The notes below the pieces were generated by a model. That model saw nothing but the letters and a program-made list of their open reading frames with translations. It made no database searches and had not been told where the DNA came from. This document shows positions 1 to 64,000 of a DNA stretch of 64,000 nucleotides, in pieces (positions within the stretch are counted from its first letter, which is position 1; each line of letters opens with the position of its first letter). The stretch is taken from contig NZ_KV917368.1 in assembly GCF_002019605.1 (NCBI RefSeq), forward strand, positions 341,809-405,808, written 5' to 3'. The stretch is from Alkalihalobacterium alkalinitrilicum. GTDB lineage: Bacteria > Bacillota > Bacilli > Bacillales > Bacillaceae_F. Made by a program: the position numbers and the translations under genes.

Positions 1-466
1 TAAAGGGCGTAAACATTAAATGAATATGGACAATCCCTTGCACACCTTTTGAGGCAGCATAAGTAATGACGAGAAGTATTATGGCAACCACCACTTCAGA
101 AGGAGTTTGGTCAATTAAGTACATCTTTACAGCCATTGCTAAAAGTCTCGATTGCAAACTAACCAATGTAAGAAAGTAAAAAATAAATATGAGGCCGATC
201 AGTTTTGCTCCCCATTTTCCAACTTTACCTTCGGCTATATATTGAAGGTACGTTTTTTGAGGATAGTTTTGTTGTAAGCGAGTATATAAGTAAATGGCGA
301 ACATCGTAATAATGCCTGCTATTAAAATGGAAATCCATCCATCTGTCGTACCTACTGCATTTGCTAATCCTCTAGGTACTGTCAAAATTCCAATACCTAA
401 AATTAACGATACTAATGAAATCCCCATTTCTATTGGACTAATTTGATAATTTTTCTTTCTGTCCAT
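1..466 (-). CDS. Spore germination permease, GerAB family (partial, C-terminus beyond window)
   Basis: The first 155 codons of a GerAB/GerB-type B subunit of a nutrient germinant receptor, read leftward off the window edge. The protein starts MDRKKNYQISPIEMGISLVS and has alternating hydrophobic segments (about residues 15-35, 45-62, 85-105, 115-135) typical of the APC-superfamily fold of this family. The family sits in the spore inner membrane and helps sense or pass germinants. An AAGGAG site lies 7 nt before the ATG. The gene follows a small membrane-protein gene by 13 nt and is divergent from the A subunit at 960, so it belongs to a separate, oppositely oriented receptor operon. Family assignment is firm; germinant unknown. 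Confidence 0.88.
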   Translation of the reverse strand, partial: MDRKKNYQISPIEMGISLVSLILGIGILTVPRGLANAVGTTDGWISILIAGIITMFAIYLYTRLQQNYPQKTYLQYIAEGKVGKWGAKLIGLIFIFYFLTLVSLQSRLLAMAVKMYLIDQTPSEVVVAIILLVITYAASKGVQGIVHIHLMFTPF

Positions 467-479
467 TTAAAATACTCCT

Positions 480-692
480 TCAAGACTTCGATTGTTGGTC
501 TTTGCTTGATTGCCCCAGCATCATTTTTCGTTTCTTTTGGTTCTCTTCCTCCATATATGGTAATTTAACAATTTCTTCAAGTTTTTTTGTAACATATTGA
601 AATAATAAGACAATGAGTGCAGACCCTAAAGCCGTCCAAAATACAGCTCGTTGTGGCAAAAAACCTAAAATGCTATCCAAGAATTCATTCAT
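480..692 (-). CDS. Small germination-operon membrane protein
   Basis: A 70-residue protein with one clear membrane segment (about residues 15-34) and a charged tail rich in Glu, Lys and Gln. A GTG nine bases further upstream is possible, but an AGGTG site sits about 7 nt before the ATG at 692, so I chose that start. It lies 13 nt upstream of the leftward GerB gene and was probably co-transcribed with it. Small membrane proteins called D proteins are known next to gerA-type operons in Bacillus and modulate the cognate receptor; those usually have two membrane segments. I infer a comparable role here from position only; there is no recognisable motif. Confidence 0.6.
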   Translation of the reverse strand: MNEFLDSILGFLPQRAVFWTALGSALIVLLFQYVTKKLEEIVKLPYMEEENQKKRKMMLGQSSKDQQSKS

Positions 693-783
693 TACAATCA
701 CCTAACTTTAATGGTTTTGTTTACAAATTTTTCTTAGTTTATCTCAAAATTACTTAAATTATGAGCTGGGATTCTGCTTATTA

Positions 784-810
784 AATTATTTAGTTAAATC
801 CTAAATAATT
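784..810. promoter_or_regulatory. Perfect inverted repeat between divergent ger operons
   Basis: AATTATTTAG (784-793) and CTAAATAATT (801-810) form a perfect 10-bp inverted repeat with a 7-nt loop. It sits between the leftward small-protein/GerB genes and the rightward GerA gene. It is AT-only apart from one G-C pair and lacks a T-run on either side, so a DNA operator is at least as likely as a terminator. No regulator can be named. Confidence 0.35.
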
Positions 811-959
811 CAAAAAGGTAAAAAGGTAAAAAAGATTTTCAAATGACGAACAAGGTTCCTAGCACCATTTTTATTATGAATAATGATTGCGGAAGCAAGG
901 AACAGTAAAAGAATGGAAATGAGAGTATAAAGTCTTTCAAGTTATGAGGGATAGTTGAA

Positions 960-2546
960 ATGAATTATATTAAATTTAAAGGTAACCTGCTTAGAAAGTA
1001 CCGTTCAAAACCAATAGAGAATAGTAACACGAACAAAGAAGAACCACTTTCAAGTGACCTAAAAAAAAATATAGAACGAATTTCTACTGAGCTTGGCAAT
1101 AGCGATGATTTAGTGATACGAAAAATTAATTTAGGTGGTAAGGAAAGGTTTAAAGCTGTCATTTTCTTCATCGATGGTATTGTTGAAGATGCTGCCGTTC
1201 ATAAAGTAGTCGAGGCGTTATTACACGAAGGTGATAGTTCTTCAATACAACGAGTATTACAGCTTTATCCTGAAATTACTGAGCCGCTTATTCATAATGT
1301 ATTAGAGATTAGTGAAGCTTCAGAAGTTATTGAAATGGATACGTTATTTCACCAATTGTTAACTGGAAATGCTTTGTTGCTGATGGATGGAATAAATACC
1401 GCGATTTCAATAGGAGTTGAAGGCTGGGAAAAGAGGTCGGTTGAAGAACCACAATCTCAAACTGTTGTCAAAGGACCGAGAGATGGATTTACAGAAGATT
1501 TCCGTACAAATACATCACTTATTCGTAGAAGGATTAAATCACCTGATTTATGGATTGATAGTGTTGTTGTAGGAAGGGTTACAAAGACAAAAGTGGGAAT
1601 CGCATATATTAAAGGAATTGTAAATGACAAAATCGTTGACGAAGTTCATGAACGAATTGAACGTATTAATATTGATAGCATTTTAGAATCAGGCAATATT
1701 GAAGAATTAATTGAGGACCAAACGTTAACCCCGTTTCCAACAATTAATAATTCTGAGCGACCTGATACGATTTCTGCAGGAATCCTTGAAGGTAGGGTTG
1801 CCATCATCGTTGATGGAAGTCCATTTGTATTACTAGTTCCAGCACTCATAACGGATTTCTTCCAGTCAGCAGAAGATTATTACCAACGAGCTGATATCGC
1901 AACGCTCATTCGAGTCATTCGATATGTGGCATTTTTTATCGCTTTACTTGGACCGTCTATTTATATTGCGATCCTTACATTTCATCAAGAAATGGTACCA
2001 ACGCCACTATTGATAAGTATTGCAGCACAACGAGAAGGTGTTCCTTTCCCGGCTTTTATTGAAGCATTGTTGATGGAAGTCACGTTTGAAATACTTCGAG
2101 AAGCTGGAATTCGGATGCCAAGAGCCGTAGGACAAGCGATGTCTATTGTTGGGGCCCTCGTATTAGGAACGGCTGCGGTCGAAGCGGGGTTCGTATCTTC
2201 AGCGATGGTTATCGTTGTTGCGATAACAGCTATTTCAAATTTTGTCCTCCCAGCGATAAATATGGCGATATCGGTACGAATGATTCGTTTTATTATTATG
2301 ATAGGAGCAGCGGCTTTTGGATTGTTCGGTATTATCGTATGTATTATTTTATTTGTTCTTCATCTATGTAGTCTCAGATCCTTTGGCGTTCCATACACTG
2401 CACCAATGGCCCCTTTTGTTAAAGAAGATCAAAAAGACGCTATTTTCCGACTTCCGAAATGGGCGCTGTTAACAAGACCACGCCTAATAAGTCAGCAAAA
2501 TAATGTTCGGGAAAAAACTATGTCGAGAATGCAGCCTAAAGCGTAA
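960..2546 (+). CDS. Spore germination receptor A subunit (GerA family)
   Basis: A 528-residue GerAA/GerKA-family protein, the usual length for the A subunit of the nutrient germinant receptor in the spore inner membrane. The N-terminal half is soluble (residues 1-300). The membrane half carries family-typical stretches such as ALLITDFFQSAEDYY, LGPSIYIAILTFHQEMVPT and EAGIRMPRAVGQAMSIVGA, then several hydrophobic segments and a short basic cytoplasmic tail. GAGGGA lies upstream of the ATG. It is the first gene of an A-C-small protein-B operon running to 5205. Family members act with B and C subunits to trigger germination in response to nutrients. Expression in the forespore is expected from the family; I could not place a sporulation promoter with confidence. 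Confidence 0.93.
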   Translation: MNYIKFKGNLLRKYRSKPIENSNTNKEEPLSSDLKKNIERISTELGNSDDLVIRKINLGGKERFKAVIFFIDGIVEDAAVHKVVEALLHEGDSSSIQRVLQLYPEITEPLIHNVLEISEASEVIEMDTLFHQLLTGNALLLMDGINTAISIGVEGWEKRSVEEPQSQTVVKGPRDGFTEDFRTNTSLIRRRIKSPDLWIDSVVVGRVTKTKVGIAYIKGIVNDKIVDEVHERIERINIDSILESGNIEELIEDQTLTPFPTINNSERPDTISAGILEGRVAIIVDGSPFVLLVPALITDFFQSAEDYYQRADIATLIRVIRYVAFFIALLGPSIYIAILTFHQEMVPTPLLISIAAQREGVPFPAFIEALLMEVTFEILREAGIRMPRAVGQAMSIVGALVLGTAAVEAGFVSSAMVIVVAITAISNFVLPAINMAISVRMIRFIIMIGAAAFGLFGIIVCIILFVLHLCSLRSFGVPYTAPMAPFVKEDQKDAIFRLPKWALLTRPRLISQQNNVREKTMSRMQPKA

Positions 2547-2606
2547 TCTAACGTAAACTAGTTCACCTGTGAAACCTAATATAGGAGTGGTAAGTGGGGG
2601 AAGTTG

Positions 2607-3842
2607 ATGAAACGACCTTTTAAAGTAGCTATTTTCATATTAATTGTTCTTTATTCGTCGGGTTGTTGGGATCAAAGAGAACTAAACGATCTCGGAATTG
2701 CAACTGCGATCGGTGTGGATCAATCAGCTGATGGATTAATTTTGTCAGTACAAGTCATTAACCCTGGCCAAGTCGCAACAGGTGGTAATGTTGGTATTAG
2801 TCCATTTGACTCAACGGTTACGACGTATACCGCTGAAGGAAAAGGTTTTTTTGAAACGTTAAGAAAACTAACGAAAGAAGTTCCTCGGAAAATCTACCTT
2901 TCACATCTGCGAATGATTGTATTTGGTGAGGAGTTTGCTCGAGAGGGCCTTTATCCAGCTATCGATTTCTTAGTAAGAGATCATGAAATGCGTATTGACT
3001 TTTATCTTGTAGTTGCTAAGGATATGCAAGCTCGAGACATTTTAACAACGTATACTTCTCTTGAAAAAATTCCAGCCAACAAAATGTTTAATGCACTAGA
3101 ATCATCTGCAGCCAATTGGGCAGCAACCGAAAATGTTTTTCTCAATGACTTAGTAAGTGACATTATGAACCAAGGGAAATCCCCTGTTTTATCTGGAATT
3201 TCCGTTGAAGGACGAAACATGGAGCAAAGGCAATTACCGATAAATGCACAACGGATGTCCCAGTTCAATGTACTTCAATATAAAAGCCTTGGTGTGTTTA
3301 AAGAAGATCGCTTAATTGGTTGGCTGACTGAAGATGAAAGTAAAGGGTATAACTTTATTAATGGTACAGTACAAAATACAATCGTACGAATATCTGACGT
3401 CTGTCAAAAAGAAGCTGAACATTTATCTGTTGAGATCCTTCGAAGTGAATCGGCAATAAAAGCTAGTGTTAACAATGGGAAATCAGCTATTCATGTAGAG
3501 GTGAATGGTGAAGCAAATATCGCTGATGTTGAATGCGAAATCGATCTGCAAGATATTGAGCAACTTTACTCAATAGAAGACGAGGTTAACCGTGTAATTG
3601 AAAATTATATGAAACAAGCTCTTCAGCGAACTCAAACAGAATTAACCAGCGATATTTTTGGATTCGGTGAAGCTCTAAAACGAAACAACCTTAGCTATTG
3701 GGAGACGGTTAAGGATAACTGGGATGAGGAGTTTGCAAAGTTGGAAGTAAACATGCAGGTTGATATTAAGATTAAAGGATTAGGAGTACTTCAAAATCCA
3801 TTCCCCTATGAGAAGTGGCGAATTGAAGAAGGTGAAGAATAA
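2607..3842 (+). CDS. Spore germination receptor C subunit, lipoprotein (GerAC family)
   Basis: About 411 residues, normal for GerAC. The signal peptide ends in a lipobox (YSSGC, Cys about residue 20), followed by the family hallmark CWDQRELNDLGIATAIGVD, so it should be lipid-anchored in the spore inner membrane. The C-terminal part shows the typical SDIFGFGEALKRNN stretch. A TTG three bases upstream is also open, but the ATG at 2607 sits better behind the GGGGGAAG ribosome site. It lies 60 nt after the A gene and 2 nt before the small membrane gene, so translational coupling within the operon is likely. Confidence 0.93.
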   Translation: MKRPFKVAIFILIVLYSSGCWDQRELNDLGIATAIGVDQSADGLILSVQVINPGQVATGGNVGISPFDSTVTTYTAEGKGFFETLRKLTKEVPRKIYLSHLRMIVFGEEFAREGLYPAIDFLVRDHEMRIDFYLVVAKDMQARDILTTYTSLEKIPANKMFNALESSAANWAATENVFLNDLVSDIMNQGKSPVLSGISVEGRNMEQRQLPINAQRMSQFNVLQYKSLGVFKEDRLIGWLTEDESKGYNFINGTVQNTIVRISDVCQKEAEHLSVEILRSESAIKASVNNGKSAIHVEVNGEANIADVECEIDLQDIEQLYSIEDEVNRVIENYMKQALQRTQTELTSDIFGFGEALKRNNLSYWETVKDNWDEEFAKLEVNMQVDIKIKGLGVLQNPFPYEKWRIEEGEE

Positions 3843-3844
3843 CA

Positions 3845-4057
3845 ATGGCAACTAGTTTTCTCATTTTATTATTTGCATCCATATTGGCATATATAGAAGT
3901 TACAAGGCTATTAAAGAGAAAAATGAAGAAAGAAGCATGGTCTTTTTCAATTTTACTACTTTTTTCTGTATCCCTGGCGATTGCCTTCGTTTTAGATGCC
4001 GATATTCCGAATCCACTAAAATTACTAACATTGATTTATCAACCATTATTGAGCTAG
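3845..4057 (+). CDS. Small two-helix membrane protein in ger operon (D-protein-like)
   Basis: A 70-residue protein made of two hydrophobic segments (about residues 2-20 and 31-50) joined by a basic loop (LLKRKMKKEAW). It starts 2 nt after the C-subunit stop codon with GAAGGTG upstream and ends 41 nt before the GTG start of the B subunit. Size, topology and position match the D proteins of Bacillus germinant-receptor operons, which tune the activity of the associated receptor. The assignment rests on context and topology, since these proteins have little sequence conservation. Confidence 0.7.
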   Translation: MATSFLILLFASILAYIEVTRLLKRKMKKEAWSFSILLLFSVSLAIAFVLDADIPNPLKLLTLIYQPLLS

Positions 4058-4098
4058 TAATACATAAGAAAACTATCGCAAAAAGGAGGTTTATCGCT

Positions 4099-5205
4099 GT
4101 GTTAGACAATGGCAAAATGAGTGCAAGACAGTTTGCGGTACTAGTTACATTCTTTTCCATTGGAACCTCTATTTTAGTCATTCCGACTGGACAAGCGCAA
4201 CAAGCGGGTTCAGATGCATGGATATCCTCACTAATTGGGATTTTGTTTTGTGTTATCATCGTTATTCTATATATATACTTGAGTCGTTTGTTCGGCGAAA
4301 GGTCGTTCATTTGCTATTTGGAAAATACTTTAGGCAAATGGATCGGGAAATCAATTGGCTTACTTTTTGTTTTCTTTTGTTTTATAGGTACTACAACGAA
4401 TTTACCTTACATCGGATACTTTTTAACAACGAACATATTAACAAGTACACCGATGATTGTCATTCATATCATCTTCTTTATTTGTGTCATTTACGCTGTT
4501 CAATTAGGAATCGAAGTCATTGCAAGGACGGCTGAAATCTTTTTTCCATGGTTTATGTTGTTATTTACCATTTTTTGTATTTTTTTGATGCCAGATATTA
4601 ACATCGAAAAAATTCAACCGATACTGCAAACGGATTTGATAAGCCTAATAAAAGCAGGCTTCTATCTTGCGAGCTATTCAGCGATGCCTGCAATTGTCTT
4701 TTTTATTTTTTTTCCAAATAAGATGAACACACTCAAAGGCTCACAACTTGCCTTTTTAATAGGAATGATTAGTGGCGGGTTAATTATTACCGTTGTTGTT
4801 TTTCTATGTATTTCTGTTTTAGGCCCTAAAGTAACGGCCAATCTATCTTACCCTAGTTACTCATTAGGAAAAATTATTAATGTGGGTGACATTGTTCAAC
4901 GAATAGAAGTGATAATTGCAGTAATGTGGTTTTTTTCTATATTTTTTAAAATGGCGATTTACTTTTATGGCTGTGTTGTGGGGTTAGCAGAAATATTAGA
5001 ATTGAAAGAATACCGGACGATTTCATGGCCGCTTGCCATTTTTGTTATTGTTTTTTCTGTGATTGTGTATCCGAATTATATTTTTATGAACGACTGGGAT
5101 GGTGCGACTTGGCCGCCTTATGTGCTGACAATTGGAATTGTTTTACCAATCCTATTAGTTTTAGTAGACAGGCTGAGGGCAAAAACATCGAAACAATCGG
5201 CTTAG
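4099..5205 (+). CDS. Spore germination receptor B subunit, permease-like (GerAB family)
   Basis: A 368-residue GerAB-family protein with ten or so membrane segments, of the APC-type fold. I chose the GTG at 4099 because a strong AAAAGGAGGT lies just upstream and the protein then begins MLDNGKMSARQFAVLVTFFS, as in the family. The longer open frame from 3937 overlaps the preceding small gene in another frame and has no ribosome site. The motif GIEVIARTAEIFFPWF is typical. It is the last gene of the operon and is followed by a terminator hairpin at 5293-5330. Confidence 0.92.
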   Translation: MLDNGKMSARQFAVLVTFFSIGTSILVIPTGQAQQAGSDAWISSLIGILFCVIIVILYIYLSRLFGERSFICYLENTLGKWIGKSIGLLFVFFCFIGTTTNLPYIGYFLTTNILTSTPMIVIHIIFFICVIYAVQLGIEVIARTAEIFFPWFMLLFTIFCIFLMPDINIEKIQPILQTDLISLIKAGFYLASYSAMPAIVFFIFFPNKMNTLKGSQLAFLIGMISGGLIITVVVFLCISVLGPKVTANLSYPSYSLGKIINVGDIVQRIEVIIAVMWFFSIFFKMAIYFYGCVVGLAEILELKEYRTISWPLAIFVIVFSVIVYPNYIFMNDWDGATWPPYVLTIGIVLPILLVLVDRLRAKTSKQSA

Positions 5206-5292
5206 GTTCTAGAACGATACATTGATTAATAATAAATTTTTTCAATGCAAAAAGCCTGTATTAATTAGTTAAAACTCATTAAATATTAAAAG

Positions 5293-5330
5293 TAGCATTC
5301 GCAGGGGAATAACTTACGAATGTTTTTTTT
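5293..5330 (+). terminator. Rho-independent terminator of the ger operon
   Basis: AGCATTCG and CGAATGTT pair around a 15-nt loop, followed directly by a run of T. It lies about 90 nt after the B-subunit stop. Confidence 0.7.
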
Positions 5331-5420
5331 ATGAGGCATATTTTATAATTATTGTCTCAATTGCTACATGATTAGCTGGTCTGTCCAACAGTAGTCAATT
5401 AATTATCTCAATTAGTTAAA

Positions 5421-5471
5421 TTTACAATTTTCAGATATTAAATTGACAAATTGTAAAATGTGGATTATTCT
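5421..5471 (+). promoter_or_regulatory. Promoter and palindromic operator of the SorC-type operon
   Basis: TTTACAATTT (5421-5430) and AAATTGTAAA (5448-5457) form a perfect 10-bp inverted repeat with a 17-nt spacer. TTGACA at 5443-5448 overlaps the right arm, and TATTCT follows with a 17-nt spacer at 5466-5471. A palindrome straddling the -35 box of the regulator gene suggests autoregulation. The layout also argues that translation starts at 5535, not at the GTG at 5460 that lies inside the promoter. The 5331-5420 stretch upstream shows nothing I can name. Confidence 0.6.
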
Positions 5472-5534
5472 AAAAACGCTCAGTTGAACAAAATTACACC
5501 ATTGCACAATTGTTACGAGAAAGGAGGATATTGT

Positions 5535-6491
5535 TTGCTACAAGAACGGTTTCGTTTAATGGCAAAAGTTTGTCAGCTGTACTTTGTAGAAGGCTTAAAT
5601 CAACAAGCAATTGCGGATCACTATGGAATTTCGAGAACACAAGTTAGCAGGTTAATTAGTGCAGCTAAGACAGAAGGTATCGTTGAAATTAATATACGTC
5701 ATCCATTTGGACATGTATCCGAAATGGAAAAGGAATTGGTCAAACATTTCCAACTCACTGATGTGGTTTTAGTAGATACGAATGGTGTTGATGAGCTTGT
5801 TGCAGAAATTTTACTCGCACAAGCTGGTGCCGCTTATTTAGAAAATATAATAAAAAATGAGTACATAATTGGTGTTATGGCTGGGAAATCGATTGCAAAT
5901 CTAGCGCAAGAAATGACAGACATATCAAAAAAGAACTTACAATTTGTACCGATGATTGGTGGATGGGGTTCAGAAGGTACGGACTGGCATGCAAATGCGA
6001 ATACTACAAGGTTTGCAAAAAATGTGAAAGGTAGTCATTGGCTCTTAAATGCTCCAGCAATTGTGAGTTCCAATGACATACGAAACCACCTTATTCAAGA
6101 ACCTGAAATTTTAAAAATCAAGAAATTATTTCAAAAAATTGATGTTGCACTTATCGGTATTGGAGAAATTTCTGAATGCGCTACTTTTGTTCAGTCGACG
6201 AATATGGGGCTTGATCAATTAAGAAGCATTTTGGACAAGGGTGCCGTTGCTAGTATTTGTACTTCTCTAATAAATGCTAATGGGGAAGAGATTGATACGG
6301 TTTTTGCTCAACAAATGATTGGGATTTCAAGTGAAGAATTAAAGCATATTCCAAATGTTATTGGTACCGCAAGAGGAGAACATAAAGTGGATGCCATTTT
6401 AGCGGCGGTTCGTGGGAAGTGGATCGACGTTTTAGTGACCGATTTAAATACAGCAAAGAAAATGCTAGAACAAGAAAATATAAATATATAA
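5535..6491 (+). CDS. SorC-family sugar-responsive transcriptional regulator
   Basis: A 318-residue regulator of the SorC/DeoR-type family (like LsrR or CggR), which bind DNA through an N-terminal helix-turn-helix and sense a phosphorylated sugar with a C-terminal isomerase-like domain. The helix-turn-helix is at about residues 20-45 (LNQQAIADHYGISRTQVSR). The effector domain has the family stretches YIIGVMAGKSIANLAQ and ALIGIGEIS. A TTG start at 5535 is supported by AAGGAGG 7 nt upstream and by the promoter lying further left. It is the first gene of an operon whose last gene is a sugar kinase, so the inducer is probably the kinase product. Which sugar is unknown. Confidence 0.85.
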   Translation: MLQERFRLMAKVCQLYFVEGLNQQAIADHYGISRTQVSRLISAAKTEGIVEINIRHPFGHVSEMEKELVKHFQLTDVVLVDTNGVDELVAEILLAQAGAAYLENIIKNEYIIGVMAGKSIANLAQEMTDISKKNLQFVPMIGGWGSEGTDWHANANTTRFAKNVKGSHWLLNAPAIVSSNDIRNHLIQEPEILKIKKLFQKIDVALIGIGEISECATFVQSTNMGLDQLRSILDKGAVASICTSLINANGEEIDTVFAQQMIGISSEELKHIPNVIGTARGEHKVDAILAAVRGKWIDVLVTDLNTAKKMLEQENINI

Positions 6492-6507
6492 TGGGGGATA
6501 AAAAAAG

Positions 6508-7434
6508 ATGAAAAAGATTTTAGGGATGCTAATGATCGTTTCAGTCATGATGTTAGTAGTTGCTTGTTCTGAGTCTGGAAGTAGTTCAACAGAGGGGGAT
6601 GATAAACGAGTCGCTATTCTAACGCCTTATCTATCTTCAGTAACAACCAAACAAATGGTCGATGAACTAGAAAAAAATGCGAAAGAAAAAGGCTGGTCAA
6701 CGAATGTCGTTGATACAAATGGTGATGTAGGTGCTCTTGCTTCAAGAATGGAAGATGTCATTTCATCGAATGTCGATGCGATTGTTTTAGTGAGTACTGA
6801 TCCAAATCAAGTTGCAACTCAAATCCAGCAAGCTGCAGAACGTGGTATTCATGTATTTGGTAGTGATTCAAGTTATATAGAAGGCATGACGTTAAATGCG
6901 ACAAGTGATAATCGAGCAATGTCAAAAATGATTACGGAACATCTTATTGAACAAATGGGCGAAGAAGGTAATTTAATTGTATTTACTCACCGTCCACATC
7001 CAGGTGTATTACAAAGAACGATCGAACTCGATGAAATTCTAGCAAACTATCCAAATATTAATGTTATTACAGAACAAGAAATTCAGGTACCAGGACCGAT
7101 TGAGAACTCTCGTCAACAAATGGAAAATTTATTGTTAGCCAATTCTGAAGAAGGTTCTATTACAGCAGTATGGGCAGCTTGGGATGAGCCAGCAATTGGT
7201 GCAGCGCAAGCAATAGAATCTGTAAATCGTGAAGATATTATTGTGACTGGAATTGATGGGAATAGTCAAGCGGTTGAAATGATTGAAAATGGTTCTCCTA
7301 TTAAAGCAACAGTGAAACAAAACTTTATAGGAATGGCTCAAATCGTTATTGATCAAATGGATCATGTATTTAATGGTGAAGAGGTTGAAGATACAGAAAT
7401 GTATGCTCCTGCAGAAATGATTAAAGCAGACTAA
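6508..7434 (+). CDS. Sugar ABC transporter substrate-binding lipoprotein (RbsB type)
   Basis: A 308-residue periplasmic-binding-protein type 1 family member. The signal peptide ends in a lipobox (VVAC, Cys about residue 20) followed by a Ser/Gly-rich linker, so it is anchored outside the membrane. The mature part starts KRVAILTPYLSSVTTKQMVD and contains the repeated Rossmann-like layout of ribose/inositol-type binding proteins (DAIVLVSTDPNQVATQIQQA; TGIDGNSQAVEMIENG). GGGGGAT precedes the ATG, 16 nt after the regulator. It delivers the substrate to the ABC proteins encoded next. The ligand cannot be read from the sequence. Confidence 0.88.
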   Translation: MKKILGMLMIVSVMMLVVACSESGSSSTEGDDKRVAILTPYLSSVTTKQMVDELEKNAKEKGWSTNVVDTNGDVGALASRMEDVISSNVDAIVLVSTDPNQVATQIQQAAERGIHVFGSDSSYIEGMTLNATSDNRAMSKMITEHLIEQMGEEGNLIVFTHRPHPGVLQRTIELDEILANYPNINVITEQEIQVPGPIENSRQQMENLLLANSEEGSITAVWAAWDEPAIGAAQAIESVNREDIIVTGIDGNSQAVEMIENGSPIKATVKQNFIGMAQIVIDQMDHVFNGEEVEDTEMYAPAEMIKAD

Positions 7435-7454
7435 CATCTTGTTAGGAGGAAAAC

Positions 7455-8966
7455 ATGAAGTTACTCGAAATTGATCAACTAAACAAGCACTTTGGAGGAA
7501 ATCATGCGTTAAAAGATATTACACTTAAGATTAAAGCTGGTGAAGTACACTCATTAGTCGGTGAAAATGGGGCTGGAAAGTCGACGCTCATTAAGATTGT
7601 AACAGGAGTCTATCAACCTACGAATGGAACGATCAAGTGGGAGAATGAAAAAGTAAAAGTTCAAACCCCAAAAGCTGCACAACAACTTGGAATTAATGTC
7701 ATTCACCAAGACCGTCAGCTCGTACCTTATTTTACTGGATTAGAAAATTTATTTTTAAACCAAGATTATCCAAAAAAGAAATTCGGGATAGGCATTGATT
7801 GGAACGCAATGAAACAGCAAGCAGACGCATTACAAGAAGAGTGGGGAATACAACTCCCCCTCTCGACACTAGTCTCAAACATGTCTCCATCAGAACGGAC
7901 GCTTCTTGAAATATTACGTGCAATGATGATGGAATCAAAGTTATTAATACTTGATGAACCGACTGCGGCACTTACAGATAAAGAATCTGAATTATTATTT
8001 TCATTTATACGTCGATTAAAAGAAAAAGGTGTTGCAATTGTTTATGTGTCGCATCGTTTAGAGGAAGTTATACAATTATCAGATCAAGTGACAGTATTAA
8101 TCGGTGGAAAAATTGCAACAACCTTAACGAAAAAAGAGCTCTCAAAAGAAACCATTATTGAATATATGACAGGCGGTAAAGCCATTAAGGCTTTAAAAGA
8201 ACGTAGTGATGAAAAAAGAAGCGAACAAATCCTTCTGTCTGTTAAGGGATTGAAAACAAAAGATCAAGTTGTAAAGAGTGTAGACTTACAACTACATAAA
8301 GGTGAAATTCTTGGCATTTATGGATTAGCAGGAGCTGGACGTACCGAACTGCTTGAGGCAATCTATGGATTAAGAAAAATAGAAGCAGGAAGCATTCAAT
8401 TCGAAAATAATGTAATAGAAAAAATATCACCGAACAAGTCGATTGAAAATGGAGTTGTACTCATTCCTGAAAACCGACACGACGATGCCCTTATTATGGG
8501 AAATACCATTCGTGAAAATATGACCCTACCAATATTAAGTGATCTTACGAAACGTGGGGTTATTCAAAGAAAACAGGAATTTCAATTCGTAGAGCAAGAA
8601 ATGGAGCGTTTCAAAGTCAAGGCAACGGGGAGTGAACAAACCGTTTCTGAACTAAGTGGTGGTAATCAACAAAAAGTAGTATTTGCAAAAGCATTATTAT
8701 GTCAGCCGACCATTTATTTATGTGATGAACCTACACAAGCGGTAGACGTAATGACGCGAGCAGAAATTCATCGTTTTTTACAAAATCAAGCTGATGAAGG
8801 AAAAGGTATAATTTTTGTTTCATCTGACCTTCCAGAAGTATTAGAAATTAGCGATCGAATCGTTGTTATGAACGAAGGAGAGACCGTAGCAGAATTAGTC
8901 AATCACCACTTACAACCGAATGAGGTACTTGATATTTGCTATCGCTTTAAAAAGGAGGTCATTTAG
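7455..8966 (+). CDS. Sugar ABC transporter ATP-binding protein (RbsA type, two nucleotide-binding domains)
   Basis: A 503-residue duplicated ABC ATPase of the ribose/galactose/AI-2 importer class. The first domain has Walker A GENGAGKST (about residues 38-46) and Walker B LLILDEPTAAL. The second has the degenerate Walker A GLAGAGRTE usual for this class, the signature LSGGNQQKV and a DEPTQAVDV Walker B. The first-domain signature is degenerate (NMSPSE), which is common here. AGGAGG precedes the ATG. It powers import together with the permease at 8968 and the lipoprotein at 6508. The stop codon is followed after one base by the TTG of the permease. Confidence 0.92.
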   Translation: MKLLEIDQLNKHFGGNHALKDITLKIKAGEVHSLVGENGAGKSTLIKIVTGVYQPTNGTIKWENEKVKVQTPKAAQQLGINVIHQDRQLVPYFTGLENLFLNQDYPKKKFGIGIDWNAMKQQADALQEEWGIQLPLSTLVSNMSPSERTLLEILRAMMMESKLLILDEPTAALTDKESELLFSFIRRLKEKGVAIVYVSHRLEEVIQLSDQVTVLIGGKIATTLTKKELSKETIIEYMTGGKAIKALKERSDEKRSEQILLSVKGLKTKDQVVKSVDLQLHKGEILGIYGLAGAGRTELLEAIYGLRKIEAGSIQFENNVIEKISPNKSIENGVVLIPENRHDDALIMGNTIRENMTLPILSDLTKRGVIQRKQEFQFVEQEMERFKVKATGSEQTVSELSGGNQQKVVFAKALLCQPTIYLCDEPTQAVDVMTRAEIHRFLQNQADEGKGIIFVSSDLPEVLEISDRIVVMNEGETVAELVNHHLQPNEVLDICYRFKKEVI

Positions 8967-8967
8967 C

Positions 8968-9939
8968 TTGGACATGAATACACCAGTCAACAAAAAATCA
9001 AATAATTATAAGAGTTTAATAAGTTCATACGGAACGATCATAGCAGGTTTAGGCATTATTATAATTTTTTCAATATTAAGTCCTTCCTCATTTGCATCCT
9101 TTGATAATTTTATTAATATTACACGGCAAATTTCCTTCCTCGTTATTATTGCGTTAGGAGCAACCCTTGTGATGGCTGTAAAAGAATTTGATCTATCCAT
9201 TGGTGCAATGGCCAGTTTAGGAGGCGTACTTTCCGCGTTGTTAGCGGCTTCAGGGACTCCCATTATTTTTTGCTTACTAGTGCCTATCATCGTTGGGTTT
9301 GTTGTTGGATTTTTTAATGGTGCCATTGTTACTAAGTTTAAGGTTCTTTCATTTGTAACGACACTTGCCATGGGAACGGTCATCGGTGGTGTTACGTTTT
9401 GGCTAACAGGTGGAGCAACAGTCTTTGAAAATATTCCAGAAGGTTTTAAATTTTTAGGACAATCAAAGCTAGCTTTTTTACCTACATTATCTGTGATTAT
9501 GTTTGTACTTGTGATTATCTTCTGGTACATTATGTCGCAAACATCTCTTGGTAGAAGATTATACGCGATCGGTGGTAATGAAAAAGCATCTGAAGTATCT
9601 GGCATCAATATTGCTAGATATAAAAATATTGCGTTCGCTCTTTGTGGAATGCTTGCGGCTTTTACAGGAGCATTACTTGCTTCTCGACTAGGTTCTGCCC
9701 ATCCGACGGGTGGAGATGGGTTCTTTTTAAATGCTTATGCTGCGGTATTTTTAGGGATGACAATCGTCAAAAATGGGGTGCCAAATATATTAGGTACTCT
9801 TTTCGGAGCTGCTATCATTGGGATCATGGCTAATGGTCTGACCATTTTAGAAGTTCCTTCATTTATTCAGAACATAATTACAGGGGCAATTATAATCATC
9901 GCTTTGATATCGCAAAAAATAGGAAGTGATACGAAATGA
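8968..9939 (+). CDS. Sugar ABC transporter permease (RbsC type)
   Basis: A 323-residue integral membrane protein of the ribose/AI-2 class permeases. I chose the TTG at 8968 because AAAGGAGGTC lies 9 nt upstream; an ATG two codons later is a minor alternative. Hydrophobic segments run through the whole length. The segment VMAVKEFDLSIGAMASLGGV and the cytoplasmic loop GRRLYAIGGNEKASEVSGIN are family hallmarks that contact the ATPase. One permease gene is present, so it should act as a homodimer. The last codons overlap the start of the TrpA-like gene (ATGATG/TGA). Confidence 0.92.
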   Translation: MDMNTPVNKKSNNYKSLISSYGTIIAGLGIIIIFSILSPSSFASFDNFINITRQISFLVIIALGATLVMAVKEFDLSIGAMASLGGVLSALLAASGTPIIFCLLVPIIVGFVVGFFNGAIVTKFKVLSFVTTLAMGTVIGGVTFWLTGGATVFENIPEGFKFLGQSKLAFLPTLSVIMFVLVIIFWYIMSQTSLGRRLYAIGGNEKASEVSGINIARYKNIAFALCGMLAAFTGALLASRLGSAHPTGGDGFFLNAYAAVFLGMTIVKNGVPNILGTLFGAAIIGIMANGLTILEVPSFIQNIITGAIIIIALISQKIGSDTK

Positions 9940-10712
9940 TGGCGAGTCAAAAAAAATTGATTGATAAAGTAAAGAATGATCACGAAGCATTTCTAACAGG
10001 CTATTTTGTAGCTGCTGATCCTAGTGTTATAGATTCCATCTATATCATAAAGAAAGCGGTCGCTGCTGGCTTAGATGTTGTTGAGATTGGAATTCCAAGT
10101 AAGGTTCCATTTTTAGAGGGAGATGTAATTCGTAGAGCACACAACCGTACGAGAAAGCATTTTAATAAAAGTGCTCAATTTCTCGACTTTTTAACAAAGT
10201 TACGCCACGAAATTACTGTTCCAATTTGGATTATGGGTTATAGTGCAGAAGTCGTTGACTCCAACCTTTACATAGAGATTGCACAAAAAAATTTAGCGAG
10301 CGCTTTTATTATTCCTGATATTTCAAAAGGGAATTTATCAAAGGTTAGAAAAGAATTGAAACGATGTAACACCGAAATGATACCTGTGATCAACAATCAT
10401 ATGAGTGAAGAAGATATATTATTTGCTAGTCAAGATTGTTCTATTATCTATTGTCAAATGCACGCAGGAAAGACAGGGACCGATTTAAAGAATTTAGATT
10501 CTGTACCCTTATTTGAAAAAAAGATAAGAAAATTGTCTAACGCTACACTTATGGCTGGCTTTGGTATTAAAAATGCAAATCTTGTACGGGAAATTATCGC
10601 TTGTGGCTTTGATGGTGTTGTTGTTGGTAGTGAGATTGTCAAAACAATGGAAAAAGAACCAATCGAAACCCTTGTTGAATTTATTCATCAATTAAAGCAA
10701 GCAACAAAGTGA
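9936..10712 (+). CDS. Tryptophan-synthase-alpha-like TIM-barrel enzyme in a sugar operon
   Basis: A 258-residue protein with the TrpA fold signatures. Residues 48-53 (VVEIGI) align with the catalytic Glu49 region of TrpA, so Glu50 is probably that acid. The position of Asp60 (canonical DPLADG) reads VPFLEG, with Glu61 instead. The phosphate-binding loops look intact: AGKTGTD, AGFGIKN and GVVVGSEIV. TrpA cleaves indole-glycerol phosphate to indole and glyceraldehyde 3-phosphate. No trpB or other trp gene is near. The gene overlaps the permease and precedes an FGGY kinase by 14 nt. I infer a retro-aldol or related step on a phosphorylated import product. It is not a normal tryptophan-pathway enzyme, judging from context. 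Function remains unproven. Confidence 0.72.
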   Translation: MMASQKKLIDKVKNDHEAFLTGYFVAADPSVIDSIYIIKKAVAAGLDVVEIGIPSKVPFLEGDVIRRAHNRTRKHFNKSAQFLDFLTKLRHEITVPIWIMGYSAEVVDSNLYIEIAQKNLASAFIIPDISKGNLSKVRKELKRCNTEMIPVINNHMSEEDILFASQDCSIIYCQMHAGKTGTDLKNLDSVPLFEKKIRKLSNATLMAGFGIKNANLVREIIACGFDGVVVGSEIVKTMEKEPIETLVEFIHQLKQATK

Positions 10713-10726
10713 AAGGAGGTACATGA

Positions 10727-12202
10727 ATGAGTTACATTGCGTCCTTCGATATTGGTACAACGTCTATAAAAGGAATTCTATTAAAGAAAGATGGCTCATT
10801 AATTGGACAAGCGAGTTATGATCTTAATACAATCCATGGTTCAAATGGGGAAATTGAACAAAACCCTAAGGATTGGTGGGATGGAGTTGTAACCATTACA
10901 AACAAATGGTGGGAAGAAGATGTGATTTCCCCTTCAGACATTGCGATGATAACGTTTAGTGGACAAATGCAAGATATAATACCTATTGCGGCCGACGACC
11001 GAATACGAAATGCTATTTTATATTCGGACAGTAGAGCTACCGTTGAAGCGGACTTTATTAATAAACAAATTCCGAACAGTAAAGCAATAATTGCTAATCA
11101 TATCGATGGAGCTTCTCCTTTCGCTAAACTATTATGGTTAAAAAAGCGTGATGAAGAGACGTATAATAAAAGTTTTTCGTTTTTATTTAGTGCCAAAGAT
11201 TATATTATCTATCGGTTGACAAATAGAGTTGCCACCGATCCAGTTACTGGTGCTACGACGGGAATGATGAATCTTAAAACAAAAGATTGGCAAAGCGACT
11301 GGTTAGTCACTAATGATCTATCAATAGAAAAATTACCACCGATTCTTTTCCCTGACGAACAAGTGGGGGTAGTGACTTCCGAAGCGGCTAAGCAAACAGG
11401 GTTTCTAGAGGGTATACCTGTTCTTTGTGGTTGTGGGGATGCGGGAGCCTCAACTATGGGTGCTGGTGCTATTCAAGAAGGGGATAGCTATATTTATTTA
11501 GGAACTACAGGATGGATTGCAGTTCCTTCTAATCAGGTTAAAGAACTCGATTATGGTATTTTTAACTTAGCTCATCTTCCTAAAGATCGGTATATTTCAA
11601 TTGCACCATTATTAAATGTAGGTAATGTACATACTTGGGGTGTTCAAACGCTTACAGAAAAAGAAGAAAACCGATACCAGGCATTTGAAGCACTCGCAAG
11701 CTCAGCACCAGTTGGAGCAGCGGGGTTATTGTTTTTACCATATATTCATGGCGAGCGTTTCCCAGTTAATGACTCCAATGCAACGGGCGTTTATTTCGGA
11801 ATTACGCCATCTACGAATCGTGAACACATGGCACGTGCTCTTATTGAGGGCTTATGCTTTTCATTCCGACAAACATTTGAAATTTTAATACAAAATAAAA
11901 GAAAAGCAATTACCCTTATCGGCGGCGGAACGCAAAGTGCCACATGGTGCCAGGTACTTGCTAGTATTCTCGGAACGACAATACGAATTCCTAGAAATAG
12001 TGAGTATTTACCTGCAATCGGTGCAGCCGCTTCTGCTTTTGTGAACTTAAAGTGGGTAGAAAGCTATGAGGATTTTGCAGATGAAGTCCTCTTTTCCGAG
12101 AAAGACGAAATATATTGTCCTATTCTAGAAGACACTCAAGTATATGACGAGATCTATAATAAATTTTTGAAACTTTATCCTGCAATAAAACAAATCTCTT
12201 AA
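10727..12202 (+). CDS. FGGY-family carbohydrate kinase
   Basis: A 491-residue kinase of the FGGY family (xylulokinase/gluconokinase/LsrK relatives). The N-terminal phosphate loop is FDIGTTSIKG (residues 6-15). The central part has VLCGCGDAGASTMGAGA and YLGTTGWIA, and the C-terminal domain has the family ATP-binding stretch LIGGGTQSATWCQVLA. AAAGGAGGT precedes the ATG. As last gene of the SorC-ABC-TrpA-like operon it should phosphorylate the imported compound with ATP in the cytoplasm, and the product is likely both substrate of the TrpA-like enzyme and inducer of the SorC regulator. The exact sugar or polyol is not determinable by eye. Confidence 0.88.
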   Translation: MSYIASFDIGTTSIKGILLKKDGSLIGQASYDLNTIHGSNGEIEQNPKDWWDGVVTITNKWWEEDVISPSDIAMITFSGQMQDIIPIAADDRIRNAILYSDSRATVEADFINKQIPNSKAIIANHIDGASPFAKLLWLKKRDEETYNKSFSFLFSAKDYIIYRLTNRVATDPVTGATTGMMNLKTKDWQSDWLVTNDLSIEKLPPILFPDEQVGVVTSEAAKQTGFLEGIPVLCGCGDAGASTMGAGAIQEGDSYIYLGTTGWIAVPSNQVKELDYGIFNLAHLPKDRYISIAPLLNVGNVHTWGVQTLTEKEENRYQAFEALASSAPVGAAGLLFLPYIHGERFPVNDSNATGVYFGITPSTNREHMARALIEGLCFSFRQTFEILIQNKRKAITLIGGGTQSATWCQVLASILGTTIRIPRNSEYLPAIGAAASAFVNLKWVESYEDFADEVLFSEKDEIYCPILEDTQVYDEIYNKFLKLYPAIKQIS

Positions 12203-12219
12203 TAGTGTAAGTAAAAATG

Positions 12220-12257
12220 GTACCTTGTACCTTTAGCGAACTAAAGGTACAAGGTAC
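12220..12257. terminator. Long perfect hairpin after the sugar operon
   Basis: A perfect 17-bp stem with a CGAA tetraloop (12237-12240) lies 18 nt after the kinase stop. There is no long T-run on the plus side (TATTATTG follows), so termination is likely from stem strength but not certain. Confidence 0.6.
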
Positions 12258-12262
12258 TATTA

Positions 12263-12293
12263 TTGACACATTATAAAATTTATGATATTTAAT
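12263..12293 (+). promoter_or_regulatory. Probable vegetative promoter of htpG
   Basis: TTGACA at 12263-12268 is a perfect -35 box. Candidate -10 boxes are TATTTA (17-nt spacer) or TTTAAT (19-nt spacer, one mismatch). Either places the transcription start within or just before the CIRCE-like palindrome at 12300. Confidence 0.5.
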
Positions 12294-12299
12294 TATTGG

Positions 12300-12326
12300 T
12301 TGGCACTCTAGTAGGGAGAGTGCCAA
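12300..12326. promoter_or_regulatory. CIRCE-like HrcA operator upstream of htpG
   Basis: TTGGCACTC, nine bases, then GAGTGCCAA. The published CIRCE consensus is TTAGCACTC, nine bases, GAGTGCTAA. This copy keeps the exact arm length and spacing, and its only difference is a symmetric change at the third position of each arm. It lies just downstream of the -10 region and about 87 nt before the htpG start, the usual place for HrcA repression. Confidence 0.75.
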
Positions 12327-12412
12327 TGGTGAGATACTGATTATTTGACAGTTATACATTCTTAACCTACACTACTTAAATTAGAAATCTTATATTGAAA
12401 GGGGAACTAGTG

Positions 12413-14290
12413 ATGACGAAAAAACAGTTTCAAGCAGAATCGAAAAGATTATTAGAAATGATGATCAACTCCATTTATTCTCAGAAAGAGATTTTCTTAA
12501 GAGAATTAATATCTAATTCGAGTGATGCGATTGACAAAATCTATTATAAAGCTTTAACAGATGATAACCTAAATTTTGAAAAAGATGACTATTACATAAA
12601 AATTGAGGCGGATAAAGAAACACGCACCTTGAAAATCACAGATACGGGAATTGGAATGACGAAAGAAGAGTTAGAAAACAACTTAGGAACGATTGCTAAA
12701 AGTGGATCGCTAGCATTTAAGAATGAAAATGAATCTAAAGATGGTCATGATATTATTGGTCAATTTGGGGTCGGGTTTTATTCTGCCTTTATGGTTGCCG
12801 ATAATGTCACGGTTACGACAAAAGCGCTAGGAAGCGATGTCGCGTTCAAGTGGGAATCAGAAGGTGCTGATGGTTATACGATTGAAGAAGTGGACAAGGA
12901 TTCAGTCGGTACAGAAATTATCTTAAAAATTAAAGAAAACACCGAAGATGAAACATATGATGAGTATTTAGAAGAATACCGCCTAAAAGCAATTATTAAA
13001 AAGTACTCTGACTTTATTCGTTACCCAATCAAAATGGACGTTACAACCCAAAGACCGAAAGAGGATAGCGAAAATGAGTTTGAAGAGCATCAAGAAGAGC
13101 AAACAATCAATAGTATGGTCCCGATTTGGAGAAAAAATAAAAGTGAATTAACAGTTGAAGACTATGAAAACTTTTATCAAGAAAAGCATTATGGATTTGA
13201 CAAGCCTTTAAAACATATTCACATTAGTGTTGATGGTGCAATTCGATATAATGCGATTCTTTTCATCCCAGAAAACATGCCGTTTGACTTTTACAGTCCA
13301 GAATTTGAAAAAGGACTAGAGCTTTATTCAAGCGGAGTATTAATTATGAATAAATGTGCGGACTTATTGCCTGATTACTTTAGCTTTGTGAAAGGGATGG
13401 TTGATTCAGAAGATTTATCTCTTAATATCTCAAGGGAAATCCTTCAACATGACCGTCAATTAAAACTCATTGCAAAGAACATTAAGAACAAAATTAAGAG
13501 TCAACTTCAAAGCCTACTAAAAGATGAGCGAGAAAAGTACGAGAAATTCTTTGAAACGTTTGGTAGACAATTAAAGTACGGGGTCTATAGTGATTTCGGA
13601 CAGCATAAAGAAGACTTGCAAGATTTAATTATGTTCTACTCATCAAAAGAGAAAAAACTCGTCACTTTAGCTGAATATGTAGAGCGTATGCCAGAAGATC
13701 AAAAATATATTTACTATGCGTCTGGTGATTCGCATGACCGCATTGAAAAACTACCACAAACAGAAATTGTGTTAGATAAAGGCTATGAAATTTTATATTT
13801 CACAGATGAAATCGATGAATTCGCTATTAAAATGTTAGTGTCATATAAAGAAAAAGAATTCAAATCCGTTTCTAGTGGTGATTTAGGAATCGAAGAGGAA
13901 AATGATAAACAAGCAGATTCAGAAGAAAATGATAGCAAAGAGCTTTTCGAACATATGAAGAGCATTTTATCGGGTAAAGTGAAAAACGTAAAAGCTTCGA
14001 AACGATTAAAATCGCATCCAGTATGTATTTCAACAGAAGGTGATGTCTCAGTTGAAATGGAAAAAATTCTTAAAGCGATGCCGAACAACCAAAATATTCA
14101 GGCTGACAAAGTACTCGAAATCAACATCAATCATGAAGTATTTAAATCATTAAAGGATGCTTTTGAACAAGATAAAGAAAAATTATCACTTTATACGAAC
14201 TTGTTATATAATCAAGCACTTCTTATTGAAGGCTTACCAATTCAGGACCCAGTCGAATTTACAAATGATATTTGTAAAGTAATGGTATAA
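12413..14290 (+). CDS. htpG: Chaperone protein HtpG (bacterial Hsp90)
   Basis: A 625-residue Hsp90-family chaperone, normal length for HtpG. The N-terminal GHKL ATPase shows [21 protein letters not shown] and [13 protein letters not shown]. The middle domain has the conserved arginine stretch [11 protein letters not shown] (around residue 345). It is an ATP-dependent cytosolic dimer that remodels client proteins. I chose the ATG at 12413, with AAAGGGGA upstream; the open frame extends to a TTG at 12395 without its own ribosome site. It is monocistronic, between the promoter/CIRCE-like region and a strong terminator at 14303-14348. Confidence 0.97.
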
Positions 14291-14302
14291 TATGTATATA
14301 TG

Positions 14303-14348
14303 GTGTGAGACATCTTTAGTCTACTAAAGGTGCCTCACACTTTTTTTA
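14303..14348 (+). terminator. Terminator of htpG
   Basis: GTGTGAG (14303-14309) pairs with CTCACAC (14334-14340); an inner CTTTAG/CTAAAG stem strengthens it, and seven T follow. The structured repeat copy 1 begins right after it. Confidence 0.85.
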
Positions 14349-14353
14349 TTTAT

Positions 14354-14529
14354 TACACATTAACAGGTAGTAATAGCCCTAGTTAAGACTTCGAGGAATT
14401 AAAAGTGGGGATTAAACTAAATGAGTACAGACTAAGCGCGCGATGTCCTTTAGCAATGTGACTTACATTGTTTGGGCCTCAGCTAACCATCAGTGGTGAA
14501 AGAGGAAAACCCTCTGATGGAAGTTTCAC
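14354..14529 (+). repeat. Dispersed structured repeat, copy 1 (bcr1-like, degenerate)
   Basis: A 176-bp member of a four-copy family (others at 23070, 40123, 48185). It is flanked by TTTAT (14349-14353) on the left and TCTAT (14530-14534) on the right. It keeps the family blocks AAGACTTCGAGGAA, GGGCCTCAGCTAACCATCAG and the terminal CTGATGGAAGTTTCAC. The last hairpin (CCATCAG/CTGATGG) is intact, but the middle ACACAGAC/GTCTGTGT stem is broken. This is the most diverged copy. It sits between the htpG terminator and glpK; 14535-14614 is AT-rich and probably holds the glpK promoter. Confidence 0.8.
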
Positions 14530-14593
14530 TCTATATATAAAAATTTGTAGCTTAGTTCATAATGCTAATCATTTATAATAAATATAATAATAA

Positions 14594-16108
<1,515 letters not shown>

Positions 16109-16133
16109 ATAGAAAAAGGAATAGGAAATAGTC

Positions 16134-16196
16134 GAGACTACAATACTCAATGGTTATGTGTTTGGGTAAAAATTGAGAGGTTGTGGTCTCTTTTTG
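16134..16196 (+). promoter_or_regulatory. Leader terminator between glpK and glpD (candidate GlpP target)
   Basis: GAGAC at 16134-16138 begins an imperfect long stem that closes with GTCTC at 16186-16190 and is followed by TTTTTG. ACAA/TTGT and CAAT/ATTG pairs extend it. In Bacillus, the antiterminator GlpP with glycerol 3-phosphate acts on such leaders before glpD. Position and shape fit that model, but it may simply be the glpK terminator. Confidence 0.6.
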
Positions 16197-16236
16197 TTTC
16201 CCTTCATAAGATAGATATATAAAGGGGAGTTTGGTT

Positions 16237-17913
16237 ATGAGAAGTTCATTATCAAGTAAACAGCGTAGCGTTTATTTAGAGGAGATGTCTAATACAACAT
16301 TAGATGTATTAGTGATTGGTGGTGGAATTACAGGAGCAGGCATTGCCCTAGATGCCCAAGTGCGGGGATTAAATACAGGATTAATTGACATGCAAGATTT
16401 TGCTGCAGGAACATCTAGTCGGTCAACGAAACTAGTCCATGGTGGATTACGTTACTTAAAGCAATTGGAAGTGAAGCTTGTAGCAGAAGTTGGAAAAGAG
16501 CGAGCGATTGTTTATGAAAATGCCCCACACGTAACCACACCTGAATGGATGTTACTCCCAATCATTGAAGGAGGTACATTTGGTAAAACCACAACATCCA
16601 TTGGCTTAAAAGTTTATGATTATTTAGCAGGTGTCAAAAAAGCTGAACGCCGAAAAATGTTAAATAAAAATCAAACATTGCAAATAGAACCACTCATCTG
16701 TAGTGATCAATTAAGAGGTGGCGGCATTTACGTAGAGTATCGAACAGACGATGCTCGTTTAACGCTTGAAGTAGTAAAAGAAGCGGTTCATCGGGGCGCA
16801 AAAGCTGTTAATTATGCTAAGGCTGAAGGATTTATCTATGAAAATGGTAAAATTACTGGGATAAAGGTACGAGATTTTATAACCGAAAAGTTGTATAGAA
16901 TATTTGCTAAGAAAATAATCAATGCTGCGGGTCCTTGGGTCGATACACTTCGTGATAAAGACCATTCGAAAAAAGGGAAGTACTTGCATTTAACAAAAGG
17001 AGTTCACCTCGTCGTTGATGGGAGTCGATTTCCGTTAAAGCAAGCTGTTTATTTTGATACAGAGAAAGATAAACGTATGGTATTTGCTATTCCTCGGAAT
17101 GGAAAAACATATATTGGAACAACCGATACGTACTATAATGAAGATATTGTTCATCCGCGAATGACAGTAGCTGATCGTGATTATATAATGGCGGCATGTA
17201 ATTATATGTTCCCATCTGTGAATTTGACAGTAGATGATATTGAGTCTAGTTGGACTGGACTTCGTCCATTAATTCATGAAGAAGGTAAACGCGCCTCTGA
17301 AATTTCTCGTAAAGATGAAATCTTTTTCTCGGAAACGGGCCTGATTTCCATTGCTGGTGGTAAGTTAACAGGATATCGAAAAATGGCTGAACGAATTGTC
17401 GACATTGTAGCAAAAGAGCTAGGAAATCATCAACATTGTACGACCGCTTCAATTAAACTTTCAGGTGGCGATGTTGGTGGATCTAAACTGTTTGAGCTAT
17501 TTGTTAAGAAAATGATGAAAGAAGGTAGAGCGATCGGACTAACAGAAATGGAAGCAAGCCGATTAGTGAGGTTATATGGATCCAATGTGAGTCTTATTTT
17601 TGATATTATAAAAATGAATAAGGAGGAAGCACTAAAAAATAAATTGCCGATCACGATATTTGCACAAATCAAGTATGGTATTGAAGAAGAAATGATTTCT
17701 ACTCCGATTGACTTTTTCAATCGCAGAACAGGAGCGCTATATTTTAATATCAACTGGGTCAAACAGTGGAAGAACGAAATCGTATCTTATATGAAAAAAG
17801 AATTAAATTGGACCGACGAGCAAGTCGTTAAATATGAAACATATTTAGAGTCAGAAATTTATCATGCGCAATATCCAGTTGATGGTAAGAAGGGAGTAAA
17901 GAAAGCAATATAA
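16237..17913 (+). CDS. glpD: Aerobic glycerol-3-phosphate dehydrogenase
   Basis: A 558-residue FAD enzyme oxidising glycerol 3-phosphate to dihydroxyacetone phosphate at the membrane and feeding electrons to quinone. The dinucleotide motif VIGGGITGAGIALDAQVRG is near the N-terminus, followed by AAGTSSRSTKLVHGGLRYL, the GlpD family signature. FAIPRNGKTYIGTTDT and SSWTGLRPLI are also typical. I chose the ATG at 16237 with AAAGGGGAG upstream, not the TTG at 16231. It completes the glycerol utilisation pair with glpK. Length matches the Bacillus enzyme. Confidence 0.96.
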   Translation: MRSSLSSKQRSVYLEEMSNTTLDVLVIGGGITGAGIALDAQVRGLNTGLIDMQDFAAGTSSRSTKLVHGGLRYLKQLEVKLVAEVGKERAIVYENAPHVTTPEWMLLPIIEGGTFGKTTTSIGLKVYDYLAGVKKAERRKMLNKNQTLQIEPLICSDQLRGGGIYVEYRTDDARLTLEVVKEAVHRGAKAVNYAKAEGFIYENGKITGIKVRDFITEKLYRIFAKKIINAAGPWVDTLRDKDHSKKGKYLHLTKGVHLVVDGSRFPLKQAVYFDTEKDKRMVFAIPRNGKTYIGTTDTYYNEDIVHPRMTVADRDYIMAACNYMFPSVNLTVDDIESSWTGLRPLIHEEGKRASEISRKDEIFFSETGLISIAGGKLTGYRKMAERIVDIVAKELGNHQHCTTASIKLSGGDVGGSKLFELFVKKMMKEGRAIGLTEMEASRLVRLYGSNVSLIFDIIKMNKEEALKNKLPITIFAQIKYGIEEEMISTPIDFFNRRTGALYFNINWVKQWKNEIVSYMKKELNWTDEQVVKYETYLESEIYHAQYPVDGKKGVKKAI

Positions 17914-18332
17914 ACCGTAATGTAAATGGCTTTTCGTATGTAATAGAACAAAAGTAACGATCTAAATGTGTCCTACGTTTGATAGAATTAATATAACACC
18001 AAATTAATGGTATGGCCCTGATAAAAGGGCTATTTATTTTGGTATGAAAATTATTTAAACATCACAAGTTAGAAATATTAATACTATAAATTCCAAAAAT
18101 CCATAATAATAGCAAAAAACTTAATGTGAGATACAAATTTTGACAAAATTTGAGTGTCGTTTAGTATATAATTACTATCAAATTAGTGAAAACTATGGAT
18201 AAGTAATAGTGATATTGTACTAGCTTGCTTGTTCTTCATCTTCGGGTGAAGATATTTACTTGTTTAGATAGGGTGTGCAAATAAGTAAAAAGGGCAAATA
18301 ATTCAAATGACATAAAACAAGGAGTGGAAGGA
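17914..18332. other. Gene-free stretch with weak hairpins
   Basis: Between glpD and the broken EAL-HDOD gene. It holds a weak terminator-like stem at 18012-18040 (ATGGCCCT/AGGGCTAT, then TTATTTT) that probably ends the glp transcript. A TTGACA occurs near 18140 with TATAAT 21 nt further on, too far apart for a standard promoter. ATCTTC/GAAGAT forms a small hairpin near 18240. GGAGTGGAAGG precedes the ATG at 18333. Nothing else was recognised. Confidence 0.5.
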
Positions 18333-19571
18333 ATGGAAGTATTCGTCGCACGGCAACCTATATTAAATAAAAATAAAGAAATTTTTGCTTATGAACTGCT
18401 TTATCGTAGAAATACTCAAAATAACTTCTAATTAATGGATAATGATCAGGCCACATTGGAGGTAATCAATAGTTTTATACAAATTGGTATGGAGGACTTG
18501 TCAGAAGGAAGACCTTGCTTTATTAATTTTACTTATAATCTACTCGAAAATGACATTCCGAGCTACTTCCCGCCAAAAACTTTAGTCATTGAAATATTAG
18601 AAACAGTAACTTTTACAGATGACCTTATAGATATATGCAGAAAACTAAAGCTAAAAGGGTATAAATTAGCTTTAGATGATTTTGAAATGGTGGAAAGTAA
18701 CTCTAATTTTCATACTATTATGAGTTTAGTTAATATTGTCAAAATTGATATTCAGAAAACTACACGTGATCAACAACTATATTTGCTCAATCTACTTAAA
18801 AAGTATAACGTAGATTTGTTAGCTGAAAAAGTAGAAACTAGAGAAGAATATGAAAAATGTTTGAAAGACGGCTATAAATATTTTCAAGGATACTACTTTA
18901 GTAAACCTATAATTCTTTCGACAAGTGACTTAAAAGTTCAGCACACTAGTTATTATGAGATCATGGGAGAATTATCTCAAGCTAATCCGGACATTGAAAG
19001 AATTACTTATTTAATTGAACGAGATGTATCGATTTCTTACAAAGTACTCAAATTAATTAATTCACCATTATATCGTAGATTAAGCGAAATAAAATCCATT
19101 AAGCAAGCGATTGTTTTATTAGGGTTAAACGAATTAAGTAAATGGATCTATCTTTTATATATACGAGATACAAAGGAGAAAACTAGTGACATTCCAAATG
19201 AAGTGATAAAAATGTGTCTTACCCGAGCAAAAGCAAGTGAATTAATTGCATTACATATAGGTAAAAAAATGGAGAGTTCATCATACTTTTTAACGGGTAT
19301 ATTTTCATTAATTGATACACTATTAAAACAACCGTTAGAAAAGGTAATGGAACAATTACCTCTATACCAAGAAATAAAGGATACAATATTAGGTTCTCAA
19401 ACTCCATACCGAGAAGTACTTGATTTAGTAATAGCAATTGAAAAAGGTGAGTGGTCTGAAATTAACAAGAGGTCTGAGGGAATTGGTCTAAAGCAAAGTG
19501 AGCTGGCTCAAACGTACATAAGTGCTTTAAAATGGACACAAGAAGTATTAAAGAACCCTGCTAAGGTATAG
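18333..19571 (+). pseudogene. EAL-HDOD signalling protein with an in-frame stop
   Basis: The frame starts MEVFVARQPILNKNKEIFAY at 18333 behind GGAGTGGAAGG and is the N-terminus of YuxH-type EAL-HDOD proteins. After 32 codons it meets TAA at 18429-18431, then continues in the same frame from ATG 18435 as DNDQATLEVINSFIQIG to 19571. The lost start of the EAL domain carries the ELLYR motif, so a product started at 18435 would lack it. The C-terminal HDOD domain (from about residue 180 of the second part) looks intact. EAL domains bind or hydrolyse cyclic di-GMP; many of this subgroup are inactive. Either a pseudogene, a re-initiated shorter protein, or a sequencing error. A broken PilZ gene follows 4 nt later. 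Confidence 0.8.
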
Positions 19572-19575
19572 TAAG

Positions 19576-19934
19576 ATGAGAAGATATAAGAGAAATGAGC
19601 CATTTCGATATAATTTTGACCAGCCCATATATTGTTGTTATTTTATAAAAAATAATAGAGATCAAATATTTGATGGAGAAATTTTGGACGTTAGCCCAAT
19701 GGTTTAAAAATAAAAACGCCTAATGATCTCCCTATGTATACAAAATTAGATATATCATTTAATTTAAATTCTACACTATTTGAAGTAACAGGAGCGATTC
19801 GCTGGAAAAAGACGTTATCAACTTATACTATCAAAGGAATTCAGTTAGAAAATGATGATTTTACGCAAAAAAGGATAATTAATGAGTTGAAGCTTTATGT
19901 CAAGCGTGATGAAAAAACAGGGTATCGACATTAG
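19576..19934 (+). pseudogene. PilZ-domain (cyclic di-GMP receptor) gene with a frameshift
   Basis: The first frame reads MRRYKRNEPFRYNF and stops at 19705-19707. Shifting by one base near 19700-19702 restores the reading LDVSPMGLKIKTPNDLP and then the frame ending at 19934 (TKLDISFNL, GAIRWKK, IKGIQL). The restored protein of about 119 residues has the two PilZ binding motifs, RxxxR (residues 2-6) and DxSxxG (DVSPMG), that bind cyclic di-GMP. One G appears to be missing within ATGGTTTAAAA. It lies 4 nt after the EAL-HDOD gene, so the two formed a cyclic di-GMP module. Confidence 0.75.
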
Positions 19935-20047
19935 GTTTTTTTACCTTTATCTTAAAACCCACTTTTATGCTTGAGGTACCTCATTTAAATGCTAAAAAAT
20001 AGCTGTGTTAAAACACACTGTTGATAATCGGATGATGTTGGGATCAT

Positions 20048-20073
20048 CGTGTGAAACCTCTATATTTCACACG
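20048..20073. terminator. Hairpin in the convergent glp/PilZ-mod interval
   Basis: CGTGTGAAA and TTTCACACG form a 9-bp stem with an 8-nt loop, immediately followed by a second small stem (CTTTCAGT/ACTGAAAG). There is no T-run on either strand, so the role as a bidirectional terminator is tentative. Confidence 0.4.
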
Positions 20074-20117
20074 CCTTTCAGTGAAACTGAAAAGAAATGA
20101 GACCAAAAATCAACAAT

Positions 20118-21179
20118 TTATTTTGTTAATAAAAATAGTTGATTGGGGGGGAGTATAACTTTTCGGCATGCTAAAGCTTCATTAAGTCTGTTATTAGAAA
20201 TGATTGCTTGAATGATTAAACTTTTAACTTTTAACGTAATTTGTGTTTGGGTGATACCAGTGATCATTTCTAAAACTTCATAGTCAAAGGTATTAGGAGC
20301 AGCTTTATTTAAAGTATGATTACTAACAATTTCTATGTTTTCCGCGTGGATCCCGATATGGGTTGCATCTTCGTTATAAGAAGAATGTTCTATATGCAGT
20401 GTTAATCCATGACTTCTACACTCAATTAGTTCGTTTTTATGTTCTGATGAGTCAAGTGAAAATATATTTTTGCATCCAATGATTCGTGCTGCAGCAACAG
20501 ATTGAGGTCTTTGAAATAATTCCTGCTTTTCGCCAGATTGAATAACCTTTCCTTCTTTTAATAGAAGGATCCTATCAGCCAGACGATAGGCTTCTTCCAT
20601 ATTGTGCGTCACCAATAAAACGACACCCGAAAAATTTTCTTGAATGATCGACAAGAGCTCTTGTTCGAGTAAATGTTTGACGTGATGATCTAAAGCAGAA
20701 AACGGCTCGTCAAGAAGCAAAAGATCTGGATTGGTAATTAACGTTCTCCCTATAGCAACCCGCTGTTGTTGACCACCTGAAAGTTGGCTCGGAAAATGGT
20801 TTTCAAATCCGCTCAACTGTATTTTTGTAATCATATTTGCGACTTTTTGTTCGACTTCAGCTTTTTCGAATGATCCTTTTAAACCAAATGATATATTTTC
20901 TTTAACGGTCAGATGAGGGAACAGGGCGTAGTTTTGAAACACATAGCCAATGTTGCGATTTCTCGTCTTAATCGATTTTTTTTGAGCAGAGTCGAACAGA
21001 ATTCGATCTTGTAACCGAATTTTTCCGCTATCAGGGGTTTGCAGTCCTGCAAGACATTGCAGCGTTAAGCTCTTTCCGCAGCCCGATGGACCGAGTATGG
21101 CAGTCATCCCCTTATCGACCAAAAAGGAGACATCAAGGGTAAAATTATCGAGTTGTTTTTGCAGTGAAACATCTAACAT
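20118..21179 (-). CDS. modC: Molybdate ABC transporter ATP-binding protein
   Basis: A 353-residue ABC ATPase with Walker A GPSGCGKS (residues 30-37), signature LSGGQQQRVAIGR and Walker B LLLLDEPFSALDHH. After the ATPase domain comes a C-terminal extension (residues 260-350) resembling the TOBE/molybdate-binding region of ModC (THIGIHAENIEIV). It drives molybdate import with ModB and ModA. It is the last gene of a minus-strand modA-modB-modC operon, 7 nt after modB. A related sulfate/tungstate specificity cannot be excluded from the ATPase alone, but the gene trio is the molybdate arrangement. Confidence 0.9.
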   Translation of the reverse strand: MLDVSLQKQLDNFTLDVSFLVDKGMTAILGPSGCGKSLTLQCLAGLQTPDSGKIRLQDRILFDSAQKKSIKTRNRNIGYVFQNYALFPHLTVKENISFGLKGSFEKAEVEQKVANMITKIQLSGFENHFPSQLSGGQQQRVAIGRTLITNPDLLLLDEPFSALDHHVKHLLEQELLSIIQENFSGVVLLVTHNMEEAYRLADRILLLKEGKVIQSGEKQELFQRPQSVAAARIIGCKNIFSLDSSEHKNELIECRSHGLTLHIEHSSYNEDATHIGIHAENIEIVSNHTLNKAAPNTFDYEVLEMITGITQTQITLKVKSLIIQAIISNNRLNEALACRKVILPPNQLFLLTK

Positions 21180-21186
21180 TTCTCTT

Positions 21187-21858
21187 TCACCCCTTGACTA
21201 CTCTTTTTTCTAATCGATTAATAACATATAGAACAGTGACTGAAGTAGCTGTCATAATAAATACGAGGATGTTCGCTAAATTACGGTTGCCTGCAAGAAG
21301 TGCATCATAAATGGCAATCGGCATCGTCATCGTTTCGTTCGGAATACTTCCTGCCACCATTAAGGTTGCTCCAAAATCTCCAAGTGCGCGGGCAAATGCG
21401 AGCGTGAGTCCCGAAACAATACCTCTCCAAGCGAGTGGGAGAATAATGGTAAAGAAAATATTGAAATCCGTACGTCCAAGGACCTTGGCAGCATTAACAA
21501 TGTTTTGGTCAACCGTTGCAAATGATGCTTTTGCCGATTTAATTAAAAAAGGAATGGAAACGACGAGAGCTGCGATGACAGCACCAGTCGTTGTAAATAC
21601 GATGGTGATATTAAAATGTTGTTCGACAAACTGACCAATGGGACTTTGTCTCCCTAATAAAACGAGTAAGTAATATCCAAGCACCGTTGGGGGCAAAACG
21701 ATAGGAAGAGTGATCAGTGTATCTATTAGGTCAGCCAATTTTCCTTTTGACTTACTTAAGTAGTATGCGATGGGTAAACCTATAAAAAGGGCTAATAGAG
21801 TTGCTGTGGTAGCGACTCTTAATGAAAGAAATAGTGGAAATAAATTAACATCTGCCAT
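21187..21858 (-). CDS. modB: Molybdate ABC transporter permease
   Basis: A 223-residue integral membrane protein with five to six hydrophobic segments. The coupling motif that contacts the ATPase is visible as AAKVLGRTDFNIFFTIILPL, followed by GIVSGLTLAFARALGDFGAT, a strong ModB/CysT-type signature. The protein acts as a homodimer in the cytoplasmic membrane. It lies 13 nt downstream of modA and 7 nt upstream of modC on the minus strand, so the three are almost certainly one transcript. Confidence 0.92.
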   Translation of the reverse strand: MADVNLFPLFLSLRVATTATLLALFIGLPIAYYLSKSKGKLADLIDTLITLPIVLPPTVLGYYLLVLLGRQSPIGQFVEQHFNITIVFTTTGAVIAALVVSIPFLIKSAKASFATVDQNIVNAAKVLGRTDFNIFFTIILPLAWRGIVSGLTLAFARALGDFGATLMVAGSIPNETMTMPIAIYDALLAGNRNLANILVFIMTATSVTVLYVINRLEKRVVKG

Positions 21859-21871
21859 AAGTTACTTCTCC

Positions 21872-22660
21872 TTACTCAGGCACAACAAAACCGTAACTTT
21901 CCATAATTGGCTTTCCAACTGGCCCCATAATAAAATCTATAAACTTTCTTGAAAGCTCTTCTTGATTCGTCTCGTTTATAACAGCAATCGACTGTTCAAG
22001 AGGAGTATGTAAGTTTTCCTCGATCATGTGGAAATTAACGATATCCTCTTGATAGAGCGATAATGCAATAATTCCCGCTTCGACATTTCCTGTCTCAATA
22101 AATGCTAGTGTATCTGAGATATTACGTCCATACACGAGTTTTCCTTGTAGCTCTTCCCAAATTCCCACGGTTTCAAGCGCTTGCTTAGCTGCTAGTCCGT
22201 ATGGTGCATGGTCAGGGTTAGCAATGGCTACTTTAACGACTTCAGGTTGTAAAAGATCTTCTAGCTTCTCGATCACAATCGGTTGATCGGGAAGTGTTGC
22301 TATTCCAATTCGTCCGAATGCATAGGTCGTTTGTGTATCAGGAAATATTAAATCTTTTTCGTTTAACTGATCAACAAACTTAATATTAGCAGCGGCAAAC
22401 ACATTAAATGGTGCACCATTTGCAATTTGATCGGCTAATTGACCCGTAGAACCGAAGGAAAATGTAATCGTTGCTCCTGTTTCTTCTTCAAAAAGAGAAC
22501 CTACTTCAGTAAAAGCCAATGTTAAGTCTGAAGCTGCTGCCACTTTTAGTTCGAGTTTGTCTGCAATCTCGTTATACTCAGTGCTGCAGGCTGAATTTAT
22601 AAATATTATCAATAAAAATAGTGTAATGATCGCTAGGACCTTAAATGTAAATGTCTTCAT
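21872..22660 (-). CDS. modA: Molybdate-binding lipoprotein
   Basis: A 262-residue extracytoplasmic binding protein. The signal peptide ends at the lipobox NSAC (Cys about residue 25). The mature part has ModA hallmarks: LKVAAASDLTLAF, FSFGSTGQLADQIANGAP, VFAAANIKFVDQL and VEAGIIALS. These include the Ser/Ala positions that bind the tetrahedral oxyanion. AAAGGG precedes the ATG. It is first in modA-modB-modC. No molybdenum-cofactor riboswitch or ModE site was recognised in the 160 nt upstream. Confidence 0.92.
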   Translation of the reverse strand: MKTFTFKVLAIITLFLLIIFINSACSTEYNEIADKLELKVAAASDLTLAFTEVGSLFEEETGATITFSFGSTGQLADQIANGAPFNVFAAANIKFVDQLNEKDLIFPDTQTTYAFGRIGIATLPDQPIVIEKLEDLLQPEVVKVAIANPDHAPYGLAAKQALETVGIWEELQGKLVYGRNISDTLAFIETGNVEAGIIALSLYQEDIVNFHMIEENLHTPLEQSIAVINETNQEELSRKFIDFIMGPVGKPIMESYGFVVPE

Positions 22661-22821
22661 GTCGTTAACCCTTTCTTGCTATGATAAAACAGTTCTTATT
22701 ACTATATATGAGTATATCATTACTCTGCTGTTTCGCAATGAAATATATCACAGAAAATAGAATCAAACTTTAAAATCTGGTGACTGAATTTATTTAAGAT
22801 GTGCTAAGACTTCTTCTATAG

Positions 22822-23157
22822 AATGAATGGTCAATAAATAATATACAAAAGGTTGACCTTCTTCCAACGATTCTAAAAATAAATAGGAAAGCGGGTGGAG
22901 CATCCTCTATAAATCGAAAAAAAGGGCAGTTTTTACTAGAAGAATTAGGGCGAGGTCATTTATTCGTACACTTAAACAGCCCACCATTTCTTTATATAGA
23001 AACGGATGAAAGCTTTATATTTATTAACGCAAAAAATCAAGAACATACGCAAGAGTGGTTTGCGGCTCTAATACAACAACTGGCAGTAATACCCCCACTT
23101 CAAGACTTCGAGGAATCAAAGGAGGATAAGTGGGGGATAAACTGCCTTAACAACTAA
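22822..23157 (+). pseudogene. Remnant of a bacterial PH-domain-like protein, fused into repeat copy 2
   Basis: An open frame of 112 codons without a plausible start (TAG just upstream at 22819). It reads KGQFLLEELGRGHLFVHLN, then LYIETDESFIFINAKNQEHT and EWFAALIQQL, the pattern of the strand-rich C-terminal part of a bacterial PH-type domain. From about 23074 the frame runs into the structured repeat (VIPPLQDFEES) and stops at 23157. The 5' part of the gene is missing. I regard it as a truncated gene whose 3' end was overwritten by the repeat; the PH call is by eye and moderate. Confidence 0.5.
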
Positions 23158-23275
23158 ATGAACACAGACTAAATGCGCCACGTCCTGTGGCCACGTCTGT
23201 GTGACCCACATCGTGTGGGCCTCAACTAACCATCAGTGGGGGAAGAGGAAAACCCCTCACTGATGGAAGTTTCAC
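23070..23275 (+). repeat. Dispersed structured repeat, copy 2 (bcr1-like)
   Basis: About 206 bp, nearly identical to copy 4. Recognisable homology starts at 23074 (CAACAACTGGCAGT) and ends with GAAGTTTCAC at 23275, followed by TTTAT (23276-23280). No left TTTAT is visible; the sequence there is the end of the PH-like remnant. Hairpins: GGCAGT...ACTGCC enclosing CCCCCACTT...AAGTGGGGG; ACACAGAC/GTCTGTGT enclosing a CCAC/GTGG stem; CCCACA/TGTGGG; CCATCAGTG/CACTGATGG. All stems are intact, so it looks recent. Confidence 0.85.
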
Positions 23276-23302
23276 TTTATCGTACCTTATCAACTGGAAA
23301 GT

Positions 23303-23811
23303 ATGAGCATCTATTTATCACCCGAAGTTTTTGATCCAAATGATCTTCCGGTTCCGTTAGCAGATCTTATCGCAATAGCGGCAATTCAGTTAGGGGCTAT
23401 AACTTTTGTTGCGGGCCTACTAGGAGTTATTCTCGCAAGAAAAGTGAACTTAACAATGCCGATTTTAGATACATTAGTAGTTAAAGAGAAAAAAGTACAA
23501 GTTTCAAGTAAATGGCTGACAAATTCTATAATGTTAGGAGTGCTTGGTAGCTTTACAATCATCGCTTCTGACTTCTTTTACTTTCAGAATTACGTCCCAT
23601 TAATTGCAGAAAATCCACTTTCCTTTTCTCTAAATGGTTTATTGGCTGGGGTTTGAGTCTAGTATTAATGGTTCGTTCATTTTTGTTAGATGGCGTGTTT
23701 GGACTTGTGTTTGGTTATTTATATTGGCGTAAAGGAATCGAGTATGCAATGTTTAGTCATAGGACTGCACATATATCGATGCAATTGCTTTTTATTCCGT
23801 TATTTTACTAA
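23303..23811 (+). pseudogene. CPBP-family intramembrane protease gene with internal deletion
   Basis: The frame from 23303 (MSIYLSPEVFDPNDLPVPLA) has N-terminal membrane segments and stops after LNGLLAGV at 23656. The second frame resumes at once as WGLSLVLMVRSF and GLVFGYLYWRKGIEYAMFSH, the C-terminal part of CPBP (CAAX protease and bacteriocin-processing) proteins. The motif that should lie at the junction, EExxxR, is absent, so I infer a short out-of-frame deletion that removed the catalytic glutamates. The gene starts 28 nt after repeat copy 2. Product certainly inactive if expressed. Confidence 0.7.
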
Positions 23812-23813
23812 TA

Positions 23814-24587
23814 GTGGTGGGAATTGCGGAAGGCTTTGGTAGAGATGTGCTTAATGCAGATGCTCCTATCGAGCAGTATCCGTCTGAGATGCTTCGGGAG
23901 TTGACTATTGGAGCGACAACAAAACCGGTTTTTTTAAAAACATTTATGTACCATCTCATTGAAGAGGGATTAGATGCTTATGCTCCTGTCGTAAAATTAG
24001 TTGAAACAGAACCGGGGGATAAAGGAGAAGTACAAACAAATATCCAAATAAATGGTCTCGCCATCTTAAAAAAAGACAAACTCGTTGAGCTCTTGGAACC
24101 TGAAAAAGCTAAGTACGTTTTAATAACAATGAACCAAGCCAACTTGCCGACCTTTAAGATCGATGCTCCAGATCATACAGGAAAATTGATGATACAACTC
24201 CAAGAATATGAAACCAACCTTAGCCCGTCTATTAACGAGGAAGAAGTAACTATTGAAATTAATATCCGAGCAAAAGGTGCTCTTGTTGAAAATATGTCTA
24301 CTTATAGCATGAGAAATTATGAAAATAAAAAAAAGGTAGAGCAACATTTAGAAGAAAAGCTTAAAACAGACATAAAACAGACAATCCACCATCTTCAATC
24401 TCTTGGCTCGGATCCGATTGGTTTTGGACAACTTCTTCGTCGAAATAAAGTCAATGAGTGGATGAAGTTAAAAGGCCAATGGGAGAATGTTTATCCGAAA
24501 ATTGAAATTAAAGTAGATGCACGAGTACATATTGAGCATGAAGGTGTTCTTTCAAAGCCATTAGAAATTAAGGAGTATGATTCATAA
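23814..24587 (+). pseudogene. 5'-truncated germination receptor C subunit (GerAC family)
   Basis: An open frame of 257 codons homologous to the C-terminal two thirds of GerAC. The signal peptide, lipobox and the CWDxRE hallmark are missing. What remains includes AEGFGRDVLNADAPIEQYPS, a middle domain, and the C-terminal stretch GSDPIGFGQLLRRNKVNEW typical of the family. The frame opens with GTG 3 nt after the CPBP remnant. No A-subunit gene precedes it. It overlaps the next small gene by 11 nt. A product could be made but would not be lipid-anchored, so I treat it as a remnant. Confidence 0.75.
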
Positions 24588-24792
24588 AGTGATCACATCT
24601 GTCATTCAAGCGTTAACTGTAAATCTTATTATCCTTGCATTCGAGAGACGTGCATTAGTTCAAACCACTAATTTTACACGTTGGTTATTTTTTATTATTT
24701 TATCGTTTAGTACATTAATTTGGATATATATTTCTATCGTTATTGATATTCCGAGATTAGGGAATTTACTGGAAAGTATCCGCATTTTTTAA
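24577..24792 (+). CDS. Small two-helix membrane protein in ger locus (D-protein-like)
   Basis: Up to 71 residues with two hydrophobic segments (about residues 5-24 and 35-54). It overlaps the truncated C gene by 11 nt and ends 24 nt before the B-subunit start, the same C-small protein-B arrangement as at 3845-4057. AAGGAG is only 1-2 nt before the ATG, so the GTG at 24589 is an alternative start. Role inferred from position and topology, as a modulator of the B/C receptor. Confidence 0.6.
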   Translation: MIHKVITSVIQALTVNLIILAFERRALVQTTNFTRWLFFIILSFSTLIWIYISIVIDIPRLGNLLESIRIF

Positions 24793-24816
24793 ATTTGTTG
24801 TAGAAGGATGAATACT

Positions 24817-25893
24817 ATGGAGAGAATATCTGGAATTCAAACGGTATTTATAGGCGCCTTATACATATTAACGGTTGGAATTAAACAATCTCCTATTTTA
24901 ATGTTCGAAACAGCTAAGCAAGATTCTTGGATAAGTCTAATTGTTGCCTTTTTCGTAATGATTCTCTCCGTATGGTTATTCACACGCATTTTGGCCCGTT
25001 TTCCGAATGATAATCTGTTAGAAATATTAAAAATGTATTCGCCGATAATAGGGCGAATTATTATTCTTATCTATCTATACTTTTTTATTTTAGTAATTGC
25101 TCATGATATTCGGTTTCTCATTGACTTAATTACCGTCATCTTTTTACCGACAACTCCTTTAAACATTATTGGAATGTTTACTCTTTTACTGGCTGTATTG
25201 ATGGCAAGGGAAGGTATAGAAGTTCTAGCCAGGTTGGCACAATTATTTTTTATACCATTTACAGTTATTCTTCTATTACTTCCACTCTTCTTACTTGATC
25301 AAATAGATTTTAATAATATGCAACCTGTGTTAGAGGACGGATATAGTATTTTTCAAGGCAGTATTTATGCATTGGGAACACTCGGTGAATTAGTGATACT
25401 ACCGTTAATTTGTACAGCCCATTCTTTTCGGTTTCGTTATGGAATGTATGGATTAGTAGTTGGAACTTTCTTAATTGGAATTATGTTAGTTCATATATTA
25501 CTTGTGTTTGGAGCCAGTTTAGCCACGGTCTTTTTTGATCCAGCCTACATACTTGTAAGACAAATCCGAGTCACAGATTTTTTAGATCGAATGGATATTA
25601 TTATCGCAGCACTATGGTTACCTACTATCTTTGTAAAAATCTCCTTTACGTTATTTGTTATTTGTAAAGGAATACAAAACCTTTCTAACAAAATTTCTGG
25701 TAAGTTATTAGTTCCGCCGATGGGAGTATTTAGTTTTGTATGTAGTGTGTGGTTTTTTGAACATGCAACCCAACTCATCCATTTTGACAGAGTAAAGCCT
25801 GTATTTATTATAATGACAACGTTTGTCGTACCGATATTTCTATATTTTTATCTGAAAAATAGTAAACAAAATATTACTTCTAAAAGTATGTAG
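24817..25893 (+). CDS. Spore germination permease, GerAB family (second locus)
   Basis: A 358-residue GerAB-type protein with about ten hydrophobic segments. Family-typical stretches are ISGIQTVFIGALYILTVGIK, MAREGIEVLARLAQLFFIPF and ILVRQIRVTDFLDRMDIII. I prefer the ATG at 24817 because AGAAGGA lies 9 nt before it; the ATG at 24808 is too close to that site. The gene itself looks intact, but its partners are a truncated C subunit and no A subunit, so the locus may no longer make a full receptor unless it pairs with subunits encoded elsewhere. Confidence 0.9.
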   Translation: MERISGIQTVFIGALYILTVGIKQSPILMFETAKQDSWISLIVAFFVMILSVWLFTRILARFPNDNLLEILKMYSPIIGRIIILIYLYFFILVIAHDIRFLIDLITVIFLPTTPLNIIGMFTLLLAVLMAREGIEVLARLAQLFFIPFTVILLLLPLFLLDQIDFNNMQPVLEDGYSIFQGSIYALGTLGELVILPLICTAHSFRFRYGMYGLVVGTFLIGIMLVHILLVFGASLATVFFDPAYILVRQIRVTDFLDRMDIIIAALWLPTIFVKISFTLFVICKGIQNLSNKISGKLLVPPMGVFSFVCSVWFFEHATQLIHFDRVKPVFIIMTTFVVPIFLYFYLKNSKQNITSKSM

Positions 25894-26003
25894 GACAAAC
25901 TTTTCTTAATAGTGGAATATTTGGTTAATAATAGAGGTGTATTTCTACTTAATAAAAAAAAGTCGATACATATGAAGGGATGTTTACAGGTGGGGTAACA
26001 CTA

Positions 26004-26717
26004 TTAATATACCCACCTGTAATGTCCAGCAATTGGAGTAGAAAAAGAGGTTAGTTTCACTTCTGCTGCAAATGGACGATTATTATGAATTAGGTAAGGG
26101 GTTCCGTCTTTCGCACGTTTATCGGAAACGATCCCGACATGATGAAAACCATCTAAAAAGACAACGATATCACCTGGTTGCCATTCTTTTAAGTTTTCAA
26201 TATCCCCAGGTATTAGCTTCGTCGTTAAAGACTCCGCGTGACGCTCGAAAAACATATATTGATTAGGAACGCGACGAAAATCAATATTCGGGTCAGGGCT
26301 ACCGTCAACGCGAGGATATAAGTCAATGTAATCGATGATGTCTTGATCAATAAGGTCTTTTAAAATAATATTCGCACCTAATAACCCACGCCAAATCACA
26401 TCTGTACAAACACCCTCATCATTTGGGGGATACCCACCCGCATAGTATGCACTTTTATAATGAGTTCGTTGTTCGACTTCTTTTCGTGCTGCGAAAACGA
26501 TATCCATCGGGTCAGGAATATCATTCCCATTACGATCGACAGTTGAATACTCTTCAGGTACGTTAACCGTTTGTACAAATAAACGTTCTAAATGGATACC
26601 GAGTGAATCGAGTATAATTCCACCTTTAAAAAAGTAAACAAACGATAGTATTACAATGGAGATAATAGAAGTGGAGAGGAGAAGCTTTTTTAAGATTTTC
26701 AATTGTGAACACCCCAT
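26004..26717 (-). CDS. DUF1287-family secreted or membrane-anchored protein
   Basis: Up to 237 residues with one N-terminal membrane anchor (about residues 10-29) and an outer domain of the DUF1287 type. The domain has the conserved block VCTDVIWRGL (a Cys as likely nucleophile), WQPGDIVVFLDGFHHVGIVS (conserved His) and YLIHNN, the cysteine-histidine layout of NlpC/P60-like amidases. Function in this family is not established; cell-wall hydrolysis is an inference. The ATG at 26717 has no ribosome site; a TTG at 26702 with GGGGTG upstream may be the true start. Monocistronic. Confidence 0.75.
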   Translation of the reverse strand: MGCSQLKILKKLLLSTSIISIVILSFVYFFKGGIILDSLGIHLERLFVQTVNVPEEYSTVDRNGNDIPDPMDIVFAARKEVEQRTHYKSAYYAGGYPPNDEGVCTDVIWRGLLGANIILKDLIDQDIIDYIDLYPRVDGSPDPNIDFRRVPNQYMFFERHAESLTTKLIPGDIENLKEWQPGDIVVFLDGFHHVGIVSDKRAKDGTPYLIHNNRPFAAEVKLTSFSTPIAGHYRWVY

Positions 26718-27024
26718 TGAGCCGTAGAGTTTCAGAATGATAAGTAATCATATAGTAGATGAAATTATTATATTACAGACATTGAGTTAAATATAGATTT
26801 TTTTTGTGAAAACTTACCTATTTCTTTTGAATGAGAGTAAGAGGAGAGTAAGTTTAACGCCGTTTGGATCGTATCCGTTTAGTAAGAAGTTTGGTTGGGT
26901 ATCAATTTGTAGTTTCATTGCGATTAACACTGAAAGATCAATGTGTCTGAATTTTTTTATGCATTAGGAGAGAAGGCATAAAACGTTCCTTAATATGAAA
27001 TATGGTAGTGAGATTTGGAAAGAG
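26718..27024. other. Gene-free stretch with a possible VOC-gene remnant
   Basis: Around 26855-26945 the plus strand can be read as TPFGSYPFSKKFGWVS followed by a shifted match to a QFxVSW-like end. This is reminiscent of the C-terminus of VOC/PhnB-type proteins, the family of the intact gene at 27121. The similarity is short and by eye. Otherwise AT-rich with no feature seen. Confidence 0.25.
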
Positions 27025-27053
27025 TTGACAAGTAAAATAATTTGTTAGATAAT
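27025..27053 (+). promoter_or_regulatory. SigmaA-type promoter of the VOC gene
   Basis: TTGACA (27025-27030), 17-nt spacer, GATAAT (27048-27053). The start codon follows about 68 nt downstream. Confidence 0.65.
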
Positions 27054-27120
27054 ACATAGTATAAGAACGTATGATCTGGTTTTTCAGGTCTCTTATAATC
27101 CAATAAAAGAGGTGCATTAC

Positions 27121-27552
27121 ATGATTTTAGGAATAAATCCGTATATGATTTTTGATGGAACTGGACAAGAAGCGGTTAAATTTTATGAACAAACTTTGGA
27201 TGCCAAAGTTAATTTTCTTCAAACTTTTGGAGACATGCCTGAAAATCCAGAATACAGCATCCCAGAAGAGGCGAAGGAACGTGTAATGCATGCCCATTTA
27301 AAAATAGGTAACACGGACCTGATGATATCTGATACATTTCCAGGACAACCATTACAGAGTGGATCACAAGTTCAGGTCTCGATAACTACGAGCAGTGTTG
27401 AGAAATCCAAAGAACTATTCAGTAAACTAGAAGATGGTGGTCAAGTTGGAATGCCGCTTCAAGAAACATTCTGGAGTCCAGCTTATGGATCGGTTACCGA
27501 TAAATTCGGTATTACTTGGCAGGTTTCTACCTATGTTGAAGAAAGTCAATAA
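27121..27552 (+). CDS. VOC-superfamily protein (PhnB / glyoxalase-like)
   Basis: A 143-residue single-domain vicinal-oxygen-chelate protein of the PhnB subgroup. It starts MILGINPYMIFDGTGQEAVK and shows the typical FYEQTLDAKV, DLMISDTFPG and FWSPAYGSVTDKFGITWQV stretches. I chose the ATG at 27121 with AGAGGTG upstream, not the GTG at 27112. Members are usually small cytoplasmic dimers, some with unknown or non-metal roles, others acting on antibiotics or aldehydes; no specific substrate can be read. It has its own promoter (27025) and terminator (27621), so it is a single-gene unit. Confidence 0.82.
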   Translation: MILGINPYMIFDGTGQEAVKFYEQTLDAKVNFLQTFGDMPENPEYSIPEEAKERVMHAHLKIGNTDLMISDTFPGQPLQSGSQVQVSITTSSVEKSKELFSKLEDGGQVGMPLQETFWSPAYGSVTDKFGITWQVSTYVEESQ

Positions 27553-27620
27553 GTTAGAATACTAATATGTTTGAAGGATTAAAACAATTGGACGAAACAG
27601 GGTTATCCCTATAAATAATC

Positions 27621-27648
27621 AACACGAGCGTTATTGCTCGTGTTTTTT
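27621..27648 (+). terminator. Terminator of the VOC gene
   Basis: AACACGAGC and GCTCGTGTT form a perfect 9-bp stem with a 6-nt loop, then a T-run. Confidence 0.85.
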
Positions 27649-27660
27649 CATAAGAGTTTT

Positions 27661-29115
27661 CTAATTCTTTGTATGACTATCACTTAAAAATTGTTCTACT
27701 CGTTCAACGATGTCCTTCCTATTGTAATTAATGTACAAACTACTAGCTAATCTTACGGGATCACCAAAAAAGAACTTTTCGTATAAGGTCTGTCTAGTTC
27801 CGAATGGACTCATACATAAATCCCAAGCGAGCCGAAACAGTTGAACACGATCTTTACCATTTTTCGTTGTGGCTTGTAGGTACAGGTTTAAGTCTTCTTT
27901 AATATTCGAATCAAAATCTTTTTCTGTTGGAATGGAAATCATACCACTAGCTCCGAGGTGTTGAATGATTTCAGCCATTCTTGGGTAAAGTCGTTGAAAT
28001 GTGGTAATGGCTGAATATAACGGATTTACTGCAGGTAGTAGGATACCATTGGTACTTTCTTTTGCCTCTGTTTCTGAAGTAATTAAAAAAGCTTTCATTG
28101 TTTCAAGCGCCAGGATAATTTCAGCTATTTTTTCCTGAACGTGCTGATATTCAGAAGTGTTGATCGTGTCTACAATCAGTTGTGCTACACCTAATATAAA
28201 CTCTAACTTCACTACTTGACGCGACACGACTTGATGTAATGTTAATGCCGTAAAGGCTCCTTTTGTTGTAAAGGCTTTAGCGATTTCGATATTGTCATAA
28301 TAAAACACGCGATTCCACGGCACTAATACATGATCGAATACAACAATGGAATCGTTTTCTTCAAATCGGGAACTTAGAGGATAATCAAATCTAAAGTCAT
28401 TTGAACAGAACGATTCTCTACAAATAAATTTTAGTCCCTCTGTATTACTCGGAATCGAAAAAGCATAGGCGTATGATTTATCTAGCGGGTTTCCAGTTGA
28501 ATACACAATAATTTCATCGGTAATTCCTCCTTGTGTAGCGAGGAGTTTGGCTCCTTTTATGATTAAGCCCTCACTCGTACGACCTACGACCTTTGCAGCA
28601 ATCGGCTGATCGTATTCCTCTAGAAAATGAAGGGTGGCTCGGTTTACTTGCGGATTTATAAATGTATGAGTAAATGAATAGTCATTCTCGCTAGCAAGTT
28701 TATATAGCGATTCTAAGTTCTCAGGAAAACAGTTTGTTTTCCCTTCTAGCAAGTGTTTTGAAGCTACAAATGCAACTAATACTGTATTCATGTAATCTGG
28801 ACTTCTGCCCATCATACCCGCGTTCATTTTAGCCCAATTTTGATACATTAAGCGCCTTTTGCGTAAATCCTTCTTGTTATGTGGCATTAGAAATGAAGTA
28901 CCTATTGGACTTCCTGAAATGGGTGAAGTAAAGGTCATAATATTTTTGTAGGAACTTTGGTGTTGTAAATCATATAAAGAAGCTTGACTGTTGATAATAC
29001 CCTTGAAGGCGGGATGTTCGGATATTTTTCCTCTAACACGCTCACCTTGGATCCAAACCTGAGGATTTAACGAATCGATCCTATCTCTATAATCCTTTCC
29101 GTATATTGCTCCCAA
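27661..29115 (-). CDS. 4-hydroxyphenylacetate 3-monooxygenase oxygenase-component family protein (HpaB)
   Basis: A 484-residue flavin-dependent monooxygenase of the HpaB/acyl-CoA-dehydrogenase-like fold. It starts YGKDYRDRIDSLNPQVWIQG and contains TFINPQVNR, ATQGGITDEIIVYS, HVLVPWNRVFYYDN and LGASGMISIPTEKDFDS, all typical. Family enzymes use FADH2 from a separate reductase to hydroxylate phenols such as 4-hydroxyphenylacetate. No reductase (HpaC) gene is adjacent, so it must share one encoded elsewhere. Length equals that of Bacillus relatives. Substrate not certain; some relatives act on chlorophenols or fatty-acid-like compounds. Confidence 0.85.
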   Translation of the reverse strand: MGAIYGKDYRDRIDSLNPQVWIQGERVRGKISEHPAFKGIINSQASLYDLQHQSSYKNIMTFTSPISGSPIGTSFLMPHNKKDLRKRRLMYQNWAKMNAGMMGRSPDYMNTVLVAFVASKHLLEGKTNCFPENLESLYKLASENDYSFTHTFINPQVNRATLHFLEEYDQPIAAKVVGRTSEGLIIKGAKLLATQGGITDEIIVYSTGNPLDKSYAYAFSIPSNTEGLKFICRESFCSNDFRFDYPLSSRFEENDSIVVFDHVLVPWNRVFYYDNIEIAKAFTTKGAFTALTLHQVVSRQVVKLEFILGVAQLIVDTINTSEYQHVQEKIAEIILALETMKAFLITSETEAKESTNGILLPAVNPLYSAITTFQRLYPRMAEIIQHLGASGMISIPTEKDFDSNIKEDLNLYLQATTKNGKDRVQLFRLAWDLCMSPFGTRQTLYEKFFFGDPVRLASSLYINYNRKDIVERVEQFLSDSHTKN

Positions 29116-29313
29116 CGGCTATTTCACCTCACAAAATATACAGTCATGTAACCTCCTATTACCATATTTATCATAGTAACTTAATATGCTCATCATGTGG
29201 TAAAAAATGATACAATTTCAATTTAGCGACATATAGGGTGGGCGGGTGTTAATATTCACTTGTCTTGTATATTGAATTTTTCATAATTAATTTAGTAGAA
29301 AGGAAGTGTTTTT

Positions 29314-29943
29314 TTGAAACATTTCATAGAGAAATTGTTTGGTAAAGCATCCAAAGATAGTAAACTCTTATTGTTCGGATACTGGGTAGGTATTTTGTTT
29401 TATTTTATCGCACTTATTTTATTTGCGATGCAAGCGACGATTGGCGGGCAATGGCTATCCGTTTTAGCGATTGCGGTCGGTTTTCCAATTTTCTTTCGAC
29501 TGGTTTACAGTTTAAATCGAAGTTTATGGACGAAATTCAGAGGGATGAACAAACGTAATATTTTTCTAGTTAGTGGTGGTGTTGGTCTAATCATTGTTGT
29601 GTTTATAGGTGCTTCATTGCTATTTTCAGATAACTTAGTAATCAATGCTAGTAAAAGTATAGTTAATGGTAATGTACAAGTATCGATTGGCTCTTTAAAA
29701 GGAAGTTATTCAGTCGATGAAGTGAGGATTATCGAAGAAGGTATGGTTGTCATTCCCTATCGAACAACAATTGATGAGGGGGATGTATTATTAATTGTTG
29801 AACATGGAGATAAGGTCTTATGGAAAAAAGAAGTTTCTCCATTTTCGCAAGGATTAATCGAATTTTACGGTGAGAAAGAACGGTATAATATACAATTGTA
29901 TACGGAAAAAGCGAAAGGGATAAACGTGGAGATTATCAATTGA
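29314..29943 (+). CDS. Membrane protein of unknown function
   Basis: A 209-residue protein starting at TTG 29314, with AAAGGAAGTG upstream. It has three hydrophobic segments (about residues 16-38, 44-62 and 84-105) and then a hydrophilic, strand-rich C-terminal half (SIVNGNVQVSIGSLKGSYSV, DEGDVLLIVEHGDKVLW). That tail probably lies outside the membrane. I do not recognise the family. It lies 50 nt before the carbon-nitrogen hydrolase gene, on the same strand, and might share a transcript with it. Confidence 0.7.
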   Translation: MKHFIEKLFGKASKDSKLLLFGYWVGILFYFIALILFAMQATIGGQWLSVLAIAVGFPIFFRLVYSLNRSLWTKFRGMNKRNIFLVSGGVGLIIVVFIGASLLFSDNLVINASKSIVNGNVQVSIGSLKGSYSVDEVRIIEEGMVVIPYRTTIDEGDVLLIVEHGDKVLWKKEVSPFSQGLIEFYGEKERYNIQLYTEKAKGINVEIIN

Positions 29944-29993
29944 TAATATTGCAGGACAAATCATTATGATTGAAAGAAAGGGAGGTCAGTCTA

Positions 29994-30752
29994 TTGAAAA
30001 AAATAAAAATTGCATTATTACATTTATTGCCGATTGCAGGAGATATTACATATAATCAAGAATTAATTGAAAAAGCAGTGAAACAAGCTGCGGAAAAAAA
30101 TGTGGACTGGATGATAACACCAGAGTTAGCCGTGAGTGGATTACAGTTTGATCATTTGATTGGAACCGATTGGATTAAGGAGCAGCCAGATGAATGGATG
30201 ACTCATTTTATGAAAATGGTCAAAAATTTAAAAACAACTGTATTTCTCGGGTGTACAGAACGATCAACAGATCAAGCGCTTTATAATTCTGTCTTTGTTA
30301 TCAATCGAGAGGGTGAACTGATAGGAAGTCAAAAGAAGATTGCTAGAGTGGATCAATGGTCAACTGCAGGTAGCTGTCTAGAGCCCGTTCAAATTGATGA
30401 TATTCAAGTTGGTATTTTGATTTGTGCCGATGCTTACACAAAAAGTATTGCTGACACATTAAAAGCGAATGGAGCGCAGATGATTGTAGCACCATCGTCT
30501 TGGGGACCGGGTTTTCATGGACCAAATGGTGAATGGGAACAACGATCTATCGATACGGGATTACCTGTAATCGTTTGTAACCGCACAGGAGAAGACGAAA
30601 CGGTTTCATTTTGGAAAGCGGAAAGTTCGGTCATAAAAAACGGGAAACGACTTCTTTCCCACCATTCCAAGCAATCAGCAATTCTTACTTTCGAATGGGA
30701 TGTCGAGAAGATGGAATTAATATCTTCTGATTTTGAAGTGGAATGGATTTAG
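29994..30752 (+). CDS. Carbon-nitrogen hydrolase (nitrilase superfamily)
   Basis: A 252-residue cytoplasmic amidase or nitrilase-type enzyme. The Glu-Lys-Cys triad is visible: Glu44 in TPELAVSG, Lys114 or 115 in GSQKKIARVD, and Cys144 in GILICADAY. The domain covers the full length. I chose the TTG at 29994, with GGGAGGTC upstream, over the upstream in-frame start at 29970. The substrate is unknown; relatives hydrolyse omega-amides, carbamoyl compounds or nitriles. The last 119 codons are duplicated in tandem just downstream (30786-31143). Confidence 0.87.
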   Translation: MKKIKIALLHLLPIAGDITYNQELIEKAVKQAAEKNVDWMITPELAVSGLQFDHLIGTDWIKEQPDEWMTHFMKMVKNLKTTVFLGCTERSTDQALYNSVFVINREGELIGSQKKIARVDQWSTAGSCLEPVQIDDIQVGILICADAYTKSIADTLKANGAQMIVAPSSWGPGFHGPNGEWEQRSIDTGLPVIVCNRTGEDETVSFWKAESSVIKNGKRLLSHHSKQSAILTFEWDVEKMELISSDFEVEWI

Positions 30753-31175
30753 GGTGAAAAAAATAGAGGGGGTTTTCTATGAAACTGATGATATTCAAGT
30801 TGGTATTTTGATTTGTGCCGATGCTTACACAAAAAGTATTGCTGACACATTAAAAGCGAATGGAGCGCAGATGATTGTAGCACCATCGTCTTGGGGACCG
30901 GGTTTTCATGGACCAAATGGTGAATGGGAACAACGATCTATCGATACGGGATTACCTGTAATCGTTTGTAACCGCACAGGAGAAGACGAAACGGTTTCAT
31001 TTTGGAAAGCGGAAAGTTCGGTCATAAAAAACGGGAAACGACTTCTTTCCCACCATTCCAAGCAATCAGCAATTCTTACTTTCGAATGGGATGTCGAGAA
31101 GATGGAATTAATATCTTCTGATTTTGAAGTGGAATGGATTTAGGGTGAAAAAATAGAGGGGGTTTTCTATGAAAC
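30395..31175 (+). repeat. Tandem direct duplication, 391 and 390 bp
   Basis: Unit 1 (30395-30785) and unit 2 (30786-31175) are almost identical; the only difference I see is one A in a run of A after the stop codon (seven versus six). Each unit starts TGATGATATTCAAGTTGG and ends with the ribosome site and first bases (ATGAAAC) of the SRPBCC gene. The duplication therefore covers the 3' part of the hydrolase gene, the intergenic gap and the next gene's start. Confidence 0.92.
30786..31143 (+). pseudogene. Duplicated C-terminal fragment of the carbon-nitrogen hydrolase
   Basis: A second copy of the hydrolase C-terminal 119 codons, beginning DDIQVGILICADAY and ending at the same stop. It carries the catalytic Cys but not the Glu and Lys. 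The duplicated ATGAAAC start upstream is out of frame with it and soon meets TGA, so no functional product is expected. It separates the intact hydrolase from the SRPBCC gene, which keeps its own ribosome site. Confidence 0.85.
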
Positions 31176-31618
31176 AATGGACGAAAGATATCGTAATCGA
31201 TGCTCCGATCGAACAAGTTTGGCAGTTTCTTGATGGATCATTAGAAAATATGCAAAAAATTATGCCTCAAGTTGTTGATCATAAGCCAATTAAAGTAACG
31301 GAAGAAGGGGTCGGAAGTGTATATCGCCAAAAATATAAAGAAGGAAAAAGAATTGAGGAGTATGATGTGAAAACATTAGAATATGTCAATTCTTCTGATT
31401 TGAAAAAGTTAAAAGTTGGCTTTACACTAGCAAACATGTTTGAAATCACAGCTTATTACGAATTAGAAAAAAGGGAAAATCAACAAACGTACTTTAAATA
31501 TACAGTCACGAATCAACCTTTGAAATGGTTTGTGAAATTGTTTTTATGGTTTGCTACTGATAAAGTTGTCGTAGAATTTTTACAGAGAGTTAAACGTGTA
31601 GCTGAATCGGACAAGTAA
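31169..31618 (+). CDS. SRPBCC (START-like) family protein
   Basis: A 149-residue single-domain protein with the helix-grip pattern of the SRPBCC superfamily: an N-terminal strand and WQFLDGSLENMQKIMP helix, a central beta sheet (VGSVYRQKYKEGKRIEEYDV; TYFKYTVTNQPLKW), and a long C-terminal helix (VVVEFLQRVKRVAE). These bind hydrophobic ligands or act as cyclase-like enzymes; no ligand can be named. GAGGGGG precedes the ATG, and a copy of this ribosome site exists in the upstream duplication. A terminator follows. Confidence 0.75.
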   Translation: MKQWTKDIVIDAPIEQVWQFLDGSLENMQKIMPQVVDHKPIKVTEEGVGSVYRQKYKEGKRIEEYDVKTLEYVNSSDLKKLKVGFTLANMFEITAYYELEKRENQQTYFKYTVTNQPLKWFVKLFLWFATDKVVVEFLQRVKRVAESDK

Positions 31619-31628
31619 TAGGAAATAA

Positions 31629-31672
31629 CAAAAGTGCTTTAGTGAAAATAATTTCAGTTTAAGCACTTTTTG
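31629..31672 (+). terminator. Terminator between the SRPBCC gene and catalase
   Basis: AAAAGTGCTT and AAGCACTTTT pair across about 22 nt, with TTTTTG after. It may also work for the convergent catalase gene, since A-rich sequence precedes the stem. Confidence 0.75.
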
Positions 31673-31685
31673 TTATTAAAATATT

Positions 31686-33251
31686 TTAATATGGGTCTGA
31701 AGGGTGACCCATTTGTTCAGCTTGCTTGACAGCTTCTTCACCTTTTGTATCTTTTTGTTCACCAGCCTTTTTAAGTCCTTCAGCAATTCTTTTTCTGTAA
31801 TCTTCATCACATTGAGTTAACATATCAACCATGCGATCTTGAATTTCTTTTCGGCAAGTGGCTAATGCTCCTGTTAAATTAGCAATTAACTCGTCTCGTT
31901 CCCAGTCATTAAACCGTCTGTACGTTTCGCCTGCTTGTCCAAAGTTATTTTCACGAGAAATAGTTTCTCTTTTTACATTTCCTTCTACATAGGGTTCATG
32001 TTCTTTTCCTGGATTTTGTGATTCTTTTAATCCACCAATGAGGGAAGGTTCGTAATTAACGTGTGGGTTTTGATGTTCGCCAAAATTTGTTCTGAAATCC
32101 ATTTGTCCGCCTTCTTGATTTGAAGCGACATGTTTCTTTGGTTTGTTAATTGGCAATTGTAAATAGTTCGAACCGACACGATAGCGTTGTGTATCTGAGT
32201 AAGAGAACGTTCGTCCTTGAAGTAATTTATCATCGGAAAAATCTAGACCGTCAACGATAACACCCGTACCAAAAGCCGCTTGTTCTACTTCTGCAAAATA
32301 ATTTTCAGGGTTTTTATTTAAAACCATTTTTCCAACTTTATGCCAAGGGAAATCTTCTTTATACCAAAGCTTTGTTGGGTCGAGTGGATCAAAATCCAAT
32401 TCTGGATGTTCACCGTCTTCCATAATTTGCACATACAATTCCCATTCAGGATATTCTCCGCGTTCAATCGCTTCATACAAGTCTAATGTGGCATGGCTGT
32501 AGTCTTTCATTTGAATTTCGTCAGCCTCTTTTTGTGTTAGGTTTTTAATCCCTTGGACAGGTTCCCAGTGATATTTGACTAATACTCCTTTGCCTTCTTC
32601 ATTGACCCATTTGTAAGCATGAACCCCTGAACCTTGCATGTTTCGATAATTGGCCGGGATACCCCATGGTGAAAATAAAAAGGTAATCATATGCATTGAT
32701 TCTGGTGTTTGGCATAAGAAGTCAAACATCCGTTCAGGATCATTGACGTTTGTAACAGGGTCAGGTCTAAAGGAATGAACCATATCAGGGAATTTTAAGG
32801 GATCACGAATAAAGAAGATCTTTAAATTATTTCCGACTAAATCCCAATTGCCGTCCTCTGTATAAAATTTGATTGCAAATCCTCTTGGATCACGCAATGT
32901 CTCAGGAGAATGCCCACCGTGTACAACTGTAGAAAAACGTACAAATACTGGTGTTTGAACGTCGGTATTCGTAAACACTTTGGCTCGTGTATACTTGGAA
33001 ATGGCTTCACCATTTATCGTTCCATATGATTCAAAATAACCATGTGCACCAGCGCCGCGAGCGTGTACAATACGCTCAGGAATTTTTTCGCGATCAAAAT
33101 GAGTGATTTTTTCAAGGAAATCATAATTTTCCAATGTTGTCGGTCCACGGTTACCGACTGTTCGTACACTTTGGTTATCTGTAACAGGATGTCCTTGTCT
33201 ATTCGTTAATGTATCATCGCCTTCAATATGTCCATTATGATCTTTGTTCAT
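31686..33251 (-). CDS. Heme catalase (small-subunit clade)
   Basis: A 521-residue monofunctional catalase converting hydrogen peroxide to water and oxygen. The catalytic His63 sits in [17 protein letters not shown]. Further signatures are [34 protein letters not shown] and RIFAY-like [17 protein letters not shown], with the heme-binding Tyr. The tail after residue 450 is typical of the roughly 55-60 kDa clade. It has an AT-rich upstream region and is transcribed alone on the minus strand. A PerR-type operator could be expected, but I did not find a convincing one. Which of the Bacillus paralogues it corresponds to (KatA or other) is uncertain, so no symbol is given. Confidence 0.95.
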
Positions 33252-33403
33252 ATAAAAACCTCCTTATGTGGATAGATTTCCCTTTACCAAAATTAGGATG
33301 CCTTTTTCTAAAAAATACATGTATGTTTTTTAAAAATGGTTAACGGTTATGGAATAGTAGTACATATTTGAGAACTCTTTTGTAAGTGGGAGGAACCGTT
33401 CAT

Positions 33404-34934
33404 ATGAGTTGCGAAAATAAAAAGAACAAAATCATGAATGTATTTACCCTTTCATCGTCGATTGTATTGATGATTACTTTGTGGGGAATTCTTTTTCCTG
33501 ATCATATGGAAAAGACGATGTCTAGCGGATTACATGTAGTCAATGATATGTTTGGCTGGTTGTATGTATTGGCTACTGCTCTATTTGTAGGTTTTTGTTT
33601 ATTCTTAGGGTTCGGGCCCTATAAGCAAATGAAGATTGGTAAAAAACACGATCAGCCAGAATATTCCTATTACACTTGGGTCGGGATGCTATTTGCTGCT
33701 GGTATGGGGGTAGGGCTTGTCTTTTGGGGAGTTGCTGAGCCTGTCTCACATTTTGTTCACCCCTCCAGAAGGAATTGAGCCATACTCGAAGGAAGCGGCT
33801 GAAAAAGGATTGTTGTATGGGGTGTTTCACTGGGGAATTCACCCTTGGGCTGTGTATGGAATTGTTGCATTAGCATTAGGGTTTGTTAAGTATAGAAAAG
33901 GTTTACCAGGTTTAATAAGCTCGACATTTTACCCGATTATTGGCCATCGGATCAGGGGAGGATGGGGAAAATCGATCGATGTTATTGCCATTGTTGGAAC
34001 GACTGTAGGGATCGCAACTTCTTTTGGTTTAAGTACCCTTCAAGTAAGCGGAGGTTTAACGCAACTGTTTGCTATTGAAAACGATGCATGGTTACAGCTG
34101 TCGATTATATTTTTTGTTACCGTCATTTTTCTACTATCGGTATTATCAGGCATCAATCGTGGGATGAAATATTTAAGCATTGGAAATTTAACGTTGGCGG
34201 CAGTGCTTCTTATTATCGTCATAATGATTGGTCCAACCATATATATATTTGAACACTTTACCTTAACATTAGGGACCTACATTTCTCAACTTGTCCCGTT
34301 AAGCTTCCAAACAACCCCTTATACAGATAATGAATGGCTTGGGGAATGGACGTTTTTCTACTGGGCTTGGGTGAACGCCTGGAGTCCATTTGTTGGAACG
34401 TTTATTGGCTGAGTTGGCTGATGTAATAAAAAATATCGTAATAAGAACCAAGGCAGCTATACTTAATATTAACCCAAATGGTAACTGTCCTAACATTAGA
34501 AAAAGACCGCTTTCTGGCGTTTCCCTTATTGTATTAGCCATTTCCACACCCCAATGGATTTCTTGATATAACGCAGTTCCTCCAAATACAGTAAACCATA
34601 AGACACTACCTAAAGCTGGGACAAATAATACACCCATAATGAACTCCTTCAAACTTCTCCCCTTCGATATTCTAGCACTTATGTATTAGGTGTGTTTTCT
34701 TCTAATGGAAAGCTAAATCCAAGTAAATCTAAGCTCGTGACGTGGGGACTGTTGATATCAGCTATTGCAGCGTCTCTTCTAATGAGTGGAGGTTTAAAAG
34801 GATTACAAGCAACAGCAATTATTATTGCCTTACCGTATACGTTGTTAATGTTTATGATGATGTTAGCAATTTATAAATCATTAAAGCGTGAAGGGATTAA
34901 GAAGCACAAAGTAGAAGAAAAAGAAGATTGGTAG
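33404..34934 (+). pseudogene. BCCT-family betaine/choline transporter gene, frameshifted and internally inverted
   Basis: The frame starts at ATG 33404 (GGGAGGA upstream) with MSCENKKNK, and runs to GVAEPVSHFVHP where an extra base at about 33755 shifts it. The second frame (TPPEGIEPYSKEAAEKG, WGIHPWAVYGIVALALG, WAWVNAWSPFVGTFI) ends at the left edge of an inverted 268-bp segment (34408-34675). After that the plus strand resumes with LGVFSSNGKLNPS to the end at 34934. The missing central part (MGVLFVPALGSVLWFTVFGG) is encoded on the minus strand inside the segment. Intact members import glycine betaine or choline with sodium for osmoprotection. Dead in its present form. Confidence 0.93.
34408..34675 (-). 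other. Inverted 268-bp segment inside the BCCT gene
   Basis: Read on the minus strand this segment encodes RISKGRSLKEF then MGVLFVPALGSVLWFTVFGG and VLITIFFITSANSA, exactly the BCCT residues missing from the flanking plus-strand frames. Reversing it rejoins TTTATTG with CTAGAATATCG on the left and CAACTCAGC with CACTTATG on the right, and restores one continuous frame (GTFIARISKGRS; TSANSATYVLGV). The ends share only a 3-bp inverted GCT/AGC. Confidence 0.92.
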
Positions 34935-35034
34935 GAAATAAGGGGGACAAAACAGAATTTGTTAGGAAATATTTAGGTATCCTTTTTAGGAGATGAATGG
35001 GGAGTTATCAAAATGAGTATGGGGGAAACGAAAA

Positions 35035-35997
35035 GTGAATAGTGAAAAAGTGGTTATTATTACGGGAGCGAATTCTGGGATTGGGAAAGCTGCTGCTTTC
35101 AAATTTGCAAAACAAGGATTTACAGTTATTATGGCTTGCCGAAATATGGAGATCAGTCGACGGGTACAAGGAGAAATTATAAAAGCTACGCAAAATCATC
35201 GTGTTAATCTTTTGAAGCTAGATGTCAGTTCCTTTGAATCGGTCCGCCAGTTTTGTTTGGAATTCAAGAAGCAATATGAAAAACTTGATATATTAATTCA
35301 TAATGCAGCTTATGCTAACCATGGTGAAAAATATCGCCTGAGTGCGGATCAAATTGAACTAACCTTTGCGACGAACACTTTTGGTCCATTTTTAATGAGC
35401 CATTTATTAATTGATTGGCTGAAAAAATCAGATGATCCGAGAATTCTTCACGCCTCGAGTAATATTGTGAAACACTTTTTTGATCCGAAAAAAGAAATAG
35501 AGGTTACGAACTTAAGAGGTGAAGATAAAGAGAGTAAAACCTTCAGCTTATACAATATGTATCGAAATTCGAAAATGGCTTTAGTCATGCTCACTTTTAA
35601 AATGGCAGAAGAATTTGCGAATGATGGGATTAAAGTCAATGCGATCCAAATTAATGGCGCAACGATGTCGAAGGAAACATTACAGAAATTCAAGCCTGGA
35701 TGGAGAATGATTGCGAGGATCCAAAACTTATTTTTTGCTCCACCCGAAAAATTTGCAGATTGCTATTTTGAAATATGTACATCAGATCAGTTTAAAAATG
35801 TTACAGGCAAACTACTTAATGATAAAAATCAAATCATAAATCCTACCGTAGCGAATGCAAATGTGAAAACACAAATGAAACAATTGTTTGGGTCGACCTT
35901 ATATCCCGTTTACGCTGATAACAAAGACAATCAGAATAAAATTTGGGAGTTAAGCAGCGAAATAACGAAAGTTAATGGCCATACTATTATCCCTTAA
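35035..35997 (+). CDS. Short-chain dehydrogenase/reductase (SDR), retinol-dehydrogenase-like
   Basis: A 320-residue NAD(P)-dependent oxidoreductase. The cofactor motif TGANSGIGKAAA is at residues 10-21, NAAYAN at 90-95, the catalytic Ser in HASSNI (141-142), and the YRNSK catalytic Tyr/Lys at 176-180. MACRNME after strand 2 suggests NADP preference, as in other classical SDRs with a basic residue there. A longer C-terminus than classical SDRs resembles the retinol dehydrogenase group. The GTG start follows GGGGGAAA. Substrate unknown; no obvious partner genes. Confidence 0.87.
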   Translation: MNSEKVVIITGANSGIGKAAAFKFAKQGFTVIMACRNMEISRRVQGEIIKATQNHRVNLLKLDVSSFESVRQFCLEFKKQYEKLDILIHNAAYANHGEKYRLSADQIELTFATNTFGPFLMSHLLIDWLKKSDDPRILHASSNIVKHFFDPKKEIEVTNLRGEDKESKTFSLYNMYRNSKMALVMLTFKMAEEFANDGIKVNAIQINGATMSKETLQKFKPGWRMIARIQNLFFAPPEKFADCYFEICTSDQFKNVTGKLLNDKNQIINPTVANANVKTQMKQLFGSTLYPVYADNKDNQNKIWELSSEITKVNGHTIIP

Positions 35998-36081
35998 AAA
36001 TTGCTGAGCTTCCTTTTCTTCGTTATAATTTGGTACATATCGCGCCACTACTAGTTCAGTAAGCGTTAGGGGGAGCAACAA

Positions 36082-36489
36082 TTGTTTTATAAAAACCTGA
36101 TTGCAATTGCAATAGGTGGGGCATTAGGCACCATCTTAAGATATGTTTTAAATGTGTACACATTATTTGTCGGTTACCCGATTGGAACAGTCATTGAAAA
36201 TATCATCGGTAGTATGTTACTCGGTTTTTTAACAGGCTGGTTTATCAATCGCAAGCCTCGTGAATGGGTGAAAGTAGGGTTAGGTGTTGGCTTTTGTGGA
36301 GGGTTTACAACGATGTCTACACTTGCTGCAGACACTTTATTTTTATATCAAACGATGTCTAGTTTAGAATCGCTTATTTATTTATTTGTATCATTATTTG
36401 GTGGTTTAACTTTTGCTTTTATTGGCTTATTGCTTGGTACGAAGTGGAGTGAAAAGAAGGAAGAAGAAAAAGAGGGGCAATTGTCATGA
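36082..36489 (+). CDS. crcB: Fluoride ion channel subunit, CrcB/FluC family (first)
   Basis: A 135-residue four-helix membrane protein of the FluC family, which exports fluoride passively. Signatures: IGGALGTILRYVLN near the N-terminus, ENIIGSMLLGFLTGWF, and GFCGGFTTMSTLAADT with the conserved phenylalanine/threonine pore segment. TTG start with GGGGGAG upstream. The stop overlaps the ATG of the second crcB gene by four bases, so the two proteins are translationally coupled and probably form a heterodimer, as in other Bacillus species with paired genes. I looked for a fluoride riboswitch upstream and saw none. Confidence 0.93.
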   Translation: MFYKNLIAIAIGGALGTILRYVLNVYTLFVGYPIGTVIENIIGSMLLGFLTGWFINRKPREWVKVGLGVGFCGGFTTMSTLAADTLFLYQTMSSLESLIYLFVSLFGGLTFAFIGLLLGTKWSEKKEEEKEGQLS

Positions 36490-36872
36490 ATGTTTTAATT
36501 TTAGGTTTAGGAGGAGCTCTAGGTGCGATATCCCGGTATCTTATCGGTTTAGTGATAATGCAAAAAAATCCACACCCACCCATTCCGATTGCCATGTTAA
36601 TTGTTAATTTACTTGGTTCTTTCGGTCTAGGTATATTCTTTGCAACGATGTTCGGTATCATTCCATTAGGAGCTTACGATGAGGCGATATTTTTATTTTT
36701 AGGAATTGGTTTTTTTGGAGCATTTACGACGTTCTCCACCTTTAGTATGGAGACGATTGAATTAGTGAGAAAAAAACTGCTGAAAAAAGCAATCATTTAT
36801 TTCACCCTTTCGATATTAGGAAGTATCGTGGCGTTTCTAGTTGGGTTTTGGTCCGGAAACATTTTAAAGTGA
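36486..36872 (+). CDS. crcB: Fluoride ion channel subunit, CrcB/FluC family (second)
   Basis: A 128-residue partner of the preceding protein. It has GLGGALGAISRYLIGLV, the polar motif VNLLGSFGLGIFFAT (conserved Asn) and GFFGAFTTFSTFSMET, the pore phenylalanines and threonines of FluC. Four hydrophobic segments cover most of its length. Its ATG lies inside the stop codon region of the first gene (ATGA overlap). Paired small FluC proteins work together as an antiparallel dimer in the cytoplasmic membrane. Confidence 0.93.
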   Translation: MNVLILGLGGALGAISRYLIGLVIMQKNPHPPIPIAMLIVNLLGSFGLGIFFATMFGIIPLGAYDEAIFLFLGIGFFGAFTTFSTFSMETIELVRKKLLKKAIIYFTLSILGSIVAFLVGFWSGNILK

Positions 36873-36911
36873 TAGGGCAGAATCTTGGTGGATAGAAAAA
36901 AAATTTATGAG

Positions 36912-36955
36912 CAACCTAATGATTGGGAATTATATGTACAAAAATGATTAGGTTG
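36912..36955. promoter_or_regulatory. Inverted repeat abutting the ribosome site of the Gln-rich gene
   Basis: CAACCTAAT (36912-36920) and ATTAGGTTG (36947-36955) pair perfectly across a 26-nt loop. The right arm touches GGAGGA, the ribosome site for the gene at 36967. It could act as an operator, or as an RNA stem placing the ribosome site at its base. There is no T-run, so a simple terminator for crcB is less likely. Confidence 0.45.
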
Positions 36956-36966
36956 GAGGAAGAATA

Positions 36967-37290
36967 ATGGATCAACAACAAAATCAACAACAGCAGCCGT
37001 TACAAAAAGCGCAACAAGCGATGAATGAAGCAGAGCAACAAGTACAAAACCTACAACAAGCGCAACAGTCAATGAATGGAGTAGAGCAACAATTTTTACA
37101 AGCACAACAGGAAATGAATAATGCGGAGCAGGAGTTGCTGACGGAAAAACAGCAACTACAACAAGCTGAAATGGAGCTTTATGAAGCGAAAGAACAAGTA
37201 AAAAAAGAACAACAAGATGTTCAAGCTGCTCAAGCAAAGGTTCAACAAACACAAGCTAAGGCAATGGCTGAAAGAGAAAAACTTCAATAA
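36967..37290 (+). CDS. Glutamine-rich coiled-coil protein of unknown function
   Basis: A 107-residue, wholly hydrophilic protein, about one third Gln, with no signal peptide or membrane segment. It carries three imperfect repeats: AQQAMNEAEQQ, AQQSMNGVEQQ and AQQEMNNAEQE, about 16-18 residues apart, then a Lys/Glu/Gln tail (EAKEQVKKEQQDVQAAQAKV). The heptad-like spacing suggests a long coiled coil. GGAGGA precedes the ATG. Not recognised as any named family. It is a single-gene unit between an inverted repeat and a terminator. Such small Gln-rich proteins are sometimes spore proteins, but nothing here proves that. Confidence 0.7.
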   Translation: MDQQQNQQQQPLQKAQQAMNEAEQQVQNLQQAQQSMNGVEQQFLQAQQEMNNAEQELLTEKQQLQQAEMELYEAKEQVKKEQQDVQAAQAKVQQTQAKAMAEREKLQ

Positions 37291-37324
37291 AAACTGAACA
37301 ACCTAAACGGAAATCATGGCTTCT

Positions 37325-37365
37325 AAAAACAGATCTAACCTTTAAGGAATGGGTCTGTTTTTTTT
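37325..37365 (+). terminator. Terminator of the Gln-rich gene
   Basis: AAAAACAGATC pairs with GGTCTGTTTTT around a 16-nt loop, continuing into the T-run. Confidence 0.8.
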
Positions 37366-37372
37366 GTTTAAA

Positions 37373-37411
37373 TATGGTACTGTATGATTATGGTACTGTA
37401 TGATTATGGTA
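37373..37411 (+). repeat. 16-bp tandem repeat, 2.5 units
   Basis: The unit TATGGTACTGTATGAT occurs twice in direct tandem, followed by TATGGTAG. It lies just before the broken ribokinase gene, in its promoter region. Confidence 0.8.
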
Positions 37412-37435
37412 GTTTATTTTTGGGAGGTAATCTGT

Positions 37436-38335
37436 TTGAAGCATAAACGTTAGACAAAACCGAGAATAACGGTTGTCGGTAGCATGAATATGGACTTTAT
37501 TACAGAAGCAAAACGTTTCCCTAAACATGGAGAAACGATTTTAGGAGAAAATTTTTTTACAAACCTGGTAGGAAGGGTGCGAACCAAGCGATTGCTGCCG
37601 CTCGTTTAGGTGCAGCAGTTTCTTTTATTGGATGTATCGGGGATGATCTTTACGGTAAACAGTTAAAAACTCAACTAATAAACGAAGGAATTAATGTAGA
37701 AGTTATCGATATGTGCAATGATAAACCAACAGGTGTAGCTCAAATAACAGTGACACCTTCAGAAAACCATATTATTGTCGTCCCTGGTGCTAATTATGAA
37801 CTGAAATCCGAATGGATAGAACAGCACAAGAAAACACTCACAGGGAGTGACATTATCGTACTCCAATTAGAAATTTCACTACATATTATTGCTCAAGTCC
37901 TCACGATAGCAAATCAATATCATGTCCCTGTTTTATTAAACCCAGCCCCAGCTAAAGAACTTCCAATTGAAATACTACAAAAAGTTACCTATCTTACTCC
38001 AAATGAAACGGAGTTTTCTTTCATAACAGGGTGTACCTCAGAAAAAGAATATAAGAGAGCATTCCAGTTGCTTCACGAACAAGGCATACAAAACATCATT
38101 CTTACACGTGGTGATCTATCGGAAAGAGGATGAGCTTATATCTCACCCGAGTAAAAAAATGAATGTTGTAGATACAACAGGTGCTGGCGATGCTTTTAAT
38201 GGAGCACTTGCCTTCGGGATTGCCTCCAATCAACAGCTTGATCAAGCCATCGATCTTGCGATAAAAGTAGCGGGATGTTCGGTTACTAAGATGGGCGCTC
38301 AAGCTGGAATGCCAACAATGCAAGAATTGGAGTGA
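37436..38335 (+). pseudogene. Ribokinase-family (PfkB) sugar kinase gene with several lesions
   Basis: Behind GGGAGGT a TTG start reads five codons and hits TAG. The homologous protein continues as ITVVGSMNMDFITEAKRFP and GETILGENFFT, shifts frame near 37563 (a base lost before the GGKGANQ-type motif, here GRKGANQAIAAARLGA), then runs open to LTRGDLSERG and shifts again near 38118. The end has VVDTTGAGDAFNGAL with the catalytic Asp and stops at 38335. Three lesions show a true pseudogene, not an assembly slip. No rbs transport genes are adjacent. The gene at 38332 overlaps its end by 4 nt. Confidence 0.88.
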
Positions 38336-38592
38336 GTAATATTAACAAAATATTGAAACTCACTATTTATATCAGCTTTATTATTATATTATGGCTAACC
38401 TTTTTCGGTTTCCGATTGATCGGTTATGTTGCTTCTATACACGAAAGAAGTTTGCGTCTAACTGCATGTGGAACGATTGGTTGTAATGATTTAGAGTTCT
38501 TTTTTTCTGTTTTTTGGACAGTTTCGATCTTTATAATTATCCCATTGGTCATTCCTATTTTTGTTATGTCATACTTATTGTTTAAAAATTGA
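38332..38592 (+). CDS. Small membrane protein of unknown function
   Basis: An 86-residue protein with two strong hydrophobic segments (about residues 9-30 and 58-82) and a polar loop containing two Cys (ACGTIGC). The GTG start overlaps the end of the ribokinase pseudogene (GAGTGAGTAA), which suggests it was once translationally coupled to it. Not recognised. Whether it is still translated is unclear. Confidence 0.5.
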   Translation: MSNINKILKLTIYISFIIILWLTFFGFRLIGYVASIHERSLRLTACGTIGCNDLEFFFSVFWTVSIFIIIPLVIPIFVMSYLLFKN

Positions 38593-38775
38593 AATTGTAG
38601 TAAAATTATAATCATAAAAATATTGTGATAGATTTATAAAAATATAACAAAGTTAAGCTGAAGTCACCCTGTTCTTCGTAAAATTCGTACAACTAAAAGT
38701 GCATACACCTTTAGTTTGAAATTGTTATCGACGAGAACGGACGTCTTCCGCTTTTCACTAGGGGAGGAAAAAAGG

Positions 38776-39192
38776 TTGACGCATTCTGAATATGAGGTTG
38801 TTGTTGAGACCAAACACAGTCATTTAAATAATGTCGAACTTCTTGGGTATATGGATGAAGCTCGTTTTGATTGGTATATGTATTGTATTTCGCTTGGTGT
38901 TGAAGCACTTGTTGTTCATATGAGTACTGATTTTAAGAAAGAAGTGTTCAATCATGATAAAATATTAATTCGGACTTGGATTGAACGAGTCGGAAATACG
39001 AGCATCGCATTGCAGCAAAAAGTAGTAAGTGAACAAAACGCTCATATTGCATCTGCACAAGTTATATTAGCAACAGTGGATAGACAAACGAGACAAAAAG
39101 TTACTGTTCCACAAGAAGTTCGTGATTTACTTGTGCAACAAGGGGTTTTGGATTTAAACCTTTTAAAGCTTAATAGTAGTTTTAGTTCATAG
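38776..39192 (+). CDS. Acyl-CoA thioesterase, 4HBT hotdog family
   Basis: A 138-residue single hotdog-fold protein. I chose the TTG at 38776 because GGGGAGG is about 9 nt upstream; the frame is open to an ATG at 38716 but without a site. Typical features are the N-terminal strand (YEVVVETKHSHLNN), the hotdog helix LLGYMDEARFDWYMYC with the usual acidic residue, and the strand pair ILIRTWIERVGNTSIALQQKV. The family hydrolyses acyl-CoA thioesters in the cytoplasm; chain-length preference unknown. Monocistronic with terminator at 39273. Confidence 0.8.
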   Translation: MTHSEYEVVVETKHSHLNNVELLGYMDEARFDWYMYCISLGVEALVVHMSTDFKKEVFNHDKILIRTWIERVGNTSIALQQKVVSEQNAHIASAQVILATVDRQTRQKVTVPQEVRDLLVQQGVLDLNLLKLNSSFSS

Positions 39193-39272
39193 TAGATATA
39201 GTCTCAGGAAACGAGCCAAAAGCAGGAGTGTTAAAATTTTTTAATTGTTCAGGGCAATGTTTTAGCAATCTT

Positions 39273-39297
39273 GGGCTTCCGAATGGGAGTCCTTTTT
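39273..39297 (+). terminator. Terminator of the 4HBT thioesterase gene
   Basis: GGGCTTCC, GAAT loop, GGGAGTCC, then five T. The stem has two G-T pairs. Confidence 0.65.
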
Positions 39298-39443
39298 GTA
39301 TGTTTTCGAGTTGATCGATACTATGATTTTTAAAATAATACAAAAATTTAACAAAAATAAAATTTCATTTTTGTTAAAAGATGGTACAATTATTTTTAAA
39401 AAACAGGAAATTATTTCCTGTAAATCGATAAGGAGTACTAGCG

Positions 39444-40019
39444 ATGTGGATAAAAACTTTTAAGATCTTATTGTATGTTGGCATTATGTTTTTGGTAGGT
39501 TATTATTATGGTGCTTTGACGAAAGGTACTGTATTTGATAACTTTTTCATAATGCTGCTTTCTTTTTTTATTTTGATATTTGTATTTGAATGGTTATGGA
39601 GTCTTTTGAAACGGAAAGATCATTCAGAAAAAAATAACCCAGATGAAGAGAATGAACAGTATATGGCTGAGGTTCAACAAGCCGTTAAAAAAGAGTGGAC
39701 CATTCCCTATCGAAATCATATTATTCTAGTAAAAAATGAAATGAACAAAGAGCAATTGTATATTAATGAAAAGTTAGTGGACGAAAGTGTACGTAAACGT
39801 TGGTACGAATGGTTGTGGTCGTATCATCGATTAAACGGGACACTAGAGGACAATGGCAATCAAAAGAAGATCAAAGTAAAAATTGGCGGTGTGAAAAACT
39901 TAGTATGTAAAGTTTTCGTTGATGACGAACTAATATTAAAAGATAAACTAAAGTTTAATCTATTTATGGAGAAAATCGAGAGCGACGAGAAAAATGAAAA
40001 TAATAATCTGAAATCGTAG
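39444..40019 (+). CDS. Two-helix membrane protein of unknown function
   Basis: A 191-residue protein with two hydrophobic segments (about residues 7-25 and 34-52), a charged linker, and a soluble C-terminal domain of about 110 residues with strand-like stretches (NHIILVKNEMNKEQLYINEK; KIKVKIGGVKNLVCKVFVDD). The N-terminal helix hairpin should anchor it with the domain in the cytoplasm. I do not recognise the domain. AAGGAGT precedes the ATG. A small terminator-like hairpin follows at 40023. Confidence 0.65.
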   Translation: MWIKTFKILLYVGIMFLVGYYYGALTKGTVFDNFFIMLLSFFILIFVFEWLWSLLKRKDHSEKNNPDEENEQYMAEVQQAVKKEWTIPYRNHIILVKNEMNKEQLYINEKLVDESVRKRWYEWLWSYHRLNGTLEDNGNQKKIKVKIGGVKNLVCKVFVDDELILKDKLKFNLFMEKIESDEKNENNNLKS

Positions 40020-40022
40020 AGT

Positions 40023-40048
40023 AGATCGTCTTAAGGACGGTCTATTTA
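40023..40048 (+). terminator. Short terminator after the membrane-protein gene
   Basis: AGATCGTC and GACGGTCT pair with one G-T and a short loop, followed by ATTTA. Weak T-run. Confidence 0.5.
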
Positions 40049-40122
40049 CGTTTACACAAAATAATTTAAATGATAATAAAAATATCGCCGATTCCATTTT
40101 AACTGACGATTCAAATTTTTAT

Positions 40123-40320
40123 CCCGATTAACTGGCGCTAAGACTCCCACTTCAAGGCTTTGAGGCAACAAGAAAGACTAAGTGGGAGATAAGCGCCAGT
40201 AACAACTAAATGAACACAGACTAAATGCCCACGTCCTGTAGCAACGTATGTGTGACCCACATCGTGTAGGCCTCAACCATCAGTGGGGGATGAAAGAACC
40301 CCCACTGAATGAAGTTTCAC
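40123..40320 (+). repeat. Dispersed structured repeat, copy 3 (bcr1-like)
   Basis: 198 bp, flanked by TTTAT (40118-40122) and TTAAT (40321-40325). The outer stem is ACTGGCGCT/AGCGCCAGT and the inner one CTCCCACTT/AAGTGGGAG. Compared with copy 4 both arms have changed together, so pairing is kept. The ACACAGAC/GTATGTGT and CCCACA/TGTAGG stems each have one mismatch. The last stem is CAGTGGGGG/CCCCCACTG. It fills the interval 40020-40386 between a membrane-protein gene and the hydrolase remnant; nothing else was seen there. Confidence 0.85.
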
Positions 40321-40386
40321 TTAATGTATTGGACTGTACGGCTCAACTTTTCACATGCGAATATTAAAAAGAATTGAGGGTTTGCA

Positions 40387-40936
40387 ATGAAAAAAACGAC
40401 GATATATAAGACTGCGATAGGGAAAAAAAGAATACTTGACTCTTATGAAGATTACTTAAAAACCCTTCCTGTTGATTTTGATAGATGTTATGTTCAAACA
40501 CGGTTCGGAACAACACATACTTTAATCACTGGCCCTACTGATGGTAAGCCTGTTTTTATTTTTCAAGGTGGAAATTGTATTAATCCGATGACTTTATCGT
40601 GGTTTGCTGACATATGGAAAAGTTATAGAATTTATGCTCCTGATACAATTGGACACCCTGGATATAGTGATGAAACCCGAATTTCAGCGAGTGATAATAG
40701 CTTTGCATTATGGATTTCTGATTTAATGGAAGAGTTTAAAATTCAAAAGAGTGCATTTATTGGCCCTTCTTATGGTGCTGGTATTATTTTGCGTCTTGCT
40801 ACATTTTTACCTGAAAAAAGTAGCTTGTTCAATATTAGTGGCATGCGAGTCTTATGACATGGGGCATTTTCCTTCAACCGAAAGACTTGGCCAAATAAAT
40901 GCTGATATTATAAAGTTTTTAAATACTCACTATTAA
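40387..40936 (+). pseudogene. Alpha/beta hydrolase gene with a large internal deletion
   Basis: The frame starts MKKTTIYKTAIGKKRILDSY behind TTGAGGG and has the oxyanion region FQGGNCINPMT and the nucleophile elbow GPSYGAG (catalytic Ser). It stops at 40855-40857, soon after RLATFLPEKSS. A second frame overlaps and supplies the extreme C-terminus (ESYDMGHFPSTERLGQ with the catalytic His, then INADIIKFLNTH). About 100 residues that should lie between are missing. I infer an out-of-frame deletion near 40810-40840. Product inactive. Confidence 0.75.
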
Positions 40937-40938
40937 TA

Positions 40939-40988
40939 GGGCGAGTTCCTCTCCAAGGGTAAAAGTGGAGGAGCTGGCCCCTTTTTTT
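40939..40988 (+). terminator. Terminator after the hydrolase remnant
   Basis: GGGC...TTCCTCTCC pairs imperfectly with GGAGGAGCTGGCCC, then seven T. It ends at the stop codon of the convergent gltC. Confidence 0.7.
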
Positions 40989-41889
40989 ATTGAAATTTAT
41001 CTAATCGAGAGAAAAATTGTTTCACAAACTCATAAAATACTTTTTCAGTAGGAGCGAGGTCTCGATTTTTAGGGGTAATAATACCGACAGTCCGTTTAAC
41101 TTCAGGTGATGAAATGGAGATTTTTACAGTTAACCTCGATTCCCTATCGTAAAAAGTACCATCGGGTAGGAGGCTAACACCGATACCTGCTGAGACAAGT
41201 CCTTTAATTGCATCCATATCCTCTCCCTCTGCCGTTATGGTAGGGGTGAAACCTGCCCTTTTGCAAGCATCGATTGCGATATCATGTAAAATATATCCTT
41301 TTGGATAAAGGACGAAATTGTCGGATCGTAAATCGCTTAGGTGTACGTTTTTCTGATCAGCGAGTCGATGATTGGCAGGGACGATTAGAGAAATACTTTC
41401 AGAAAATAAAATATCTGAAGAAATTTCAACATCGTTAGTTGGAGCTGGGCCAAGAAAAGCCAAATCAATATCACCATTTTTAACAGATTCAATTAATAAA
41501 GCATAAGACCCTTGACGTAAGTGATATGAAATATTCGGTTGATTCGCTTTAAAAGCTGAAATGACAGTTGGAAGTAAATGATTGGCCAGGCTCGTTGGAT
41601 ATCCTATTTTGATCGTCCCTTTTTCAGGATCTAAATACTCATCCACTTTTTCTTTTGCATAATCGATCGCTCTAATCGCTTTCTTCGTATGTTGTAAAAA
41701 GGTTTTTCCGATTGAAGTTAATTTAATGTTTCGACCTGATCGTTCAAATAATGTGACTCCTAATTCTCCTTCAAGTTTTGATATTTGCAAACTAATGGCC
41801 GACTGGGCAACATGAAGGTGTTCAGCCGCTTCAGTAAAGTGCTCACGTTCTGCCACTTCGATAAAATAACGCAATTGTCGTAGCTCCAT
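40987..41889 (-). CDS. gltC: LysR-family regulator of glutamate synthase
   Basis: A 300-residue LysR-type regulator very similar to Bacillus GltC. It begins MELRQLRYFIEVAEREHFTE, with the winged helix over residues 1-60, and continues DYAKEKVDEYLDPEKGTIKI and GEDMDAIKGLVSAGIGVSLL. GltC activates the divergent gltAB operon when 2-oxoglutarate is high and is antagonised by glutamate through glutamate dehydrogenase. I chose the ATG at 41889 with GGAGAGGA upstream; the frame is open five codons further. It is divergent from gltA with 135 nt between, the classical arrangement. Confidence 0.93.
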   Translation of the reverse strand: MELRQLRYFIEVAEREHFTEAAEHLHVAQSAISLQISKLEGELGVTLFERSGRNIKLTSIGKTFLQHTKKAIRAIDYAKEKVDEYLDPEKGTIKIGYPTSLANHLLPTVISAFKANQPNISYHLRQGSYALLIESVKNGDIDLAFLGPAPTNDVEISSDILFSESISLIVPANHRLADQKNVHLSDLRSDNFVLYPKGYILHDIAIDACKRAGFTPTITAEGEDMDAIKGLVSAGIGVSLLPDGTFYDRESRLTVKISISSPEVKRTVGIITPKNRDLAPTEKVFYEFVKQFFSRLDKFQ

Positions 41890-41940
41890 TGATATCCTCT
41901 CCACCTATCTATATTGATTCGAGATTGTTTCTATCTAAAT

Positions 41941-41957
41941 GATATATTGTTTATATC
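41941..41957. promoter_or_regulatory. Palindrome in the gltC-gltA divergent promoter region
   Basis: GATATATTGTTTATATC is a 6-bp inverted repeat with a 5-nt spacer, matching the dyad size expected for a LysR-type (T-N11-A) site. It is the best candidate GltC box seen in the interval. Confidence 0.45.
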
Positions 41958-42024
41958 GATTTGAAAACCTAAAATAATACTATACAAAAAATCATTCGTG
42001 AAATAAACAAAAGGGGGAGAATAT

Positions 42025-45000
42025 ATGACATACAATCGTATACCGAAAGCGCAAGGTCTATATCGACCAGAGTTTGAACATGACGCGTGCGGAATTGGTT
42101 TATACGCTCATATTAAAGGAATAGCTACACATGATATTGTAAAAAAAGGTCTTGGTATGCTTTGTCAGTTAGACCATCGTGGAGGACAAGGAAGTGATCC
42201 ATTAACGGGTGACGGTGCTGGATTGATGGTTCAAATTCCAGATGGATTTTTCAAAAAAGTATGTTCAGAGATGAACTTACCTGAAAAAGGTCGGTACGGA
42301 GTAGGGATGTTATTTTTCTCTAATGATGACAAAGAACGGATTGAAATCGAAAAACGTTTGAATGCTATTATTGAGGAAGAGGGACAGACGCTTTTAGGTT
42401 GGAGGACAGTTCCTGTCGATAAAACGAAACTTGGAGAAGGCGGTAAAGCAACCTGCCCGACAATCCGCCAAGTGTTTATCGGAGCAAGTAACGATGCCCA
42501 GAACAATTTAACGTTTGAACGGAAACTATATGTTATTCGGAAACAAGCAGAACGCTTTGCAAATGAACGTGAAGTACGGTTTTACTTTGCGAGTCTATCA
42601 AGCCAAACGATTGTTTACAAAGGTTTGTTAACTCCTGAACAAGTGGATGCTTTTTATTTAGACTTACAGGATAAGAATTTTGTGTCAGCTTTCGCTTTAG
42701 TTCATTCTCGTTTTAGTACAAATACATTCCCAAGCTGGGAAAGAGCGCATCCGAACAGATATCTTATTCATAATGGCGAAATCAATACACTTCAAGGGAA
42801 TGTGAACTGGATGAAAGCTCGTGAGCAGCGGTTTATCTCAGAAGCATTTGGGGAAGATTTACCAAAAGTACTACCAATCTTAGATATAGATGGAAGTGAC
42901 TCTTCTATTCTCGATAATGCATTAGAGTTTTTTGTGTTGGCTGGACGTAAACCAGCGCATGCTGCGATGATGTTAATTCCAGAGCCGTGGACAGAAAATC
43001 CTCATATGTCTAAAGAAAAGAAAGCATTTTATGAGTATCATAGCTGTCTTATGGAGCCGTGGGATGGACCAACTGCAATCTCGTTTACAGACGGAAAACA
43101 AATTGGAGCAATATTAGATCGTAATGGTCTTCGTCCCGCAAGATATTATGTGACAAAAGACGATTACATTATCTTCTCCTCTGAAGTCGGTGTCATAGAT
43201 GTGGAACCGGAAAATGTTGTCTATAAAGATCGATTAAGTCCAGGAAAAATGCTTCTCATTGATTTAGAAGAAGGACGTATCATTTCGGATGAAGAAATTA
43301 AGTCTGAAATGGCGAATGCTGAACCGTATCAAAAATGGCTGGATGAGCAATTAGTTAAACTAGATGGTGAGGACAAACTGAATGAACAACCAGTCAATGA
43401 CTTGTTCATTCGTCAAAAAGCATTCGGTTATACGTATGAAGATGTACAAAAATATTTGATTGCTCTTATAACTGAAGGTAAAGACCCAATTGGTTCAATG
43501 GGAAATGATAGTCCACTTGCAGTATTATCTGACCGTCCGCAATCATTGTTCAATTACTTTAAACAAACATTTGCCCAAGTAACGAATCCACCTATTGATT
43601 CGATCCGAGAGCAACTTGTAACAGCAACGGTTACTTATTTAGGAGCAGAAGGAAATATCCTTCATTCAAATCAAGAAAACTGTCAACGTATTCAATTAGA
43701 TACACCTGTTTTAACAAATGGTCAACTTACACAACTAAGAAACACTAAAGACCAAAAGTTCAACAGTAGAACCATCGATACACTCTTTACAACGGATTTA
43801 GAGAGTGCGCTTGAGCGAGTTTTTGAAGAAGCGGAAAAAGCGATTCAAGATGGAGTTAGTCTATTAATCTTGTCTGACCGTCAAATGAATCAAGAAAAAG
43901 TAGCTATCCCTACATTATTAGTAGGAAGTGCTCTTCATCATTATCTCGTTCGTCAAGGGTTACGGACAAAAGTGAGTTTAATAGCTGAAACAGGAGAAGT
44001 AAGAGAAGTTCATCACTTTGCGGCATTAATTGGCTATGGGGTGGATGCGATTAATCCTTACCTCACTTTTGCTACTTACAAAAAAGCCATTGAAGAGGGT
44101 AGTTTATCGGTGAGCTACGAAGAAGCAGTGAACAAGTATGTAAAAGGTGTGACAGAAGGCGTCGTTAAAGTCATGTCTAAAATGGGAATTTCAACTGTTC
44201 AAAGTTACCGTGGTGCACAAATATTTGAAGCGGTTGGTATCGGTGCTGACGTAATTGACCGCTATTTTACAGGAACTGCATCGCAAATTGGTGGGGTAAA
44301 CTTAGAAACAATTGCACAAGAAGCGGTCGTTCGTCATGAGAAAGCATACGCTGGTTCATTCGATGAAACGTTAGAATCAGGTAGTGATTTTCAATGGAGA
44401 AAAGACGGAGAATTTCACGCGTTTAATCCACACACGATCCATACGCTTCAGTGGGCGTGCCGTAAAGGTGATTATAATTTATATAAAAAGTACTCACAGA
44501 TGGCGAATGAAGAAAGAATCGGGTTCCTTCGTAATTTATTTGCCTTTGATCCAACTCGAAAGACTTTACCGCTTGAAGAGGTAGAGTCAGTTGATTCAAT
44601 TGTCCGTCGCTTCAAAACAGGTGCGATGTCATTTGGATCATTAAGTAAAGAAGCGCATGAAACGTTAGCAATTGCAATGAACCGTATTGGCGGAAAAAGT
44701 AATAGCGGTGAAGGTGGAGAAGATCCAAACCGTTACTCTCTAGATGAGAATGGAAATAATCGTCGAAGTGGGATCAAACAAATTGCATCAGGTCGCTTCG
44801 GTGTAAAAAGCCATTATTTAGTCAATGCAGATGAATTGCAAATTAAAATGGCACAAGGGGCCAAACCAGGAGAAGGTGGACAACTTCCAGGAAACAAAGT
44901 ATACCCATGGGTTGCTGAAGTTCGAGGTTCAACGCCAGGTGTCGGATTAATTTCACCACCACCACATCATGATATTTACTCGATTGAAGATTTAGCTCAG

Positions 45001-46587
45001 TTAATTCATGATTTGAAGAATGCGAATCGTGATGCTCGTATTAGTGTGAAGCTGGTTTCAAAAGCTGGTGTCGGAACGATTGCAGCAGGTGTTGCTAAAG
45101 GTGCTGCAGACGTTATCGTTATAAGTGGTTATGACGGTGGAACAGGTGCGTCACCAAAAACAAGTATTAAACATACAGGGCTACCTTGGGAGCTAGGTCT
45201 TGCTGAAGCTCATCAAACCTTAATGCTGAATGGTTTGCGTGATCGTGTCGTCCTTGAAACTGACGGGAAATTAATGACAGGTAAAGATGTTGTTATGGCG
45301 GCGATCCTTGGCGCAGAAGAATATGCATTTGCAACGGCACCACTTGTGGTCTTAGGTTGTGTAATGATGCGTGCCTGTCACTTAGATACATGTCCAGTTG
45401 GTGTAGCAACGCAAAACCCTGAGCTTCGTGATAAATTTACAGGTGATCCAGATCATATTGTGAACTATATGCGTTTTGTCGCTGAAGAAGTTCGTGAATT
45501 AATGGCTGAACTTGGCTTCAGAACAATGGATGAAATGGTTGGACGTACTGATGTATTAGAAGTGAGTGGACGTGCAAAAGCACATTGGAAAGCGAAGCAC
45601 TTAGATTTATCGACACTTTTATATCAACCAGAAGGTACTCGTATTCGCGAAAAGGCACAAAACCACAAAATTGATCAGTCATTAGATATTTTAGAAATCC
45701 TACCAGCTGTTCAATCAGCCATAGAAAATAACAAGCCAGTAGATGTTTCATTCCCAATTACAAACGTTCAACGTGTCGTTGGTACCATTGTCGGAAGTGA
45801 AATTTCAAAACGTTACGGTGAAGAAGGTTTAGCGGAGGATACAATTACACTACGCTTTACAGGTTCTGCTGGTCAAAGCTTTGGTGCGTTTGTACCACGC
45901 GGTATGACGCTTCACTTAACAGGTGATGTTAATGATTATATCGGGAAAGGCTTATCTGGTGGTAAGTTAATCGTAAAAGCGCCTAAACAATCTACTTTTA
46001 ATACAGCTGAAAATGTTATTGCGGGGAATGTAGCATTCATTGGGGCAACGAGTGGGGAAGCGTATATTAACGGTCTTGCTGGAGAGCGATTTGCCGTTCG
46101 TAATAGTGGTGTACACGTTGTTGTTGAAGGCATCGGTGACCATGGTTGTGAATATATGACAGGTGGCCGTGTTGTGATCTTAGGTAATGTCGGTAAAAAC
46201 TTTGGTGCAGGTATGTCAGGCGGGATCGCATACGTATTAGCAGATGACGCTAACGACTTTAAATCACTATGCAATCAAGAAATGATTGAATTTGAAACTT
46301 TATCGACTGAAGAAGATGTGAACGAAGTCCGTGAAATGATCTCGAAACATTTAGGATATACAGGAAGTAGTAAAGCGAATGCAATCCTAGAGAATTGGGA
46401 TCAATATGTTGGGAAATTTGTAAAAGTTATTCCTAAAGACTATAAACGGATGATGAATAGCATTGAGAAACAAAAACAAGCAGGATTAACAGAGAATCAA
46501 GCGGTTATGTCGGCATTTCAAGCTAACGCTGCGCAAGAGAAAAAAGCAAAAGTATCTGTGAAAACATTAGAAGCAGTAGTTCAATAG
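42025..46587 (+). CDS. gltA: Glutamate synthase (NADPH) large subunit
   Basis: A 1520-residue enzyme, full length for bacterial GOGAT alpha subunit (gltA in Bacillus naming, gltB in enteric bacteria). The N-terminal class II glutaminase starts after a short propeptide with catalytic Cys22 in EHDACGIG. The central and FMN domains include KTGAMSFGSLSKEAHE and SGYDGGTGASPKTS. The 3Fe-4S cluster Cys residues are in CVMMRACHLDTCPVG. The C-terminal beta-helix has NVGKNFGAGMSGG. It makes two glutamates from glutamine and 2-oxoglutarate with electrons from the small subunit. GGGGGAGA precedes the ATG. It forms an operon with the gene at 46604. Confidence 0.98.
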   Translation: MTYNRIPKAQGLYRPEFEHDACGIGLYAHIKGIATHDIVKKGLGMLCQLDHRGGQGSDPLTGDGAGLMVQIPDGFFKKVCSEMNLPEKGRYGVGMLFFSNDDKERIEIEKRLNAIIEEEGQTLLGWRTVPVDKTKLGEGGKATCPTIRQVFIGASNDAQNNLTFERKLYVIRKQAERFANEREVRFYFASLSSQTIVYKGLLTPEQVDAFYLDLQDKNFVSAFALVHSRFSTNTFPSWERAHPNRYLIHNGEINTLQGNVNWMKAREQRFISEAFGEDLPKVLPILDIDGSDSSILDNALEFFVLAGRKPAHAAMMLIPEPWTENPHMSKEKKAFYEYHSCLMEPWDGPTAISFTDGKQIGAILDRNGLRPARYYVTKDDYIIFSSEVGVIDVEPENVVYKDRLSPGKMLLIDLEEGRIISDEEIKSEMANAEPYQKWLDEQLVKLDGEDKLNEQPVNDLFIRQKAFGYTYEDVQKYLIALITEGKDPIGSMGNDSPLAVLSDRPQSLFNYFKQTFAQVTNPPIDSIREQLVTATVTYLGAEGNILHSNQENCQRIQLDTPVLTNGQLTQLRNTKDQKFNSRTIDTLFTTDLESALERVFEEAEKAIQDGVSLLILSDRQMNQEKVAIPTLLVGSALHHYLVRQGLRTKVSLIAETGEVREVHHFAALIGYGVDAINPYLTFATYKKAIEEGSLSVSYEEAVNKYVKGVTEGVVKVMSKMGISTVQSYRGAQIFEAVGIGADVIDRYFTGTASQIGGVNLETIAQEAVVRHEKAYAGSFDETLESGSDFQWRKDGEFHAFNPHTIHTLQWACRKGDYNLYKKYSQMANEERIGFLRNLFAFDPTRKTLPLEEVESVDSIVRRFKTGAMSFGSLSKEAHETLAIAMNRIGGKSNSGEGGEDPNRYSLDENGNNRRSGIKQIASGRFGVKSHYLVNADELQIKMAQGAKPGEGGQLPGNKVYPWVAEVRGSTPGVGLISPPPHHDIYSIEDLAQLIHDLKNANRDARISVKLVSKAGVGTIAAGVAKGAADVIVISGYDGGTGASPKTSIKHTGLPWELGLAEAHQTLMLNGLRDRVVLETDGKLMTGKDVVMAAILGAEEYAFATAPLVVLGCVMMRACHLDTCPVGVATQNPELRDKFTGDPDHIVNYMRFVAEEVRELMAELGFRTMDEMVGRTDVLEVSGRAKAHWKAKHLDLSTLLYQPEGTRIREKAQNHKIDQSLDILEILPAVQSAIENNKPVDVSFPITNVQRVVGTIVGSEISKRYGEEGLAEDTITLRFTGSAGQSFGAFVPRGMTLHLTGDVNDYIGKGLSGGKLIVKAPKQSTFNTAENVIAGNVAFIGATSGEAYINGLAGERFAVRNSGVHVVVEGIGDHGCEYMTGGRVVILGNVGKNFGAGMSGGIAYVLADDANDFKSLCNQEMIEFETLSTEEDVNEVREMISKHLGYTGSSKANAILENWDQYVGKFVKVIPKDYKRMMNSIEKQKQAGLTENQAVMSAFQANAAQEKKAKVSVKTLEAVVQ

Positions 46588-46603
46588 GAAAGGAGAGGGA
46601 GAC

Positions 46604-48082
46604 ATGGGAAAAGCAACAGGATTTATGGAATATTCACGCCAAAAACCAAAAGAGAAAAATCCAGTCGCGCGATTAAGCGACTGGAAAGAGTATTCTTCAA
46701 TTTTTTCTAATGATATGTTAAGTCAGCAAGGAGCGCGGTGCATGGATTGCGGCACTCCTTTCTGTCACATGGGAATGGAATTACAAGGAGTGACAACAGG
46801 TTGTCCGATCAACAACTTAATTCCTGAGTGGAATGATTTAGTTTACCGCGGAAGATGGAGAGAAGCATTAGAGCGTTTATTGATGACAAACAATTTCCCT
46901 GAATTTACAGGGAGAGTTTGTCCAGCTCCTTGTGAAGGCTCTTGTACAGTCGCGATTTCCGACCCAGCAGTTGCTATAAAAAGCATTGAGCGAACGATTA
47001 TCGATAAAGGGTTTGAAAATGGGTGGATTTCCCCGCGCATTCCAGAAAAACGTACAGGTAAAAAGGTTGCGATTGTTGGTTCAGGTCCAGCTGGTTTAGC
47101 TGCAGCCGACATGTTGAATCAACAAGGACATTCAGTGACAGTCTACGAGCGTGCAGATCGTCCAGGTGGTTTACTCATGTACGGAATTCCGAATATGAAG
47201 CTTGAAAAAGAAGTCGTTGAACGTCGTATTCATTTATTAACTCAAGAAGGTATCGACTTCGTTACAAACACAGAAATCGGAAAAGATATTACTTCTGAAG
47301 AGCTTCGTGAACAGTTCGATTCTGTCATTCTTTGCACAGGAGCACAGAAACAACGTGATCTCGTCATTGAAGGAAGAGAATTAAATGGAATTCACTTTGC
47401 GATGGACTATTTAACGGACGTCACAAAAAGCTTACTAAATTCGAATTTAACAGATGGTAAATTCATCGATACGAAAGATAAAGATGTCATCGTGATCGGT
47501 GGTGGTGACACTGGTGCGGACTGTGTGGCGACTGCTCTTCGTCAAAATTGCCGCAGCGTTGTCCAATTTGGTAAACATCCTAGATTACCAGGAAAACGCA
47601 CTTCCGATAATATGTGGCCTGCATATCCTAATGTATTTACTTTAGAATATGCGTATGAGGAGGCTGCAGCTAAATTCGGTGATGACCCACGTCAATATTC
47701 AATTCAAACGAAGAAAATCGTTGCCGATGTAAGTGGAAACGTAAAAGAGCTGCACACGATCCAAATGGAAAAACGAAAAGATGAAGACGGTAACTGTTTC
47801 TTTCAAGAAATTTCAGGTACAGAAAAAGTATGGCCAGCGCAACACGTATTCATTGCAATTGGATTTGAAGGAACGGAACAACCCTTATTAACACAACTTG
47901 GTATCGAAACGAAAAATAATAAAATTGCTGCTGCTTACGGTGATTATAAAACCAATGTTGATGGTGTCTTTGCTGCAGGCGATGCAAGAAGAGGTCAAAG
48001 TCTTATCGTTTGGGCGATTAACGAAGGTCGCGAAGTTGCAGCTGTAGTCAATCAATATTTAAACACAGCAGTTGCAAAGTAA
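46604..48082 (+). CDS. gltB: Glutamate synthase (NADPH) small subunit
   Basis: A 492-residue FAD enzyme (gltB in Bacillus, gltD in enterics). The N-terminus has two sets of 4Fe-4S cysteines (CMDCGTPFCH, GCPIN, CPAPCEGSC). The FAD motif VAIVGSGPAGLAAADML and the NADPH motif VIVIGGGDTGADCVATAL follow. It passes electrons from NADPH to the large subunit. It lies 16 nt downstream of gltA with AAAGGAGAGGGAG upstream and ends in a strong terminator. Length is normal. Confidence 0.98.
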   Translation: MGKATGFMEYSRQKPKEKNPVARLSDWKEYSSIFSNDMLSQQGARCMDCGTPFCHMGMELQGVTTGCPINNLIPEWNDLVYRGRWREALERLLMTNNFPEFTGRVCPAPCEGSCTVAISDPAVAIKSIERTIIDKGFENGWISPRIPEKRTGKKVAIVGSGPAGLAAADMLNQQGHSVTVYERADRPGGLLMYGIPNMKLEKEVVERRIHLLTQEGIDFVTNTEIGKDITSEELREQFDSVILCTGAQKQRDLVIEGRELNGIHFAMDYLTDVTKSLLNSNLTDGKFIDTKDKDVIVIGGGDTGADCVATALRQNCRSVVQFGKHPRLPGKRTSDNMWPAYPNVFTLEYAYEEAAAKFGDDPRQYSIQTKKIVADVSGNVKELHTIQMEKRKDEDGNCFFQEISGTEKVWPAQHVFIAIGFEGTEQPLLTQLGIETKNNKIAAAYGDYKTNVDGVFAAGDARRGQSLIVWAINEGREVAAVVNQYLNTAVAK

Positions 48083-48106
48083 ATAATGGAGTCAAAACTA
48101 TTTACT

Positions 48107-48155
48107 AAAACCAAAAAACTAGGAATCCTTACGTTTCCTAGTTTTTTGGTTTTTT
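48107..48155 (+). terminator. Terminator of the glutamate synthase operon
   Basis: A 19-bp stem (AAAACCAAAAAACTAGGAA with its complement) and an 8-nt loop run into a T-run. Confidence 0.85.
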
Positions 48156-48184
48156 CGTAGTAAGGTAGTATGATGGTAGTTTAT

Positions 48185-48391
48185 CCCGCAACAACTGGCA
48201 GTAATACCCCCACTTCAAGACTTCGAGGAAGCAAAGAAGGATAAGTGGGGGATAAACTACCAGTAAAGACTAAATGAACACAGACTAAAGGCGCCACGTC
48301 CTGTGGCAACGTCTGTGTGACCCACATCGTGTGGGCCTCAACTAACCATCAGTGGGGGAAGAGGAAAAACCCTCACTGATGGAAGTTTCAC
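48185..48391 (+). repeat. Dispersed structured repeat, copy 4 (bcr1-like, best preserved)
   Basis: 207 bp flanked on both sides by TTTAT (48180-48184 and 48392-48396). Stems: ACTGGCAGT (48194-48202) with ACTACCAGT (48256-48264); CCCCCACTT (48207-48215) with AAGTGGGGG (48243-48251); ACACAGAC (48278-48285) with GTCTGTGT (48311-48318), enclosing CCAC/GTGG; CCCACA (48321-48326) with TGTGGG (48330-48335); CCATCAGTG (48346-48354) with CACTGATGG (48374-48382). The 3' end is GGAAGTTTCAC. It follows the glutamate synthase terminator. Confidence 0.9.
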
Positions 48392-48396
48392 TTTAT

Positions 48397-48634
48397 ATTT
48401 AGAAGATTTTATGGGTGGTTATTAAACTCAGCTGAGATTAATTTGGTCTGATTAGTTATGTAAGCACATCGGCGTTTACGTTTGTAAGGTTGTTAACTAG
48501 GAAATGGTATAATATTGTAATAGGGAAGCTTATTATTTTGAGAAATAGCAAAACGCCCATGTTACCTTTATCCAGCATACATAAGGAACTGTAAACATTA
48601 AGCTATTAAGATGTAAGCGATATAAAATATCAAA
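48397..48634. other. Gene-free stretch between repeat copy 4 and the yjcZ-like gene
   Basis: No open frame of note. A GTATAATATTG sequence near 48506 could be a -10 region on the plus strand, but no -35 box at the right distance was found. Nothing else recognised. Confidence 0.4.
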
Positions 48635-48655
48635 GAGCGTCTGGTCAGGACGCTC
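48635..48655 (-). terminator. Terminator of the yjcZ-like gene
   Basis: GAGCGTC, 7-nt loop, GACGCTC; on the minus strand it is followed by TTTGATATTTT. On the plus strand the stem is followed instead by two unused ribosome-site-like AAGGAGG motifs at 48661 and 48692. Confidence 0.6.
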
Positions 48656-48714
48656 ATCTAAAGGAGGAAATGAAGTTTGCACTACATTTACAAGGAGGTT
48701 GATTGATTAATTAA

Positions 48715-48855
48715 TTAGCATTTAAACGCAGTACCTACAATAATAAGTAGGATGAATAATACAACGATTAACGCGAAGCCACAACCTGGAGAGTAAGCAC
48801 CTGCAACTGGTCCATAACCATAGCCATGGCATCCATATCCACCGTAGTAACCCAT
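48715..48855 (-). CDS. YjcZ-family sporulation peptide
   Basis: A 46-residue protein, MGYYGGYGCHGYGYGPVAGA followed by a Cys-containing turn and one hydrophobic helix (FALIVVLFILLIIVG), ending in Cys. The Gly/Tyr-rich start and single helix are the hallmark of YjcZ-family small proteins of sporulating Bacillaceae, which accumulate in the forespore or spore membrane. AAGGAAGGTGG lies upstream of the ATG. It stands alone on the minus strand with a terminator-like hairpin downstream. Function not known for the family. Confidence 0.85.
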   Translation of the reverse strand: MGYYGGYGCHGYGYGPVAGAYSPGCGFALIVVLFILLIIVGTAFKC

Positions 48856-49062
48856 AATAACACCACCTTCCTTATGCGGTTAATATATATTATGTAAAAG
48901 TTAAGTAGATGAAATAGACTTGTATGGAAAGTTAAAAAAATGGGTGTTTATTAGGGGGCAGTTAGACTGTTTCAAGAAAAATATCTGAGTTACAAAAAAT
49001 TGAAGTTACTCAAAATGTTTATATAGGTAGTTTTGATTCATATTATTTTCTAAAGTTGGTGG

Positions 49063-49563
49063 ATGATGAAGAATATTATATTTTTATTAATTGTAACAAT
49101 TATGGCAGGATTTTTATTCTGGTTTTGTAATATGATGACTCCTCAGCCAGGTCAATCTTCTGGCAATGGGAATCTAGCTATTTTAGCAATCCCGATCTTA
49201 TGTATATTATCCTTCTTCATAGTTTTTTTATTGATTCGAATTTTCCAAACTCTTTCTATGAAATTCATTCTGTTTCCAATGAGTATGGTAACCATTGTAA
49301 TTTATTGGATTGCTGCACTATTTTACCAAAGAGGTTCATACATAAACTATCGAAATATATTAGTAGAAGAAAACTTAAAGGATCGTGGGTTCGTTGATTG
49401 GGAATATATTGATACAATTACAACCTTCATGTCAATTCACATTAATAACCAATTCTTTAATTTCAACACTTATTTTGTGTTTCTTTCATTTTGTATTTTT
49501 GTTACATTGACAATTGTACTAATCAAACGATTGACCGGATCTGGTGCTCAAAAGATTTTGTAA
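49063..49563 (+). CDS. Four-helix membrane protein of unknown function
   Basis: A 166-residue protein with four hydrophobic segments (about residues 4-22, 38-61, 70-88 and 136-155). The loop between the third and fourth is polar (YQRGSYINYRNILVEENLKD). No signature recognised. The frame offers ATG at 49063 and 49066, with only a weak GTGG upstream. It precedes another small membrane-protein gene by 146 nt and could form a loose pair with it. Confidence 0.6.
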   Translation: MMKNIIFLLIVTIMAGFLFWFCNMMTPQPGQSSGNGNLAILAIPILCILSFFIVFLLIRIFQTLSMKFILFPMSMVTIVIYWIAALFYQRGSYINYRNILVEENLKDRGFVDWEYIDTITTFMSIHINNQFFNFNTYFVFLSFCIFVTLTIVLIKRLTGSGAQKIL

Positions 49564-49709
49564 AACTACACTGCAAAATAGTTAGGGAAGTATGTTAAGG
49601 TTAAAGGTATGAATTGGTTGTAAATTGATACTAGAAAAATGTACTTTACTTACATGAATGAGGAGAACTTGTATCAACGACATATAGAAATTGGAGAAAG
49701 AGGGTTAGT

Positions 49710-49928
49710 ATGGAAGAGAGAAAATTTCTAAGAATTATCAACATCATTCCTATCGTAATGACTTGGCTTATGTTCATAGGTTTTTTAATCTTTATTATTT
49801 GGAATGCGGATGCCTTAAGAGAAGTAAATATGCTTTCCATTTGGGTAGTCGGTCTTATCGGTGTATTTTTTGTCGCGTTATTTGGAAGTTACAAAATATG
49901 GCAATGGATACGGGTAGGGAAGTTGTGA
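49710..49928 (+). CDS. Small two-helix membrane protein of unknown function
   Basis: A 72-residue protein with two hydrophobic segments (about residues 10-30 and 41-62) and basic ends (MEERKFLR; WIRVGK). AGAAAGAGGG precedes the ATG. Not recognised. A strong terminator follows at 49968, shared in position with the convergent gdhA gene. Confidence 0.55.
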   Translation: MEERKFLRIINIIPIVMTWLMFIGFLIFIIWNADALREVNMLSIWVVGLIGVFFVALFGSYKIWQWIRVGKL

Positions 49929-49967
49929 ACGAGCCCCCATTGTTACAAATCATTGATTGAAAATAAA

Positions 49968-50010
49968 CAAAACGAGCTAGAAGGAAGGATTCCTTTTAGC
50001 TCGTTTTTCG
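49968..50010. terminator. Terminator between small membrane gene and gdhA
   Basis: AAAACGAGCTA pairs with TAGCTCGTTTT, with an inner AAGG/CCTT stem, and T follows on the plus side; A-runs on the left let it also work for the minus strand. Confidence 0.8.
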
Positions 50011-50048
50011 TTGAAAATCTTATTTCTTATATTAATGTAAAGACTATG

Positions 50049-51437
<1,389 letters not shown>

Positions 51438-51557
51438 TTACCCCCAGGTTTCTATATAATTTGTCTATAAAAATTAAAAAGTTGGTATATTTTTAATTTT
51501 TTATTTCTTGGGCTTTTTTCTGTAATCTATTTTATAATTAAACAAACAATCTAAACA

Positions 51558-51574
51558 ATATCAAAAATCGATAT
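51558..51574. promoter_or_regulatory. Dyad in the gdhA-LysR divergent region
   Basis: ATATC, seven bases, GATAT. The 17-bp size equals that of the palindrome before gltA (41941-41957). It lies 43 nt before the LysR start and is a candidate operator for that regulator. Confidence 0.4.
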
Positions 51575-51616
51575 AGTTCATGCTTTTTTGAGATGAATAA
51601 AAACGAGGGATGTATA

Positions 51617-52522
51617 GTGGAAATCAGACAAATCAAATACTTTATGGAAGTCGCAAAGCGGGAACACGTAACAGAAGCAGCCGAGGTATTACATGTAGCG
51701 CAGTCTGCAGTTAGTCGACAAATTTTTAATTTAGAAAATGAATTAGGTGTCGATTTGTTTATAAGAGAAGGACGAAGAGTGAAACTGACACCCATCGGGA
51801 ATATGTTTTTAGAACGAATGAAGCATGCGATGAATGTTATTGATGACGCAACACGAGAAGTAGCTGAGTATTTAGATCCCGAGAAAGGGACGATACGTAT
51901 TGCGTTTCCGATTAGTCTTGCTGCTTATACATTACCAACGGCAATTTATGCTTTTCGAAAACAATTCCCTGATGCGAAATTTCAATTAAAACAAGCGCTT
52001 TATCGTGACTTAATTGACGGAGTTGTTAAAGGAAATTATAATATGGCACTTATTGGTCCTGTTCCAATGCAGGAGAAAAAAGTCAATAGCAAAATATTAT
52101 TCACGGAAAATGTTGTGGCGCTTTTGCCAATGCATCATCCACTTGCGGATAGACGTTCTTTAAAGCTAATTGAATTAAAAGACGACCCGTTTGTATTACT
52201 TCCAGAAGGGTTTGTATTTCGAGACATTGTAGTAAATGCTTGTTCTGCATTAGGGTTTCAGCCGAATGTTGCTTTTGAAGGTGATGATATAGATGCATTA
52301 AAAGGCCTAGTTTCAGCAGGACTAGGGGTAACACTTATGCCAGAAGTTACATTAGTGGACAGCGTTCCTAGGTCCACGGTAAAAATACCATTAACTGAAC
52401 CAAATGTAACAAGAACGGTCGGTGTTATTACACCAAAAGAACGTGTATTACTTCCTACAGAGCAGTTATTTTATGAATTTTTACAAGAATTCTTCAATAG
52501 GTTAACCTACTTTAGAGATTAA
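51617..52522 (+). CDS. GltC-like LysR-family regulator divergent from gdhA
   Basis: A 301-residue LysR-type regulator, a paralogue of the GltC at 40987 (EIRQIKYFMEVAKREHVTEA; EVAEYLDPEKGTIRIAFPIS; GDDIDALKGLVSAGLGVTLM). The winged helix covers residues 1-60. I chose the GTG at 51617, giving the standard N-terminus MEIRQIKYFM, with GAGGGA upstream. Divergence from gdhA with about 185 nt between suggests control of glutamate dehydrogenase. GltR of Bacillus is another possible name; I cannot separate these by eye, so no symbol is given. Confidence 0.88.
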   Translation: MEIRQIKYFMEVAKREHVTEAAEVLHVAQSAVSRQIFNLENELGVDLFIREGRRVKLTPIGNMFLERMKHAMNVIDDATREVAEYLDPEKGTIRIAFPISLAAYTLPTAIYAFRKQFPDAKFQLKQALYRDLIDGVVKGNYNMALIGPVPMQEKKVNSKILFTENVVALLPMHHPLADRRSLKLIELKDDPFVLLPEGFVFRDIVVNACSALGFQPNVAFEGDDIDALKGLVSAGLGVTLMPEVTLVDSVPRSTVKIPLTEPNVTRTVGVITPKERVLLPTEQLFYEFLQEFFNRLTYFRD

Positions 52523-52656
52523 ATTATTAAATAGATGTGATATGTGTTTCTTAAAAAAGGAAACTGAGTAGGAATAACGAAAATAGTTATGTATATTTTG
52601 AAAACTAGTGAGTGGAACATTTTTTGTTATTTCATTTGAAAGTGGAGGTAGAATTC

Positions 52657-53136
52657 TTGATACATCAAATTATGGAAGAATTAAAGGGACTTTCAACAGA
52701 TCAATTAGAAGAAGTACAACGTGTAATCCAAGGTTACAAATCATCAATGATTAAAAAGGAAGCTGGTTGGAATCTTCATTATTTTGGAAGATTTATAGGA
52801 GTGGATGAGGACGAACATGGAAGAGATATCATGCGACTAGGAAAGTATAATGAAAACACTTTCGGTGTTGCCCAAGGTGGTGCTCTTTACACCTTCGCTG
52901 ACATTTGTCTCGGTAAAGCTATTATTAATAGATTAAACGAAGGAGAGAAGATTTTTACTCTCGAAATGAAAATGAATTATATAAAAAATGGTTTAGGGGA
53001 AAAACTATACGCCAAACCTAATTTTTTGCATTGGGGAAACACAACCGTTGTAGCTCAATGCAATATAGAGGACGAAAACGAAACTCTCATCGCACACGCA
53101 CTAGGAACATTTTACATTGTAAAACCAAGAAAATAG
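52657..53136 (+). CDS. PaaI-type hotdog thioesterase
   Basis: A 159-residue hotdog-fold protein. The segment NTFGVAQGGALYTFADICLG matches the PaaI family helix, where the Asn/Gly and Asp positions bind the thioester. EMKMNYIKNGLGEKLYAKPN gives the central strands, and ETLIAHALGTFYI the last one. I chose the TTG at 52657 because GGAGGT is 8 nt upstream. The family hydrolyses acyl- or aryl-CoA thioesters. Substrate unknown; it lies between the LysR gene and a YycC-like gene on the same strand without tight coupling. Confidence 0.8.
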   Translation: MIHQIMEELKGLSTDQLEEVQRVIQGYKSSMIKKEAGWNLHYFGRFIGVDEDEHGRDIMRLGKYNENTFGVAQGGALYTFADICLGKAIINRLNEGEKIFTLEMKMNYIKNGLGEKLYAKPNFLHWGNTTVVAQCNIEDENETLIAHALGTFYIVKPRK

Positions 53137-53223
53137 CTTACTTTAGATTACAGTGTTTAATGATATACTATAAATATAGAAAGAGAGTCATTTACTCTTA
53201 AGAAATTAACTGGAGGTTTTCCC

Positions 53224-53382
53224 ATGAGACCATTACAGATTTCACCAGAAACAGCACAAAAGCTAGCTAAAACCTTAAATGTTCCTTTAGAACAAATTAT
53301 GCATATGCCTCAACATATCTTAGTTGCCAAATTAGCCGAAGCTGAAGCTAAGGAAAAGAAAGAGAAGGAAACAAACGAATAA
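53224..53382 (+). CDS. YycC-like small protein
   Basis: A 52-residue protein starting MRPLQISPETAQKLAKTLNV and continuing EQIMHMPQHIL, then a Lys/Glu-rich tail. This matches my recollection of the Bacillus YycC family of short conserved proteins with unknown function. TGGAGG precedes the ATG. It is a single-gene unit with its own terminator at 53391. Confidence 0.8.
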   Translation: MRPLQISPETAQKLAKTLNVPLEQIMHMPQHILVAKLAEAEAKEKKEKETNE

Positions 53383-53390
53383 GTATATGA

Positions 53391-53431
53391 AACACTCGAG
53401 TACCTTAATAAGGTGCTGGGGTGTTTTTTTT
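53391..53431 (+). terminator. Terminator of the YycC-like gene
   Basis: AACAC...GTGTT closes a structure with an inner ACCTT/AAGGT stem, then eight T. Confidence 0.75.
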
Positions 53432-53549
53432 GTAGAGGTGGATAATGAATAAAAAAATGGGAAAAAACATTGACAGTTCTAAATATTTATAATATTCTAA
53501 TACTTGAAAAGTGATTCATATTTCATTTCACAAAAAGGTTGTGCTACAG

Positions 53550-54215
53550 TTGTCAGATATAATTTCTCATAGATCAAAACCTAAGACAGAGCGAGGTAGA
53601 ATAACAAAACTTAAACTAATTGAAGCCGCAGAAGGAGTTTTTGGGGAGCTTGGCTTTTTTCAAGCTGGTATAACTGATATTACAAGGGAAGCTGGAGTAG
53701 CTTTAGGTACGTTTTACACCTATTTTCAATCTAAAGAAGAAATTTTTAAAGATTTAGTAACGTTTAGGTTGCATGAACTAAAAAAGGAAATCGCTTTAGA
53801 AACACATGGTATTACAGATCGTCTTGACTTAGAAAGGAAAGGCCTAAAAGTATTTTTTAAATTTATACAAAAACACCCATTTCATTATCGGTTGATGCGT
53901 CAATCAGAATTTGTCGATGAGAAATTTCATCGGAAAATATATGAATCATTTGCAGCTGGCTATATTCGGAGTCTTTCAAAATCAATGGCAAACAAGCAGA
54001 TCCGAAAAATCGACCCAGAAATACTAGTTTATTGTTTTATGGGTATCTCAGATTATATAGGTATGAGATGGGTATTGTGGGAAAAAACAGAAGTCGATGA
54101 CAGGATCATAGATGAACTAATGACGTTTATTTCACATGGCATTGCTAATAGTCAGATTCCTGATTTAAACAAATACATTCCCGATAACAGTGATCTCTCA
54201 ATAGAATATACATAA
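53550..54215 (+). CDS. TetR-family transcriptional regulator
   Basis: About 221 residues. The helix-turn-helix lies at about residues 20-65: LIEAAEGVFGELGFFQAGIT, DITREAGVALGTFYTYFQSK, the classic TetR pattern. The C-terminal ligand domain is all helical. The TTG at 53550 is the best start (AAAAAGG 11 nt upstream); earlier in-frame starts lack a site. TTGACA at 53470 with TATTCT 17 nt on could be its promoter. It precedes the TRAP/acyl-CoA gene cluster in the same direction and is the obvious candidate regulator, probably responding to an acyl-CoA. Inference from context. Confidence 0.85.
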   Translation: MSDIISHRSKPKTERGRITKLKLIEAAEGVFGELGFFQAGITDITREAGVALGTFYTYFQSKEEIFKDLVTFRLHELKKEIALETHGITDRLDLERKGLKVFFKFIQKHPFHYRLMRQSEFVDEKFHRKIYESFAAGYIRSLSKSMANKQIRKIDPEILVYCFMGISDYIGMRWVLWEKTEVDDRIIDELMTFISHGIANSQIPDLNKYIPDNSDLSIEYT

Positions 54216-54611
54216 AAGAATTTTTTATCAATTGTTCATGATTTTGAGAGATATATCAATTGTTTAGAGATTATTCAGTTAGAGGATGGGACAAAAAGAA
54301 TAAAGATATCATTATTTTGAAATCGTTTACTCGACAATCCTCAGACTTTGAAGAAGACTCATATTTTGTAGGGATGTCTCAAATATTCAACTTAAAACTC
54401 ATATTAGAAAAAATTAAATTTTTACAAATTTATTGGTAATAATGGGGTTGTATTCATTAATAAGAACACAATTACGAAACTTTTTATCAAGCAATAGTGC
54501 TCTCTATTTTTTTAGAAATTATTTTCAGAAATTTTCGTAAATAAACTTAGTGTTTAATTAATGAGTCAACATCCATTTTTATATTATTAAAAAAATGTAG
54601 GGGGAATGGTT
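54216..54611. other. Gene-free stretch before the TRAP operon
   Basis: AT-rich with no usable frame. It contains GAGGATGGGACAAAAAGAAT near 54280 and GGGATGTCTCAAAT near 54371, which look like insertion-sequence end fragments, but no paired ends could be matched. The TRAP operon promoter and any TetR operator should lie here; I could not place them. Confidence 0.4.
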
Positions 54612-55706
54612 ATGCTATCGAAAAAACAAACAAGTATTTGGTTGACTTTGCTTCTAGCGATGATGTTAGTGATTACTGCATGTGGTTCAGGAGAGGAAGC
54701 GTCTAAGGAAAACGATTCTAGCGGAAATAATGATGAAGGTAATACTGAAGAAATAGCAAATGATGAGGTCATCACGCTCAAGTTTGCAACTTCAGCACCA
54801 GCCGATCATGCATTTTCACTGATGACTTATGTACCTTTTATTGAAAGAGTTGAAGAGTTAACTGAAGGAAGAGTAAAAATCGATTGGTATCCAGGCGGAC
54901 AACTCGGTGCTGGAAGTGATTATTTATATTTAACTCGAGATGGTGTAGCTGATCTTGCGTATGTTGCTCCTGTTAATACGCCAAGTGAATTTCCGATTAG
55001 TTCAAATATTGGTCTATCTGGTTTGTTCAATCCTGATGATATTTTAAATGCATCATTAGCCCTTTTGGCAACACAGCAACAAAGTCCGATTCTCGATGAG
55101 TATGTACATCATGGAGTACGACCAGTTCTTTCGATGTGGGCTCCGCCAGCAGATGTGTGGGTAAGAGATGACGTACCATTAAGAACCCCACAAGATTTTC
55201 AAGGTTTAAGACTTGCTTCAACACATATTACGTCAAAGATTTTACAGGAACTTGGTGCGACACCAGTTAATCTAAATGCAGCTGATCAATATAGTGCTCT
55301 TGATACTGGGGTTGTAGATGGGACTATCCTTTATGCATCTACAGTAAGAGGGTTTGGTTTGTGGGAACAGATGAAATCTGGATCTAGAGGGCTTGGCATG
55401 ACTCCGAACGTTTTAAACTTAATAATCAATGAAAAAGTATACCAAGATCTTCCTTCAGATATTCAAGAGGCAATATTACAAGCGGGTAAAGAAATCTCAG
55501 CCAGTGGTGCTCAAGGACAGTATGATGATGATAGTGATGCATTTAATCAGTTTGTTGAAGAAGGGATAAATATTCAGGAGTTAACTGATGCTGAACTTCA
55601 ACAATGGCAAGAATTTTATGATGAGTTCAATGCAAACTACATTGAAAATGACGATGCTGCTAAAGCAATTGAACTATTCCAACAAGAACTAGAAGCTCTT
55701 CAATAA
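54612..55706 (+). CDS. TRAP transporter solute-binding lipoprotein (DctP family)
   Basis: A 364-residue extracytoplasmic binding protein. Signal peptide with lipobox ITAC (Cys about residue 24), then a Ser/Glu/Asn linker, then a DctP domain: ITLKFATSAPADHAFSLMTY, WYPGGQLGAGSDYLYL, a central RLASTHITSKILQELGATPV, and VVDGTILYASTVRGFG. The Arg in the GLRLAS segment is the usual carboxylate-binding residue of this family, so the ligand is an organic acid. I chose the ATG at 54612, with AGGGGG 7 nt upstream. It is followed by a 117-bp MITE and then DctQ and DctM. Confidence 0.92.
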   Translation: MLSKKQTSIWLTLLLAMMLVITACGSGEEASKENDSSGNNDEGNTEEIANDEVITLKFATSAPADHAFSLMTYVPFIERVEELTEGRVKIDWYPGGQLGAGSDYLYLTRDGVADLAYVAPVNTPSEFPISSNIGLSGLFNPDDILNASLALLATQQQSPILDEYVHHGVRPVLSMWAPPADVWVRDDVPLRTPQDFQGLRLASTHITSKILQELGATPVNLNAADQYSALDTGVVDGTILYASTVRGFGLWEQMKSGSRGLGMTPNVLNLIINEKVYQDLPSDIQEAILQAGKEISASGAQGQYDDDSDAFNQFVEEGINIQELTDAELQQWQEFYDEFNANYIENDDAAKAIELFQQELEALQ

Positions 55707-55722
55707 AACCAAGTTTGTATTA

Positions 55723-55839
55723 GAGGGGGCTATTTCAAAAGTAAACTCGGGCATCTCTGACATGGTAAATAGTTGCATAGATTCACTGCACTATAAGTTA
55801 TGAATTTTGAGAAGCTAGACACTTTTGAGATAGCCTCTC
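55723..55839. mobile_element. MITE with TATTA target duplication in the TRAP operon
   Basis: 117 bp. The left end GAGGGGGCTATTTCAAAAGT (55723-55742) and the right end ACTTTTGAGATAGCCTCTC (55821-55839) are near-perfect inverted repeats. It is flanked on both sides by TATTA (55718-55722 and 55840-55844), a 5-bp target duplication. No coding frame inside. The ends resemble those of transposon families with CTATCTCAAAAGT-type termini, but I cannot assign the family. Confidence 0.85.
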
Positions 55840-55881
55840 TATTAATAGTAATAGTCAATATATAGACATGGGAGGGTGAGC

Positions 55882-56388
55882 ATGGATCGGTTTATTAAGT
55901 ATCATAATAAATTTGATGATTTTCTTGTAATGATAGCTGCTGGTAGTATATTTCTAATGATGCTCTTAATATTTTCAGACGTTCTTCTGAGAAATCTTTT
56001 TAATAGTCCGATTATTGGGACAGTAGAGATAACTGGGGAGTATTTGATGGCAATTATCGTTTACTTTTCTATAAGTTACACTCTTAAAGAAAGAGGGCAT
56101 GTAAGTGTAGATTTATTAAAGGATAAAGTCTCCTTAGGATGGAGTAAGTTTTTTGGAATAGTTACGAATCTATTAGCCATAATTGCATTTGTTGCATTAG
56201 GCATTGCTAATTTCGGAATGGGGATGGATTATTTCTCCAATGGGATTACTTCAAGAGGTCTACTGGACTATCCACTTTGGCCAGCTTTAATGATCATTTC
56301 ACTAGGCTTGTTATCATTTTGTGTTAGGTTATTAATTGATTCTATTAATATATTGAGGAATAAGAATGATCAATATACTCAGGAATAA
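55882..56388 (+). CDS. TRAP transporter small permease (DctQ family)
   Basis: A 168-residue membrane protein with four hydrophobic segments, normal for DctQ. Typical stretches are LIFSDVLLRNLFNSPIIGTV, EYLMAIIVYFSISYTLKERG and HVSVDLL near the middle. It forms the membrane complex with DctM and is needed for secondary import of the DctP-bound acid with sodium. The ATG at 55882 has GGAGG 6 nt upstream; a GTG at 55876 lies too close. The MITE and TATTA repeat sit just upstream. Confidence 0.92.
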   Translation: MDRFIKYHNKFDDFLVMIAAGSIFLMMLLIFSDVLLRNLFNSPIIGTVEITGEYLMAIIVYFSISYTLKERGHVSVDLLKDKVSLGWSKFFGIVTNLLAIIAFVALGIANFGMGMDYFSNGITSRGLLDYPLWPALMIISLGLLSFCVRLLIDSINILRNKNDQYTQE

Positions 56389-56421
56389 TGGACCAAGACA
56401 AGAGAAAAGGAGGTATGATAC

Positions 56422-57696
56422 GTGCTTTTACTAATGGCTATATTATTAATTATCTTGTTATTCATAAGAATGCCAATAGCCTTTGTACTTCTTGTTGTTG
56501 GTTCAATCGGAACCATTACTTTAATTGGTTATGATCCTTTAACTGGAATTTATTCAACAACTGCCTACAGGAGTATAAATAATTTTACATTTAGTACAAT
56601 CCCTCTATTTATATTGATGGCTCATTTTATGTCTAAAAGTAGAATAGCAGATGACCTATTTGAGTGTATATTAAGATGGATCGGTCATAAACCTGGTGGG
56701 GTGGGTGTTTCAACCGTTTTAGGAAGTGCAGGGTTCGGAACACTAACTGGGTCAAGTATTGCCGCAACAACCGTAATGTCTGAAATTGCTGTTCCAAAAA
56801 TGATCAAAGCCAAATACCCAGACTGGTTTGCTTCTGGATTAGTGGCTACATCATCTGGAACATTAGCTGTTATGATACCTCCAAGTATTCCATTAATTAT
56901 ATATGGAATTCAAACGGAAAACTCTATAGGAAAACTATTGATTGCTGGAATTTTACCTGGTCTATTACTTGCTTTTTTATTATGTATAACTGTTATTTGG
57001 GTCGGTATAAAAGAAAATAGTAAGACAGAACGTTATTCTTGGAAAGAGAGATGGCAATCCACAATCAAAATATGGCCATCTGTTCTATTAATCTTGCTTG
57101 TCTTAAGTTTTATATATTTTGGATTTGGGACAACAACAGAAGCTGCCTCTTTTGGTGCCTTTGGCGCAATGGTAATTGGTTTAACCATGAGAAGGTTAAA
57201 TTGGAAAATGATCGTAGAGTCACTTGTAACAACAGCGAAACAATCGGGGATGATATTCATTATTGTCGTTGGTGCACATGTATTTACGTATTATGTGACG
57301 ATGACAAGAGTGACGCAAGATATTTTAGCATTTATACAAGCAAGTGGTATGTCAACGTGGATGATCTTAGCAGCTATAGTAATCCTTTACCTAATTTTGG
57401 GTATGTTTATGGATTTGTTAGGGTCACTATTAGTTACTTTACCTCTTGTTTATCCTCTATTATTAGGGCTCGGTTATGATCCAATATGGGCTGGAATTGT
57501 CATTGTATTACTTCTTGAAATTGGATTGGTAACGCCTCCTGTAGGAATTAATATATATATCACTAGTCAACATTCTGGGGTTCCAGTAAATACTGTATTA
57601 AGAGGAAGCTGGCTTTTCATAGGGGTTGTATTGTTAGCAGCAATACTCTTAATCATTTTTCCTGAAATTGTTTTGTTTTTACCATCAATAATGTAG
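56422..57696 (+). CDS. TRAP transporter large permease (DctM family)
   Basis: A 424-residue protein with about twelve hydrophobic segments. It has the DctM signatures NNFTFSTIPLFILMAHFMSK, VLGSAGFGTLTGSSIAATTV and IPPSIPLIIYGI, and near the end GLVTPPVGINIYI. It is the sodium-driven transport channel of the TRAP system. The GTG start follows AAAGGAGGT at 7 nt. It is 33 nt after DctQ. The acyl-CoA genes follow 76 nt later on the same strand. Confidence 0.95.
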   Translation: MLLLMAILLIILLFIRMPIAFVLLVVGSIGTITLIGYDPLTGIYSTTAYRSINNFTFSTIPLFILMAHFMSKSRIADDLFECILRWIGHKPGGVGVSTVLGSAGFGTLTGSSIAATTVMSEIAVPKMIKAKYPDWFASGLVATSSGTLAVMIPPSIPLIIYGIQTENSIGKLLIAGILPGLLLAFLLCITVIWVGIKENSKTERYSWKERWQSTIKIWPSVLLILLVLSFIYFGFGTTTEAASFGAFGAMVIGLTMRRLNWKMIVESLVTTAKQSGMIFIIVVGAHVFTYYVTMTRVTQDILAFIQASGMSTWMILAAIVILYLILGMFMDLLGSLLVTLPLVYPLLLGLGYDPIWAGIVIVLLLEIGLVTPPVGINIYITSQHSGVPVNTVLRGSWLFIGVVLLAAILLIIFPEIVLFLPSIM

Positions 57697-57772
57697 ATCT
57701 TCTATTAGTTACTTGGAGAGTTATATCTATGACTTTTCTTAATTAATAGTTATTTCAGAAAGGGTGATGCTA

Positions 57773-59305
57773 ATGTTGAAGATGGGTGATATTTTACCTA
57801 TGGTGTCTAGAAAGTATCCTAACCATATTAGTGCTGTATTTGAAGACAAAAGTTTTACTTATCAAGAAACCAATCACAGAATGTTATGTCTAGCAAATTC
57901 ACTTATAGAATTGGGAATTAAAAAGGGAGATCGAGTAGCCATAATGCAGACCAACAGTCACGAATATTTGGAAGCAGCTTTGGCGATCGCACATGTAGGG
58001 GCTATATATGTTCCTATTAATTATCGACTTCGTGAAGAAGAAGTTGAATATGTCATTAAGGATTCAGGGTCTACTGTATTTTTTGTCGGTGAACGATATG
58101 TATCTTTAATTAATTCGATACGTGATCAAATTCCTGACATTAAACAGTATATCTGTTTTGAAGGTACAACTTCTTCAATGTTGAAGTATGAAGATTTATT
58201 AGCGTTGGGGACACCAAGCATTGTGGAAATTGAAAACTTTAATGATACGGATTTGTTTAAAATTCAATATACAAGTGGAACCACTGGAACTCCTAAAGGG
58301 GCAATGATTACACATAAAGCACAAATTGCAAGAATGACTTTAAATTGGAGTCAGATAACGGAATATGATCGACATTATTGTGCTGGAACAATGTTTCATA
58401 TTTCAGGACTATCATCAAATATTGGAGCTTGGTTACACGGCGCCACTTGTTATATTACTAAACAATTTGATGCATTAGAAGTTGCGGAACTTATCAATAA
58501 AGAAAAAATTACATCTTTATGGCTTGTTCCATCGATGATTAATTTTTTACTAAATGTACCCAATATCGAACAATATAACTTACGGAGCGTTAAACATATT
58601 TCTTATGGGGCAGCCCCGATACCAGTTGAAATGCTCAAAAAAGCAATTTCAAAATTTAATTGTGACCTCACCCAAGCATACGGTTCGAGTGAAAATGGAG
58701 CGGTGACTTATTTGGAGCCTAAAGATCATAACTTGGATGAGAAAATTAATGTTCATCGTTTAAAGTCAGTTGGTAAAGGTGGTCCACTAGACTTTGTTAA
58801 GGTTGTTAATGAACGTGGTGAGGAAATAGCTCCTGGTGAAGTGGGTGAAATTGTTACTTTAGGGGCGGGTAACATGATCGGTTATTGGAATAAACCTGAG
58901 GCAACAAAAGAAACGTTGCAAAATGGTTGGATTCGCTCAGGTGATTTAGCTACCGTTGATGAGGATGGATATATCTATCTTTCTGGTAGAAAAAAAGACA
59001 TGATCATCAGGGGTGGTGAAAATATATACCCAATTGAGATTGAAAATGTACTTTATAAGCATCCAAAAGTATTAGAAGCAGTAGTTATTGGGGTTCCTGA
59101 TGATGCATGGGGAGAAACCGTTAAGGCTTGCGTTGCAATTAAAACAAACGAATCCTTAAGTTCTGAAGAAATTATCGCCTTTTGTAAAAAATACTTGGCT
59201 AGTTATAAATGTCCTACCTCTGTTGAATTTATGGATGAGTTACCTAAAAACCAGATGGGGAAAATCCTAAAGAAGGACTTAAAGATTAAATTTGCAAAAC
59301 GATAA
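57773..59305 (+). CDS. Acyl-CoA synthetase (AMP-forming)
   Basis: A 510-residue ANL-superfamily ligase. Motifs in order: P-loop YTSGTTGTPKGAMITH, HISYGAAPIP, AYGSSENGAV (A5), GWIRSGDLATVDEDGYIYLS (A7), GRKKDMIIRGGENIYPIEIE (A8) and the C-terminal catalytic Lys in NQMGKILKKDL (A10). It activates a carboxylic acid to its CoA thioester with ATP. The ATG at 57773 follows AAAGGG; other in-frame starts lie at 57764 and 57767. Its place right after a carboxylate importer suggests it activates the imported acid. Acid identity is unknown. Confidence 0.93.
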   Translation: MLKMGDILPMVSRKYPNHISAVFEDKSFTYQETNHRMLCLANSLIELGIKKGDRVAIMQTNSHEYLEAALAIAHVGAIYVPINYRLREEEVEYVIKDSGSTVFFVGERYVSLINSIRDQIPDIKQYICFEGTTSSMLKYEDLLALGTPSIVEIENFNDTDLFKIQYTSGTTGTPKGAMITHKAQIARMTLNWSQITEYDRHYCAGTMFHISGLSSNIGAWLHGATCYITKQFDALEVAELINKEKITSLWLVPSMINFLLNVPNIEQYNLRSVKHISYGAAPIPVEMLKKAISKFNCDLTQAYGSSENGAVTYLEPKDHNLDEKINVHRLKSVGKGGPLDFVKVVNERGEEIAPGEVGEIVTLGAGNMIGYWNKPEATKETLQNGWIRSGDLATVDEDGYIYLSGRKKDMIIRGGENIYPIEIENVLYKHPKVLEAVVIGVPDDAWGETVKACVAIKTNESLSSEEIIAFCKKYLASYKCPTSVEFMDELPKNQMGKILKKDLKIKFAKR

Positions 59306-59339
59306 CCCCACTATTCATGAAAAAGGAGAGAAATGATAT

Positions 59340-60440
59340 ATGAATTTTGATTATTCCGAAGATGAGAAAATGTTGCAAAAATCAGTAAGAAACATGTTGC
59401 AAGATAAACACCCAATTGAAAAAGTGAGAGAGTATATGGGAAATGGAAAAATCTCAGAAACTCTTACAAATTTGCTAGCTTCACAAGGGTTATTAGGACC
59501 AGTCAGTTGGAATGAGAAAACAAAATCTATAGAGGGAATAACCTACGCAGTATTAACATCATTTGAAGTAGGTAGATCGGTACTGCCATTTCCATTGATG
59601 GAAAGTTACGTGTCTGCCTATGTGTTAGAAAAATACAAATTCGAATCAATTTATAACGAAGTAACTTCAGGTACAAAAATATGTACAATTGCTTGGGAAG
59701 GTAAGACTATGAATGTGACAAGTAAAGAAGATGCGTTATTGGTAACTGGGGAGTTTACGTATGTTCCTTTTGCTAAGGATGCTAACTATATGCTCGCAAA
59801 GGTTAATATAAATAGCGAAGAAAAAGTCTTGGTTGTTAATTTAAATAATGAAAATATAGAAGTAAGAAAAAGAGACTCGATGGATGAAACGTATCCTCTA
59901 TACAATGTTCGAGTGAAAAATTATCAATTCTCACAACAAGATGTTCTCACAACAGGCGAAAATTCTACATCTATATTCGATGAGATGAAGATGATTGCTA
60001 GGCTGTTGATTAGTGCAGAAATGGTAGGTGCCAGTGAAGAAATACTTGAACGAACCGTTGAATATACGAATCAAAGAGAACAATTTGGCCAATCCATTTC
60101 AAAGTTTCAGGCCATTAAACATATGGCTGCCGATATGTATCTCTTGTTAGATAGCAGTAAGGCCATTTTAGATTATACAACTGCAGTCATTGATTCCAAT
60201 GCGGATGAAGATCTAATGAAAGTAACTTCAATGTTAAAGGCTTATGTTTCAGATGCTAGTAACGAAATAATAGGTACGGCAATTCAGGTACATGGAGGAA
60301 TTGCATATACTTGGGAAAGTGATGTTCATCTTTATTATAAAAGAGCACGAAGAAGTTCAGTTATGTTAGGTGATTCGTATTACCATCGCGAAAAAGTTTT
60401 TCAGTCCATGCTAAATCAAAAAGCTGTACTTAAAGTGTAA
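59340..60440 (+). CDS. Acyl-CoA dehydrogenase-family protein (first of a pair)
   Basis: A 366-residue flavoprotein, shorter than the classic 380-400 residues and with a divergent middle domain. The C-terminal helical domain carries ILERTVEYTNQREQFGQSIS, SKFQAIKHMAADMYLL and QVHGGIAYTWESDVHLYYKR (residues 316-335), with Glu326 as candidate catalytic acid. GGAGAG precedes the ATG. The pair with the gene at 60529 resembles the heteromeric dehydrogenases of pimeloyl-CoA or steroid side-chain degradation. It introduces a double bond next to the CoA thioester and passes electrons to electron-transfer flavoprotein. Confidence 0.88.
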   Translation: MNFDYSEDEKMLQKSVRNMLQDKHPIEKVREYMGNGKISETLTNLLASQGLLGPVSWNEKTKSIEGITYAVLTSFEVGRSVLPFPLMESYVSAYVLEKYKFESIYNEVTSGTKICTIAWEGKTMNVTSKEDALLVTGEFTYVPFAKDANYMLAKVNINSEEKVLVVNLNNENIEVRKRDSMDETYPLYNVRVKNYQFSQQDVLTTGENSTSIFDEMKMIARLLISAEMVGASEEILERTVEYTNQREQFGQSISKFQAIKHMAADMYLLLDSSKAILDYTTAVIDSNADEDLMKVTSMLKAYVSDASNEIIGTAIQVHGGIAYTWESDVHLYYKRARRSSVMLGDSYYHREKVFQSMLNQKAVLKV

Positions 60441-60528
60441 TGGCTGATACAAAATTTATGATAGATGCAAAAGTACGCATTAAAATAATAAAAAATACTC
60501 TTAACCTTAAAGATATGGAGGATTAAAG

Positions 60529-61692
60529 ATGGATATTGCATTTTCAAAAGAGCATGAGGAATATCGTGAACAAGTTCGTAATTGGTTAATAGAAAACATA
60601 CCGAAAAGTGATAATGGAGAATTTAGTGCTGAACAAAATCTAGATTGGGAAAGAAAACTATATGAAGGTGGATATTCTGGAATATCATGGCCTAAGGAAT
60701 ATGGTGGTCAGGGTAATGATATTATTTTCCAAACTATTTTTAATGAAGAATGTGCAAAACTTAATGCTCCTTCAGGAATGAATTTAATCGGCAAACAAAT
60801 TTTTGGTCCGTCACTGATTGAGTTAGGAACAGAAGAACAGAAAGAAAGATTTCTTCCTAAAATCATAAGAGGAGAAGAAATGTGGTGTCAATGCTTCTCG
60901 GAACCGAATGCAGGTTCTGATTTAGCGGCGTTATCTACAAAAGCAGTGCTAAAAGGAGATAAGTGGGTAATCAACGGCCAGAAAGTATGGACCAGTTGGG
61001 CTGAACATGCAGATTATAGCATTCTTTTAGCCAGAACAGATAATGAAGCGCCGAAACACAAAGGAATTACCTTTTTTATTGTTCCGATGTCAGCAGAAGG
61101 AATTACAGTTAGATCCTTAAAACAAATGAGTGGGGAAGAAAATGATTTTGCAGAAGTGTTTTTTGATGATGTAATCATCGATAAAGACTCTGTTTTAGGT
61201 AACGTCAATGAAGGCTGGCAAGTTACGATGAGGGCGTTATCATATGAAAGAGGCGGAAATTCACTTGGGCACGCAGCACATTTTTCTGAAGAATTAACTG
61301 AATTATTAGAATTGGGCAAGCGGTTAGAAACTCAAGTTGGGGAAGCTATCACTAATAGTTCGTATTATAGACAAAAGTTGGCACAATCGTATATAGAAGT
61401 TGAAGTTTTAAGACATATGGGGTTAAAAATAGCTAATAAACTCATTAACAACCAAAAGGTGACAACTGAAGCATCTGTTCAAAAACTATATTGGAGCGAG
61501 TACCATCAAAGATTTGGAGAACTAGCAATGGAAATACAAGGGTTGGAAAGTCCATTTTGGGGTGAAGACGGTTTAAACTCAGGTAAGTTTCAACAAATCT
61601 TTATGCGTTCACGAGCTGAAACTATTTTTGCTGGTTCTTCACAAATACAAAGAAACATTATTTCTGAGAGAATACTAGGAATGCCAAGGTAA
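60529..61692 (+). CDS. Acyl-CoA dehydrogenase-family protein (second of a pair)
   Basis: A 387-residue protein of the same superfamily. FAD-binding signatures are present: SWPKEYGGQGNDIIFQTIFN, WCQCFSEPNAGSDLAALSTK and WVINGQKVWTSWAEHADYSI. The end is RSRAETIFAGSSQIQRNIIS, then ERILGMPR. GGAGG precedes the ATG. This subgroup (PimC-like) usually forms a heteromer with a shorter partner such as the gene at 59340. The two genes are 88 nt apart and in the same operon. Substrate unknown. Confidence 0.9.
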   Translation: MDIAFSKEHEEYREQVRNWLIENIPKSDNGEFSAEQNLDWERKLYEGGYSGISWPKEYGGQGNDIIFQTIFNEECAKLNAPSGMNLIGKQIFGPSLIELGTEEQKERFLPKIIRGEEMWCQCFSEPNAGSDLAALSTKAVLKGDKWVINGQKVWTSWAEHADYSILLARTDNEAPKHKGITFFIVPMSAEGITVRSLKQMSGEENDFAEVFFDDVIIDKDSVLGNVNEGWQVTMRALSYERGGNSLGHAAHFSEELTELLELGKRLETQVGEAITNSSYYRQKLAQSYIEVEVLRHMGLKIANKLINNQKVTTEASVQKLYWSEYHQRFGELAMEIQGLESPFWGEDGLNSGKFQQIFMRSRAETIFAGSSQIQRNIISERILGMPR

Positions 61693-61737
61693 ATTTAATG
61701 AGTTCTTCATATAAATATCATTCAATTGGAGGTAGAA

Positions 61738-62547
61738 ATGGATTTTAATACAATTATTTATAAAGAATTAGTGAACGAAGGTATTGCGGAAATTATCATG
61801 AACCGACCGAAGAAACGAAATGCGATTAATAAAGAAATGATCGTAGAAATGTCAGCTGCGTTCAAACGTGCAGAAGAAAGTGAAGATATTAAAGTAATCA
61901 TCTTCAGTGGGGCTGGTCCTTGTTTTTCAGCAGGACATGATTTGTCCCCGAATGAAGAATATCCTGATACATGTGATGAGCGTATTGCCTTTGAACGTAA
62001 ATACTACTTCGACGAGTCGATGTACATTCGGAATATAAGAAAACCAATTATCTCAAAAGTGCATAGTCACTGTATCGCTGCAGCGTTAGCACTTGCATCT
62101 GTAACGGATATTGTCATTGCTTCTGAAGATGCCATTTTTAGTGAGCCAGTTGTACGAATGGGTGCTAATAGCCAAGAACTAATGTTTTTACCGTGGTTAA
62201 TTGGAGAGAAGAAGACGAAAGAACTTTTATTTACAGGTGATGCAATAAAAGCGGATGAAGCAGTTCAGTTAGGTTTAGTGAATAAAGTCGTTCCAGTAGA
62301 ACAATTAGATGATGCGGTTATGGAGATGGCGAGTAAAATCGCGCAAATGCCACCTTTAGCAATTTCTCTTGTGAAAGAATCAGTTAATAATACAATGGAC
62401 ATCATGGGGTATACGAACTCCATGAAAATGCATTTCGCTTCCCACCTATTAAGCCATACAACAAATGAAATTGCTGAGGGAATGGGGAAATCCAAAAGAG
62501 GAAATTTAAAAGAGTTTTTTGACCGACGAGATCAAAAATTTGTATAA
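61738..62547 (+). CDS. Crotonase-superfamily protein lacking the hydratase glutamates
   Basis: A 269-residue protein of the enoyl-CoA hydratase/isomerase superfamily: NRPKKRNAINKEM, FSGAGPCFSAGHDL (oxyanion loop 1), KVHSHCIAAALALASVTDI and GLVNKVVP. By eye, Glu144 of classic hydratase aligns with Ala118 and Glu164 with Val138, and the GGG turn reads AAA (114-116). Simple hydratase chemistry is therefore unlikely. GGAGGT precedes the ATG. Last gene of the TRAP-acyl-CoA cluster and followed by a terminator. It may do another crotonase reaction such as isomerisation, hydrolysis or ring cleavage. Confidence 0.8.
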   Translation: MDFNTIIYKELVNEGIAEIIMNRPKKRNAINKEMIVEMSAAFKRAEESEDIKVIIFSGAGPCFSAGHDLSPNEEYPDTCDERIAFERKYYFDESMYIRNIRKPIISKVHSHCIAAALALASVTDIVIASEDAIFSEPVVRMGANSQELMFLPWLIGEKKTKELLFTGDAIKADEAVQLGLVNKVVPVEQLDDAVMEMASKIAQMPPLAISLVKESVNNTMDIMGYTNSMKMHFASHLLSHTTNEIAEGMGKSKRGNLKEFFDRRDQKFV

Positions 62548-62596
62548 CAATACCGAGTAAATAGTTAAATCAAATGCTTGGTTGATTAGTGTAGAT

Positions 62597-62629
62597 AAGA
62601 TAGCTCTCTATATAGGGAGCTATCTTTTT
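62597..62629 (+). terminator. Terminator of the acyl-CoA operon
   Basis: AAGATAGCTC and GAGCTATCTT form a 10-bp stem with a 10-nt loop, then a T-run. Confidence 0.85.
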
Positions 62630-62768
62630 GGGGTGTTAAGGAACAGTTGACAACTTACAAATGTTCAAGAAGTATTGCCGAGAATAGATAAATGTTAATC
62701 CAATAAAAATTGAAACCATTTCTAAAATACAACGTCAAATATATTGTATAAACAAAAAAGGGGATGGC

Positions 62769-63218
62769 ATGATGAAGGTGTTATTTTTACTGGTGTTCGC
62801 ATTTTTTTTGACAGGGTGTGGTTTGGGGAATGAACAAGCAAGTCAAGAACCTACTACTGGAGGAAGTGAAATTGTAGATGGAGAAATGACCATTAGTCTT
62901 GTGGAGGAAAGTCCACTCGTTTTTCATTATGAGGTCATGAATCAATCGGACAAAGTTGTGACAATAGAGTTTTCGAGCTCACAGCGAATCAATTATTCAA
63001 TAACTACTAAAGAAGGAAAAGATATCTATTTATTTTCAAGTGTTGCTACATTTCTTCAAGCATTAGGTGAAGAGGAATTGAAGCCAGATGAACAGTTAGA
63101 ATATGTGATCGATTTAAATGAATTGGACCTCCAAGAAGGTGAGTATCTACTATCAGTGTGGTTGACACCAATGGACGGGCCAACTTATAAAATAATAAAA
63201 GAGTTCACCATTGAATAA
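62769..63218 (+). CDS. Lipoprotein with BsuPI-type (intracellular proteinase inhibitor) domain
   Basis: A 149-residue protein with a short signal peptide and lipobox LTGC (Cys about residue 17). The mature part has a compact beta fold typical of BsuPI domains: FHYEVMNQSDKVVTIEFSSS, ELKPDEQLEYVIDL and LQEGEYLLSVWLTPMDGP. BsuPI was named for a Bacillus protease inhibitor, but many lipoprotein versions have no known partner. GGGG-A upstream; the frame has ATG at 62769 and 62772. It is a single-gene unit. A role outside the membrane is clear; inhibition of proteases is only inferred. Confidence 0.78.
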   Translation: MMKVLFLLVFAFFLTGCGLGNEQASQEPTTGGSEIVDGEMTISLVEESPLVFHYEVMNQSDKVVTIEFSSSQRINYSITTKEGKDIYLFSSVATFLQALGEEELKPDEQLEYVIDLNELDLQEGEYLLSVWLTPMDGPTYKIIKEFTIE

Positions 63219-63225
63219 ACCAAGT

Positions 63226-63256
63226 GAGAGTTCTAAAACATTTTAGAGCTCTTTTT
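63226..63256 (+). terminator. Terminator of the BsuPI-lipoprotein gene
   Basis: AGAGTTCTAAAA and TTTTAGAGCTCT form a long stem with a short loop, then T. Confidence 0.8.
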
Positions 63257-63478
63257 TATGATTATTTTGTTAAAAAATCGATAGGATCAATGTTACCTAA
63301 TTTTTGGGACAACAGCAAAATTTAGTATATGGACAAGTAGTAGCTTCATAAATTATTATAATATTAAGAAAACTAAAGAAATACTGTTCTATTTTGTTAC
63401 CCGATAAAACTAAGCACTTCATGTAAGGTCAATATCAATGAGATTAACATTAAAATGACAAGACAAAGAGGTGATCCC

Positions 63479-64000
63479 ATGACTTTTATTGGAAGATTTA
63501 TGAACATTGAACTAGAGATGAATAAAACCCTAGTCGAAGAATTTTTGGGGAAAATAAAGACAGTCTATCCATACAAGTGGATCGAAAATAAAGAGGATAA
63601 AACTTTAGTTATTTATGGAGAAAAACAATATCAACTTCCTTTTAAAGAAAAAGAGGGTCTTTTCACTTTAGCGATTGAAGAATTAACAACTAGTGAAAGA
63701 ACGTTTTCAATTGCATTTAATGAACTATTATTTGAAGCAAGAAAGAAGATGATGAGGATCGAGAATATATATGAAAGAAAGAAAAGAAGAATAGAAGAAA
63801 GACAAGAAGAAATTCAAGTCATACATCTGCGACGAAGTGAAAAAGCGCAACTAAGGTTAGTTGCACCAATGACTAAACAAACAGAAATGAACATCGTGAA
63901 GTTGGAAACGGATTATCTATTAATGGAATTACATGAAGCATTAGTGAAGAATGAGGAAGAGACAGTACAGTATTGTAAAAAAAGATTACAAGAGTTAGTT
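63479..64000 (+). CDS. Unknown soluble protein (partial, runs off window)
   Basis: 174 codons are visible from the ATG at 63479, preceded by AGAGGTGAT. No membrane segment or signal peptide. The N-terminal 80 residues alternate strands and helices (MTFIGRFMNIELEMNKTLVE; KTLVIYGEKQYQLPFKE). From residue 90 a long, highly charged helix follows (YERKKRRIEERQEEI), suggestive of a coiled coil. I do not recognise the family. The 3' end lies outside the window. Confidence 0.65.
   Translation, partial: MTFIGRFMNIELEMNKTLVEEFLGKIKTVYPYKWIENKEDKTLVIYGEKQYQLPFKEKEGLFTLAIEELTTSERTFSIAFNELLFEARKKMMRIENIYERKKRRIEERQEEIQVIHLRRSEKAQLRLVAPMTKQTEMNIVKLETDYLLMELHEALVKNEEETVQYCKKRLQELV

Follow-up and report, generated by a model that had tools for sequence, protein, structure and literature searches.

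Tryptophan synthase is the textbook pair of mutually dependent enzymes, and plants also have stand-alone TrpA-type lyases. The Lsr autoinducer-2 operon brings together, in one unit, a SorC-type regulator, a CUT2-type importer, an FGGY kinase and a TIM-barrel lyase. Among the plant enzymes, maize BX1 shares ~63% identity with maize TrpA and has both catalytic residues intact, and for a TrpA to stand alone loops 2 and 6 must be altered, as described for BX1 (PMC11574760). Plants also have a catalytically dead TSB pseudoenzyme that activates TSA, with release of indole (PMC12727527). Here we describe a bacterial TrpA-like protein, encoded between an importer and a kinase, that is probably (we estimate about 0.75) a TrpB-independent TrpA-type lyase releasing glyceraldehyde 3-phosphate (G3P).

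The operon around the TrpA-like gene

The window, the 64-kb stretch of DNA analysed here, lies at C1:342-406 kb (contig 1 of genome G000, 341.8-405.8 kb). The TrpA-like gene is the fifth in a close-packed unit that runs from a SorC-type regulator through a binding protein (SBP), an ATPase and a permease to the TrpA-like protein and an FGGY kinase. Its ORF shares 4 bases with the end of the permease gene, and 14 bases separate it from the kinase gene. The features are as follows.

5460-6491, plus strand: SorC/DeoR/LsrR-type regulator, 343 residues; Pfam Sugar-bind (PF04198) 218 bits, HTH; NCBIfam LsrR-like 141 bits, below cut-off
6508-7434, plus strand: sugar-type (CUT2/RbsB fold) lipoprotein SBP, 308 residues; Peripla_BP_4 146 bits
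7455-8966, plus strand: CUT2-type ABC ATPase, 503 residues; ABC_tran in two stretches (two ABC domains), RbsA-like
8974-9939, plus strand: CUT2-type ABC permease, 321 residues counted from the ATG at 8974, in an ORF open from 8920; BPD_transp_2 153 bits
9936-10712, plus strand: TrpA-like enzyme, 258 residues; Pfam Trp_syntA 127 bits
10083-10085, plus strand: codon of Glu50 (TrpA Glu49), invariant in the clade (17/17)
10116-10118, plus strand: codon of Glu61 (TrpA Asp60), Asp in 13/17 and Glu in 4/17
10727-12202, plus strand: FGGY carbohydrate kinase, 491 residues; XylB-like, under the XylB cut-off; nearest solved chain 3hz6, from Chromobacterium violaceum
12219-12257, listed on the minus strand: inverted repeat of 17 pairs 3' of the kinase gene, a possible terminator from a consensus scan only

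With a Peripla_BP_4 binding protein, a double-ABC ATPase and a BPD_transp_2 permease, the importer is of the CUT2 ABC type. The kinase scores 339 bits against the xylulokinase XylB equivalog TIGR01312, below its cut-off of 380. An ordinary Lsr system was ruled out by the scores for LsrK (148 bits against a cut-off of 528), LsrB (27 against 384) and LsrR (141 against 486). Genes for a glycerol kinase and a glycerol 3-phosphate dehydrogenase lie 2.4 kb past the operon (window 14600-17913), with htpG between; this pair is not found beside the operon in other genomes.

The TrpA-like protein scored 127 bits against Pfam Trp_syntA (PF00290, cut-off 27) and 114 bits against NCBIfam trpA (TIGR00262, cut-off 102), and automatic annotation would therefore name it TrpA. 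Several clade members pass the NCBIfam cut-off (window 9936-10712, L074:9989-10753, L077:9995-10783), and database entries of this clade labelled tryptophan synthase alpha are probably misannotated. Its AlphaFold2 model is a TIM barrel (pLDDT 93.6), whose best matches among solved structures are all of the TrpA family, with Salmonella TrpA on top (Z 35, rmsd 1.9 Å over ~254 residues). Maize BX1 is its third-best sequence match in the PDB. Thus, by sequence family, by fold, and by catalytic Glu49 with a carboxylate at position 60, the protein belongs with TrpA; its TrpB-facing residues in loop 2, its genomic setting away from trpB and a trp operon, and its position outside the canonical clade all set it apart.

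It is not the organism's TrpA, because an ordinary trpA and trpB lie in a complete operon at 2.13 Mb (C1:2131 kb; trpA, trpB, trpC-F). There is no trpB in the 64-kb window, and the genome has a further, orphan trpB at C1:2283 kb. The first-pass annotation had placed a TrpA-like ORF with no TrpB partner at 9936-10712, between a sugar permease and an FGGY kinase, and was exact on each of these points.

Relatives of the protein fall into a distinct group. A search of 101 related genomes gave one further member (G050, 58% identity), the other hits being canonical TrpA; a class-level search (399 genomes) gave six more, with scores of 186-226 bits against at most 106 for the rest, and a phylum-level search gave one more. 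Scanning contigs from one genome per species added members in Virgibacillus, Peribacillus, Brevibacillus, Paenibacillus and Cohnella, as well as in Shimazuella, Hydrogenibacillus, Peptococcaceae and a MAG of Anaerolineaceae. The clade now comprises 17 distinct loci, the window included, from Bacillota and one Chloroflexota MAG. The 17 proteins group together in a maximum-likelihood tree, as a single clade (support 99/95) apart from canonical TrpA. Viral contigs held no relative of the window protein, and its plasmid matches were canonical or distant TrpAs.

Gene order is strictly kept: SBP, ATPase, permease, TrpA-like protein and kinase follow one another at all 17 loci, mostly with the regulator homologue in the same position in front. 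A survey of the neighbourhoods of close homologues and a structure prediction had both been proposed at first pass; the permease and kinase flank the TrpA-like gene in 17/17 loci, and the model matches TrpA. The SBP is among the best-kept parts (53-81% identity across the clade), compared with 31-58% for the TrpA-like protein. In a class sample of 300 genomes, SBP matches at E<=1e-50 came from exactly the 7 genomes that hold the TrpA-like gene. At the Paenibacillus selenitireducens locus (L078:2316-5147) there is a second FGGY kinase (33% identity) just upstream of the regulator, with a putative xylose isomerase gene before it.

The first-pass expectation that close homologues would not stand beside trpB held for 16 of the 17 loci, whose covered flanks lack trpB. 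It failed once, in Peribacillus saganii, where an orphan trpB (L077:3669-4871) lies ~0.7 kb upstream of the operon's regulator gene. This gene speaks for tryptophan salvage, in which imported indole-glycerol would yield indole and then, through TrpB, tryptophan, the TrpA-like protein being a specialised alpha subunit. We regard salvage as improbable, given the full trp operon in the window genome and the 16 loci with no nearby trpB. The orphan-TrpB clade is moreover widespread in the class in genomes that have neither the operon nor an adjoining trpA (~30/151 genomes), and the orphan trpB of the window genome at C1:2283 kb is one of its members; for this reason, and as a single locus, the P. 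saganii gene was rejected as a stable partner. Genome G005 carries, on a 202-kb contig (contig 2, L033:7574-15154), a second trpB-trpA pair near methyltransferase, aminotransferase and radical-SAM-like genes, which has the look of a natural-product cluster that draws on tryptophan or indole.

Catalytic site and TrpB-facing loop

We compared the 17 clade members with ~100 canonical TrpAs, position by position. Residue numbers are those of Salmonella TrpA; in the reference sequence used, the landmark residues fall at their published numbers. The canonical set was chosen by a motif filter, passed by 99 of 124 loci, which may overstate its uniformity at positions 53-61.

Glu49, Pro57, Gly61, Ile64, Tyr102, Asp130, Tyr175, Thr183, Gly184, Phe212, Gly213 and Gly234 are invariant in the clade (17/17). 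In the window protein, Glu50 and the motifs AGKTGTD, GFGIKN, VVGSEIV and PFLEG are present as first reported. In TrpA, Asp60 stabilises the charge at indole N1, and Thr183 of loop 6 orders Asp60 (PMC9512447). Position 60 is Asp in 13 clade members and Glu in the remaining 4, among them the window protein. The exchange is thus within-family variation and not a hallmark, and the weight that the first-pass annotation laid on an altered second acid was misplaced, a carboxylate being kept in all 17. For the same reason, loss of catalysis through Asp60 to Glu was dismissed as a family trait. A Schiff-base aldolase acting through Lys179 of the AGKTG motif was likewise ruled out, as this position is T, K, S, A, P, E or R across the clade.

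The clade differs from canonical TrpA in loop 2, which contributes an Asp56-Lys167 contact to the interface with TrpB. Position 54, F or Y in the ~100 canonical proteins, is Ser in 16/17 clade members and Gly in 1/17; Asp56, present in the same canonical set, is kept in only 3/17 and is mostly Asn; and Ser55 is lost in most. The window protein has S/K/V at 54/55/56. Since loop 2 forms part of the TrpB interface (PMC9512447), these losses also count against tryptophan salvage. A lost partner face combined with a complete catalytic and phosphate site suggests a lyase that works free of TrpB.

Gln177 and Trp98 are new and invariant in the clade, and Tyr179 occurs in 16/17. Judged by sequence comparison, the hallmark of the clade is the loss of TrpB-facing residues in loop 2 while the catalytic and phosphate site stays whole, together with Gln177 and Trp98. 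Because these two residues are new and invariant, the pocket differs from the indole pocket of canonical TrpA, and the aglycone may be more polar than indole, or not an indole at all.

A polar Gln177 in the pocket would also suit the main rival reading, sugar catabolism, in which a rare ketohexose would be taken up and phosphorylated on C6, and the TrpA-like enzyme would then break its C3-C4 bond to give G3P and dihydroxyacetone, or a deoxy form of the latter. The CUT2-type transporter and the XylB-like FGGY kinase point the same way. So does the SorC-type regulator, as such regulators usually sense phosphorylated sugars. We consider the ketohexose route unlikely but a serious competitor; a point against sugar catabolism is that G3P is not obtainable from a pentulose 5-phosphate.

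The several pocket residues that differ from TrpA could instead indicate that a barrel derived from TrpA now catalyses another reaction, isomerising or epimerising the kinase product to supply the pentose phosphate pathway. Such reactions occur in related phosphate-binding barrels. However, both catalytic carboxylates and Thr183 of loop 6 are kept in 17/17, and the operon has no further conserved enzyme to use such a product; we consider a changed reaction very unlikely.

TrpA and TrpB genes beside related transporters

Relatives of the window's SBP in alphaproteobacteria also lie beside TrpA-type genes. Three Nitratireductor plasmids carry the order AraC-kinase-SBP-ATPase-permease-GntR, with trpB-trpA divergent beside it. 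A Pseudomonadota sample contained one genome with this layout (56-84% identity) and two trpA copies. Among 190 genomes from the family of that genome, nine had a related SBP, and TrpA or trpB homologues lay in the cluster in 8/9. Divergent trpB-trpA pairs beside AraC, FGGY kinase, CUT2 transporter and GntR genes were seen on plasmids and chromosomes (L186:6952-16001, L189, L190, L187 and L191 (Nitratireductor plasmids), L195 and L206-L208).

Clusters of one layout (type N; G1065, G1303, G1393 and G1328) have a canonical, divergent trpBA, with the G1065 contig ending inside trpB. Two trpA copies occur in G1065 and G1393, and the linked trpA of G1393 is a near copy of the second, located elsewhere. 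The active-looking trpBA pairs of the Nitratireductor plasmids and type N clusters, and these two double trpA copies, favour salvage.

Clusters of another layout (type II; G1416, G1375 and G1279) read on one strand AraC, II_A1 (a very divergent TrpA), kinase, SBP, ATPase, permease, a TrpB-like protein and a second TrpA (TrpA2). In all three, Lys87, the PLP lysine of TrpB, is replaced by Tyr in the TrpB-like protein (HTGAHK to FNGGNY), which also has E109D and Ala at the Asp305 site. The genes are the following.

L210:5296-6489, minus strand: TrpB-like protein with no PLP lysine, between the CUT2 permease and TrpA genes
L211:5572-6762, minus strand: the same, in the same position
L213:5124-6314, minus strand: the same, in the same position

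These proteins are candidate bacterial TrpB pseudoenzymes, and a TrpB-like protein lacking this lysine argues against salvage. The neighbouring TrpA keeps its beta-facing loop. The pair appears to resemble the plant TSA/TSB-like pair, which would fit a free aglycone as the wanted product.

G1371 has only II_A1, kinase, SBP, ATPase and permease, which is the window's minimal set with the TrpA gene across the kinase. A separate canonical trpA lies elsewhere in G1371 and in all type II genomes. II_A1 shares Ser54 (3/4) and Gln177 (4/4) with the window clade, but the tree does not join them. In all, four TrpA lineages, three of them beyond the window clade, occur beside this SBP. The type II kinases come from a different FGGY subfamily (25% identity), so the link runs to TrpA chemistry and the ligand and not to one inherited block. 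One transporter family in varied layouts, with four TrpA lineages and different kinases, therefore points to an imported ligand that needs TrpA chemistry. The ketohexose reading leaves unexplained the presence, beside the same transporter family, of canonical trpBA or of TrpA together with a TrpB pseudoenzyme. G1325, with a related SBP and kinase and no adjoining TrpA, counts against our best model.

The SBP itself was modelled with AlphaFold2 (pLDDT 89), its nearest solved folds being 3l49 and 4wt7 (Z ~31). We compared it with RbsB, whose ligand contacts include the sugar-stacking Phe15 and Phe16. Phe15/Phe16 correspond to Thr46/Thr47 (the first variable), Arg90 to Ser, Gly or Ala, Asn190 to Trp225 (Phe in type II) and Phe187 to Trp222; Asp89, Arg141, Asp215 and Gln235 are kept. 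Loss of the two ribose-stacking Phe residues and the change of Asn190 to Trp225 weigh against the ketohexose reading. Both Trp residues are shared by 3l49 and 4wt7, and 4wt7, from Agrobacterium vitis, has been reported in complex with allitol (PMC10318746), a point for the ketohexose reading. A pocket in which the conserved polar residues hold a polyol end and aromatic residues form a wall would be compatible with an aryl- or indolyl-glycerol, which falls short of proof. The sugar (CUT2) type of the SBP, its allitol-linked relative and a kinase nearest to xylulokinases count against an indole-like ligand.

Proposed pathway and comparison with known systems

Import, phosphorylation and TrpA-type retro-aldol cleavage to G3P and an aglycone is the best-supported reading of these data. 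In this scheme, the ABC importer would take up a neutral compound in which an indole-like group (electron-rich and N-heteroaromatic) bears a side chain resembling glycerol; indole-3-glycerol is one example. Phosphorylation of its terminal hydroxyl by the FGGY kinase would give a compound of the indole-3-glycerol-phosphate type. The TrpA-like enzyme, acting without TrpB, would cleave it with Glu50 as acid/base and the Glu61 carboxylate stabilising the aglycone. D-glyceraldehyde 3-phosphate would enter glycolysis, and the aglycone would be set free. We give the complete scheme, indole-like aglycone included, an even chance. Across the 17 loci the operon has no conserved gene that would make use of the aglycone, which we count against this scheme.

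The first-pass proposal of a partner-free retro-aldolase that acts on the kinase product and releases G3P finds partial support: apart from its emphasis on the second acid, it fits all findings and is strengthened by the synteny at 17/17 loci, the separate clade and the alphaproteobacterial TrpA links. A wider claim is tentative, and we would sooner expect it to fail than to hold: that Bacillota, Chloroflexota and Alphaproteobacteria share a dedicated route of import and TrpA-type cleavage for indole-glycerol-like compounds, which would have recruited at least four TrpA lineages, once with a TrpB pseudoenzyme switching TrpA to aglycone release, convergent with the plant TSA/TSB-like pair.

The literature searched held no description of a bacterial stand-alone TrpA-type lyase in an uptake operon, and nothing useful on TrpA-like proteins linked to sugar kinases or on natural indole-glycerol. 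The family is known; as far as searched, the operon setting and the partner-free form are new, and real novelty hinges on the substrate. If the scheme is true, it would give CUT2 importers a new substrate class and supply indole chemistry with naturally TrpB-free TrpA scaffolds, and the alphaproteobacterial clusters would offer a bacterial TrpB pseudoenzyme.

Compared with the Lsr operon, the window unit has the same kinds of gene (with weak NCBIfam scores), but it has no LsrF or LsrG and only one permease gene. Compared with TrpA (PF00290, TIGR00262), the fold, Glu49, a carboxylate at 60, Thr183 and the phosphate loops are shared, whereas the window cluster has no trpB partner, F54 and D56 are lost, Gln177, Trp98 and Tyr179 are new, and the protein belongs to a separate clade in a sugar-type operon. 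The plant TSA/TSB-like system (PMC12727527) is matched by the type II clusters in that TrpA is paired with a TrpB missing a catalytic residue; the bacterial changes are losses of Lys87 and Asp305 and E109D (E to A in plants), they lie inside a transporter-kinase operon, and the TrpB-like gene is absent from the window itself. The plant stand-alone indole-3-glycerol-phosphate lyases (maize BX1, IGL) share the TrpB-free mode proposed here; the window protein is far more distant from TrpA than BX1 is, and it is bacterial and encoded in an uptake operon.
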